The position numbers and the translations under genes were made by a program. From Owenia fusiformis (lineage: Eukaryota; Annelida; Polychaeta; Sabellida; Oweniidae): a stretch of 64,000 nt of DNA. The notes beneath the pieces are model-generated. The model was not told the DNA's origin. It worked only from the letters and a program-made list of their open reading frames with translations, and did not search any database. Below are positions 1-64,000 of the stretch, one piece after another. Location: contig CAIIXF020000008.1 of assembly GCA_903813345.2 (NCBI GenBank), forward strand, positions 4,845,341 through 4,909,340, read 5' to 3'. Numbering within the stretch: the stretch's first letter is position 1; each line of letters starts with the position of its first letter.

Positions 1-3000
1 TAAAGAAATAAATGAGTATTTATTAAAAAAAAACAAACCGATATGCAACCATCAAAAGAGCCATTACATTATCATGATAATAAAATGGCATTATTATATC
101 ATATCATTAATAATTTTATTCAGAGATACTGCTTGTGCAGCAGAAGCACACAAGATATAGAAACCAATAGACAACATGTGAATTGTGAATTATGGTTCCC
201 ACAAATTCCTTGTGCCAAATGAAGTAAAGTTGGCACTTGTTTATTGTGTCTCCGATGCAGACATGTTTGTTTAGGAACCTAGGGCTGGTTCACACCACCA
301 GTCTCTAGCATTACGATTTATTCAATCCCACCATCGATACAAATAATCAAATGTTCAATAATGAATAAGTCGTATTGTTATATAATTGCTATTTATTATA
401 GTTCATATATCATAGACTGGGTTGTTTCGAGTTTTTCTCACCGTATCCTTTGTATTCGCAAACAATTAAAAGCAATAACTCGTAAAATAAAGAACAAACT
501 TCTGAGTATATGATACAGGATTCTGACCTATTTATGTAAGTGAAATGATGAACGCTAATAGTAGGGAGTTGAATATGAGCAATGGTTTTCAGTCGGTATG
601 ATGAGCCATATTCAAAATAATATAGTATACATATAATATATATATATAGTATTTACATAAATATTTTAAACTATTTATAATATTTCATAATCGAAAGTTT
701 TCAATATATTTGTTTTTGTTATAGATTTTTCACTTGAGAAAATTAGTATTCCAAGTACCGATCCGCATTAGCTATAAGTGCTTGTACACCTTTAATATGG
801 TTACCGTTATGAAGAAATTCAATAGGAGTTTTCTCGTTATTTGGTCAAGAAATTAAGATAATTTCACAAGTGTATGGCGGCGGTGCTTTAACTTTAACAT
901 TAGCCTCTTCAGCTGTAATATTCTATAAATATTGCTTTTGTAAGAGTCGTCTTATAATGATTGTAGTTTACTGTTGAGAAATCCCAAATTTGGGTATTTA
1001 TATTATATGGATATAGTATATGAAACGTTTTATCACCTCATTTTTATGTTATTTTTACGATTTTATGTTTCCCTTGATGTTCTTAAAGTCAAGGTAATAC
1101 TAAGGAGATTTTGAATATCTTAACGTTAAAAACAATAATACCAATTCATATACCTTCGTATTTAACCCAATTTCAGTAATATGTTTAAAACCAAATATAT
1201 TCAATACATGATGTTCATCTAACATTTATAACTATTTGGACAAAACTGGCTTCCAGTCTGAACGTATTCGACTAAGTTCATTCGACTTCACTTCAACGTC
1301 AAAATAATTTAATCTAGACCATATAGATGAAGGTTTGAATTGCTGATTTTTGAAATAGCGATTATGCAACGATTTGTGACATCTCAATTCTCGCAATACA
1401 TCATTCAGGTAGTTTCTTATTAACTTTCATTGGGCACAGACAACGTACTTTAACACAATTAATTTGTATTGCTAAATATAGGCAATTTTGAATAGAATCT
1501 AGAATGTAGTCTAGTTTTCTATTAGAGACTTTTATAAGTACAAAAGAAAATCAACTCCAAATATAAGCCATTGATTTTATAAGTCAAGAAAATTGACACC
1601 ATATTGTGTATCAGATATAATATCAATTGTCCAAAAAACATACTTCTAAATGGGATTTTTGTGTAGTTCCGCAATTTTCTATTGTGAATTGTACTATGTT
1701 GGTATCAAGTCGTTTGTAAGTTCTGTTCCAAAAAGATTTTAACTTCATATTGAAGATTTTTTGTAAATGGTCCGGTTGACTTGCCTATTGTACATTTTCC
1801 AAAACTATTATTGAGCCCGTTACAGGTTTGTTTGCTAATATACAACTCAGGTTGATATAAAAACCTCGCTACATGAATTTGATACATTCGAAACCTGTGG
1901 GTATTTGCATAGTGCGACTTGAATCCTTTGAGAACAATTCTATATCATATACATGTCTCCTCTGAGACGCTTTTTCATATTAAGAGCTTTTAAAATTCTA
2001 AAACATTGGAGTTTACCTAAAGAAAACGATACTAGGGTCTATTTAAGCGTCTGATATTTGTCTGTTCAAGTATTCTAAGTCCCTTTCAGACCTTTTTCGT
2101 GCTTTTCACGTATCCCGAAATCTGAGCCTTTAAATGATCATTTAAATCAATTTCTTTTTACTTTCTAATAAAAAGAGTTTTTGACGTACAAGCAACAATT
2201 GTTCGTTTTATGAATCATGGTATCAAAGAGTCGTAGATTAAATTTCAGTTTCTCGATGAATGTAAATGAGACTTTTACACGACTGATCCGAACTGAGCCC
2301 CAAACTGCAAAATAGAGCAGGATGTTTGAATATCTAAGTTTCCAACAATTTCTAATAGTTTTATCCGTCTTAAACAATTAATAAATGGTTTTTAGTGTTT
2401 ACTTTTCGTTTCATCACGTTTGTCTTTTTAATCGGGCATAAAATCAATCGAGAAATTGTAAAAGCTTCCTATTTCAGAACTCAAGTATATTTATTCAGTT
2501 TTTTGTTCGTTTCCTCGTCTCTTATGAATCGAATATTAATTATCTAATCAGCGAAGCATTTAGAAAAAAACTCATAACTAACTGTTGATCCTGGCTTATT
2601 TGAATATCAATTTTTGTTTAAACTGTTACCATAGGAACAGAAATTGATAAAGAAATCATTCCCAATATTCATTAGATTCAGTTTTAAGTAAATAAAGTAA
2701 AATTAGTTGATGGCATCGTCTTCCGATTGTAATATCCATGTAGCGTTAAGTGACGCTCAAAACATGATGTCTTAGGAATTTGATCGAGTTTTTCGTATTG
2801 TGTTTTGTCGGCGCTGAAGTTTGTTCCGGTCTTAAATTAATACTGATGTAAATTCAGTTTAATAAAATTCAATATTTAATCTATTAAACGTCATTCAGTA
2901 ATACTTAATTGAGATTTGAGTTTTTTGCCATTTCCGTAAATCGCATTAATGTCAAAATACTCGTATTTCAGTTCAATCATTTCATGTTGAAATATTAGAA

Positions 3001-3229
3001 AAGGAAACGCAGACACATTCGCTTAATCATTTCTTTGATAGCTAATGATAAAGTAGATTTTCGATTCTAAATTTCAATTGATTTGACGAAAATATGATAT
3101 TAGTTATGTTGCTTCAATTGTAGGTAATTTATCAAACTCTCAGAAATTAAATTCCAAAGATACGACGTCCGATCCATGATAACTTTTATGATAGCGCAAT
3201 TGACAATATTTGAAAAATAAAACGTTTCA

Positions 3230-3660
3230 GTTCAGTACAATAATGCCGGTAAAGGTCCATTCTCATAGTTCAATGCCAAAGGACCATTTTCATAGATGGA
3301 TACATATCCAAGGTCATAAAGCTAATAAAAGTATATATCCACAAATGGAATCAACAGAAGTCAACTTTTCATAGATGGATACATGTTCAATATTTTCTAT
3401 TAATGAATCCATACATGATCAATACCATGACTTCAGTTGAACAATTTTCATTGGTGGATACATGTTCAATAAAATTATGTTTTACATCAATGTACCCATA
3501 CATGATCAAAAACATGACATCAACAGAAGTACATTTCTCATATGTTGAAAGCCAAAACGTTTATGAATGTACAATTTTGCAATAATGGACTACATCATGA
3601 TCAAGACTATCACGTCAACAAATATCAATAAATGTTCCCCTTCCATTGAATTATTTTCGT
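3230..3660. repeat. Degenerate tandem repeat (satellite-like)
   Basis: Short phrases recur in the same order: variants of GATGGATACATGTTCAAT, then CCATACATGATCAA, then CATGACnTCAnCAGAAGT. They return at irregular spacing with many substitutions and small indels. This looks like an old tandem array. The open frame at 3403-3585 lies inside it and comes from the repeat. Confidence 0.55.
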
Positions 3661-5159
3661 CCTACCTGAGAGGCTTGATATAAAAATTCTCTTTTTTAAG
3701 AAAATCTTAATTTCAGTCTGAAGTAACCATGAGATTTATGTACAAATATGAAATATTATTTCAGTGAGAATCTGTGTTGTAACACATTATTTTCAATATT
3801 CCACTCGGGTCGATTATTTAGCTGAAGCAAGACGCAAAGTGACAGTTTGACAGTCTATATTACTAAAACCATCCTTAAGGAGCCTGGGGGTATATTCCCA
3901 TCAAACGAGACGCACCCAAATGCCACAGAGCATTCGCTAATACGCCGTCTAATCAATGGTACTATAGAGAATTTATTCCTTTAATCCGACTACGGGGATC
4001 AAGCAGTAGAATCCCCTCTAACTTCCTGGGAACTGTAGATCTGGTAAAAAATACGAAGTACTAAAAGATTTTCTAAAAAATACATGCCTACTTTATTCTT
4101 CATATTAGATCATTTATTTATAGAGCAGTCGTTGTGAATATTAAACGTTAAGTGCAATGTCTATGGTTTTGTGTTCTTAAAGAAATGCCACAATTTGTGT
4201 TTTTAGAAAGATCTTATTAAAGCATCATAATAATCTAATTCAAAGCCGTGATAACGTCCTAGCGTATGAACTTGCACTGTACCTCTTAATCTTTCAGACA
4301 ATTTTTAATTGAAATATATTGAGATTGTTTTGATTGATTTATCGTGAATTTGTTTACTTGCTTTATGTGTAAATGTAAAAAATGCTCTTTAAGATTTTTG
4401 ATATCTGTTTCTATACATTAGGATTATAGTTGTGTACCCTTTCGCATTCGTTCGATCGTCATCACTTATTAATAATCGTTTTTGTTGAATACGTTTATAA
4501 TGACGTCACGGTGGTGCTTTCATTTCCTGAACGAACGGACAATTGTCTCGATCGCTCTATGATGAAAACCACACATATGAAATATTTTTTGGAAACAATA
4601 ATCTATCATGAACTTTTCCTGAACCTCAACACGCGTTGGATTAGTCCTTCCATTAAAAAAGGTATTATGTTTTTTTCGACCACCGTCCAAATTGATAATC
4701 TTCTGGTAAATGATATCAAGATTGAAACCAATTGGATTGTCCATAATCCATTAGCTGGGAAAAGCATGTACAAATGTATCGAATAACTAGTTAAAATCGT
4801 ATACCTGGATATTATCACAAATTAAAAATGGATTTTGGATGAAGAAAAAGAATTTCAATTAATTAGATAGGTAGTCGTTATGTATTTATCTCTAACATTT
4901 TAATTATCTGTAAAATCAATGACAATTGCAATAGTTTTTGACTTCATATTAATATCTTAAAATGCAGTGTTAAACTCGTGCTTCACTTGGTCAGTTGGTG
5001 CGTTTCTTTAAAAATAAATTGCATAAATACAGAATAATTAAATTGGGACCATGGGAATTATAGGAACTATATTATGCTCCACAGAACCAACATAAATTCT
5101 CTCAGAAAATATATAGTCCGGATGCAACTATTCTTTTACATAACATCTGTCTTGTTCTG

Positions 5160-5629
5160 CCAGCTGATTACAAAAAATTAAAAAGTAAAAATTGAGTCTA
5201 GGATTTAGTCTGTGGTAGTCTAGATCTGGCAGACGAAGTTTTGTAAAATATCCGAACTTGTCCATGACTTGTTCACAAGTTGTAAGCTAATAATATTTAA
5301 GATTCGTCTTTGTGTCTTGTATTTATTGTTATCTTTTGATTGCAAAGTACAGGAATATCTGCATTGTTATAATGATGTGAAACACGATGGATTGTATAAT
5401 AAAGTGGATTGATCATTGGCATTTCACATCATTTTACAATGTAGCAATTCCTGTACTTTTACAAGCAAAAGAAAACAATAAATACTAGAAACAAAGCAGA
5501 ATTGTGAGTATTGTTAGCTTACATCTTGTGAACAAGTTCGAAAATATCCGTCATTGATAAATCTAAACACTCAATTTTAAATTTCAAAGGAATGCAATGA
5601 TTTTCTATTGTTCCATAATTCCATTAACT
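5160..5629. mobile_element. Long foldback element
   Basis: Two imperfectly complementary arms, about 5160-5391 and 5421-5629, face each other around a loop of roughly 30 bases. Matching landmarks on opposite strands include the GAACTTGTnCAC block, GTAAGCTAA, GTATTTATTGTT, AAGTACAGGAAT and ATGATGTGAAA. No coding frame is present. The structure fits a non-autonomous foldback or MITE-like DNA element; an RNA hairpin is the alternative. I could not define a target-site duplication. Confidence 0.65.
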
Positions 5630-8022
5630 GGCATAAGTATAATAGTAGGGTCATTTTCAATCGATTGAGTAATTAACATGAGCTACTACCAATCCGTTAT
5701 GAAGCTTGAGGATTACTCAACAATTACACAATATGTTTGGACACTGCACGAAACGATCAATTCTCAATTATCTTCTCCTAATTTACTTCATTGATTCGCC
5801 CAGATTTATCCATCTCACTTGATGGGAATGTAAATATATTGTAATCAACATTTTGGACTTTTCGATTTTCTTATTACGTATAAGGTTAGCAACAGGTCAT
5901 GAAATATAGTAAGCTTCTGAATTATTTATTAGATAACTTCCCCTTGCCTAATTATAAGTGGTCTTCACATAATGTATTGGGATAATATAATTAATACTTA
6001 GTATGATATAGATAATAATGTATAATACAATGGATTTAAAGGGATATAAATGAACAAAGAACTAAAAATTTACATAAAAAGCATCTCCTCCGTATTTGTT
6101 AAGGCCAATCTCTGATCAAGTTTGGAATTATTGCTTATAATTAATTAATCTTTACCTGTTTTCTCCCGTTTGATAAGTTGCTTTTGTCCAAGACAATTAA
6201 TTGTTTTGCGGATTTCCAGAGTCCTGACGTTTTTCGGCAATAAGAAGCTATAAAACTGGAACCAGGTTATATCGTCATCAAAAGCCCAACTTCGATGATG
6301 ATTTTCTTAAAACGGACTAAATTCCATACTATTCCATCACAGTAATTTCAATATTTTAATGTGTAGTACATATATAAGATATGTTAAAAGCTAAAGTAAG
6401 AGGAATTTATTCATACAAGCGCCTTTACATATACTTTTAAGAAAATTAGCCTGCAACTAGCTTTTTCCCTCAACCACAGATTTTTTTATGTCTATGTTTT
6501 TCAAATAATTTTTTCGTCTGGATTTAAAGATGTACTGACACTCATTAATTATTTGAAACAAGACTACATACATGATGACAACATATTGTACTTGAAAATA
6601 ATTTAACATTCAAATCTTATTTAACTGAAATTAATATTTCAAATAGGAGGTTAATTGTTAAAAGAAGGTTTACAATTTTAAGTTGTAGTTTTGAGGTTTT
6701 ATCGAGTACATAACAGAACCATTGGGTATGGAAATATGGAAAGGACTTAAGACGAGGGAATTTTCCAACGGGCCAATTTATTAAAAAGCAAAACTGTATT
6801 TTTTAAAAATAGCATCCGGGATATTATTATTCTCATAGGACAAACTGTCGTTCTATCCCAAAGTAATATTATATTTTTCATTAGAGCAATCAAACATTTA
6901 CATCGATAGCGATATTTTCTAACCAAACTCATTCGCTCATATCACATTTTTTCAATTTGAATGTCTTATCTCTTTCAAGTTGACTTACTTTCACATAAGG
7001 AAAATTGGATATCAGTAGGCCATGGTTGATTGATCAATTTCAGCTGATTATTGAATACTGGTATTTACATCTTAATTGTGGAGGCAGATTGTCTAATTAT
7101 ACGACTTTGATGATAATTGAGTTGTATGGATCTAAGTTTACATATACGTCGACATTAATATGTTTAAAAAGTGAAGTTGACACCGTGTAGACCACCATCT
7201 CCATTCAGTTTGTGTAAAATATAAGGATAGTTGCCGATGCGTGACTAGATACCACGGGGCAAAAACCCTGGAATAACACCATCATATTTCACCCGGTTAA
7301 TTAACAGCTTGAATCTCCATTGGCTTGTTCAAATAATGTTAACCGTTGACGATGTTAAATCAGGCATCTAATTTGAAGAAATCGCTTGCAACAAATTAAA
7401 CAGTGTAAAGACAACACAAGTGTCGTGTATATATAGCAATAACCAGTCAGGCGTTATGTGGATAAATGCCATTTTTATATCAAGAAATTAATTAGATGTG
7501 CCCTGCCTTTAGCTGTATAATCATGCGAAATACACCATTGTGAATATACCCAGGCCATGGGGCTAGCTAATAAGTTTAAAATAGTTATTATCAAAATTCT
7601 TACTGAATCTCCTTTGTGCATGAACTAGATAGATTCTAAAAACAGGAAAGTGACAAGGGTAAATCTATTGAAATTTAGGTCTAAATTACAATACAAACAC
7701 TATCGGTTAATGAACACTCCCCTCGACACCCCTTCACTCTCAATAGACTATTATAAATATTAATGAATAGATACAGCTCTCTCTTGTTTGAGATTTGTGC
7801 ATTCTGAATATAAATACATATCTTTTGTCTATGCACTCACGAAAACACAACATTTTCATTGGCATTTTATTGAATTCATTTTGCTGCCGGCGGACGAAAA
7901 AACTAAACTTTAGATGATATTTTTTGTTAAAGTGCCTGATGATCATAAAGATGAAAAGAAGCCTTTGTGTGAATTGCTTTAAGACAGGGCCCAATATTTT
8001 GATATCCAGAATCATGATGAAA

Positions 8023-8032
8023 TCTCGCGAGA
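8023..8032. promoter_or_regulatory. TCTCGCGAGA palindrome
   Basis: A perfect 10-bp TCTCGCGAGA palindrome sits in a locally less AT-rich stretch. In vertebrates this motif marks some bidirectional promoters. No gene start can be supported beside it, so it may be coincidental. Confidence 0.2.
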
Positions 8033-11000
8033 GTTCACGCTTGCCATATCACGTGGACTCAGATCTCCAGAAGTTCTAAGGAACAACAGTCGGTATTGCA
8101 TGCTTCTTTTTATCAATAACATAAAAGTCTATGAAGAAATCTATACCTACAGAAACTTGTCAAAAGCGTATGTCGTGTCTTATATTCAACCGTGGTTTTG
8201 TGTTGAATGTATATCGAGAGGCGCCATGTTGGTAATCCGCTTCAATCAAGCAGCTTATTGCTCACGCTATGTGATACCTTATTAATACTTTGTTTCATAC
8301 TGTATCATTCAATAAACTCTGATATTAGCAATACTAGAGACAATAAGCACATTAAAATTTGATGAAGCGCTCCAAGAGGGGTTCGTATAGCAGCTATATG
8401 GTATTGATGAGCGCTGCTGACAATCCAGAGTTATTTCTCTTGCTTGCTGTCTGAGGTTGACATCTTCCTAATTGAGGGAAATGCTACCAAATAATGTGAT
8501 CTTGCAGTACAATAAAAAACTATTAATTGATAGCGTTTATCTATATTGTAGAATATAAATTTATGTCACTTCCAGGTTATTGATATAGGCATGGAATCCT
8601 TGGATGCAGTTCGTCTACTTTGTCTCTCGTGGTCTCTCTGGGAGTCCAAGTTCAACCATTTAAATAAGTGAATGAACAAGTATTGGCCACTTCAGGTTTG
8701 TGAATGTCTACACGCGTAGTACTTAGCTATTTTGCCAGTTAACAACTTAATCTTTCATATTTCCATATGAACGTTGAAATACCTTGATAAATCAAAATCA
8801 TCAAAAATATTTTTTGTATCTGGACACGTTATTTATATTTTACTATTTATTAAATCATACTTTCATACTTTCCACTATAAGTAGTCTATATGAAATATTT
8901 TCATAATACATATTTATCTCAGAGTTATCGCCGGTTTTTGATCAACACATGGGACATATGGTATACTGTAAACTGGCACATTATCATTGAAATCAATTGA
9001 TATTGAGAAACAATGGAGGAATAAAGCCAAATAAGGGTTGTTCACTTCGATCAGAATTGACATAGTCATGTCAAATGATGTATTTAGATTCTAAATTATA
9101 GTTCGCCCTTTCATTATTAGGTCACATTATAATTATCAATTTCTCAAAAAAAACAATTTTATTGTTCTTTTTAGAGACCCATCGCAAAACACCTGCATTC
9201 CCCAAAAATAACAAATCAAAAAACCATAAAATAACAAATCAAAAATAACCTGGCGATAATTACAAACCAACCGATCTCCTTTGAAAGAAATAGGGGTATC
9301 TGATTTAAAGATGGCGTCACTCAGCCATGAACCACATTAACACTTCTGCTCGATTACGCACGTTTTACCCAAAACCAAACAATGGTTACCATTCATCTGA
9401 CTGACAAAATAATGGTTGCACTTTCAAGCCACAGTAATTTCGAATCGTGTGAAACAATATTCCAAACGAACCATGTTATTACAATGTCTCAATGAGTGCA
9501 AAATTTAGTTAGGAACAGATGTATTAATGTATTAAATGGCCCCCTTTTATATATCACAGTGGGAATCGTCTAATTGTGACAAGAAGCAAATAGACTAAAA
9601 GTGATAGCTTTGAAAGGTAATCATCTTTGGAGCCAGTTATATATAACAAAGGGTTTCCAGTGCGCAAGTAAAAATTGTAAATTATACTGTTTTACCTATT
9701 ATAGTTGAGTTGAAAGCAGTGATATTGTCTATTGTATTTTTATTCCCGTTTCCAAGATGCGGAGTAGAAATCAAATTTTACCTTTTCCTAAAAGCATTAT
9801 TGGAAGTAAGGTCTTATATATACATATGAAGTTATCTAATATGAATCTGATGGGAACGATCGAGGAATGAAGACCATACACATACATTACAGATATGTAT
9901 TGGAAGAGGAATTTAGACCTCGAAATTGTTTGACATATTGGTACTGGAATCAGAGTGATAAGGGGAGTGTGAAGTTTGCAAGTAAAACTATCAGTTTGTC
10001 AATAAATACCTTCATTAAAATTCCTCGATTTTTTCAATCTGAAATGTGTCTGATATTTATGAAGCAAATGAAGATTCTTCAAAATAATTATTTTTATGTT
10101 GAATTCCAATTTAAAATACATATTATTATACATGTATGTTAAATTTCGGTTTGAAAACAGCAAACAGCAATACATATATAATATATTTTAAGAAAGTATT
10201 AAGCGTGGCCAGAATACTTGAGATATATCTTAAATGTGTGATATTTCTGAATAAATAGAAACATTCAAATATTGAAATAGCACAGCTTAGCTTGGTTTAT
10301 TGCACAGTATTAGAAAATTAAGATAAGGAAAAATTGAATTTCTTAGGAAATATTCCATGTGGAAAATATTATTAATTTGCGAAAGAATATGGGACTAAGT
10401 GTCCTTAATAATGTTAATTATATGGAAACACAACACATTGCAATTATAGTTGAGTTTTAGCTTTATTTTATATCTTTAATATTATTATATCAAGTATAAT
10501 ATATCAAATAATTTTGTTATCAGTATATGACAACATAATACTAAATTAATTATTGACCCTGCTTCCCTTGGTTTTGCTGACAATCTTAACAAATAGATGA
10601 GAAGTCGAAGCAATTCTTTGATAAGTATCACATTTAAAAACAACGTACCCTGTTCCCGAATCTACTTTCACTATAAGCGACTGATTCCACTGAGAATATA
10701 AAACAAATGGCAACATATCATAGGTCAGACGCTAACATAATATAATAATAATTATTTCTATCTACAAATATACATAACCAGATTGTCCGGTTTTACAAAC
10801 ATTAAACAAAATGTCAAAAGTGTAACATGTCGATGTTTGAAGTTTGACATTTTCTCCGATATTTGATTTTATACAATTTTACTGTACAGATATTCACAAT
10901 GTCTAATCTCTTTGAGAAACTAGATTTTTTAACATATCGAGGAACACACTACTTTTTTAACAGCTGATTGTCAGGGACGCAACCTTGATGACATTTGCAC

Positions 11001-11377
11001 ATTTAATTCTAGGTGTGTCATGACCTACATTTGCACAGTTATCACGAAGACGAAATGGACGCCATTTTGTTTAGATTGTCACACACACACAAAGCATTAC
11101 GTATTAGATCATTCATATAAAGTTATTAAACATAGTTTTATATAGTTAATTGTATAAGCAATTATGATCGTAAATACTATTTATGATATTATTGATTGGA
11201 AACTTCAATTCAATACTGAAAATTCTCGGGAGATACTTGATGTATGCCAATTGAACTTATACAGGTTATTAAAAATGAACTAGGTCAAAACGACCATAAT
11301 GTAAAATAAAATTAGCACTGGTTTCAAAGCATGTTCGACATGTCTAATGTCAATTGTTCACAAATAAATATTTATAG

Positions 11378-11383
11378 TTTATT
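11378..11383 (-). terminator. Candidate polyadenylation signal of Six3/6
   Basis: On the minus strand this reads AATAAA, about 230 bases beyond the Six3/6 stop codon. The sequence between (about 11400-11540) is richer in GC than its surroundings and is the likely 3' UTR. It is the first clear AATAAA downstream; the real cleavage site is unknown. Confidence 0.5.
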
Positions 11384-11611
11384 AATTGGCATTTTGGTTC
11401 TTGCAGCTTCTTATCAACGCGGCTGCCGCCATGGATCCCCGTACTATCGCACGTCCTCGTAGCTATCATTCCGAGTGAGAGATATTTCCGAACGGTTCCT
11501 TCTTCGTGGTTTTAAAGTGGCTAGGCAGGCACTATGAAGACCGGGAGGTGTCTTGAATATAGGTATCACCCGATGATATAATTTAAGTCCATCGTGATAT
11601 CAATTGAAATG
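11384..11611 (-). other. Probable 3' UTR of Six3/6
   Basis: This stretch lies between the TGA stop and the first AATAAA. It has an unusually GC-rich block at about 11405-11540 for this AT-rich region. On the plus strand the block resembles a short coding exon (a CAG acceptor-like start and 24 open codons). Its place directly behind the homeobox gene on the other strand makes a UTR the simpler reading. Confidence 0.45.
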
Positions 11612-11726
11612 TCATAGGTCATCTTCGTCTGACGTCATCGATAGAGGGGACATGGGCGGGGATTTACTGTCATGTTCTCCGACCCCATCCATACTGGATG
11701 ATGAGTGGCTTCTGTTTAGATGTAAT
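11612..11726 (-). CDS. SIX3: Six3/6 exon 2 (C-terminal tail)
   Basis: A good acceptor (TTCTGTATTTCCAG) is followed by a base that completes the split Arg codon. Then come 37 open codons, beginning [11 protein letters not shown] and ending SMTSDEDDL, and a TGA. Phase fits exon 1 exactly, and Leu directly after AAAKNR matches what I recall of other SIX3 proteins (AAAKNRL). The exon is too short to appear as a long frame and its opposite strand has a misleading open frame. The assignment rests on phase, acceptor, strand and composition, not on an alignment. Confidence 0.8.
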
Positions 11727-14700
11727 CTGGAAATACAGAAATGGTTGCGATACTTAAAATCATGTAAAATATACCATGGTCCATGAATATACGTTCTATT
11801 ATTCTTGGGATTTCAGCCTACATTTTTTGAATGATATTTCAATATTGTTTATTGTTTATTTATGATTAATAGAGCCTTGTTTAGTAAATTTTCATATTCG
11901 GTAATTTTGGCATATCTGCTTTTTCACTTAAATTATGCATTCATTATGAAATATATTTCAACAAAATGGTTTGCTCCGCCTAGATTCGAATCTTTAAAAA
12001 TATCTTCAGGTGATCTTAATGTAAAAAATAATTAAATATGTCTAAAGCCAGATTTGTAACATCCAATATTATAACCATGCATTTTTTATGTTCATTGATT
12101 AAAATACCAATCAAGAATTATTCTGAAACAATGATCATATTTTTAGCATTAAAACTCCGGAATCTACAGACATTATCGAACGTTGGCAGGGGAATCAAAA
12201 TATATCATTAGCCGTTTATAGATTCAAGTATAAATGACTATCATACTTTTTCAATAAAATGCCTAAGGGGAGGGAATCTTATATGATACGCTGTGTAAAC
12301 GTTAGATTGTTTCAATTTTGTTTTATTTGCTTAATTATCTTATATCAGACTCACATATTGGGTGATATGTGTACACAAGAATCGTGATATTGATAAAGTC
12401 TCCATTTCTGACTCTGGCAATTGATATTTTACAAATGTTTTACTCCGTGTCAACATCGTTCACTCCCTAACAAAGACGCTGGCAGGGGATGAAACCCCAA
12501 CGTAAATAAAAGTATGTTAAACATCTCGAGAATACGGGGGCATTGTTTAACATATAATCTTATTTCTGTGAATTTGAGATCGGTTTTCTGCTATAATAAT
12601 ATCTTGAAGCATCTTATGATATCATTTTATTTTGACCGTGAATAAGGTCTAGAGAATGAATCAATAGTTGATGGTCTGCGGAATACTGCAAAAATATGTA
12701 TATCAATGTGAAATATACACCAAGTTAAACACACGTGTTACTAACAATATATGGATAAAATGCAAAAGATATGTCGCAATCTGTTATTTAAAACATTATA
12801 TTCATTCCCGGTATTCATTTTATTGAAATTCCGAGTTACCACAAAACACTTCAGAAAATCGCTAAATTCGAACAAGTACTCGAACAAATAATATGAAATG
12901 CACTTGAACTATAACCGTATATATTTTATACACAGAAATATACCGAACAATGAACATGAACAATTCTATAAAATACATGCCATAGCTTTTGATGTCCATT
13001 GATTTTTGCTTTTCATAAAGTGGATGGATTAGTGAACCATCGGCCGAGTCAAGGGTTCTCATCAACATATAAACGAAAACAAAGAATTGCAATATATTGT
13101 TAATAATATTTACAATGGGTATATTGATATTCATATCTCCAGTAAGTATGTGAGTCTGAAGAGCAAATTATTTTTTTGTTATACTGCGAAGCATGTAAAT
13201 GCTTAGAATAATGAAATGATCATATTTGTACATTATAAAAATCAGTGTTAAACGTGAAATCAATTTATTTTGAAATTTATTTTTTCAATTATATTCTTAA
13301 AGTTGACTAGGATTGTGGAGGTATTATTCCGGGATGCCTATCGTTGGATGTAGTCCCTTTTAAGGTTTTCAGTGTTCATTGAGCGATACATGGTGTTGAT
13401 TAAATAGAGGCGGCTACTTTGTGTATGATTATAATGTATTATGTAAAATGTGTGATTGAATTATTAATTATGATTTTAGCAGCTTATGTAAGTTCGCTTT
13501 CATCAATCAAAGTTCCAATTTGCAATATGGTCACTTCTTGTAGCGAACAGCCCAACAAAGGTCCAGGTATTTCTTCATTAAACTTTGAATTTTAACCTGA
13601 CAGTGACACACACGCGATGTTATAATCCTAGCAAATATTACCAAGGCACCTGAAAAAGCAACTGCCAGCACAAGTTTATCTGCAACTATTAGGATCCCAG
13701 TTAACATTGAGTGTAATCTAATCCTGAGGCACTGTGGTTTTAGCAGTCGAGAGTGGATTGAAAGTGTCATTGCACATGTTACACTTCTAGATCCCCACTT
13801 TCTTATGCCAGACACCCGGACGCCCGCGCTAAACGTATATCTATAGATGATGATATAGGCTCATCAAAATATTTAATAGAATAACTATACTCTATGCATA
13901 ACATAAATATAAAAATCATGCAAATGTTTTGCCAGGGGATTACCTTTTGTAGCATAATCGCGTAATTTTTCAACCAATGTTGTCCCAACTGCGTTTGGTG
14001 GTTAGTGTACTATACCTCAAAGAGCAAATTAACAGTACTTATCTCACATCATAGATGCACTAGAATACAGGTTTCATATCATCTAAGCCCTCATAATCAT
14101 CTGACACGATGATCGCATCTTTCTATAACTATTAACAATTATAATCGAACGTTACCACCAATCAGGCACATACAGTTCAGCGAACTATATTTTTTTATAA
14201 TACAGATACTGAGTTCAAGCCATGAATGTTTAGTAGAAGATCTGAGAATAAAAGACTATCTAAGATAATGGCAAATAATATGATCTTACAGCTGTTCTAA
14301 CGTAGACAATGGTTCTTGTATACTTAGTTCTAAAAAGCTAAATGTTTTATGTAATCAGTGAGTACTATCATTACGATATGTAACAGACACATTTGCTCAT
14401 AATGCAAATCGTTAAAACTTCTTTTGTTAGAAGTTATAGTCACCTTGCTGCTTCCTATTTCCATTTGCATCAAAAAGGAAGATCTTTAGTCAATTTAGTA
14501 ATAATATACAACACGATACGCAGCCGTCGAGATATCTCCAAAGAAACATTTAAACGTTGGAAATCAGACTACAAATGTCATCTGTAAATTGAGTTAACAT
14601 CCAATAATCTAAAGTACTGATTGAAAGGGAGAAGATCCCAAAAGCGGGATGATTCCATAATTGTTTTAATAAATGACTCAGTTTGTAAACCAGTCAGTCC

Positions 14701-17700
14701 TCGTTCATTTAATCTCTTCACTTTGTAAAGTTAGAAAAGATCAATTTCGAACAAATGCAATCTGGTCAACTGTAACATTGATAATCGGTTTCGAAATTCT
14801 ATGGTTTTAAATCTATCCAGGAATTCCGTTTTTGGAGAAGCCTTTGCTAGATTTTAATCCAAACAATCAATATGCTATAAGTTTAAACTAAGTGTATTAC
14901 ATATGGGATATATACATTTTTTATTTGATAAGCAAACTATCGAATCATGATAGTTTTCGAACCAAATACACAGCTTTTCACACTTATAATCACTTGTTAG
15001 CTTACCCAAATATCGTCAAAGGCTTTACCCAATTCCAAGTGTAAGATACTACATGTCTAGGAGCAAATGCTAATATAACTAATTTCCTCAAATAAAACTA
15101 GTATTTGTGGTAGAAGTTACATAGTAGTGTCCCTTTGTTCCTTTGCTTAAGGACCTCCTCTGGTTTCTTAGTACGGAAGAGTATCAATTGCAGGACCCTA
15201 TTTAATAAGACTCAGACCAACCTCTTCAACGCTATTATGACACAGAGATTCATACCAAGAAAACAATCCTTGAAGTTGGCAAACATGTTTGGCTTCTGAT
15301 TTCACTCGATGGATATGTTGACAAAATGTTACCGAGATGCAAGAGTCGGGTTCATTACTAAGAACACCAAAGACTAATCAGTCCTCGGGTTTTTCTCTAA
15401 TGAGATTAAGCTCCAGCAAATCATCGAAATTCGGAAAGAGACAATCAAGGACATTCTCAGATTTCATATTAATTTAGCTCTGTAACTAAATGAAAGCAAT
15501 GAAACTCATTTAGAGCTCCGATATAGAAGTGCTCTTGAGTTTCATTGAAATGATGCTGTTTAAGTTAGTAGAATTAAACCGTCTTACAAGAAAAGACTAC
15601 TCAAACGGATGGGGATCGTAGCTCCATTAACTGAATTGTCTTTGGCCTTTGTAATGAAGATAAAATACAATTACAAATTGATTGAAAATTTCATGTGCGC
15701 AAATTGTTACTGGCAAAGACGAGAATGAAAATGACATTTCTGTATTTTTTCCTTCTCCAATTTACATTAAAATTTGAATAAATTTTTCAATGGCCGGGTT
15801 CAATGGTAAAATATATTCATGGTCAGCAGAATCTAGAACATGACCATATGCTTAGTAAGATGCGATATAAAGTTTAATTTTGTGATTATAGTAATTTCAG
15901 TATTTCATTATTTAATTAACTTGTGTATATCTAAACATACATCCATAACACCTTATCTGACACTTAATGTTATGAGTATCTGGGGACATCTCCATAAAAT
16001 CAGACATAATCATAAGCCCAGGTCAGCTTTTGGAAGATTATATTTCGAATGATGAGATGCCCCACTTCCGTAGCAATATATTTACTTGCAATAGTAATGT
16101 TTGTTTGTGTTTAAGCAGCGGTATTAATAAGCAGGCTATTAAGATATGATAACATGTGATAACTTATATAAACTATGATTAACGGGACATCAGCTTCTGC
16201 CCAGTTAAGCCCTATCACAAACATTCCTTATCTTGTGTATTCAAATTCCATTGTAATAACACTATCAAAGTGATACCTCGTGGCTTTAGTTAATTCGAGA
16301 ACGCATGTATTCATTTCAGTCATTAAATATATTACCAAATTTTGTATTTAAAGTACAAAATTATAATGCATATAAGTTAGGTGACTTTGTTTATTTTCCT
16401 CCTTGATTGTAATTGAGGTATGGTGTAGCATACTAATTAAGCGAGTCTGCTGTTAAAATATTTACACCAAAGTATTACATAATGGTGTTAAAATTATTAT
16501 TCAAATATACAAATCAATCAATTTAAATCGTGAATATAGATATTTTAGGAAACTAAAAAGTGGAGATATCTGTTATTTATATTAACAAAATAGATCAATT
16601 TGTGAAGATTGATATCGAATATTCTTTAATACAATTTAGATTTTTTGAAAATGTAAATTGGAAAGTATCTATTTTTCAATTAGACATTTTTGAAAATGGA
16701 AAAGGAAATAACTATCGTTATCATGATTTGAAGGAGATCGATTATAGTGTGTACATTGGAAATAACGCACGTGCTCGTGAAGAACTAAAACACATATTAT
16801 CTTTTGAGATACTACTTGCGAACTTCACAGCTTCTTGGAGGGGTGTGCATGAAATTTAACAAGTGATTAGTAGGTCAATATATGATCAATGTTGATAATC
16901 CTATCATTATAAGAGTTGCTAACCAATATATTTAATCTAAACTTGTAAGTCACACTTTTAGAACAAAGAAACTTATGACTGATTCGAATATCCAAATCCG
17001 AATGCAGAAAATTATCAATTCCGCATATTTCCGGATTACTCATTGGGCATTATTGAAACAATTTACTATATAATGATATCATTTATAAATGATATGGAAC
17101 TGCATTACGAAAGAAGTAAAACTAATATACCACCAGCTTATTCCATATTCCGTATGACACCATGATATCATAATAAGCATGTAATTTCCATGTGAAACAG
17201 TATCCTCAAAATTCATTAAAGTTGCCGTGAGACAAAGGGATGCGATACTTCAGACGTATATGTTTCATCTAATCTCCTTGTTACTCTGAAGTCTGGCTTG
17301 ATTGTATGGTTATCATGGAAACGGCAATGTTGTATTTTTTCAACGATTGGTGTGATAGTTGATGAAGCCATAATTGAACTGACTCCGTATTTGTTAACGG
17401 AGTGTGGCATCAAGTCGCGTAATGGAACTGTTGATAAAGTTGATATTACTTATAAAGCCGTGTATCATGCATTAAATTGAGAACAGTTTCCCTGAAAATA
17501 CCGCACCGTTCCATATAATAACACATCCGAGAATTATTATAAGAATCATGCTGGAAACATTATTAAAACCGTGTCTTATTATGAAAATGCTGTCTGGTTT
17601 AATAAGGGCAACTCGGTCTTATAGAGTAGGTTGCCATTTAAAGCTTTGTTATTTAGAGCGAGACAGATGCCACAGTATCAACCATCAAAGATCAGTAATA

Positions 17701-20700
17701 TCATCAATCGAAACGCAATTGTTGACATCTCCAACCATGTGAACTCCCTTAACAAAATGTTCTTTTCATTCCTTAATTAATTAAGTTGCATTCAACAAAA
17801 ATAGTAATTTGTGCGACTGTAGTAGTTTAGTCTTTTCGATTGTCTTTACTTGGGGTTATATTGGTAATTGATTGTGAACGTTCTGTTGTAGGCTACATAT
17901 CATCTTCCTTATATCGATTGGTTGGAGAAAGAGTATTGTGCTCTTAAAACACCAATCTTTAACTATCCTATAGAGTTTAATGTCATTTATAGTAATTTCT
18001 TGTGATTTATACGGTTGCGTCTTTGAGATCGTTAGCAAAGACAACTCATTGATTTGCCCATTCACACAACCGACAACAAATTGACCAATTTTGTTCAATT
18101 ATGGAAATAGGATGACATATAGAGATGTTTTTGAATCAAAGATCACTTTTATCACTTAGTGAGGAAATGTCTAAATCATTACTGGGATTGACTGGGAATT
18201 ATCCAAGGATGTTTTTAGTGTTTTCCGGAGATGTTCAAACATTAGACCATTTTGGAGTTTGATTTACGTCCAAGAAATATAGACGTTAATGATATACAGT
18301 AATGAGGTTCAACCATCTTTGGAATCGTTTCGCAATTGTTAATTATGTGCATGGGTTACGGGAAACTTTCAGTTCCTGGTTTTAAGTGGATGGGTGTATA
18401 TTTTCTCATAGAATTCCAAATTGAGAGGATATTTAGTACAAAAATTGGGTTTTCAGTGTGGATTACTTCTAGTCGAATATCCAACTGCGATGTTTTTGTA
18501 AAGTAATGTAGGAAAACAGAAGAAAAAAGATCTGACACCAATATTAGCCGTGCTGGCAGTGACGGAGTCCAGAACTCTATTATTTTAAGTAATTGAACGT
18601 CTGTAGAATTCGCTTACAAGTATGTTCAGATTGCCAGGCTGAAAAGGTAAAATTATGAGTGAGTGACACCCCTGTAGTATTTCCTGAAATTTACGACAAG
18701 GTCGAAATAATCTGGGAGTAGACTCAGAATCTGATTTATCCCAGATAAGCTAAACATGACGTGACGTCCAGAATGCCATACTCAACCAATGACAGGATCC
18801 TCGTTGAACAAGAACTCATTGGCAAATCCCTTTTTCAAAGATCAATAATAATGCTTCTTAAATATTTACGAAATATCATTTAAGTTATTTAAGACATATC
18901 ATGTCATTATTTCATCGAAGTCTAGACGAACAGCCAATTCGATAAATATCGGGAATTCTTCCATCTTCCAAACACAAAATAAAACTTGATGGATCTGCCA
19001 AGAGCTTTGATTTAAAATTTCAAACATGCCATGAATCGACACATATAGCAAAACAACCCCCGGCAAACAACCCTCTTCACATAGGGATGATCACCGTTTT
19101 TATTCCAACAGTTTGGCGTCATTGGTAACGTTTGAAACAGAAAAGAAGGATGCTATAATAGGAAGCGCATACACCAGAATGTAAAATCACGACAGATGCC
19201 GAGACTTCTACTCAGATGTCATCCCAATAACACGATTGTCTTATTATACACATTCTCTAAATATAATATAATATAATCAAATATAGGAACAGTGAGACTG
19301 CTATGTATACACTATATACCCCGGGTACTAATTACTCTAATAACATTTAGATTATCAATCAACGCATAACTAGGGAACTGTTGTGATAGCGATGCAGTTT
19401 GTCCATACATGTAACAACTGAAAATAATTTAGGTAATTTCAAGTGTCATATTTTGACGATGATGATACAAGGGTAGATTAATAACATTTTCCAATTGCTC
19501 AAAATATTATATGAAGTTTATTATTATATGAATATAACCAATGATAAATTATTAAAGCAAATCTAAAAAATGCATAGTTACATTGAGCTATACATTTGAG
19601 CTTGATTTGCATATTTAGAAAATATCCCAAAAGGACTATAGAAATACATCAAACATTATATCAGATTGAATAATTGATAATATTAACAAAAAATGTTTAC
19701 AAAGCAGGTACAAAAGATGAGAACAGTTAGAATAGTATCATAGAGATTTTATTATAAATTGATATTTGATTTACCAATACTCCAATTGATTCAGAGCCAT
19801 GCGCAATGACAACATGTATGATAATTATTGAACGCATTACTCGATTCTCAACAGCACCGTTTAATGAGTTTCTCTTTTCAAATACTTGTATAATGCTTAC
19901 GTTGAAGATGTAATTGCTTCAATAGATGCGAAATTATCATCTCTTGAGAGAGTCATTTCAGGCCATTTCACTTAAAGAACCCTCAGTCTTTAGCCGAAGA
20001 GATTTACTTACTGGTATTGAATAAGTGAAGAGTCATTGAACATCGCTTATAGATTCTTTACTTGTGTACTTCAACCATGGATAATGTCAACCATGGATAA
20101 TGCTTACGACATCACTCTACTATCTAACAGTGTTTGTGTAACCCCTTTAAATCAATTGTATGTGATTTACCCAAACATTGGTCGTCCATAGGGATAACTT
20201 ATTATTGAATTTTTCACTGTTTGATAATAAGTGTGACTGAGATGTACAAAGTGTGAAGTTAACAGGTAGAGAGTAACTTTTAGAGATGCATTTGGTGTTT
20301 TCAGAAGTGAAAATATGACTTTAAATGTGACATATATATCAAGACGTAAGACATGAATCTGTTGTTCAGAAATTAGTCATTCAAATATATGTCAATATAT
20401 ATTGTATACGGATGGCTTTTGTCAAGAAATACATATTTATCAATTTATAAATGGTACCTGCATGTTCAAAAAGTAAATAAAAAGCAACATGCGAATTGAT
20501 TTATTCTATCATTGTTTTCGTACTATTGAGCATAGTTTTGAGCCTGGATTCTTCCGCTAAGATAAAGAGTGCATCTAAATAGTGCTCGAATCTTTGAAAT
20601 GATATCACAAGAAAAAAGGATGTTTGTATGTACACGTAAACATAAAAGAATCATGGCTACTGACGACCAGATACCCAGATGGCTCAGCTTAACTACAAAA

Positions 20701-22601
20701 TTCAAAAATGTTTTGGTTTTCTTCTCTCAAGTGAATCTTATGTTTTGTAATTGTAAGAAGTCTTTAAATCAACTACATCTGCCAGAAGAGATGATACTAT
20801 TTTTCTGATCTTTATGGTGCCAGTTCTTTCAAACTACAGGTAACCGATATCTAAAATGATATTGTTACATCTTTGTTAGGTATTCTACAGGATGCCTGGT
20901 TTTGATCCACTATGTTTTTCTTTTTTTGTTTTAAACAGAATGAAGCTTTTTTACTTGAATTCACATTTGTACTTGAATTCATTGAGTTTTAGATGAATTT
21001 TACTTGAATTTTGAATTTACAGTTTTACTAGCATTTGAAGTTTACATTAATTTACAGTTTTACTTGAATTTTATCACTAATATGGCATATTTATCTTAAA
21101 GATCTAAAAATTGTGTATTAATATTAAGCTCTGAGGAATTTACTTGAGGTATGAAAAAGATTAGAGGTATGGAAATCTCCATTAAAATCACACTCTTTTT
21201 ATTTTAAATGATTTGCCCATAAAATTGGATAAAGTATACGTATAATACTCTTATTTGAGATTATATATGTTCTCTATTTTATTCATATTTATATCTACTT
21301 CAAAATAAAACTATGAATGCCGAATATTTAATTCTTTAATTCCATAATTCGTATCCTAAATCTTTTAAATCACAAAAGAGAATTTTATGGGCTTTGAAGA
21401 GCAGGGATAAACTTCAATGATTCAATGAACAAAATTGTTGTTTATTCTTTCTTTTGATAATTCATGTTTCACAACAGATTAAAGTTTTTGGAAACATTTA
21501 ACCAGATTTCAAAAGTCAAAATTATGACAGACAGTGATATTGTTGAAATATTCAAGGGTATTATTCTCTATTAGCACCCATTACGGAATATAACTTTCTG
21601 TTGTTTTTGTAAATTGTATTACCACGGAGCAAACCTTTAATCCTAAAGATAGACCACCACAGTACCTTAAACCGAATTAGAACGGTTTGAAAAAGTTATT
21701 GATAATATTTGAATTATTACGATATGTGTGAAATCATTTGCAGAAAATATTCCAAAACTATAAACAAGCTATAAATTGCACAACATTTTAAAATTACTTT
21801 ATTTTCGTGACAATAACTAAAATAATGGCAATTTAAATTCCAACATATGTTGGGTTGGTTACACTTTTAACCTCAAATATTTAATAAAACAATTATTAAG
21901 GTGATATTTTTGTATATTTACCTATTTTTGGCTGCTGCTGCTCTGTCTCTTTGTCGTCTATTTTTGAACCAGTTGCCGACTTGTGTTGGGGTTAGACCAG
22001 TGGCCTGTGCTAGCTCCCGCTTTTTTGTAGGATTGGGATATGGATCTTGAAGATACCATTCCCTTAAAAGTCCCCTAGTCCTTTCTTTAAAACAATGTGT
22101 TTTTTGTTCCCCGTCCCAAATAGTCCTTGGTAATGGGAACTTCTTCCTGACACGGTACTTGTCCACTGGACCGAGGGGTCTTCCCCTTAGTTTCTCGGCT
22201 TCTTGGTAATGAGCCTCGAGCCACATAGCCTGCAGTTTGGCATGGGATTCCTTTGTAAATCGGTGCGACTCCAAGATGTGATAAAGGTCTCTGAAATTTC
22301 CCGTATGGAAGGCTACAAGGGCTCTGGCCCTTAGTACTGATTCGCATTTGTTGAGGGCTTCCAGGGCGCCCGGGTTAACGGGTAACGACCATAGAAAACG
22401 TCCAAGGCGTTCAATATCGCCACTTTCTTCCAAAGTTTCGCAAACTTGTGCAACTTGTTGTGGTGTGAAATTTAACATTGGCAAAGCCATGAACATATTT
22501 GCCGGGCTTGGTACCGCCGTAATTGTTGGTACCTTCATCGGTTGTTTCGTTGCCATTGATACTGCGGCCAAAGTCCGAGCTGGATCGGCACAAACGAACA
22601 T
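11612..22601 (-). CDS. SIX3: SIX3/6-class homeobox transcription factor (two exons)
   Basis: The coding sequence joins minus-strand exon 1 (22601 to 21921) to exon 2 (11726 to 11612) across a 10.2-kb intron, giving 264 codons. Residues about 45-159 form the SIX protein-interaction domain ([20 protein letters not shown] is diagnostic). About 164-223 form the homeodomain, with recognition helix [13 protein letters not shown] including Lys50 and Asn51. The family is a nuclear DNA-binding regulator of anterior brain and eye development, often acting as a repressor with Groucho. The homeodomain ends AAAAKNR at the splice junction, the same junction I recall for vertebrate SIX3. The C-terminal tail is short, 37 residues, Ser/Pro-rich and acidic at its end (SDEDDL). 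SIX3 and SIX6 are vertebrate duplicates, so this is best called the single Six3/6 (optix) orthologue. The start could be M1 or M16; M16 has the better Kozak context. The symbol denotes the class. Confidence 0.92.
11727..21920 (-). other. Six3/6 intron (10.2 kb)
   Basis: The intron has GT-AG borders. It holds many short open frames but none with coding character I trust. The longest pair, at 13531-13815 and 13803-13988 on the minus strand, has one hydrophobic stretch and no family resemblance. An imperfect TTTACTTGAATTT-type repeat lies at about 20930-21085. Less AT-rich islands occur near 15120-15460 and 18990-19240. An intron this long in a two-exon homeobox gene is a natural place for enhancers, which I infer rather than see. 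Confidence 0.6.
20930..21085. repeat. Short imperfect repeat, TTTACTTGAATTT type
   Basis: TTACTTGAATT-like words recur at least five times within about 150 bases, together with repeats of TTTACAGTTTTACT. It is an AT-rich, degenerate simple repeat inside the Six3/6 intron with no coding potential. Confidence 0.5.
21921..22601 (-). CDS. SIX3: Six3/6 exon 1 (SIX domain and homeodomain)
   Basis: This exon carries 227 residues including the first two bases of the last Arg codon. The donor reads AATAG|GTAAATA at 21921/21920 on the minus strand. Reading through it gives an immediate in-frame TAA, which is why a plain frame appears to end just after the homeodomain. No frameshift is visible. The N-terminal 44 residues before the SIX domain are short compared with vertebrate SIX3, which has a long Gly-rich extension, and are closer to SIX6 and invertebrate forms. 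Confidence 0.95.
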
Positions 22602-22800
22602 ATTCCTATTCTTAATTGTACTCTCGTGGTTATACTGAAATCGACATCACTAGAGCTGATTATTATACTAATCGTGTGGGCGGAGCAACTGTCAAGATAC
22701 GTGTCAGCCTGTATTGGAGATCTATCCTTACTCTGGAGTTAATCACGGCTATCACGCACGTTCAGCCGCAGCCAGCTCGCCAGTGATTGGACCGCAGTCA
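22602..22800 (-). promoter_or_regulatory. Probable Six3/6 5' UTR and promoter
   Basis: This region is immediately upstream of the start codon and has higher GC than the flanks, with a GC-box-like GGGCGG on the plus strand near 22678. On the minus strand a CCAAT box lies at 22786-22790, about 185 bases before M1. No convincing TATA box is seen. The transcription start cannot be placed. Confidence 0.35.
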
Positions 22801-25329
22801 AGTTACCATGACAATAATGCCAATCATCATCGATATGTCAATCAATTCAATAATATATTGGAAATATCAGATAGACTAAATATAATGAATTGCTAAACAA
22901 TGAGGTATTGACAATTTAAAGAAGTAGAAAAGGAATCAAGAACAATTGGAACTTGAACCGAAAATGATCAGGCTTTCTGGCATTTGGCACTGTAGGCTTC
23001 CAAAAGCGTATAAACAAATGAATAAGTACTGTTTATTTAATGGTTGAATACGATACGACCATGTCTGATCGGACGAGAAGTTGCCAACATTTGATAAAAG
23101 GTTCATAGCATGGTATCTGATAGAATCCCTCCGTGAACCCTCGACTGGGTAAGGCCTGGCACAAAAGTATGAAATGATTAGCCAAATCCCCATCACTTTT
23201 GAGCCCTATTTACGAACGATACATCTGTTTATAAGAGGTTTCGACATCTTTTGGTTCTCCCCATTCACACGTTGTTTTATACGATATAGGATATCTGCTC
23301 TCTGCTAAAACTCTCGAGTGATAGACAGGTCGTTTTTTACCAGTCGAGTATGGGTTTGTTAGTTTTGTAATATATTTGACACTCATGGATTGAAGAGCTT
23401 ACGTTCCATTTGTATGGCCTGTACTGATATGGCGCCTAAACACAGTTGGACTCATTAGACCAAAATACATATCATTCCTCTGGCTTAATTAATAGACTAA
23501 TAGCAACACTAACCGCATATGTCATTTAACCAAATTTGCACCAAGATCTCATACACGATAATGTCAGAAAAAGAAAGAAACAGGTTTCAGATAACTAAAA
23601 ATGATATTTGAGTTTCCGTTTAGTAACTGATTGAAAAAATTGAGTGAATCCATTGCTACTAACAGTGTTATATCCCACCAAGCTGTCAAGATTGCCTTTC
23701 AAAATATCAACATTTTTATTAATTAATCGTTGTTGCCTATTATCCCACTTGGAATTATACGTGTCAAATTAACCCTGTTGTTGAAATAATGTTTTCCTAT
23801 AAATGGTTTAGCGAATGCGTCCTTTTTCGTTGGGGCAATAGCCTGACCAACTGGAAAAATACAAAGCTGTAAACATCGTTATAAGATATCATTAAAGTAT
23901 ACCTGAGATGGCTTACATGACACTAAAGTAGATAGTAACAGGGAATCCTCGTCGATTTTCAAGCCACCAACCAGGTATAGCAAGCAACGATGCTGGTGGC
24001 AGCTCGTTGGGAAAATATTTTGCCGAAAAAGCTGCTTTTCGGGCCAAGTTCATGATGCGGAAGTAATAGAAAGAATATAAAGTGACACGAGCTTCAATAA
24101 CATTTAGTGAATAGCAATCATTCGCTTCATGGTGTTTATCTATACTAACTTCGTTACCGTTTTGTCATCTAGGTTTATTTTCAATGCTCTCATCAATAAC
24201 AGGCTCATTAACCCTAACTATCTACAAATTGATTCGATAAAAGACCTATCTTTATATTCATGACAGATATATGAAAATATGAATTTTATTAAAGCTCTAT
24301 TATAAGGGTTTGACATGAATACGAATAGAATATGACAGCGTAAAAAAGAGGATGAATTCATCAACTTCTATGGTAGGGGCACATTCTAAGTCCAAAAATA
24401 TTTTCGAGCAATTAGGCCCCACATAAATCCTAATGAGGTCCCATTCGATCATTTTAACGTAATATTTTCATTGGATACTGAAACCTCTTCGATACTTGAT
24501 TCTATATGAGGCGGGATGGTATTGTCTGGAGAAATTGAACATGTTACCAAGTTCCATTTGCATTCGTGTTACCCTTTCTAATAGGCTTCTTCTTTTAAAG
24601 TGTTATCTTCTTTGAAAGAGTTTCATTTAAAGAACTAGGTTCTGACCCTCAGGGTATTATATTCATGCAGGTTTAAATGAACTGAGTTGGCCGCTTAGTT
24701 TCTAAGAAAACAAAGACATAGGTCTGACACAGGGCGTATTTTTCGGGCAATAATAGGAACGTAAACTTTCACTAAAACCACAATAATAAAATAAATCCCT
24801 ATTGCTTTTGATAACAATAAGGTAATGGATATAGGGAGGAGAAATGGTAGCTTAAACAGGTACACAAAATGCATGTCTTTAATCCCGGCAGCCATAAATT
24901 ATTTCTAGAAAAGCAAATATATTGTATGGTATGAATGTCGAGTACATTCGACCAGACTTATAAAATTCTGATTCGACCCATCCCGTGATTTCAATTTTAC
25001 ATAGAATTGGAATCTTTCTATAAGCTATAGCTTTTCTATAATTACAATTTACATTAAAATCGTAGCTAGATCAACTTTTAAAAACATAATGTACATTTTT
25101 TAATTAGATTTGATAGAATGGTGACAAAATTCCCACGGCATAAAATGCGCATAACGCAAAATAGATTAATTACATAATTATATTAGCCATATTGTTTGTA
25201 TATTGTGGTTCTCGAGAAGTGGCACGTTAATAGAATATATCTATTATATTTTTACACCCTGTTTTTGTTTGCATGTATCTTTCAATAGAATAACACAAAA
25301 CAAGAAACAATCACCGTTAGATATTAGCC

Positions 25330-25467
25330 ATGGCGGGTCATTTTCACAGCTTTTTGGACCCCTATAGGCGACATGACTGGTCATTCGGTTCCAGAGATAG
25401 GTTCCCACGGAGTTCACTAATTCTTGCTCTGGAAGGACGATCTTATAACATTATTAGCTGGATATAA
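25330..25467 (+). other. Small open frame with good Kozak context, function unknown
   Basis: An ATG in strong context (TAGCCATGG) opens a 45-codon frame beginning MAGHFHSFLDPY, followed by TAA. The stretch is clearly less AT-rich than its flanks. The opposite strand is also open for about 68 codons across the same patch, so codon content cannot decide the strand. It could be a micropeptide frame, a first exon, or a conserved non-coding element that happens to be open. No family match is recognised. Confidence 0.15.
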
Positions 25468-28400
25468 TTTATTTTTGATATACTTATAAAGTAAATTGGT
25501 AGACTTATCCCTTTGTATCCAAAACACGCCTGCCAGCCACGGGCACGCTTTTGTTTGCAATTATAAACGCGTTAAGTACATCTTAAGCTGATTTTAGCAG
25601 ATCAGATTCTTTGATGATCTTTGACCATGCCTGATAAAACAACAATGTGCATAAGAAAAAACACAGAAATACTATATAATACTTTTGCCTGTTTTGGATC
25701 TGAAGGAGCTCGCTATACCCCGGGTGTGAAATAGCAAAGCCTGCGTTACGTCCAATATGGTGCATCCGATTCAACTCTTCTTTTTATTACATTTACAAAA
25801 GTTGATTTTGCTTCTTAAAAGAGAGCTGCGTGTTCATCTTATGTATTCGTCTCAAAGATAAAAGGGTCTGGGTTTGATAGGGATGCATATTGTTTAGATT
25901 GAATCGATATAGGCAAATGTCATATTTGTGTTTTGTCACCATCTATGTATTATAGAGGCCCATGTCATATACAGGTATAATCATCAGTTGCTGTGTCACC
26001 TGTCCCACTACGTAATAAAGCTAACGTTATTGTTATGAAAATAAAAATATATTGAATTAAATTGAGTACATATCGATTGCCAATGAATATGCCCGAAAAG
26101 TCCTACAAAAGCACACACGATCATGGCACACAACCAAGAACATTTCATTTTCGGGTATCGCCCTCGTGAGCCTGTGTAAGTTGGAAAATAAGTTGATATA
26201 CGTCATCAGAAAATGTGTTTATTCTTTTAATTGAATTACTGAAAAATTAAAAGTATCATTTAATTGTATTAATTATTGCCAATATGAACTGCGTTGGACA
26301 TTTGTCTCAAGTTTTCTCCCACGGTTCATGTAACGGGTGATATGTTATCAAATTCAAAACTGGTGAGCGAGCCAATTACATAATTTTTAAGAATTACACT
26401 ATATAACCTAATATTCTAAATGTCTTTGACCAAGCATGCTGTCAGAAGAAGGTCAAAGTGGCTCAATATGTGTCCACGTTTTCTGACATACACATAAACA
26501 AAAACACTGGGAAACTTTATTTTCGTGTCAGTGTAAGTTTGGCTTTATGTTTCAGTGTTGAAATTCAATGCGAATGTTTCGAATACACAAGAAATATGAT
26601 CTGAATATGGCTCTCCAGATTGCAACATCGTCAGTTGATCGGGCAGATGATTTCTCTATGCGGGATAATCGCGTCAGAGGCACCGGTAGTCCAAGGAAGA
26701 ATACATAGGAAGTATTAAGTTCAAGAGGCGCTGCACTGGAAGTTGAATAGTAACAAGTCCGAGCCACTCTGGCGACAGTCTTGCCGAGTCGAAACCAAAG
26801 CCAAAACATTGAAACCTAATTGATTTAGTTTTGGATGAAAAAGCATTAAGTTTAACATGACCAAAACATACACGAAATTGATCTGATGAATGAAGATGTC
26901 ACTGTTAGTTTTTAACCACATTTTTTCAATATTTGCCTTGTTGGTCAATGTGGTCGTGTATCTGAATGTTTTCCCATCCCACATCGGCCGCTTCCCCGCC
27001 CATCGGGCCCAACATTACACGCTCTACACGGGCTACCTGTGAACAAAGTCACAAGATAGGCACGTTTTAGAAATGTTAAAATCAGTAAAATGGAAACCAA
27101 ATCTTAAAATATAAAGTAAACTTCCATGAACTGTATTATCTTAGCTGTACATGGATACATAAATTCTACCATTTCCATTCAAATTTTATGCGAAAATCTA
27201 GGATTTGACATCACAAATTTGATATTTGAAACCATGACACATAACCTCAATATCAACACATACTGATACGTTCTTTCAAGGGCAGTGGGGGGAAAATAAT
27301 ATTAACTGATTGATTACGCTCTGTTATTTTAAACGATCTACCTTCTAATTCTATAGATCCAACTAATGCATGGTTTCCGGCAGAACATTCACGCATTTTG
27401 AGAAAGTGAAAATTCATTTTATGTTCGGTTATATAGTGGAACCAAAGATAGTTTGCCCCGTAGAGCCTCATTGTGGGAAGCAGACGAAGGAGGAGTGCGT
27501 TATTTGCACGAACGCGTTTTCTTATAAAAATGAAGTGCAAATTACATGTTAGGGGATATGTGAATGCCAACACGTGTGAAACAAAAAATGATTTTCTAAA
27601 ATCAAAAATAAAGTGTAAGAATTCAGTTTTTTGAAGTGGAATCGCTGGAATCTGAATAAGTAGTCAGGCACTGGTGTATACATGGTTCAAAAATTCTCAT
27701 CACTAGAAACTTAGCTATTATGATAATTGTCCCTTGTTCCCCCCTTGTCCCTTTTAAACCGTAACGGAAACAGGACCAATATTATTAAATTCGTCATCAT
27801 CAACAATTCCATATTTCATTTTGTGGCCAGTTTATCCATCAATGCTGAACTTAACGATCTGGCGTCACATTACTAGGATCGCGTGCCCAATCAGACTTCG
27901 TAATATTATCGTGGCCAAATTCGGCAGTTTGCGATTATAAAGTCGAGATTTTGTAATTAGTACGCATTAGTACTTTCTTTGGAAGTGCAAAACATGAAAA
28001 TAGCGTTAGAACAAATAGCATAAGTAGTTCTCTAATTTGTTCTTAATGGACGCTTTTGCATGACACCGTAACATTAAGTCCAGTTAAGAAACCAAGAACA
28101 AAGAGCTGTCCAACAGAATTGAACTAAACCCCAATCTGTGATCTATTAATTAAGATAATTAAAGTATTTCGACTGGTAAGATGATGCAAATAGAAAGATC
28201 AAATACAGCAGTATACATTCTATCATTACAATAGTAGGATAATCACATAATGACCAACCCTACATACGTTTGATATTTATTCGACTACAATAACATCGAG
28301 GAGATGATAAATAAAAAATTGAAATATTAGTTCTGTTTCACTTGATAAAAGTATGTTGTTGTTTTTTTTGGGGGGGGGGGGCTTTTTCATGACAAGATTG

Positions 28401-30599
28401 AAAGACATTATTGAAACCTTGATATGGTCATCCTTCTTCAAAGAACTTCATTTATGCTTAAAATACTTATACTTGTAAAATACCCTTGCAGCAAGGATGG
28501 ATATGGTTGCCTGATGGCAGATGAAATCAAAAAGACCCAATGAATGATTCGAACAATTTATAAATCCACTTATTTCATGTCCAGCAACAGCAACAAACAG
28601 TTACCATACACATTCTTAATTATGAAATATTAGTAGATTTTCATCATATTGCATTCAAGTTTATATCTCCAATATATAATTAATTAAGTATAGCTGTATC
28701 ACATATGACCAAAGGATGAAACCAATTAGTGTAGATGTCTGTACGTCTCATATAACGTGAAATCTAAGTCCCACGAGAAAAGACTGGTAGATCACGCAAG
28801 AATTGATACATTATCGTATCCGTGCTCATATTTATTTCATAAATCCTAGCTTCAATTATAGAGTGATATATTGGACACCTTGTGATTGGTTTTGTAGGTA
28901 TGCAAGGCATAAGGCACCACAGCACAAATTAAAATCAGAACTTTGAATGATCAACTTTGTGGACTCAGGTTCTCTTCAATGGTGTCAGATCTGTTTTTTT
29001 ATCGTGATTACCAATGAAGGAGATCTACATTATTAAGCCTGACCATATACGCCGATTTTGATTGAGAAAACATGAGAAAAAATCTTGAAATCTATCATTC
29101 CATCAGATTAAATAACCCTTGTACGTTTTGTAAATCATAAATTTTTTTTATGTTAATTGCAAACTGAACTAAAACTTAAACTAAGAGGATCGCCACGGTT
29201 GGTGACGTGTTAAAAAGTAATTTTTTAGACTTATCATGTGTCATGTTTTCATACGATGGTCAATAAAATAAAATTTATACATATCTAAAACGTTGGCAAG
29301 TTATTTTTGCTGATTGTCTTTTAATCAATGTTTTACCTTATGTGCTTTCGAATATTTACTTTCACTTCCTATCAAGAATCAGATCGAAATCTATGAGACT
29401 TGTATTTGAGCGATTATTAATTGTCGTGTTTTGCGCATTGATACGACATCTAAGCGTTCACAAGTGTGAGGAGCTTTCATTTATCAGTAGCTAAACCATG
29501 TAACAAAATCCACAGATTTCATTTTATGTCATTATCTACTCGCTATCTCAAACAGAAAACATGGAGCGCAAATAAAAACATGATTTTTACTATTTGATGA
29601 TAGCTTGATGACAAAAGTTCATGATGATAGGGTTTCAATTTGTTGGTTTTTATACGCGTTTACATCTATCCCAACAGCTTACGATGACGGTGTTGATATA
29701 TCGAAGCCATAGAAATGGATTTTTAAATGTTCGCATACAATTAAGGCTGTCCGGCATGCGTCTGAAACGACATTATTGGCCCTCGACATCAAATTGAAGA
29801 GCGAAGAGTGTGCGAGTGTTGTTGCAATCGTGAAAATGTCCATATTTTATTCATAATTGATGAGTGTAATATTTAATACAGATTTTATTTATAATTGATT
29901 GTGGAAATGGAAGTGATATTTGATTGAGAGAAACGATGTAGTCTTTAATGGATTAGAGGAAGTGAAAATCGAAAGTTTGTGGAAGTAAACTTCCAGAAGC
30001 GTTTGGAGAGTAACGCTAATTTGTTTTATAATTCTTGTTCAAATAATGTCGTTTTCAACGCACAGTGCATCGAGTGATTCTTTAGGAAGACGACGGGAAT
30101 GTTTTCTTAATTTATAAACACAAATATTACTTCCACACCCTACTCAAAACTGTTTTACAAGAGTTAAAATCTGAGTTTAATTAAAATACTAAAAATCTGT
30201 TAACCAGGAACTGAAATAACTCTGATACTGAAATAAACGTCAATTTGTCAAAAAGGAAAAACAGGAATGGTAGATTAATTTTCCCAGGAATCCACCCATT
30301 AATCACCCTTGTCATAGTTATCCCATACAAATGTAGGCGATTAACATCGATTTAATCTATTTGATTTTTCCAGCAGTTGTCCAAAATCTTCTAAATGATG
30401 ACCAATAACGAGTTGCTGATGCTGTGCCAGATAAAGATTAAAATATGTTATAAATCGACATCTGTTGAAACCTGATCTATTAGAGTTGAGATTTCCCCTA
30501 ATTAGCTGGGAGGAGTTAGCTCGTCTCCAGGGAGTAGAAACATCAACTGTTCCTGAAATATCATTTTCAGTAACGTTTCTAACTCCCGTTCTAACTAAT

Positions 30600-30745
30600 C
30601 ACTGCTAACAACATGCGCGCCAAACTGCCCTGTGACAAGCCAGTGTGACAACCCAACACCTCTGCTGAGAGGCTGGAGAGTTAAAAGGGGAGGGCCCAGA
30701 GACTTGGTATAAAACTACACAACTAAAACTGCCTTTTCATCAAAT
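30600..30745 (+). promoter_or_regulatory. Promoter-like segment with TATA box
   Basis: A GC-richer segment, unusual in this region, leads into GGTATAAAAC at about 30706-30715, with GGGGAGGGCCC just upstream. No coding frame follows within 1 kb. If it is used it would drive a non-coding or distant-exon transcript rightwards. The support is motif and composition only. Confidence 0.25.
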
Positions 30746-33700
30746 CTTATCTTCAGTGTTATTTTTTTAAATTTTGAAAAAGTGTTTATTTCAGTTAGTC
30801 GTACATGACATTGTTAACAGCAGTAATAATGTTGTTTTTTACATGATCATTAAATACAGATTTACATGTTAATCAAAAGGGAAGTTAACAAAAGGTGATT
30901 TTCAGAGGCAAAAGTGTAAGTCTTTTTGACATGTGGTTTCAAGTACTTCTACCGGAACTTCGTATTTTTTGGCAGGAATTCTTGAGTTATGATAAAAAAC
31001 AAATGATTTTCAGGATTACAATTGGCATCCATTTGAATATATCCAAGAACATATTAGCTTAATCCAAACCAGAGTCTATGCGTTTTATGTCACCCGCCAC
31101 AAGTGTTGACATAATGTTATAGTCTCTAACTTTTTTGTGGTTGGTGTTCGGCGGCCTTATTTGGTTTTTGTCAATTTTAAAACACAATATAAAATGTTTT
31201 CAAATTAAAGTCGACTTAATCACAAAAAGTTCACCTACTGAGGTCTGAAAAAGTATAGTTTTCAAGGGCAAAGGTCAACATTATTTAATTAGGTCACAAA
31301 CTCGTTATTTTAAGTTTCTCAAAGTTCGAGACTACAAATCATTATTTCTGATTGAAAGCGTGGCTTTCTAAATCTTCTACGCATATTAGCAATTGACTAT
31401 CTGTCATAAAGTTTACACAAGTTTTGAGATATCGGAGCTTAAAAACTGAAAAAGCAAACTTCTTTTCCAAGGTCAAATTTCAACTTGTTTCAAATCTCTT
31501 TAAGCACGATCTACAAGTTACCATAAGTTCATACATGACTTTGACTTGAGAGTGACCCTTGGCTGTTCTTAATTTTGTCAAAAACGTCTACGGGGCCTCT
31601 AGTCAAATAGGTTCAAACGTTATAATTAATAGGCAAGATAAATTAACAATAAATGAAGAACACTGTCTTTTGACCTTACAAGACCCCATTGGTAAAGTAG
31701 ATAAAGAGGAGGGGGATCCCAGGGTCTTCAATCAAGACTATACATATAATATGTTCTGGAGCTAAAAGCATAAAACCGTAAAAAGCTCGTAGTTCCAATT
31801 TAGTGGTTAAATGATGTTGAACTATAACATTACTTGTTAACGATGATGCCTGTGTATTATATAGATTTCTACTGCAGAAATTAACTTGTAAAAACATACG
31901 AACCCATCTGCAAAAGAGATAATATACTTTTGATTTAATCATAAAAATGATATTAACGACCTTAAGCGGATTGTGTGTATACATTAAAAATCTATTACTG
32001 TCATAACTGATGCTTATTGATATTTATGGATTTCTCCAGTGCGACTCTTTGAGATGATTTTGTTATAACATTTCGAGAACAGTTGTCATAAGCTAAATTA
32101 CCAGAAGATTCGTAAGGATGGGAGGGAGTTGGGGACGAGGGGATCAGGGCCGGTTCTTCAACTTGAACGACACACAAAATTACGTTACACCCTCAAAGTT
32201 TTTTTGGATAAAAATTTACGAAATTGTTCGACACGGGAATTTCTATTCTTATTTTTGACTACCTTCTAGTCAGCTATTTTTTAACTACTATTCTTTAAAA
32301 CAAACTCGAATTTTACTAACAATTCATTTGGACAATACCAGTTCAACATTGAAACATTCATAATGTTAGACATAGTATAATAATATAATTCAAATTGAAG
32401 AAATCCCCCAGAGCTAAGGCCACTCGCCATATTCATAATCTACTCTTGTAAATCCTCCATCTATTATGTTACATATTCATTTTTCGAGATATCATCAGAA
32501 GTCAGCTTCATAAGATCCCAAACCACACAATTCTATTGATTATAAACCACTCTCAAGAAACACCAGGATTTTGAAAAGCAAGCCAAAACATGCAAAACAT
32601 GACATCCTCTGAACGCACGGCTAAAGTGTCTACCCTTCCCTGATGAGGAAGAAACCCTTATAGGATCTTGGAATACGACATTACGAGAATGAAAACACTG
32701 TTACTCTGGTCCCTATTGTCTCACAGCTTTGTCACTTGATGGTATCAGCTTTTAAAGTGTATTAGCAGAAGACGTATATTATATCATACGATCATGCTAC
32801 GGTATTAACAATGAGTACAAGTATCTGGAGAGTTTCTATCATTATATCTCTGCCTTAACAAGACAGCTTTAAATCCCCGAGGATTTGTTAACATGATAAC
32901 TCTAACGCAAGGGGCGGGATTCTGTCATGATTTTCAATTATTGACCCCGGATCGGGAACCCCTCGGGGCCTTAAACTATTGGATATAATAGCTTTAAATA
33001 CCCCACAGACTTTCTTGATCGTAATTGACATCTCAGTAATCCCAATTTGAATGAGTCTTTACATTAATTTACGGGAAATAATTGAATTTTCTGGGTATGT
33101 ATTTTTTCGTCAATAATTGATAGTGATTTGGAGTCTTACACCGTTTTTCGCGTGCTATACTTATTCAATATATTGACTTTTGTGAAATTATCGAATGTAT
33201 AATAACAATAATTGTAAGAAGTATAATGAGCCCAGACACCGAGACCATAACAATGATCCCGGTCTGTCGTCTGCAAATGCACACCTACGGTAGATGGCGC
33301 CTTTACACAGGAACTGGCAAAAAACGACTAATTAATAATAGACAATAATGTACATGTATATGAAGCTTTTCCTTAACAACACTACTCAATTTGTATTTTT
33401 GATGGGGATTCTTTTCTAGCAGAACTTCAAGTATTTTATTGTATGCTTAGTACAGAAAGGCCATCGTGTAAATGAAAGAATTAGCCTATAATCTTGAAGA
33501 ACATTGAATAAAATATTTTATCGAACCACTCTGTCCATTATAGGGCGACCCCCTAAATAAAAACATAATGGAATCAGATGCCAAAGATAATTTCAATAAT
33601 AACTTCGACTATTTAGCATTTTTGTCTACAACATTTATGTGGCTTGTCATTGTTACAGCGTGAGATGGGGGAGATGAGGGTCATTTTCATATGGAACATG

Positions 33701-34958
33701 ATTTACCGCAAGAAATCTTATATCTATTTGCCAATATCATCAGATTATTTCATTTACCATCTGTGCCGCTTCAGTTCCTGAGTTCACTACACGCAATGGT
33801 TTAATTATATTATCTATATAAAGGAAATATATTATCTTAATGAAATAAATATCATATCTGAATAAAAAACATTAGTTGTAATATACACACTTGAAATGTC
33901 ACTGTCAGCGCTCCAGATAATTTGGCAAATAAGACATTTCATTTTATAAACAGGATTTAAAAAAGTACATACTAGACCCAATATCTATATAACATAAAAA
34001 TAAATTGAGCCTAAACCTAGTATTCAATTTTGGAAAATACATTAATTTGTCTAATATTAGGTCAAAATAATAGAGCCCCTTTCCACTTTTGTATAATGAT
34101 TAAAATTGGTTAACGCATAATATATAGTAGCATGGACAAAGTTGACGATAAAATGGGCATAACATCCCATTCAACAATCAAGAGTCTTTTGCAAAACTAA
34201 ACCTCCAACACCAACTATAGCCTCCAAATGAGACTTACCAGTAATTAAATGTATGACAACTATGTCGTTTTTTACTGCGATACCCGTGTACTTATCACTT
34301 CCCGGGGTGAATATCCATTACATACCAGTAGGATACCAATTTTATCCTAGATTCGCTATCATAAATTCAATAACTAACCTTTAGTATCACAGCGAGCGAC
34401 GGCGGCTACAATTTATTTATTGGACGCGTCACATATTACAGCCCAATGTTCTGCTGTATTTGTCGCGGTGTGCGCAGTTGCATCAACTGTGCACGCAGTC
34501 ATGGTGTACTCACGATCTACTGTTATCGTTATTGTAAGTGTTGTTCAATCTCCATATGCACATCGGGGATATGACAATTTATATGACACTAATATAAAGA
34601 CAAGACAACAGGACACTAAGACTACTGTCTGCGTTGGTCCATCTTTAAATGGATATCGTCCCATGTACTCGCACGATTCAAGCTCAGTCATTCGAGCTAG
34701 TATAGCAAACATGTCACTTATTATTTAACCTATTTTTGGTCCATATTTTGAAGTAGATAATATAAGACTATATACACACTGGTTTCACTCATTGGGCAAT
34801 AGGTGGCACGGCTGGAGCCCCTTGTTGGCCCATGTATTCCTTTGGGGGCCCACTGCTTCATTTACTACTGAACATCATGTATCTTACCGATTGAATATTC
34901 TAGACCCGTGCAGAATTCCAAAATTCTGCAGTGTATTCTTTCAGTCAGTTGATTATCT

Positions 34959-35690
34959 TGATCAATTGTTCGAGACCAATAATACACAATTCTAAACCAA
35001 TGCACTCTCTGAGACAATACTATTGCATTATTCGTGATGAATGCGCTGTTCGAGACCAATGTAATATTGGAGACAAAAGTAAAATACCAATCAGATACCA
35101 ATGACCTATTCTATACCAATGTACTATTCGAAACAAATGCACTTGTTGAGACCAATGTACTAGCTGAGACCAATGTACTATTCTATACCACTGCACTATT
35201 CGAAATAAATGCAGTACTTGAGACCAATGTACTATTCGATACCAATGCACTATTCTATTGCACTATTCGAAACAAATGTAGTACTTGAGACCAATTCACT
35301 ATTCAATACCAATGCACTATTTGAGACCGGAATGCACTATATGAGACCAATGTACTATTCTATACCAATGCACTATTCGAAATAAATGCAGTACTTGAAA
35401 CCAATGTATTATTCGATGCCAATTCACTATTTGAGACCGGAATGCACTAGTTGAGACCAATGTTCTATTCTATACCAATGCACTATTCGAAACAAATACA
35501 CTTGTTGAGTCCAATGTACTATTCTATACCAATGCACTATTCGAAATAAATGCAGTACTTGAAACCAATGTATTATTCGATGCCAATTCACTATTTGAGA
35601 CCGGAATGCACTAGTTGAGACCAATGTACTATTCTATACTAATGCACTGTTCGATGCCAATGTTTTATTGAAGACGAATGCATAAGTTGA
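34959..35690. repeat. 18-bp tandem repeat array with variant 20-bp units
   Basis: The unit is close to ACCAATGTACTATTCGAG, repeated with substitutions for about 730 bases. Because 18 is divisible by three, long frames of a six-residue repeat open on both strands; these are not genes. A variant unit with two extra G bases (ACCGGAATGCACTA) recurs at about 35326, 35436 and 35600. The spacings of 110 and 164 correspond to six and nine units plus two bases, so a loose higher-order structure exists. Confidence 0.85.
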
Positions 35691-35699
35691 GAACATGTA

Positions 35700-38370
35700 C
35701 CTGTACATTGTACTCTATTTTAAAAATACCAGTATAAAGGACCAGTATGTATAAATTATAGAACAATAATCCTGACGAATATTTGGTGTATATTCAAAAG
35801 ATTCGATATTAAGACCAACATTTAAAGGATTTAAAGAAAATCTAGTAACTTATTGTAATATTGATAAGCAAATAGGCAGAGGAGATAGGTGGGAAATTAT
35901 GGGAACTAGATTAAACTAGTGTGGACAGATGTCACGAAAAGATGGAAAATCTAAATGTGTGACTATTATAATATTATGCACATTGTATATGTAAATGTAA
36001 TAGCTTTCAAATGTTTTTCTAATGAATAAAAAAAGAATAAAAATGTATTTTAAAAATACAAATGATTAGAAAACCTGTTCCGTCAATATTTTGGTTTTCT
36101 GCAAAGGAACTGTTCGATTTTATAATACTGGTTTTATTAAGGACAAACCGATGATTTTATGGCATTATTAGGGATAAAAATATTTTTCGAAAACATGGCA
36201 TTAAAATCAAATGTTTCAAAAGTGAATCACTTCAAACGCAGATGACACGCACATTAATTCAATGATGTTTTTCAGTTCTGATCTTGGTGGGTCATTACTT
36301 ACACATCTTGCACTTCTATTGTGTCAATAATAATATGATGAGTGTATCCTTACTTATTTTTTGGAAATGGATTAATCGAGCTACGCTGGTATTGGCAAAG
36401 ACAGGTATATTTTGTGGATTCCTATGTAATTTCCAAAAAATGATCTGGTTAATCCTTTCATTATAAACAATTTCGACACATATTGTAGCTCAATTCACCT
36501 CTGAAACGTATTTATTACATGACATAACACCATTTATGTCAATTTGAAAACATAAAGCAGTTCAAGTGCCTGGATACCTTGAGATGGTACAACAGGGTAT
36601 CACATTACTTTATGACTAAGCATATTTGGAAACATGAATTTTTGGCCCATCAAATTTTTAAAAAATGCTATCATTTTTTAGATAAAATGCCTAGTTACGA
36701 AAACGAGGCCTAAATGACCTAAATCTCACGCCAGGAATAACAAGGCATTAACATGCAAAATGGCAACTGCCATTTGTTACAACGCTGAACGCCGACCACC
36801 AGACGCAAACCGCCGTCACCTTACGTTGGAGACCAGTTTTGGTGGTGGCAAAAATGGGGTCATTTTGAGCTCATCTTAGGTCCCCATGTTTGACAGCGAA
36901 TCTATTTTTAATATAAGTGTACAATCAATTATTTAATGAAATTAAGGTCAAGGTCAGAATCTGATACATACAATGGTTAGAAAACGTTAGTTTTAGAAAA
37001 TATTCATCCTATTATCAACTACTTTCCCTTCACTTTGAGATCAAAATGTTTTCAAAAATGAAATCTACGAGACTCGTCGTCCATTCCGTTAAATTCTCTA
37101 ATCATAGAGGAAAAAAACTTCATGATACAAGGCCTGTTCTAAAATTTCTGAAACTAAATTCTTGGCTTTATTTAGCTGGTTACATCACATTAATTACAAT
37201 CAAGTAGACCTTTATCACAGTATGCAGGAAGGGGTGCTTTAAATAATAAATATCATCGGTTAAACACATCAGTGATTTGAAGACTGAAAATAAACGATTA
37301 CAATATGGTATATTTCAAGTGCTATAAACAACAATCATAACTTCTATGATTTCTGCTGGCAAAATTGCAAATAGTGCTGTAGTAAGAATATAGAGGCCGC
37401 TTTAAAATACATGAAAATACTATGTTCCCCTGATGGTGCGCAACGCATTGGCGCCGATTTGGTCTACAACGCCTATAGACTAAGATACATGCTACGCTCT
37501 TTGTAAATAAATGAATATTTGTCAATTTACATCGCATTCGCCTATTATATTTCAATCTATGTGGTCTAAAATTCTAATGAAATGAGCTTTTTCGAAGACA
37601 ATTGACATGAACATTGAACAACAATTTTGCAATCAACAACACTTCCGTTTCTAGGAATTAATACATAATATTCCCTGATTTTTTCCCCAAAAAATCTTGA
37701 AATATATGCTATTCATCCGACTGATTAACATTTTCTTGATACTTCACTTTTCAGATTATTATCTGCATACTTTGAGACTTATAATTAGGAAAATATACTG
37801 TATATAATTGGTAACTTTGCCCAATCATTTAATTTGCCTATTGCCTAATTTTTGCCAGGTTCGGAAAAATTAAATGCCGGAAGTACTATCTTCATAATGT
37901 TATCCAAGGGGAAGTTTCTTTTCATTAGGAAAAGAATAAAATTTGATCATTCGGAAAATTAAGCACTCGGATTAAATATCACTTACACAGTTGTAATAAA
38001 ATACCGAATATTTCATACAAATGATGGGCAACAGGGTATCAGACCTTAAATGCATCTCTCAACCTTTAGGGTATGGTTCAAATGATCGACCATTTAAATT
38101 TTGTTTACATATTTTTTACTTTTCCTATTTAAACACCAAGAATAAGGTTAGATAAAGGATACTAATGCTGCTCAAGTCATTCAACTGAAGTGACATCTTT
38201 TTAAGACTACATACATCAAACAAGCAAGAACTAGCAGAAAAGTTCCAATTACAATTTATACAAAGTTCTTCTTTATTAGATAAAAATATTTATTATTGCA
38301 CAGTATTTAAAAGATATATGGCTTCCTGACGGCAGTACAATCTCAACTAAAGCAGTAAATTACATGCACA
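35700..38370. other. Non-coding, AT-rich intergenic
   Basis: No exon or RNA gene can be supported. A GC-richer patch at about 36775-36850 is of unknown nature. Short open frames at 36284-36466 and 37322-37555 show no coding character or splice context. Confidence 0.5.
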
Positions 38371-38379
38371 ATTATTTCA

Positions 38380-38463
38380 CTGCTTACTGTCTGGACCTTT
38401 AATGTGTTCTAAACGCAATGGCTGCTTACTGTCTGGACCTTTAATGTGTTCTAAACGCAATGG
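38380..38463. repeat. Perfect 42-bp tandem duplication
   Basis: Copies at 38380-38421 and 38422-38463 are identical, beginning CTGCTTACTGTCTGGACC. Identity indicates a recent duplication, or an assembly artefact. Confidence 0.9.
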
Positions 38464-38710
38464 CCACATGGAGTATAATGCAACAAAATCATTGCTTATG
38501 GTGAATACTTGAACACTTTGACAATGGAGAATATTTCTCTTTCAAAACAAAGGACAACATTATTAACAAAAATATCAAAACCTAATAGAGTATCAAAATC
38601 CTTTGGGTCCTAGTAATACACCCCCTTAATAAGTATGGCAACCATGAGTCTCTCTCTGGATCACATGTTAAAGCATGTTTATATTTGGCAATTTAAAAAC
38701 CCATCAAATT

Positions 38711-38773
38711 TGTACATGTTAACTATAGAAGTGTACATGTTAACTATAGAAGTGTACATGTTAACTATAGAAG
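38711..38773. repeat. 21-bp unit, three perfect tandem copies
   Basis: The unit begins TGTACATGTTAACTATAGAA and is repeated three times without change, at 38711, 38732 and 38753. It creates a seven-residue repeat in an open frame that is otherwise meaningless. Each unit contains the palindrome GTTAAC. Confidence 0.9.
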
Positions 38774-38940
38774 TGCTCACATTGGTGAGCTGTTCACAAC
38801 AGAAGTGCTTACTGGAATAAGTCATTTATGAAGACAATGTTTACACTTCATGCACACATAACATAAGAACAAAAGGCTTTCTTCTAAAATCATTATAGGC
38901 AACTAATGAAAACATTTGAACGTTCTTATAAACATATGTT

Positions 38941-39040
38941 TAGTCTTGCAACAAGTCTTTGAAACCCTGTCCCAATTTCCCAATCTCCTTGTGCAAGTCA
39001 GGTGCGTTGACGGGTGTCACAAGGGCTTGTTGCAAGACTA
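38941..39040. mobile_element. 100-bp MITE-like hairpin
   Basis: The ends are inverted repeats: TAGTCTTGCAACAAG at 38941-38955 and its complement CTTGTTGCAAGACTA at 39026-39040. Partial pairing continues inward (CCTTG and GACACCC blocks on the right match TCTTTG and AACCCTG on the left). There is no coding capacity. It is likely a miniature inverted-repeat element. Confidence 0.65.
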
Positions 39041-39550
39041 GTCAATATGTTCAGCATTGGCTCTTTTTAAATACATTTTTATTACAACATAATATAAAAG
39101 ATGTTATATTAGCAACTGGTGTGTAAAAGTATAGTAGCATGGCCATTTTCTTTTAAATAGCTTAACACCACGGTTCCATCATGTACTTGGAAGATTTTAT
39201 CTCATTTCCATATCTGCTTAGATCATACTCGTATATTATATTATACAGATATTTCAATATTTATACAATTTTAATATTTATACTTAAATTATATATATAT
39301 CTGGTGAAGAATATGTACACTTTTCAAATGGTATCTTCCATTTGCATTACACTATAGGATAACTATTCACACTATGTACATATATTCAAGTATATCTTCA
39401 AAGAGTTCAGTTCATGTGGCTTAACCTTATATGCATATCATATGTTAAAAACTATAACTGTTCATGATCTACTCTGGAATGCTCTTTAAAGCAGTTCAAT
39501 AATATTTTGTAAAAAATAAATGCACACTCAAGAAGGAATCCTAATTTCTA

Positions 39551-39658
39551 TACAGTAAAACCTGTCTTAGTAAACACCCATCTCTAGGGAACACCTGTAC
39601 CTACAGTGAACACTTTTTGTGGCTCCATAGGTGTTCACTATATGCAGGTTTTACTGTA
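39551..39658. mobile_element. Pogo/Tigger-like MITE
   Basis: A 108-bp element is bounded by perfect 14-bp inverted repeats, TACAGTAAAACCTG and CAGGTTTTACTGTA, next to TA as expected for Tc1/mariner/pogo insertions. The CAGTAAAACCT end resembles pogo-class terminal repeats. Inside, GAACAC and GTGTTCAC motifs pair again. A diverged relative begins near 58433 in the Dispatched-like gene. Confidence 0.7.
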
Positions 39659-40243
39659 TTTCTATATGTACAGTATATCAAAATGAGACTAAAATTTATG
39701 TTCAGTTCAACTTTTGGTACATGTAGTTGGTATGGAAAAACTAAGAAGACCATCATTTGAAGTCATGTCAGGAAACTTAAAATCTACTGGGCGTGCCAAA
39801 TTTTCTAATCTATATCTGGCCTAAGATTATGCATTGTTCTACTATATTTTAAACATTCAAAAAATTCAAGTTTGCCTTTTTGGAAATTTCACCTTTTTTA
39901 TGTTTCACCATATCACCACCACTTCATCAATTTAACAGGATCCCACTTTTCTACCTAAAGGAACATCAACCATAAGGAAGATTGTCTCCTGCAGAGACAG
40001 AGATGTACCATGAACTCAGGTTGCATTGTCATCATCAACAGGCGTTTCATTAGCAACAGACTTTAGGGCTTCAGATTGCAGAAACCAATATATGGCACAA
40101 TAGAAAATATAAAGTTTCAAATGATACCATTTGTGAATAGAGATACCTTGTGTATTTGAAAGCTCAGTTCAACAAAATATGGTACAACCATAAGATCTTA
40201 TAGGTCAATATGACCTTTCTAGAGTTCAGAGCTAATATGTATG

Positions 40244-41205
40244 TACACGGTGGGCCAAAAATTATTTTTTGTCCACATTATTTAGTTTGATATAACTCTT
40301 TTGATTTTTGAAAATGTACGGATTTCCATTACATTCTGCCAGAATATACAGAAATCAATTTGAAAAATGTTCCTAAAGTGTGATTAATAAATCTCTAGGG
40401 GTTTTAAAAATATGATGGTAAACAGGCTAAAGGGGTATATATGAAAAATTACAGATTTCAGACTGAAATTCAAAGTGACAATTTTACAATGATAATACTC
40501 ATGTCCAAAATAACTTTCCAGATTGACATTTTAAACATTTAGCTAGAGAAACATGTAATGTATGATGTATACACTAACTTAATTTATATTTCTGATAGAA
40601 ATGAAAGCATTTTGGAATGTATTGAGCCTGATAAGGAAGATAAGATGTACTTGTTCAACATCAAGAGAAACGGAATTAGTGAAAGGCAGGAAGAAAAATT
40701 ATGTTCTCTTATTGGCTTGTAATTTATGTTTAGTATTAATGTGGGTCTTAAAGGACACTGAAGAAACAGGTTCTTTAATGTTTGGGCCCCATACTGATCT
40801 TTTTCCCACAAATAAGACAGATTTTCCCAAATCATCGTTTTCTCTTGATGCTGAATCAGTTTTCCTTCATCTTACTTATTTGTCTTATGATGCTTCTAAA
40901 ACTCAATTTTTGTCCGACACACTGAATTATATTTCAATCTGGTAGTTTAATTTGAGGAATGACTAATATCAGTGTAAACTTGTTGTCTCCAATAACATTC
41001 TTAGATCTGTAATTTCTCAAATAGACCCATTGTGTCCCCTTTACCTTGACTATTCAAAAAAAACCTAGGGGTTTATTTATTCCACTTTAGGGACAATCGT
41101 AACCTTGGCTTCTGTACATCCTCCCCAAATCTTATTGAAATCCATGAATTTTCAAAAACGTTATATGGAAATAAAAAATGTAGATGCGTTTTGGCCCACC
41201 CTGTA
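40244..41205. mobile_element. Mariner-like non-autonomous element
   Basis: The ends are TACACGGTGGGCCAAAA on the left and TTTTGGCCCACCCTGTA on the right, inverted repeats of about 17 bp with one mismatch, each ending in TA. The length is about 960 bp. The internal 114-codon frame (40601-40945, plus) has no transposase features I recognise, such as a DDE/D catalytic signature, so it is probably a decayed internal-deletion copy. It sits just past the likely polyadenylation signal of the GPR137-like gene. Confidence 0.7.
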
Positions 41206-41260
41206 CATGTACCAAAAATTGTACTTTTGTTCAATATCTTTTCCTGCTTACTAATTCTGC

Positions 41261-41266
41261 TTTATT
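41261..41266 (-). terminator. Candidate polyadenylation signal of GPR137-like gene
   Basis: The minus strand reads AATAAA about 178 bases after the TGA stop at 41444. If it is used, the 3' UTR is short and the transposon at 40244-41205 lies just outside the transcript. Confidence 0.5.
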
Positions 41267-41443
41267 GACCTTTGTGGCAATTTAATTTCCTTTCATTTTG
41301 GCTTCCCACTTCCTTCATGTTCTCTTCATCGAGGGAGTACACATATTATACAATATCATGAGGGAAATCTGAATGGCACCAGCAAAGGCTTAGTATAAAG
41401 GCTCCTATAAAGAGACATCTATGGTACAGGATATTATTTGGTT

Positions 41444-41633
41444 TCACGTGCCATCATAATAATTCTGCTGATACCCGTTTATGTGGTTGTAGGTCTGTGA
41501 GTTATTGCTGTGGGCTGTGAATAGCAGAGGTGGCGTAGTCCCAGGGATTCCATACTGGTGAGTTCCAAAGCTACGTGGCATACTCCCACTTCCACTGTTG
41601 TTGATGCCATATTCGGATGAATGCCCTATTAGG
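41444..41633 (-). CDS. GPR137: GPR137-like exon 7 (C-terminal tail)
   Basis: The acceptor TTGTTCCAG completes a Ser codon. Then come 62 open codons, rich in Ser, Asn, Gly and Tyr, ending [10 protein letters not shown] and TGA. The tail is divergent in the family, so support comes from phase, the acceptor and a clean open frame rather than motifs. Confidence 0.8.
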
Positions 41634-44600
41634 CTGGAACAAAACAGTATAATATGATAAAATGCAAGTAATATTTACTAAACAAAATACATGGAACTGT
41701 TATTGCTATGCTACACGATTTCAGTCTTTTAACAATCAATGGAATAGAAATTTCAGTCATATTCCATTGTAAATCATTGAATCTCAAGTCTTTATTCCTT
41801 AGATATAACCAAACAAAATAACTATGTAGTAAAACAGCTTTAAAAACATATTTAGAAACACCTGAAGCATATGATCATGTAACAAAAATTATTATTTCCA
41901 AAAGTAAAATAAAATAAACTTTTAGAAAAGTTTTCCGTCTAATGATAGGTCCCAAATCACCTAACAATATTAGTGAATATTTGTCTCATTCGTCTCACAT
42001 AATCAAATCAGTTATGCCATCTTTCAATCAAAAGCAGAACCAAATCCACCAATTTTCTTAAGATAATATAAGGAAAATATGAAACCTTTGTCTTGAATTG
42101 CCACTGCGTGTGAGGTCATCATCACTGTCATATCTGCGTGGATTGTCGAAAAAATAAGCTCTGGGATTGTAAGTTCTGGAGGACATATCATTTAGCGTGG
42201 TCTGTAACAAAAACATATGAAACACATGAGATTTGAGAAGGATGTACCAAACTGATAGGTACATATGTAATGTTTATTTCTTTTTAAGTATGAGCCTGAG
42301 ACCTTACATTCGTTAACTTAAGTAGCACTTGTATCACATATACTATACATGTATATAGCATATACTGGTATGCACAATAATACGCTGTACATATATTTCC
42401 TGCTTCTTAACAAGGAAATTATAATTTTCAAACATGTTAAGCAATTTCCTGTAATTGTCAGTTCATAGGTTATTTTGAACTTTCAGTGGTAAATGAAAAA
42501 CAACTTGACCAAACTTCAAAGAAATATATCAAACATTAAAGGATGACTCTGGGAATGAGTCTGGGTATGGACTAAGAAAATATTGAAAATTGTAATGTCT
42601 GAAAAACCAACTCAATCACACATATTATGAAACTTCAATATCTTATCCTTCCTCTGAGATTACAAAAATATCAATTTGTATCACAATTGATGAAGAATAT
42701 TGGCATCAAAGACAGTGCATATCACTTTGTCAGAATTGAAAAAAATCAATGGCAAATATCAAATGAATTATTTATGCAAAAAGTTTGAAACATATCTTCC
42801 AAAACATTGGTTACTTTCTTTGTATAGACATTGAATGGTATTTCTGGATAAGTGAATTGGTGTTTATCTGGGTAATCAAGGGATTTTAGTCACTCAAAGT
42901 TACTGAGCATCCAGTTTTGAGACTTCAATTGTGTTGGTGATGTTACACATATTTCAGTCCAATTCATGCTGAGCACAACATTTTGGTTTCAATTTTATAA
43001 TCTCTATACATGACTCTGGTGATGAAGAGTCAGAATCAGTCAGAAAACCTAAACCGGAAAACTGTGCTCATTGTGAAAACTAAAAGTGAAGCAACTTTTT
43101 CCCTGATATTTCTTATATCAAATGGCAACCATCTTGTTTTTCCCCCTTCAAATCAAACTGGCGGGAAATTCAAAAATTTGAAAAAAAATTAATCTTTAAA
43201 TATATTTCAAAAATACGATTTTCTTTTTAATTCTTCATTGGTCTTAAGTTATTTCTTCTTTGTATGTCATACATGTTGCCATGGGTGTTTTTTCTTTGAT
43301 AATGACTATTTTTTTGTTTGTTAAGATACTTATTCTGACTCTCAGCAGGGGGTTAACTATGCATCAAAACTCATGAAAAAGTAAATATACTTATCAAATA
43401 TAACCAGGACAGTAATAAAAACCATATTTCACATACATTTGACTGAGGGACCAAAAGGGCATATACCCAGACACATCCTTTAAGACAGAAATAATCAAAG
43501 GTGATAGTAATTGTATGTGGAGCAAATACATGTACAGTCAACATTTCTAGGGATTGTAACTGAAAGATTGTCTGGTATGGATGGTGAAGTGCATGGGCAC
43601 AAGCCCTATAAACCATCTCAAAGAGTGAAAAGCTGTTTTAACCAATCTTGTGCATGGACATGCACTTAGTACAGTTCAAATGTGAATACTTAGAGATACA
43701 GCATATATTATATCATCAAACACATAAGGTGAAATCTACTCGATCTTTAGTTGGTACTAACAGTGTTCACTTTACAAAGGTTTTACTCAATACTCTTTAC
43801 AGTAGATAATTAATATTACTTATCAATCCTGAAAAAACGTTTTGAACACCCTGTGTAATACTGAATGATAAATCCTCACCATTGATTGGGTTGGCCTCTG
43901 CACTCTAAAGAAAGCGATCACAACAAATGTTGGCATCAGTTCCCAAATAAACAGAACAATTCCAAATGTGGCAAAGTTATACCTGTCATCCAGGTTGACA
44001 AAGTCTGCCTGGAAGAACAAAATAAGGACACAATATCATATCATATAGCAGACATGTTTCAAAATGCAAAATAAGATGAGTTAATAATTATAAAATAAAC
44101 ATGTTAGCACAGGTAGAGAACAGCCAGAAATTAATGATATCAAAGTAAGATAGGTGACCAGTTGTGTAATAGACATCAGTGGACATTTAGAATTCAATGC
44201 ACTCGTAAGGTTTAAATCAACATTTCCAAATTGTATGAAAACAGGCTGGAGATTTGACTTATGTTGCAAATTTCTTAACTTATTCGACACCATGATACAA
44301 AATGCTGGGAACAAGTTCAAGTGTAGGTTGAATAAGTGTAAGCATATCTATGTTTTTTATTTTTTATTTATTTCCAATAGTAATATAAGATTTAAAGAAT
44401 ACACTTTCAAGTAGATGACACCGTATTGCACACATATACCAATTATTCTACATCATTAAAATGTTTTATTATATCTTTTATACATCATATTTATTTGTTT
44501 CCCGGCATGGCTTTAATAATTTATACTTTGAGACACTTTGTAACATCAATAATAAAATGTAACTAACAATATGCCATCTTTTAAATATTTTAGCTTGTGA

Positions 44601-47600
44601 TAAGACATACACCCACTAGGGTGTCATTTTCACTGATATGTATATATGTTTATATGATTTTAATAAATAAATAAAAAAAAACAAAAAAAACACAAGGCTT
44701 TAAAATAATACAGGATATGTTTTGGATACAAATGGACACCAGAGGGCGCAAGTTTACCTGGTCGGAGACATTGACCCAATCATATCCAAAGTTGGGCAAA
44801 TTGCAGCTAGGTCCTAGGAAAACGACAATTAGATTATAGATGGCTCTGGAGGTGTAAAGGAGGACTATCAAAACACACGCAACTGAAGCCTGGCATGTTG
44901 TGGTACCCTGGAAAATATGAAAATGTTAATGCATACCACATCAAAACTAAGAAAGCAAAGTAAAATTTAGTTTCAGTCTTGTATTAGTAATTAAACAAAG
45001 ACAGCTGGGATCACAGTCATTTTCATTTGAGAAACTTTTCCAAATTCATCAAACTTCCATTCATTTGCAAGATCAGGCCACATACATTTTGAATATCTGA
45101 CTCTTTTCTGGTGAATTTGGAGGAAACTGTATGTGACTCTAACTTTGAATGTTTCTAAGACGATAGCATTTTTTCTTACATCACCAAAACTATTATTAAT
45201 TGCAACTTTCTAAGCCACTTAAATAACTATTTTACAATAAACTGTAACACGGCCTACCTTTGCCTCCAGTACAAGGTTAGTGGCTGACATTTTAGTCATG
45301 CTATATATACATACAGCTAGAGAAACCCCTGCGACAACAAACAATGAGTCATTGATGACAACTCGGATTTGTATGATTTTGAAGATTGTCATACCCGGAA
45401 CAGAGCGCTGTTCATGGGCAAGTACTGCACTTGTTATGTTAACTGCTAGGAATGTAAGTATTGCAAGGATGATGATGGCTCGTAATGGGCGTCTGGAATA
45501 AAATATTTAATAGAATAATTAATTTGTGAGATGAAGCAATGAATGCTGGGAATAAAAGTATGGCTTGGACTATGATAGCTTGTAATGGTCACCTGTAATA
45601 ATCATTTCACAAGGCTTCTTCTCCAAAGCCAAGGGGCCAATAACAATTTCAAACCTCTCGCAAAGATAATTTTATTGAATATAAAAATATAGCTGAATAA
45701 CATTGTTTTAAGATTGTAAAATATACAAGATGTTAATATAATTTAAAGTAACGCATTCACTTAGTTTATCTTTAATATTATCAATGCAAACACAATGTAG
45801 AGCAAGTAGATCTCCAACTAATCATTGTTGACTTCCTTTTACAACAAAACACTGCAGAACACAATGACATGTTTGAACTTGGAATATTCTAATTGTACTT
45901 ACTTATACTTATGAGGTTCATAATTGTACTTATTGTATTCATGGGGTTCATAATTGTACTTACTTGTATTTATGGGGTTCATAATTGTACTTACTTGTAT
46001 TCATGGGGTTCATAATTGTACTTACTTGTATTAATGGGGTTCATAATTGTACTTATTGTATTTGTGGGGTTCATAATTGTACTTACTTGTATTTATGGGG
46101 TTCATAATTGTACTTACTTGTATTTATGGGGTTCATAATTCTACTTACTTGTATTTATGGGGTTCATATTTTGCCTTTGCTTTAAACACTACCTGAAACA
46201 CATAGAAGGGAAAAGAATTGATGAATTAATGAAACATTCCAAGTATACTATTGTTTAGACTGTATTTTCATATGAATTGAGAGCCAGTTTTGTTGAAAGA
46301 GATGGGAATTTTAATATAAAAACCTGATTTTAAAAGGAATTTAGAATAGAGTGTTATGGGTGTACTAAATAATAAAAATAGATCTTGATTCGCAACATCA
46401 ATATCTGATTTATCTTCTAATTGAATTTATGAAAATCTCATTGAAAGATTTTAACTGCAACAAATGATTCATTTCTTCAATCTGATATTTGAATTTAATA
46501 TCTATTCAGCTTCCTCTCTTCAAAATGGTATTTGGATTGTTGATTTTTAAAAATGCAGATATCCCATGAAATATTTATTAACCACAATACCAAAAGTGTA
46601 CCATGTACTTTTTAAAACATTTCATTTGATAAACCACATTCCACATAAATTCTAAAATAGATATGATGGGAAATTAAATTGAACAACATTTCCTATATAA
46701 TGACACTTAAACATCTTCCCTACATAGTGAAACTTGAAACATATGCCCTACATAGTGACACTTGAATATAATCAACATATACTGACGCTTTAACATATTC
46801 TCCACATACTGACGCTTAAACATATTCCATGCATTCCGTACTCTATACATACTGACACTTTAACATATTCCATGCATACTGACACTTTAACATATTCTAT
46901 GCATTCCATATTCTATACATACTGACACTTTAACATATTCCATACATACTGACACTTTAACATAATCCATACATACTGACACTTTAACATATTCCATACA
47001 TACTGACACTTTAACATATTCCATACATACTGACACTTTAACAAAGTCCATACATACTGACATTTTAACATATTCCATACATACTGACACTTTAACATAA
47101 TCCATACATACTGACACTTTAACATATTCCATACATACTGACACTTTAACATATTCCATACATACTGACACTTTAACATATTCCATACATTCTGACACTT
47201 TAACATATTTCATACATACTGACACTTTAACATATTCCATACATACTGACACTTTAACATATTCCATACATACTGACACTTTATCATATTCCATGCATAC
47301 TGACCCTTAAACATATATTCTATACTGACAATTTTAATACACTCCATATGTAAACAAAAGCACTTGATGCTTAGTCATCTAAAATTAATAATACTGCTGT
47401 GTTATCTATAGGATATATCTAACGGATTCAAAACAGTTAAAACATCACATGATGAATCTAATTTATCACATCACAAGATGAATTAATATTACAAGCTTGG
47501 GAAACATTAGTATAGCACTTATGTTCCTAAGATATATTGTTTGATTGAATGTTAATAAATTAAAGTGCACTGGTTTTCAATTGGAAATTGTATATATCAT

Positions 47601-50600
47601 ATAATAGCATGCATTTAGTATAAATCTTTCTCCAGTTTTCCAGACCATTTAGCCAGCATTAGAAAAAGCTAAAACTCCTACAAGCTATTCAGATTATCTA
47701 TTTAATCAATGTGCACAGTTAAAACTGGTTTATTTGACTGATATTCTTCTTCGGGAGACAATGGGACATGTCCTTGAAATGGCTACTGAATTGTGCGGCT
47801 TGTGCCATTAATGTCTATAACCTGAAAAGACTAATACGTTGATAAAAAACTCAAAATGAGGTTTAAATCAAACATGACATGATTTTTCATATTTGGAATG
47901 TGTAAATGTGTCATTGATCTGTACTGACTACTGAGTGGTAGTTATTTACTCATCTATCCTGATAAGAAAACAGATTCCACATCCTGACATCCTTATATAG
48001 GCAAATAGTATTTGTGATAAATAATATTTTTAGAATTTTTGGTTTTACCAACTACATGTACACTCAAATATTCAGAAATAGTAACTACCGAGCATAAAGG
48101 TAACATCACTTGATAGGGAAGTCATTTGGGAATTTGACCAACTACCAACCTCTCAGTTGAAAATTTGTTTTCACCAGTTATGAGATTGAAAAATAATTAA
48201 AAAGTTATTTTACCATTCTTTTAATCAGCATTAATAAAACTCGATTTTATTTAACCAACCTGTTGAAGATTTAGAAATTCAAGAAAATTTGAGATGCACC
48301 ATTTCGTGCACCATTTAGGACGTGAAAATAATGAAATACAACTTTGCTCTCAAAATTCCTTTGGAAAATCTCCGTGTCATGTATGTATTAATATCCCAAC
48401 AATGAAAGTTATAAGGTTGAATAAATTGGCACTCATTTCAAATTACTATTCCTCCTCATCAAGTTGAGTGAGATTTCTGATCATGTGGTACTACATTAAC
48501 CAATCAAATTACACAGATTCTAGCAATGATATAATAATATTTGTTATCAACTTGAGTGATGATACAGCAAAATGACAGTAAGTGCTTTGATTTAATATAA
48601 TTCAAGAGACAATCACACTACAGCTCCTGTAGAGGTACAACCTGATAAAACCAGGGGAATGTAAACAGAATTGGCCTTCATTTGAGTCAATGTGTTTACA
48701 TTCTGAAATAGTATCTTTTATCTGTTTGTCTCAGTAATATTATTATCTGTATGTATAAAACGGGGTCAACTGACTGACTTACTTGGACTTAAAACCTGGT
48801 CAGAATAATGAAATTGTCATGTATGAGTTTAATTTCAACATGACAAACTGATGAAGGTTCTTGTAGGTTTCCTCATTGTATGCTCCTCAACCTCACATTT
48901 CATAATTAAAGTATCATATCTAGTTTTCATAAAATTTATGATATAGATATTGGGGTATGGTTAATATTTGCACATCCCTCAAATTAACCAATCCTCACAA
49001 ATTCAACTCAGTGATTTGGACTAAATGTACTTAGAAATGCCTGAGTTTTCCAATTTTAAGTACAAATATCAGGCCCGTAGCCAGAATTTTCAAAGGGGGT
49101 TCACTTTTTCCAAAAATTCTAGGGGGGGGGTTCACTTTGGCAAATTTGGCCAAATATCACTCGAAAAATAGGCAGAATGGTGAAAAACTGCATGATTTTG
49201 AAAAAAAATTTGGCCAGGGGGGGGAGTTCGCCCAAACCCCCCGAACCCCCCCCCCCCAGCTAAGGGCCTGAATATCAAAATAATTTTGATCTACTAATGT
49301 CAAAGATTTATATTAACAAACTGCGTAACCTTTTTGGTCTTCACTAAACAACGTGTGCAAGACTTTCATATCAAACAGCAATCATCACAATAATGAACTA
49401 ACATAATCATTAATGTCAACAGGGAGACTATCTGGCAGCGAAAGTTCTTCAAAACTCTTCCATGAGAGTGCAAATGAAATTGAAAGAAAAATTCTATTTG
49501 AGGACTAAAAACTAAAAAAGTAAGAAATTTTTGTTCCGGAACAGAACAGATATGTTGAATATTTGTTATGTGTTCCTACCGAGAGCCTAATGACACGGGT
49601 CTGAACAAAATCGGGTAGCTATCCAGGACACCTCTAATGAATATTGAGTTTACGTGTATGTGCATCCTCCTAAGCAGGTATGCAGAATCCGTACCTCCTT
49701 CTTCCCAGCTATAACCAATTTGGAAGCGCCCGATTAAACTGAATCATGTGATCTAATTATGCGCAATGACTTATACATGATTTCTGTCACAGTGTTGCGA
49801 CAGCCAATCAGATTGTGAGTTCTTAATCAAGGAAATGCTAACTGCTTATCGCAGGGGGTAAAAAGAAAGAATATATTCTGGATTTTGAAGCCCTGTGATC
49901 GGAGAATGATGTATGTGAAACTAATAACAGAAAATAATTTATATCATTCAGAGTCGAGTGTCATATTAATCATTGCCATATAGTATCCTGGAACATGTAT
50001 TTTATTATATATTTTCCTCTACTATCATGCAGGTCCAACGATGCACGTTGAAAAAATGTTGTATGTAATTGAAAGCCCATGAAAATACTAAATTCTTTTT
50101 TAACACATCAAAGTATGCGATAAATGCTCATACATACCTGTGCAAAGAAGAGTACCAGGAGGCAGAGTGTGATGAACTGCAAACATACCGGACAACAATA
50201 TAGCAGCCAGTATGGGAATGTGTCCAAGTTATTCGCAAGGATGCAATTATCAAAATAAAATGAAAACAATGTTACTCTGAGTCCAGCCCATAATAAGCAC
50301 AAAAATAAGAAAACTGTCTGATAACTCAATCGTCTATGTTTGTACCAAAGGATCATCCATAACTGTACATAAACTGCTAAAAACACAAGTCCGTACAAAA
50401 CTGTAAAAACCCACGTCAAACTCAGGTGAGTTTTGGGCGATAACGCAGGAACGAGAGTTGGCTGGACGATTGGAATGGATCCTGGTGTTGCATTGTGTAT
50501 TTCTACCATTCCCTGTGTGATATTCCTATCATTTTCTTCTATAAAAGGCATTATTGTGTTGTTCTTCTTACATTTTGTCAAATCCGGAAGTAAGTTTGTT

Positions 50601-50662
50601 TTTCTACGGACTGAATAAAAACCCGGATGTTGAAAAAGAGGAGGAAAAAACCCAGAATTCAT
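41444..50662 (-). CDS. GPR137: GPR137-family multi-pass membrane protein (seven exons)
   Basis: The coding sequence joins minus-strand exons 50662-50138, 46192-46149, 45492-45258, 44907-44758, 44008-43880, 42201-42086 and 41633-41444. That is 1389 bases, 462 codons plus stop, with every phase matching. Family marks are LVPALSP before the first membrane segment, the [20 protein letters not shown] block, [29 protein letters not shown], and the C-terminal signature [15 protein letters not shown] (about residues 377-391). Vertebrate GPR137A/B/C are orphan seven-transmembrane proteins at the lysosome, and GPR137B promotes Rag GTPase/mTORC1 association there; that role is family knowledge. The length is a little above vertebrate paralogues because of the N terminus: M38 or M52 may be the true start, since the frame before M38 is weakly family-like. 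Sequons NIT and NAT precede the first segment. The symbol denotes the family; this is probably a single pre-duplication orthologue. Confidence 0.92.
42086..42201 (-). CDS. GPR137: GPR137-like exon 6 (conserved C-terminal signature)
   Basis: The acceptor TTGTTACAG is followed by [14 protein letters not shown] and [15 protein letters not shown], the cytosolic hallmark of the family. The donor CAAAG|GTTTCATA is weak at positions +3 to +6. Read-through would add only nine residues and stop, so intron retention would give a different short tail. The splice used here leaves phase 2, which fits exon 7. Confidence 0.88.
42202..43879 (-). other. GPR137-like intron 5
   Basis: This is a 1.7-kb AT-rich intron with GT-AG borders. 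I see no further exon, repeat array or element in it. Confidence 0.5.
43880..44008 (-). CDS. GPR137: GPR137-like exon 5 (last membrane segment)
   Basis: The exon is 129 bases, phase 0 at both ends, with acceptor TTCTTCCAG and donor CAATG|GTGAGG. It encodes [20 protein letters not shown] and then [20 protein letters not shown], the family's final membrane segment (FVWELLPTTLVVYFFRV in human). Confidence 0.93.
44009..44757 (-). other. GPR137-like intron 4
   Basis: This is a 0.75-kb intron. Short frames on both strands at 44081-44414 show no coding character. It contains a T/A-rich tract near 44660-44695 and nothing else I can name. Confidence 0.5.
44758..44907 (-). CDS. GPR137: GPR137-like exon 4
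   Basis: The exon is 150 bases, phase 0 at both ends, with acceptor TTTTCCAG and donor GACCAG|GTAAAC. It encodes a membrane segment containing [12 protein letters not shown] followed by [10 protein letters not shown], both near-invariant blocks of the GPR137 family. Confidence 0.93.
44908..45257 (-). other. GPR137-like intron 3
   Basis: This is a 350-bp AT-rich intron with GT-AG borders. No further feature is seen. Confidence 0.5.
45258..45492 (-). CDS. GPR137: GPR137-like exon 3
   Basis: The acceptor TTATTCCAG takes phase 2, and the donor GCAAAG|GTAGGCC leaves phase 0. It encodes about 78 residues with two hydrophobic segments, one around [19 protein letters not shown] and one around [20 protein letters not shown], and then [14 protein letters not shown]. 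Order and motifs match the family (VNLTCAVL, INDTLFVLCAVSLSICLYKI in the human protein). Confidence 0.93.
45541..45600 (-). repeat. Relic duplication of exon 3 start and acceptor
   Basis: This block aligns without gaps, offset by exactly 100 bases, to 45441-45500, the first 52 bases of exon 3 and its acceptor. I count 44 of 60 matches. The acceptor AG is preserved (TATTACAG|GTGACC on the minus strand), but in the incoming phase the first full codon is TGA. It is a decayed pseudo-exon just upstream of the real one. Confidence 0.65.
45891..46167 (-). repeat. 31-bp minisatellite made of exon-2 end plus its 5' splice site
   Basis: Nine tandem units (seven of 31 bp, two of 30 bp) run through the exon 2 boundary. 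On the minus strand each unit is 19 bases of exon end (ATGAACCCCATAAATACAA) and 12 of intron (GTAAGTACAATT). The unit at 46137-46167 holds the real junction; the other eight are intronic. Six of those keep GTAAGT. The units at 45922-45951 and 46045-46074 have lost one base and with it the GT. Using any downstream copy adds an in-frame TAA straight after the authentic junction. Confidence 0.92.
46149..46192 (-). CDS. GPR137: GPR137-like exon 2 (44-bp microexon)
   Basis: The acceptor TGTTTCAG and donor ATACAA|GTAAGTAG enclose 44 bases encoding [14 protein letters not shown] plus two bases of Lys190. It matches the VIFKAKSKY-type stretch that follows the third membrane segment in vertebrate GPR137 proteins. 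The last 19 bases of this exon and the first 12 of the intron form the unit of an adjacent minisatellite (see 45891-46167). Confidence 0.9.
46690..47340. repeat. 27-bp tandem repeat array in intron 1
   Basis: A unit near ATACATACTGACACTTTAAC plus ATATTCC is repeated. About fourteen regular copies occupy 46917-47294, with degenerate copies on both sides. The period is divisible by three, so long minus-strand frames of a nine-residue repeat (MEYVKVSVC) open in two registers. It lies inside an intron and is not a protein. Confidence 0.9.
49070..49270. mobile_element. MITE-like element, CAGGCCCGTAGCCAG family
   Basis: The left end CAGGCCCGTAGCCAG faces a shorter, diverged right end (CTAAGGGCCTG). 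AATAT flanks both sides as a possible target duplication. The interior has G-rich and C-rich tracts and GCAGAATGGTGAAAAACTGC. A second copy lies at about 52376-52534 in the same orientation. Elements with such ends are common in marine invertebrate genomes as I recall, but I cannot name the superfamily. Confidence 0.6.
50138..50662 (-). CDS. GPR137: GPR137-like exon 1 (N terminus, first membrane segments)
   Basis: The exon encodes 175 residues up to LVLFFAQ and ends in phase 0 at donor CACAG|GTATGTATG. It contains the first hydrophobic segment (about residues 79-105), the RRLSYQ motif, the second (about 112-125) and the third (about 152-174). The chosen 5' limit is the first in-frame ATG. MPFIEEN (residue 38) and MVEIHN (residue 52) are alternative starts. 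Confidence 0.9.
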
Positions 50663-50832
50663 AGATAACCTTGTAGTGTATTCCCTTTAAGATGAAAGTA
50701 GGTAAAATATTTGGAAATCTCAACAAAAATCTCCTGTTCTAATTTGCACATCAAACTCTACACATATGCTTAAGGCCTTCCCGAAGTTTCTGGCTAAGAC
50801 CAATTGGCATTTTTTGAAATTATAGGCTAAGG
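50663..50832. promoter_or_regulatory. Probable 5' UTR and promoter area of GPR137-like gene
   Basis: This is the space between the first ATG of the minus-strand gene and the nearest transposon copy. No TATA or CCAAT box stands out. The true start of transcription is not visible; an upstream non-coding exon could exist further right. Confidence 0.25.
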
Positions 50833-51345
50833 CATGGGCTTTCAACTAGAAGGGTAGGCAACTTCCCATATTTCATACATAAACATTGCCATGGGTTTTC
50901 AAAATTGGAGAATGTACACATTCCAAGAAAATCTTATTTTGTACTTTTTATTGATGATTGAAAGAAATAACTCAAAAATAAAAACATGATCTTCTACATA
51001 CATCTTGATAATTTAATAAAAATTGGAATTCATCATAATTATGACAATACAGAAAGTGAACATTCTCCCACAAATTATGTTTTTATTGGAATGTGTTCTT
51101 GAATAATTACCCACAATGCAATACTCAAAGAGAACATCTTGATAACTCTTATTCTTATTGGTCTCTTTTGTTTACTTTTATATGATATTGAATATATTTA
51201 ATGCTTAAATCATATTAAAAATTGATTTTTATTCAAAATAATACTAAAACATATACATTTATCTAATACTTTTTGAAATATTGCCATAAAAGGGAAGCAT
51301 GCCATTGCTCATTTTGAAGGTCTCATGTTATTACATAGAGTAGAA
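50833..51345. mobile_element. Inverted-repeat element, CATGGGCTTT family, copy 1
   Basis: It starts with CATGGGCTTTCAACTAGAAG and shares its body closely with the copies at 51786-52275 and 54087-54496. Shared landmarks are ACACATTCCAAGAAAATC, AACTCAAAAATAAAAACATG, AGTGAACATTCTCCCACAAA and GGAATGTGTTCTTGAATAAT. The right inverted repeat is missing or degraded after about 51335. Confidence 0.7.
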
Positions 51346-51390
51346 ATTAGTTTAAAATAAAGATGGCAAGGTAATCGATCTGTATTTATT

Positions 51391-51655
51391 TATAAATACA
51401 AGAGGGGGAGAAACCCTAGGGTTCAAAGATGACATACGCTTAGAATGTAAATCTGTATTGAGATGACATCGTCGCTGATTGGTTTAGCGAGTCGATCGTT
51501 GATTGGTTTCAAACTAGGTCAATTTGAAAACTTTGAAAACCAAGATTGAGGGTAAACAAAGTCAACAAATATACGTACTTCCTGGAAAGGAAGTGCGCGA
51601 AGGAGGAAATCATCATCAATTGTATCATGGGGGTTTCCCTCCTCTTATAAATACA
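51391..51655. mobile_element. MITE-like element with AGAGGGGGAGAAACCC ends
   Basis: The left end TATAAATACAAGAGGGGGAG and the right end TCCCTCCTCTTATAAATA are inverted repeats about 27 bp long, with small differences. The interior holds two GATTGGTTT words (inverted CCAAT boxes). A related end sequence occurs at about 63769-63815. It lies about 0.7 kb upstream of the GPR137-like start. Confidence 0.6.
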
Positions 51656-51785
51656 TAATGTAAATATAATACTGGATTCTGTTGGTGCTGCCACCTTTAT
51701 ATCGGCCCAGAACCTATGTTTAACAGTACGAGTGCTGATGAGACTGAGGCAGGTTATAACAACATGGCTGGATAATCGGAAATAC

Positions 51786-52275
51786 CATGGGCCTTCAAGA
51801 GAGGGGCATGCAAGTTCCCATATTTCATGATATTAGCATCCTGTACACTTTCCAAGAAAATTTCATTTTGTACTTTTCATGCATGACTTTAAAGAAATAA
51901 CTCAAAAATAAAAACATGATTATCTGCATATAATGTTGATTATTTAATACAAAGTTGAATTCATCATAAATATGGCAATATTGAAAGTGAACTTTCTCCC
52001 ACAAATTATGTTTTTCATTAGAATGTGTTCTTAAATAATTAACCACAATGCAACACTCGAAGAGGACATTTTCATACCACTGGTGTTTTTGTTTACTTTA
52101 ATGAGATTAAACATGTTTTATGCTTTAATCATTCAAAAGTAATTTTTCTTCAAGATAATACATTCATCTAGCTACTCTTTGAAATGTTATCAAAAAGGGA
52201 AGCATGGCACTGCTCATTTTGAAGTTCTCATGTCTATAACAATAGAGTTGCATACCCTTCTCTTAAAAGCCCATA
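51786..52275. mobile_element. Inverted-repeat element, CATGGGCTTT family, copy 2
   Basis: It is the same family and orientation as copies 1 and 3, diverged at the left end (CATGGGCCTTCAAGAGAGG). The right end TTGCATACCCTTCTCTTAAA runs into GCCCAT, complementary to the family's left end. Confidence 0.7.
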
Positions 52276-52375
52276 AATACACAGAGCCATCTTTATGTTG
52301 TAATTACAGCTACAATTAACAAAATTAACAAAAACACGAAAGCAGACATTCTAGGATCAAAAGAATATATAAGCT

Positions 52376-52534
52376 TGCCCGTAGCCAGCTTTTACCAAGG
52401 GCAGGGGGGTGGGGGTTGACAGTTTTGGCTAAACAATCACGCAGAAAGTGCTCAGAATGGTGAAAAATTGCATGATTTTAAAAGAATTTCTGGCCAGGGA
52501 GGGGAGGGGGCAGCTCCCAGTGGCTACGGGTCTG
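52376..52534. mobile_element. MITE-like element, CAGGCCCGTAGCCAG family, second copy
   Basis: The left GCCCGTAGCCAG pairs with the right CTACGGGTCTG, and the body shares the GnCAGAATGGTGAAAAAnTGC block with the copy at 49070-49270. G-rich tracts are again present. It has no coding capacity. Confidence 0.6.
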
Positions 52535-54086
52535 ATAGTGATAAGTGTAAAGAAATATGAGAAATATGGAAAACCATACTGGAAAGTGGAAAGAAATATG
52601 AGAAATCATGAGAGGATCCATACTGGAAATATATCATAAAAAAGATATTTTATTTTTGTTTTATTTGCAGTTCATATGCTTTAAGCTTACTAGGGGATTT
52701 CTATGCTTTATTTGTATTATTCGGTTATAATATTTTATTATGTTTTTAAATTGTACTGTTACGTAATCCATAACTATGGTGTAAGGTACTTACCGCAGTG
52801 GATTAATTGATTAACTCTAGCTCTATCTTGACTACCAAATCAGAAATCAATGTAGCATTTATATCTAGAAATATTAAATACGCTCAAATATTCAAACTAT
52901 ATCTGATTTCAATATGATATTTATCTCCCTAAAATGGATACCGGAGTTTTGTATGTTTTATATAATCAATGCAAGGTCAACTGCTGGTAAAAATCGAAAC
53001 CCATCTAACATAATCAATCCCTTCGAGTATAATACGCACAATAGGAACAATGGATTTGAGGATGTGCAATGTACATTACAATAGATTTATTGATGTAAGC
53101 AATATACTGGCGTTTCGTAACGAAAATCGTTATCCAAACATGTGACTAAATCAGATATACCATCTTGTTACAATTACACTGTTCATAAAGTTTCGTCCTT
53201 TCTCAACTCACGAACCATTAGAGACTATTTTATTTGTTAAGCATTTTGTTGTTTTTTCCTTTATTTCCTCATAAAATGCCATGATCTGGTTAATTTTTTC
53301 TGGTAAACAGTTCTTATTTAAGGCGACGCTATATTAAATAAAAAGCACAAAAAATGACTGCCATATTTTTTTGATAAAGACACATGTTTTTAAAATCTGT
53401 TTACCTTGTATATGAATTGTGTATCTTGACTAATGAAACATGTCAAAGTTAACATCACACATAAATGCATTTTTCCAAACTATGAATTGGAGGTGCATGG
53501 ATCCCCAAAGCTAGCATGAAGAGTGCAAAGTGAGGCTAATTTTTGAAAGTTTCAAGGAGTAGCCTTGCAACAGTCACACATTTGCAAGAGTCTAAAATTT
53601 CCACAAATCATCTTACCTTTCCCAGGAACAACGAAGGAGCATGAAAATGTGCACTTCTTGCATTGTTAGAGTATAATAAAGCTCAAACCATTGTAAATTC
53701 CAAATATTTCATGTCCACATTTTGTTTGCCGGAACTACTTCTAGACTTCCTGATTAATCCTCATGCAAGTTTTGTGACTACACCAAGTGGCATGGATTAT
53801 CACTTGTATGTTTTATCTATTACAGTGTAATTATCATGGTAGATACATGATAGAGGCTTTATGAATGATAAACAATGGAAACATGAATGAAGATAACTCT
53901 GGACTAAAAATTAGTTCCAGGAAACGGGGATTTCATGAGGCTTTTGAATAAAAAAAGTCATCATCTAAATATATATATAGCTTTCCTATTTGCTTTCATG
54001 GATTATTGATATATTATTTTAATCTAAGATGAAAAATATTTCTTCATCCTAGTTTTAATAAAGATTCCCTCCCATATTAGTGCACC
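52535..54086. other. Intergenic, nothing recognised
   Basis: This is AT-rich sequence between the two divergent genes. I see no exon, RNA gene or repeat with clear ends. A short plus-strand frame at 52448-52639 overlaps the preceding MITE and is not credible. Confidence 0.5.
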
Positions 54087-54496
54087 CATGGGCTTTCAAC
54101 TAGACTTTCAACTAGAAGGGTAGGCAACTTCCCATACTTCATACATAAGCATTGCCTTTGGGTTTTCAAAATTGGAGATTGTACACATTCCAAGAAAATC
54201 TTATTTTGTACTTTTTATGGATGATTTAAAGAAATAACTCAAAAATAAAAACATGATTATCTACATATATGTTGATAATTTAATAAAAAATGGAATTCAT
54301 CATAATTATGACAATACAGAAAGTGAACATTCTCCCACAAATCATGTTTTTATTGGAATGTGTTCTTGAATAATTACCCATAATGCAATGCTCGAAGAGA
54401 ACACCTTGATACCTCTTATTCTTATTGGTCTTTTTTTGTTTTGAGGGTCTCATGTTATTACACAGAGTTGCATACCCTTCTTATTTAAAGCCCATG
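54087..54496. mobile_element. Inverted-repeat element, CATGGGCTTT family, copy 3 (most intact ends)
   Basis: This 410-bp copy has both ends: the left CATGGGCTTT run ending GAAGGGTAGGCAAC, and the right GTTGCATACCCTTCTTATTT followed by AAAGCCCATG. They form imperfect inverted repeats of about 30 bp. The left end has a small internal duplication (CTTTCAACTAGA twice). No transposase is encoded. Confidence 0.75.
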
Positions 54497-54937
54497 CAGT
54501 ACCGTTCCAATGCTCATATTCAAATCAAAAAGGAATTTGATTCTGAGTAACTCATTGTAACTCAAATGTCTAATAAGAAGGAATGTCATATCTCGATTTT
54601 GAATAAAGAAAGATTTTCACGATGAAAAAATATAGAATCTTTGAGACTATTTCCCTCATAACAATGGATACAAAGAAGATATCTAATTCCAACTTTTGAA
54701 GAGGGTTGTTCTAATCTCACGAAATAATGACCCTTCAAGATGATCAATTTATTAGACCTAAGGGTGATGTTGCAGTATAATAGGCATTAATTCGTCAGAT
54801 TTTCAGGTGTATTTATTTACAACCATACTATGCATCAAGTCATCGATTTCTATTATAGCCGTCGGAGTCTTGGAGACAACCATTAACAGTGTACGTCAAT
54901 AAAAGGCGTGGCAGTGTATGTGCCTCATATAACACGT

Positions 54938-54946
54938 TTATAAGGT
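54938..54946 (+). promoter_or_regulatory. Candidate TATA box of Dispatched-like gene
   Basis: TTTATAAGG lies about 88 bases before the ATG at 55034. A second A/T motif, AATAAAAGG, lies 40 bases further upstream. Position and orientation fit, but no transcription data are available. Confidence 0.35.
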
Positions 54947-55033
54947 ATACACAGAAGTTATCCAATATCCCAAGCGGAGACATATAACACAATATATGAT
55001 CCTGAATCCATATAGCAGAGTAAACGAATAGGC

Positions 55034-55673
55034 ATGGCAGAACACGAGGATGGGACAGATATGGATTCTAAAAGCAATGATAAGAATAAAGGAGCCGACG
55101 ACGAGCTTATTAGTTCAACAGAAGATGCAGAACAAAATGAGATTGACTTAGATAGGGCACTGGATTATATTGAAGATAAAGACAACAGTTCAACAGCGGA
55201 GGAAAGTGCTAAAGAGGCTGGTAGTAGAAATGAGCGGACAGGAGTGGATTCAGTTATTCTACCAAATGAGGAAAATAACGACAAAGAAAATGGTTTGGAT
55301 GTTGAAAGGAATAAGTCAAGTGCATCCGAAGAGATGAAAGAACAAAAGGAAAACGAAGGTGAACTTCAGAGCTCTATAAAAACGACCAACGATAACAAAT
55401 CCATGGAAAAGGAGAAGGACAATGTTATTGATGATAACGTTTCGAATAGAACTGAAGCATCGGACAACATCAGCACCTATACAGAAGAGCAAAAAGTTGA
55501 TTTAGACAAAAATCCTTGTGAAGATGATGTAGATGTCGAAAAAGGATATTTGGAAAAGAGTATTGGGAAAGCGGGAAAAGAAACTCCCAATGCTGGCATG
55601 GATACTGCTGACAAGGAAAAAGAGCCAATACGGTTTTGTAAATTCATCGCAGAGAAACCTTGTGTTGCTTTTG
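55034..55673 (+). CDS. Dispatched-like exon 1 (acidic N terminus)
   Basis: The exon encodes 213 residues plus one base. The composition is strongly Asp/Glu/Lys/Asn/Ser and probably disordered, with no motif I recognise before FIAEKPCVAF, where the first membrane segment begins. The donor TTTTG|GTGAGTT is strong. Reading through it gives 14 further codons to a TAG. Confidence 0.85.
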
Positions 55674-58600
55674 GTGAGTTAACTATTTGTACATGTCTAC
55701 CCGAAGATATGGGCTAGTTGAACTTATTGATCATATCATTTAAGTGTGATTTATTGATAATAGTTTTACCCTTTAACTTATCTAATTTCAGGAATCGCTC
55801 TCGGAGGACATATTCTATTGACACTGGTAACTGGTATCTTATTTGTATCGGGGTATGACATCCTACCTACCAATTTCAAAGCGGTGCCTCTTGATCTCAC
55901 AAACGATGACCACTTTCTCCGCGGAGAAGCTTGGAACAACAAGGATGATGATCCAACCATTCATTCCAAACTCGTCAGTGGTACAGTGCTCCAAAAACAA
56001 GCGTTCAAGTATCAAGCAATAGAACTGATGTATGAAATTCCCAATGGGAACGTTTTCACGAAAGCCACTTTAGAAAAAATAGCGGAGGTTGAGCAATCTA
56101 TTTTTGACCTACCTAACTTTGGGGATTATTGTTTGGCTGCATCAGACGGTAGTTGCAAAAAGGCATCATCTATCATTCGCTTCTTTGATGGGAGTTACAG
56201 CGCACTAAGTGTCAGCCTTAATGATCCTACCTTTGAGAATATCCCGGCAGCGTTGAACTTTGCAAATACAAGCGACCACACTAAATCAGGGCTGCAATAC
56301 CATCTCGGCAAAGAGGCAAATGTGGACATAGCGACAAATGCAGCATCTTCAGCCATTACGCGTTCTGTTATTTACCTAGGTTGGCCACTTGATGGCTATG
56401 ACAACTTCGAAGATCGCCAAACTGAACAGACAGACAAAATCGAGAATTTTCTTATGGACACAGTGCGAGCCAAGCTCTACGAACTGATCGATACGGGAGT
56501 TGGTGATGCGGACTTTATATTCAATTGTAGAATTCTTTATACCGAAGACTTGAATTCCCAAGTGATCCTGGATATGATGTTGGCTGGTGGAAGTTTCACG
56601 TTCATCTTCGGCTTCATGTGCTTTCAGACCAAATCTTTGTTCATAAGTGGATTTGCTATAATGAGCATCCTCACCAGTTTCCTTGGCGCAAACATGATTT
56701 ATAGGATCGTTCTTGACTACGCGTATTTCGGAATTTTCCACGTTCTCTCCGTTTTCATCATCCTTGGTATAGGAGCGGATGATATATTCGTGTTTTACGA
56801 CACGTGGCGTGCAAGTGAACTGGGCAATTATCCAACACTTGCCCACCGACTATCGGACTGCTATAAAAAAGCCGCAAAGGCCATGTTCATAACATCACTA
56901 ACTACAATGTGCGCATTTTTTGCAAGTGCCTTATCACCTCTGCTTGCAGTTTCCTCATTTGGTCTATTTTCTGGGATATTAGTATTTGTTAATTACTGTA
57001 GCGTAGTCATATTTTTCCCAACGGTTGTGGCTGTTTACCATGTTAAATATGAACACTGGACTTGGCCATGCTGCAGGCCATGTACGAGCGCGAAGATTAC
57101 ACCCTCAGAGAGCAAGAAAAATCTCGTAGAGGAAATTAAAACCAAAAACATTATTGTAACATTCTTTGAGGAGAAGTACTTCAGATTCGTTACACATAAA
57201 ATCATACGATGGGTGATAATGGTTTTCTTCACTGGCCTGTTAGGGTTCTTCATTTACTATGCAACACTGCTGAAACCAGACGAAGAATCGGTAAGATATC
57301 TTATCCCTAAGACCATACTCTACCAGAGGTCCGTGAATACAGTTATAAAATGTACTGAAACAAAGTTCCTTTCTTTCACCAACTCTCGTATCGATCGCGA
57401 TGAGTATGTCCATCTTTCACCCATCTTTATCTTTATCAGCTTTATATGTGAGAGAGGGATTGATGGGTCTCTGTTCTCAGTCACTGGGATTGCTTTTTCC
57501 TTCCTGTTGAAATGATGTGAACATGGGGACTGACTGCTTGTTCTGTTGTTGTGTATTCTTGTTCGGTCAACCCATTCTGCTATTCTCTGTGGCACTTTGT
57601 CATTCTGCCATTTGTACCGGTGTAAAAGGGTAGGAGGTCCTATCAAAATATGGTCCTTCTCTTCATTGATTTATATGGTGACCTCTTTCCCTTATTATCT
57701 TATACATAATCAGGGCCAGAAAGGGCTGTTAAGAAAGGGGACCATAATCCTGGGGGACCATAATTTCTTTCACACCGGCCATCACCGAGTGCTATCTGGC
57801 AACTCCTCAAGATGTGGGTAAGGGTACATTTGGGGTTAGTATTAAGTCTATTGTCTCGAGAAATGCTTCTTGGATTGCTACAAGGATTTCTCCCTCCGAG
57901 GTAACTGCTCGTGGCTTGATCAGTAAGTAATTGCGTTGAAAAACATGTATATTGTTACTAAGAGGATGGTGCATCAAAGCACCCTAGTAGCCCAATGGAA
58001 AGCAACTGTATGTCATTTGAAGATGCATGATAAGCCAATCTAGTTTTACATTAAAATGCAAGGAGTAATTATCAAGATTAAAAAGTGCGTACATCTAAGC
58101 CCCGATCAAGATATGTAACGTGTTATGCCGCCAATTGTAATTGTATCCTATCTATATCGAGATTGGGATTGGGGCTGCACAAAAATAAAATTTAAATATT
58201 ACCTTTTACTTCATCAATATGATGAACCATTTGCGCCATTTTGGAAACTACATTCATCGGAACGGTCACCCAACTGGTTATGGATTAGCGCTAATGGATT
58301 TATTCAATCAATAACGTATATTGAATCGTTTCAATTGTGTATATTATCGAAGAATGTGTATGTAATCTATGCAATTACATTGCCATTGTTTTAAAAGGAT
58401 TCTACAACAGTATGTAAACACTATACAGCGAAACCTGTGTATATTGAACATTTTTTGAAAAAAATGTTCAGTGTTGGTAGGTGTTCACTTCAGAGAGGGT
58501 AATCTATACATACGAGGGGTGATCCAAAAGTCTTGGACGCCCCGCTCTAACTTTGCTATTTTTTTAACAAAATTACATGAGACTTTCAGATAATAAAGAT

Positions 58601-61600
58601 CAACATCTAAACAACTTTATGTATACGTTTCAACAGAAAATAATATATTTTAGCTACTTTTCTAAATATTTTTTCATACCGGGTCCCTGCCACCCGGAAC
58701 GGTATTTAAATATAGCAAATCACGTCACAACTGTTATAATATGGCAAATAGGTTAGGTGCAGGTGCACAACCTAACACCAGCCATGATATGAGAGAATTT
58801 TCGATTTTCAATCTGAGTGTCATCTGCCATCATCATCTTCACATATTAAGACCTACTTTTCAACATATTTATCACAAATTTGAACACATTTTTCATTATA
58901 CTTTACCAATGAATGGAAGACATTTATGAAACCACCATTGCTTATGTGATACAAATGCTGCTGGATTGCTACTCTAAACCTCATCCAATGAGTCAAAAAC
59001 ATTTTCTTTCAACCCTCCTTTCAACTTGGAGAAAAGGAAGAAAATCACACGGAGCCATAGATACAGGTAGACTGTATCATGCATATGGTAGCTGCTCAAG
59101 GTCAATAATAGTGAAAATATCTTGTAGTATTCTTTGTTCCACTTTGATTTCTTTCGTGTTCTGCATTTCAGCAGCCACCTTGCAGCAAAAATAATGCCAG
59201 ATTGAGGGTTGCTTGTTTGATGGCATTTTCTTAGAATTTGACATGTACGGCCATTGTCATATGTGACATTATAATTAAAACACAATTAATTGGTTGCCTA
59301 GTAACAAAGGAAGTAAACTAACGTGGTTTAACATTCAAAATTTAAAGAAATATAGTGGTCAAGACTTCCGAAACAAGTGAAATGGCGGTAACATTTAAGG
59401 CTGAAAGTTGCCATGTGCGAATACCGTTCCGGGTGGCAGGGTCTCTGTATTAAAAACTATTTAGAAAATTATATAAAATATATCATTTCTCCATGAAATT
59501 AGTACACAAGGTAGTTAGGTTGTTGGTCTTTAATATTGGAAAGTTTAAAGTAATTTTATCAAAAACCAACAAAAATAGAGCAGGGCGTCCAAGACTTTTG
59601 GATCACCCCTCGTATGTCAGTAGAGCATGTGCGTTGGAATGGTGCCAACTAGAGAAAGACGTTCACTAGAGAGATTTGTTCAGTAAGACATACGTTATCA
59701 AACGGTATTACAGTAGAAATGTGTTATCGTTGCAAGACCTTCCAAAAGTATCTATGCATTTGTCAATATTGTTTTAGACAACATACATATTTAACATTCG
59801 TGATAGGTGAGTCGTCAAAATTGATAATATGTACGTGACAACAGAATGTTACCTGGTCGCCTGGTCAATAACCTAAGTATGGATTGCATTTACCGTATCA
59901 CTTACCGAGTAAAGCAAAGAATAGTATCGACGCGAGTTGTGTACCTTTACAAGTGAATAATAATAGGGGGGTTAAGCAACTCATTTCTCTCAGCTCATCT
60001 TAATTAAAACAGACGTTATTCGATATTGTTCTTCTCTGAAAATATTACAGATTTTAAAATTTGAGATGCGTCTATTATTGTTAAAAACGACACGTAGAGC
60101 TTCAAATTACAAATGATCATTCTTAAAATAAGAAAATAATTAAGCTACACATTTATATACAAAGCGTGAACACGAAACTGTGTTTTCAAGCTCACGTTTG
60201 CAATTGCGTTTGCTTCGCGTTCTGCTAAGCTACGTCAACATAAAATCAAATTTTGTGTAACCAAAGTTGTACAACCTTTGCAAAATGGCGTCTGTACACT
60301 ATTTGTTCTATTAAGTGATACACCTTATATTCTAACATGATTGTCAAAATAATCAGCAAAAATTGATCCACTGGTCTATAATGAGGTACATATTTCATTA
60401 TCAATAACGTATCTGTTCAACTTATTCATTTTAAAGTTTGATTTGTCAAAACCCAATGATGATGATATATGATGACATAAAATGATACAATTTAGTTTAT
60501 CATATAACATTTAAAAAAAGTTTATTGACAAATAGCAGTGACAGAAGAAAAATTGTTTGTATTAAACCAACCCAGTCTAGCTATACGCCTCTGTGACCCC
60601 CTCCCCCTACTTGACTAAACACCTCACTTGTTGGCAGGGGCTTGGAGCTAGACTAAAACCAACACAATTGAAGATCATGTTTAAGATGACATTTTAGCGT
60701 CGTAATATTGATTTTATATTCTCTGCATTTAGGTGAAAATCTATAAAGAGGATACTAACTATGGTAAAGCTAACTTAAAACGGTTGAATGCCTTCAAGCC
60801 TAGTTCAGAGGATGACATCATCCACGTTTATCTCGTTTGGGGGCTCAAGAACCAGGACAGATCAATGTGCCATAAAACTGACTTCGAAAACTGCACGGGA
60901 ACCACAGTTTGGGACAATGGATTCGATCTCAACCCGGCTCCAGCTCAAAAAGCGATTAAGGTACACAATTTACAACCAAATCATAGTTCTTAGTAGTTCG
61001 ATAGTAAAGTATAAAAGAAATATAAATAAAAAAAAAAAACGAATTTAGGATCGCGTATCAAAAGCAAGCACATATCTTTTGCTGTTTATTTGTTTTATGT
61101 AACGATTATTTATTTTAAGAAACTTTTACAGTACTATGATGTATTTTAATACATTTTGCCACCTATATATCTTCATATAGTCATTATACAAACGTATATA
61201 AATATCAACTAAATATATAAATGTGCATATAATTTGAATGCCAGGAACTCTGTCACCGTCTCAGGACACTGAGTAATGAAGAGAATGAGAATCTCCACAT
61301 CAGGCGTGACACCGTCACAAACCAACTTGAAATACAGTGCTTTGTAGAAAACATGGATACTTTCCTTCAGGTATGAGCTTGGTTTTCTAAATGAAAATGA
61401 ATCTTTCGGAACAAGTGATTTGTTATCACTTAGTAACGAACGAACGAAGTTCGGTATGGACATATATACAAATACCAGTTGACAGAATTTCTTCTGTTTG
61501 GGGGAAAGATGTTTAAAATGGCAGTCACTTAAAAAATGGCGAGACTTTTGTAAAAAAATATGTTTCAATTTTCAACCAAAGTGGCGTTGAGAAAAAAATA

Positions 61601-63650
61601 ATAAATATAACTGTTTGTTTAAGGTGTATTGTATCTACTTCACATCTACTCCTTTGTTTTAATTCCAGGGGCCGTGAATGGGGGTCAGGAATACAGGAAT
61701 TTTCGTTAATTTTGAGAACTTTCTGAAATATAGCTCTATCATACTCAGATAAAAAGCAATTTAGAGAAGATTGCAAATATTGTATGATCGTTTTTCTGAT
61801 TCGGGCCCCAGAAAATTCAAAATTACCGCTGAATGTTTGATTTCGTTTAATTTCCCGATCTGTTCAAAGTATGGCTCTATTATACACAAATTGAAGGAAT
61901 TTTAGAGGAGACCACAATTATTGTATTGTTTTATTCAGTTCGTGCCTCAGAAAATTCAAGGGTCACTAAAGCCAGAATTCGCTAAAATCTTTTCAAAGTA
62001 TATGGTTGCATTATTCTACATTAGATCTTAAATATCTTATTGTCTTTGATACTCCTAAATGGTCACCCAAATGCTTAATTGGTGGGAATTTTGATATATC
62101 TCCAATGTCTTTCTTTCATTATCTACAAATCAAGGGCAGAGTAGATAAAAATTGCATGATGACAAATAAAGATTCATGAATATTTTGTTAGTTGGGATCT
62201 GCTACTCCGTGGGGATGCTGATTTCTACTCGTATAGCAATTTCTGTATTAATAATAATATCCCGCGATATAATGATCAGTAAAATTGATCAATCGTGTAT
62301 CCAAATGATGAATTAGTTGTGTAAGCTGAATATAATGTTTAGCCTGGCTCATTAATTAGGATCTCATAGTGTAATTTGAAATGTTTGTGCCCATAAGGCA
62401 GTACTGAATAGTATCTAATATAATCAAATATTAGTCGCATGTGGTGTGAGTACGATTAGATAATTGTTTTATTAGGTATAGTTTATCAATGTATCGCTAT
62501 TGACCTCGTTGGTACACATTGAGCATTATGAATCTGGTATCTTTGAAAAGATGTCGCTAGAAAGAATCAATAGATTCTATTCTCCTCTGACATCTATTTT
62601 CCAAATATCAAGATAAAAGTGATATCGAATTATAGTTCTACACTTTCCCCCGCGAAGAATGCGAGTTTGTCCTCAAAGTATATCCCGTTTTGATTTGTTA
62701 ATGTTTTTGTTTACTTTTATAATACATGTTGAAATCAAGATATACAAAGCATAAACAAAAATAGAATCATTTCAATCTCCATCCTCCATGTAGCAGTACA
62801 GTACAGATAGCTTTGGTTAAATATAACATACATGTATTTTTTCATGTTGCTGTAGAAAAAGTAAAATAAAATGAAATCTATCCCCTTTTGATAGGATGAA
62901 TCTACCACATTGAACGCTCTCAACGTACCCAAATATCCAACTGGAACTAATCTATCACTCCCAACAACTTCAGAAAGGATAACGACAATCATGCAGGCGA
63001 ACCCCCATGTATACGACCTTAGTAAAAAGTCGGACACATTTTATAGATATTTTGAGGTGAGTGTAAACAATATAAACATTTTTTATTTCCAACCTCATTA
63101 CGCATTTATACATCACAAAATTGGATTAAAAATGACACTTAATATAAACTTTAAATAAAAGGCGGAGCAGTATGGTTCACCAGTTCGATAATCATTCGTC
63201 ATATCTACGACACATTTCCAATTATTAATGTACGTTTGATTGCCCTCATCCTCTGAACACAGGCCTCCAGAACTCGTACCTCCTACTTCCACATCGTGGA
63301 TGATGTCTGGAGCCCTGCGTTCAGAGAATGGGTTGCCCCATAATATATATACTTACAATGTCACAGCCCTTCAATGTCAAAATGCTAATTTAGATGATAG
63401 TTTATTTTTGTAATACTATACGCCCATTGCCCATACAAATTAAATATTTTCTGTTCACGTGTAGGTTGTGAAAACCATTGCAAGCTTTAACTCCCTGATT
63501 ATCATTATATTCGAATTATATAATAGGTTGCCCTATCATATTGGCTGAGCAACCGGTATTCAGGAGCACCAAGCAGTGATTATGAGACATTCTATTCTCT
63601 TATCGGCGAAGCTGATGATAGCGTCGATACTCAGGAAATTGGCACAACGG
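55034..63650 (+). CDS. Dispatched-like RND/sterol-sensing-domain membrane protein (first six exons, 3' end beyond window)
   Basis: Plus-strand exons 55034-55673, 55792-57290, 60733-60960, 61245-61370, 62895-63056 and 63527-63650 join in phase to 926 codons and continue past the window. The order is an acidic Glu/Lys/Asn-rich cytosolic N terminus (about 1-205), membrane segment 1 across the first splice, a large extracellular loop, a five-segment sterol-sensing domain (about 473-640) and a basic loop, then a seventh segment and the start of the second extracellular loop. The LGIGADDIFVFYDTW block carries the paired acidic residues of RND transporters. Loop-2 signatures VYLVWGLKNQDRS, FDLNPAPAQ and LEIQCFVENMDTFLQ resemble Dispatched rather than Patched or NPC1. 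Dispatched releases lipid-modified Hedgehog from producing cells, driven by an ion gradient. Many invertebrates have several Dispatched-like genes, so Hedgehog function here is inference. The ATG has a good Kozak context (GGCATGG). Confidence 0.85.
55674..55791 (+). other. Dispatched-like intron 1 (118 bp)
   Basis: This is a short GT-AG intron dividing the first membrane segment, in contrast to the other introns, which run from about 0.3 to 3.4 kb. Confidence 0.8.
55792..57290 (+). CDS. Dispatched-like exon 2 (loop 1, sterol-sensing domain, seventh segment)
   Basis: The acceptor CTAATTTCAG is at 55790-55791 and the donor GAATCG|GTAAGA at 57290/57291. The exon encodes 499 residues uninterrupted. 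It holds most of segment 1 (HILLTLVTGILFVSG), extracellular loop 1 with FLRGEAWNNKDDDPT, segments 2-6 including GIGADDIFVF (about 539-548), and segment 7 (WVIMVFFTGLLGFFIYYATL). An intronless 1.5-kb exon in an intron-rich gene is notable. Continuing past the donor keeps the frame open to 57515, which would give a truncated form by intron retention. Confidence 0.93.
58433..58510. mobile_element. Pogo-like MITE remnant
   Basis: TACAGCGAAACCTGTG begins a stretch with GAACATTTTTT, AAATGTTC and GTGTTCACTTC, in the same order as the intact element at 39551-39658. Its right end is degenerate or was displaced. It abuts the element at 58511. Confidence 0.5.
58511..59614. mobile_element. 1.1-kb DNA transposon with ~195-bp inverted repeats
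   Basis: The outer ends are TACGAGGGGTGATCCAAAAG and its exact complement at 59595-59614. The arms, about 58511-58706 and 59420-59614, stay alignable throughout and end inward with CTGCCACCCGGAACGGTATT on both. Between them lie 713 bases with two short frames and no recognisable transposase. TA ends and the CGAGGGGTG-type terminus suggest a mariner-like superfamily, non-autonomous. It is inserted in an intron. Confidence 0.8.
60733..60960 (+). CDS. Dispatched-like exon 3 (extracellular loop 2)
   Basis: The exon is 76 codons, phase 0 at both ends, with acceptor CTCTGCATTTAG and donor ATTAAG|GTACAC. It encodes VKIYKEDTNYGKANLKRL, then HVYLVWGLKNQDRSMCHKTD and FDLNPAPAQKAIK. Two Cys are spaced as in Dispatched-like loops. 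The 'VWG' region and the 'NPAPAQ' block place the protein nearer Dispatched than Patched. Confidence 0.9.
61245..61370 (+). CDS. Dispatched-like exon 4
   Basis: The exon is 42 codons, phase 0 at both ends, with acceptor TTTGAATGCCAG and donor CTTCAG|GTATGAG. It encodes ELCHRLRTLSNEENENLHIR and then RRDTVTNQLEIQCFVENMD, continuing loop 2. It is too short to be seen as a long frame and was found by phase and splice sites. Confidence 0.9.
61371..62894 (+). other. Dispatched-like intron 4
   Basis: This is a 1.5-kb intron. It carries the degenerate tandem repeat at 61670-62010. I see no further exon. Confidence 0.5.
61670..62010. repeat. Degenerate tandem repeat, ~150-bp period, in Dispatched-like intron 4
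   Basis: Two to three diverged units share TATnGCTCTATnATAC, AATTTnGAGnAGA, then CAGAAAATTCAA, at about 150-base spacing. It is non-coding. Confidence 0.55.
62895..63056 (+). CDS. Dispatched-like exon 5
   Basis: The exon is 54 codons, phase 0 at both ends, with acceptor CCTTTTGATAG and donor TTTGAG|GTGAGTG. It encodes a Thr/Pro-rich stretch (NVPKYPTGTNLSLP) and DLSKKSDTFYRYFE, within extracellular loop 2. The acceptor tract is short, but phase and continuity are good. Confidence 0.85.
63263..63343 (+). other. Possible alternative terminal exon in Dispatched-like intron 5
   Basis: Within the 470-bp intron between exons 5 and 6 lies a GC-rich patch. It has an acceptor-like CTGAACACAG, then 26 open codons (ASRTRTSYFHIVDDV onward) and TAA. 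It is phase 0, so splicing from exon 5 would give a truncated protein ending in loop 2. The opposite strand is also open and no family match is known, so it may be a repeat fragment or a non-coding element. Confidence 0.2.
63527..63650 (+). CDS. Dispatched-like exon 6
   Basis: The exon is 41 codons plus one base, with acceptor AATTATATAATAG and donor CACAACGG|GTGAGTT. It encodes VALSYWLSNRYSGAPSSDYE and an acidic run. Membrane segments 8-12 and the C terminus must lie to the right of the window. Confidence 0.8.
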
Positions 63651-63768
63651 GTGAGTTTTATCAATAGACGAACTTATATTGGTGGTTTGAGGTTTCCATA
63701 AGGCAATAAAGTCCGACTGATCCCGTTGTTATGTTTTACGTTAGAAGGGATCAGGTCGCGCAAAAGTA

Positions 63769-63815
63769 AGAGGAGGGAAAGCCCCAGAGTTTAAAGATGA
63801 CAGACATAATTACGT
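63769..63815. repeat. Fragment related to the MITE at 51391-51655
   Basis: AGAGGAGGGAAAGCCCCAGA followed by TTTAAAGATGACAGAC parallels AGAGGGGGAGAAACCCTAGG followed by TTCAAAGATGACATAC at 51401. Only the end region is present before the window stops being informative. Confidence 0.5.
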
Positions 63816-64000
63816 CTCTTGCTTACCACCTTCGTTCGTTCGAATTTTCATCGGCTAGTTATCAAATACTACACTTCGATGGGATGTTTTAATTGATATA
63901 GGTATATTCCATACACATTTCTTTATCTTGATGTGAAATGAGAAGCTATGATATTGGTTAACACGCCAGAAATGAACATAATATCATTCGAAGTGTATTT

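Follow-up and report, generated by a model that had tools for sequence, protein, structure and literature searches.

The choice that the spliceosome makes among equal 5' splice sites has mostly been studied with engineered constructs. The 64-kb window studied here (the term refers to the whole stretch of DNA that was analyzed) raises the same question in a natural setting: is the array of donors at the end of exon 2 of a GPR137-like gene a device that acts on this gene, or a passenger that the gene tolerates? The donors and the 31 bp around each of them are nearly the same, and what sets them apart is mainly their position, which makes them a natural test of the position rule; the right choice would yield the protein, and every wrong choice would lead to the same stop. 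The donor array itself is a real feature of ordinary origin and unusual placement. The coordinates of the array and of the gene are presented in Table 1.

Table 1 Donor array, exons and related features of the GPR137-like gene (positions within the window)
Feature	Position	Strand	Details
Exon 1	50138..50551	-	Start placed at the ATG at 50551; residues 1-138
Exon 2	46149..46192	-	44 nt; phase 0 entry, end two bases into a lysine codon; 15 residues with the first base of exon 3; placed by acceptor, donor and frame
Authentic donor 1, first intron base	46148	-	CAA/GTAAGT; only frame-keeping donor among the 7
Minisatellite, 9 units (31/30 nt)	45891..46167	-	GTAAGT intact in 7 units and broken in 2
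Six spare donors, first intron bases 46117, 46086, 46025, 45994, 45963, 45902	45902..46117	-	Each leads to KYK-stop
Decayed copy spanning the acceptor and the first 49 nt of exon 3	45544..45601	-	44/58 identical, ungapped
Exon 3	45258..45492	-	Joined-frame model
Exon 4	44758..44907	-	Joined-frame model
Exon 5	43880..44008	-	Joined-frame model
Probable exon 6, joining exon 5 in frame	42086..42201	-	3' end tentative

Structure of the donor array

According to the initial annotation, the array consists of nine units, each of which joins the end of exon 2 (19 nt) to the start of intron 2 (12 nt) and so copies the 5' splice site, and it carries eight extra donors, six intact and two broken. Our analysis bears out all of these points. 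When the minus strand is split at ATGAAC, seven of the resulting nine units are 31 nt long and the other two 30 nt, and Tandem Repeats Finder (TRF) reports a period of 31 bp at 45890-46168 (9.1 copies, 94% matches, score 488). The nine head-to-tail units of 30-31 bp, with a total length of 277 bp, correspond to the definition of a minisatellite (head-to-tail units of ~10-100 bp). Minisatellites commonly, although not always, vary in length among individuals. The sequence AA/GTAAGT (the slash marks the exon-intron junction) is kept in seven of the nine units (1, 2, 3, 5, 6, 7 and 9), the authentic donor included, so that the intact extra donors are those of units 2, 3, 5, 6, 7 and 9; in both 30-nt units, 4 and 8, the first G of GTAAGT has been lost. 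Adjacent intact donors are spaced by 31 or 61 nt.

The 31-nt consensus, searched for with up to three mismatches, was matched 7 times in the window, always within the array (mean of 0.00 in 100 shuffles); the search was ungapped, and the two 30-nt units were therefore not matched. The unit was not found outside the array in the 64-kb window, and its 26-base form had 0 matches in viral contigs. The motif MAAGTAAGTA occurs six times in the window, compared with 0.50 expected occurrences, and all six matches read CAAGTAAGTA and lie within the array. The hexamer GTAAGT itself is common in the window (14 occurrences on the plus strand and 16 on the minus strand), the array contributing 7. A search of the whole window against Rfam at the gathering threshold gave 0 matches.

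Could the array be partly or wholly an artifact of the assembly? Tandem arrays are prone to misassembly, and since units 2, 3 and 7 are identical to the consensus and to one another, the number of units could be wrong. However, the array is short, and units 1, 4, 5, 6, 8 and 9 are all distinct from one another. Relative to the consensus, a single base differs in unit 1 (intron part) and in each of units 5 and 6 (exon part); units 4 and 8 each have one differing base on top of the missing G, and unit 9 has three. We therefore consider it highly unlikely that the array is such an artifact or that the gene is not expressed with exon 2; the latter possibility is also opposed by the place of exon 2 in the gene model, where it brings exons 1 and 3 into one frame and occupies the region that separates hydrophobic peaks 3 and 4.

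Gene model and predicted consequences of donor choice

The end of exon 2 at 46149 is predicted from the frame and the splice signals. Exon 2, which contains the exon part of array unit 1, is bordered by the acceptor TTCCCTTCTATGTGTTTCAG and the donor CAA/GTAAGT, and the frame is open when it is joined with exons 1 and 3. The five joined exons give 324 codons with no stop, with AG and GT at the internal boundaries, and the probable exon 6 continues the frame; the 3' end of the latter is tentative because its donor, AAG/GTTTCA, is off consensus. In the five-exon model, 12 hydropathy maxima form seven groups when overlapping maxima are grouped manually, the first three groups spanning residues 50-140. 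The predicted protein contains motifs such as FAQVVFKAK that we take to be characteristic of the GPR137 family, and the GPR137 label, which rests on these motifs, is plausible. Searches returned 0 Pfam families at E values up to 1 and 0 matches in the Protein Data Bank at E values up to 10. No relatives of the exon 1 protein were confirmed among 96 genome-contig and 37 viral-contig pattern stretches, collections that are ill suited to animal genes. The plus strand of the window carries other open frames as well: those at 55016-57515 are long (233 and 583 aa) and look like a Patched/sterol-sensing-domain membrane protein (GADDIFVFYDTW), and the one at 49035-49271, with ARIFKGG...ILGGG, resembles translations of a dispersed repeat of invertebrate genomes.

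What would the use of a donor other than the first mean for the message? The claim that any downstream donor places TAA in frame held for all six spares, each of which gives ...KYEPHKYK-TAA and a product of 153 residues with three hydrophobic segments. When donor 1 is joined to the decayed acceptor copy in intron 2, TGA is the first full codon past the split lysine codon, which results in the same stop as from the spares. All seven alternative exon 2 joins tested (six spares and the decayed acceptor) thus cut the protein short after its third hydrophobic segment, and skipping of exon 2 leads to a frameshift and a stop after 155 residues. Among the joins tested, the longer protein results only when donor 1 is paired with the acceptor of exon 3.

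Alternative choices that create an early stop with exon junctions downstream are a feature of poison-exon, or unproductive-splicing, control, and the GPR137-like alternatives are alike in this respect: they share one early stop, and exon junctions follow it. With five of the six spares, 58-242 nt separate the stop from the exon 2-3 junction downstream of it, which is beyond the ~50 nt that characterize unproductive splicing; with the first spare, the distance is 27 nt. More junctions follow. A shift from donor 1 to the spares could in this way lower GPR137-like output via nonsense-mediated decay, with array length as the set point. The decayed acceptor copy, which would feed donor 1 into the same stop, is consistent with such regulation, as is the ESRP1 dependence of mouse Gpr137 isoforms, which include a short form with five predicted membrane segments (PMC5665647). 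However, two of the eight spare donors are already broken, as would be expected in an unprotected array, and the differences among units, which number 7 in the 19 exon-derived columns and 3 in the 12 intron-derived columns, give no indication that the donor part is protected and are too few for a test. The GPR137-like units also differ from poison-exon systems in having arisen by tandem copying, and regulation is putative here; on balance, regulated unproductive splicing appears unlikely.

The explanation that we favor, with moderate confidence, is that the array is mostly a passenger minisatellite, tolerated rather than selected, with some leakage into nonsense transcripts. U1 snRNP would be able to bind any of the seven donors, and donor 1 would be used often enough for the gene to keep working. 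A fraction of the transcripts would take a spare donor and end in KYEPHKYK-stop; these transcripts would be removed by nonsense-mediated decay or would be translated into a stub of three membrane segments.

Possible competition among near-equal donors

The initial annotation had also suggested that the array might act as donor decoys, tune a nonsense-mediated-decay isoform or be neutral because the first donor wins. The last of these proposals needs to be amended in one part: the 9-mer gives donor 1 no edge, since CAA/GTAAGT is common to donor 1 and five of the six spares (matrix score of 5.56), and only the last spare, TAA/GTAAGT, scores lower (3.97). Among the six donors with the same 9-mer, five are identical from -3 to +8. 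The energies of the U1 duplex are similarly close: -7.2 kcal/mol with donor 1, compared with -7.0 kcal/mol with each of the six spares. This scoring used a donor frequency table and the U1 sequence. The GT dinucleotides of exon 2 and intron 2 outside the array include none with a matrix score above 5. Judging from these scores, sequence strength hardly favors donor 1.

All seven array donors pair more weakly with U1 than the other four donors of the gene that were examined (-8.3 to -10.2 kcal/mol), and donor 1 lacks the G at -1. This weakness brings forward another possible role for the array, namely, that a cluster of donors aids the recognition of exon 2, with the extra U1 sites defining the exon and donor 1 providing the cut. 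Exon 2 is far shorter (44 nt) than exons 1, 3, 4 and 5 (414 nt from the ATG, 235, 150 and 129 nt, respectively), and skipping it would shift the frame as described above. On the other hand, the pyrimidine tract of its acceptor is good (13/16), and donor 1 ranks second by matrix among the five authentic donors examined; help with exon definition may therefore be superfluous. Moreover, U1 bound at the spare donors would compete for the cut as well. We regard such a role of the array as rather unlikely.

RNA folding was also considered. In six of the seven folding windows, the predicted openness of donor 1 (0.22-0.39) was lower than that of the spares (0.50-0.70), and in the seventh, all donors were alike (0.64-0.69); the lower predicted openness is weak evidence against donor 1. 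It is partly due to predicted pairing of donor 1 with 45801-45807, with a probability of 0.42-0.48 in one window, based on a single sequence with no covariation. The fold of exon 2 plus the array was no better than that of shuffled sequences (z of -0.79, equaled by 24 of 100 shuffles) and therefore gives no sign of a built structure. With a shuffle-like fold and single-sequence pairing lacking covariation, RNA structure was dropped as a basis of donor choice.

Since the donors are near-equal in sequence, the choice among them must depend on where they lie, on exon signals beyond the 31-bp unit or on the timing of transcription. When equal donors are duplicated in vitro, the one nearest to the acceptor (intron-proximal) is often favored. 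Our literature search did not confirm an intron-proximal preference among equal donors. If such a rule held for the GPR137-like gene, the spares would be the default and the array would be harmful, and its persistence could then point to a mechanism or to selection.

Where 5' splice sites are known to compete, the outcome depends on SR proteins and on their position (PMC5585400). The same source describes competing 5' splice sites 11 nt apart and of unlike strength in DOK7 intron 4, one of which yields a frame-shifted, truncated product without the tested activity. The GPR137-like array is similar in that 5' splice sites at one exon end would compete for U1 and some would yield a truncated protein, but it would offer seven near-equal sites, each in copied 31-bp surroundings, instead of two unequal ones.

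To what extent is the supply of donors by a minisatellite known from other genes? Human IFI6 (6-16) has a minisatellite with a 12-nt unit that keeps the frame, unlike the GPR137-like unit of 31 nt with its in-frame stop, owing to which spare donors would truncate the protein. The IFI6 minisatellite supplies multiple splice donors (Turri et al. 1995, as cited in PMC4526556, PMC2572611, PMC2915984 and PMC3618361), and two downstream repeat units serve as splice donor sites, giving rise to three mRNA species (PMC4526556). In both genes, minisatellite units supply 5' splice sites, beginning at an exon end; here, seven of the nine units hold the donor consensus, and that of unit 1 is the predicted donor of exon 2. 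If its spare donors are used, the GPR137-like array would, by analogy, work as an array of the IFI6 kind. A second donor-supplying minisatellite was not found in our literature search, which is weak evidence given the limits of the search terms and the scope of open-licence papers. In the portion of an earthworm paper that was examined (PMC12783039), intron minisatellites are described, and no donor array is mentioned.

Origin of the array and copies of both borders of intron 2

The array would have originated by duplication of a 31-bp segment spanning the boundary between exon 2 and intron 2, followed by expansion through ordinary minisatellite turnover. The exon part of unit 1 is equal to the consensus, as expected if this unit is constrained by coding or is the source unit. 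Of the three periods reported by TRF, that of 123 bp has the highest score (502 versus 488 and 488). Together with the loss of G common to units 4 and 8, this top-scoring period suggests copying of a four-unit block, and the growth of the array probably included block copying of several units.

The opposite end of intron 2 provided a feature absent from the earlier account, a degraded copy of the acceptor. It lies 100 bp upstream of the original (45501-45444), and its local alignment score of 30 exceeds the maxima of shuffled sequences (22 for 1000 mononucleotide shuffles and 16 for 300 dinucleotide shuffles of 1 kb). Identity in the flanks is no higher than 9/20 on either side. Translated in the frame that follows donor 1, the copy matches exon 3 at 11 of 17 residues. 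Its pyrimidine tract is poorer (8/16) than those of the five real acceptors (10-14/16), and with TGA as the first full codon, the copy was rejected as a live alternative exon.

When the eight exon boundaries were compared with their 1-kb neighborhoods, just two of them, the donor of exon 2 and the acceptor of exon 3, scored above every one of the 300 shuffles; no copies stood out at the other six exon ends, where between 24 and 291 of the 300 shuffles scored at least as high. A repeat search (seed 8, length 18) recovered the donor array and not the exon 3 copy, the longest exact run of which is shorter than the seed. Copies of both borders have thus been added to intron 2; they were probably gained at different times, the acceptor copy being far more diverged than the donor units.

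The two copies could be imagined to act jointly as a dosage rheostat, with the number of intact spares setting the share of the nonsense isoform and the acceptor copy feeding the same stop. We consider this quite improbable; if it were true, changes in array length would tune GPR137-like output between individuals. More generally, minisatellite expansion at an exon edge is a route by which a gene may be burdened or tuned.

How unusual is the placement of the array, given the repeats around it? Six selected tandem arrays, including the donor array, occupy 1718 bp, or 2.7% of the window, and it is not improbable that in such a repeat-bearing genome, an array straddles an exon edge by chance. The more interesting part is that the array persists although the frame of the gene is intact. 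A 632-bp array of 27-bp units is located at 46685-47316 in intron 1, 493 bp upstream of exon 2 (TRF: 27 bp x 15.2 at 46907-47316; 54 bp x 12.1 for the whole array), and an 18-bp based tandem array with higher-order periods of 110 and 164 bp is located at 35094-35663, beyond the last exon found. Neither of them overlaps a modelled exon of the gene. Intron 2 also contains an inverted repeat (45662-45680 / 45755-45773) with 19-nt arms that are 79% complementary and 74 nt apart, which may be due to chance. Two perfect tandem repeats, at 38380-38464 (42 bp x 2.0) and 38711-38775 (21 bp x 3.1), are probably recent because their copies match at 100%.
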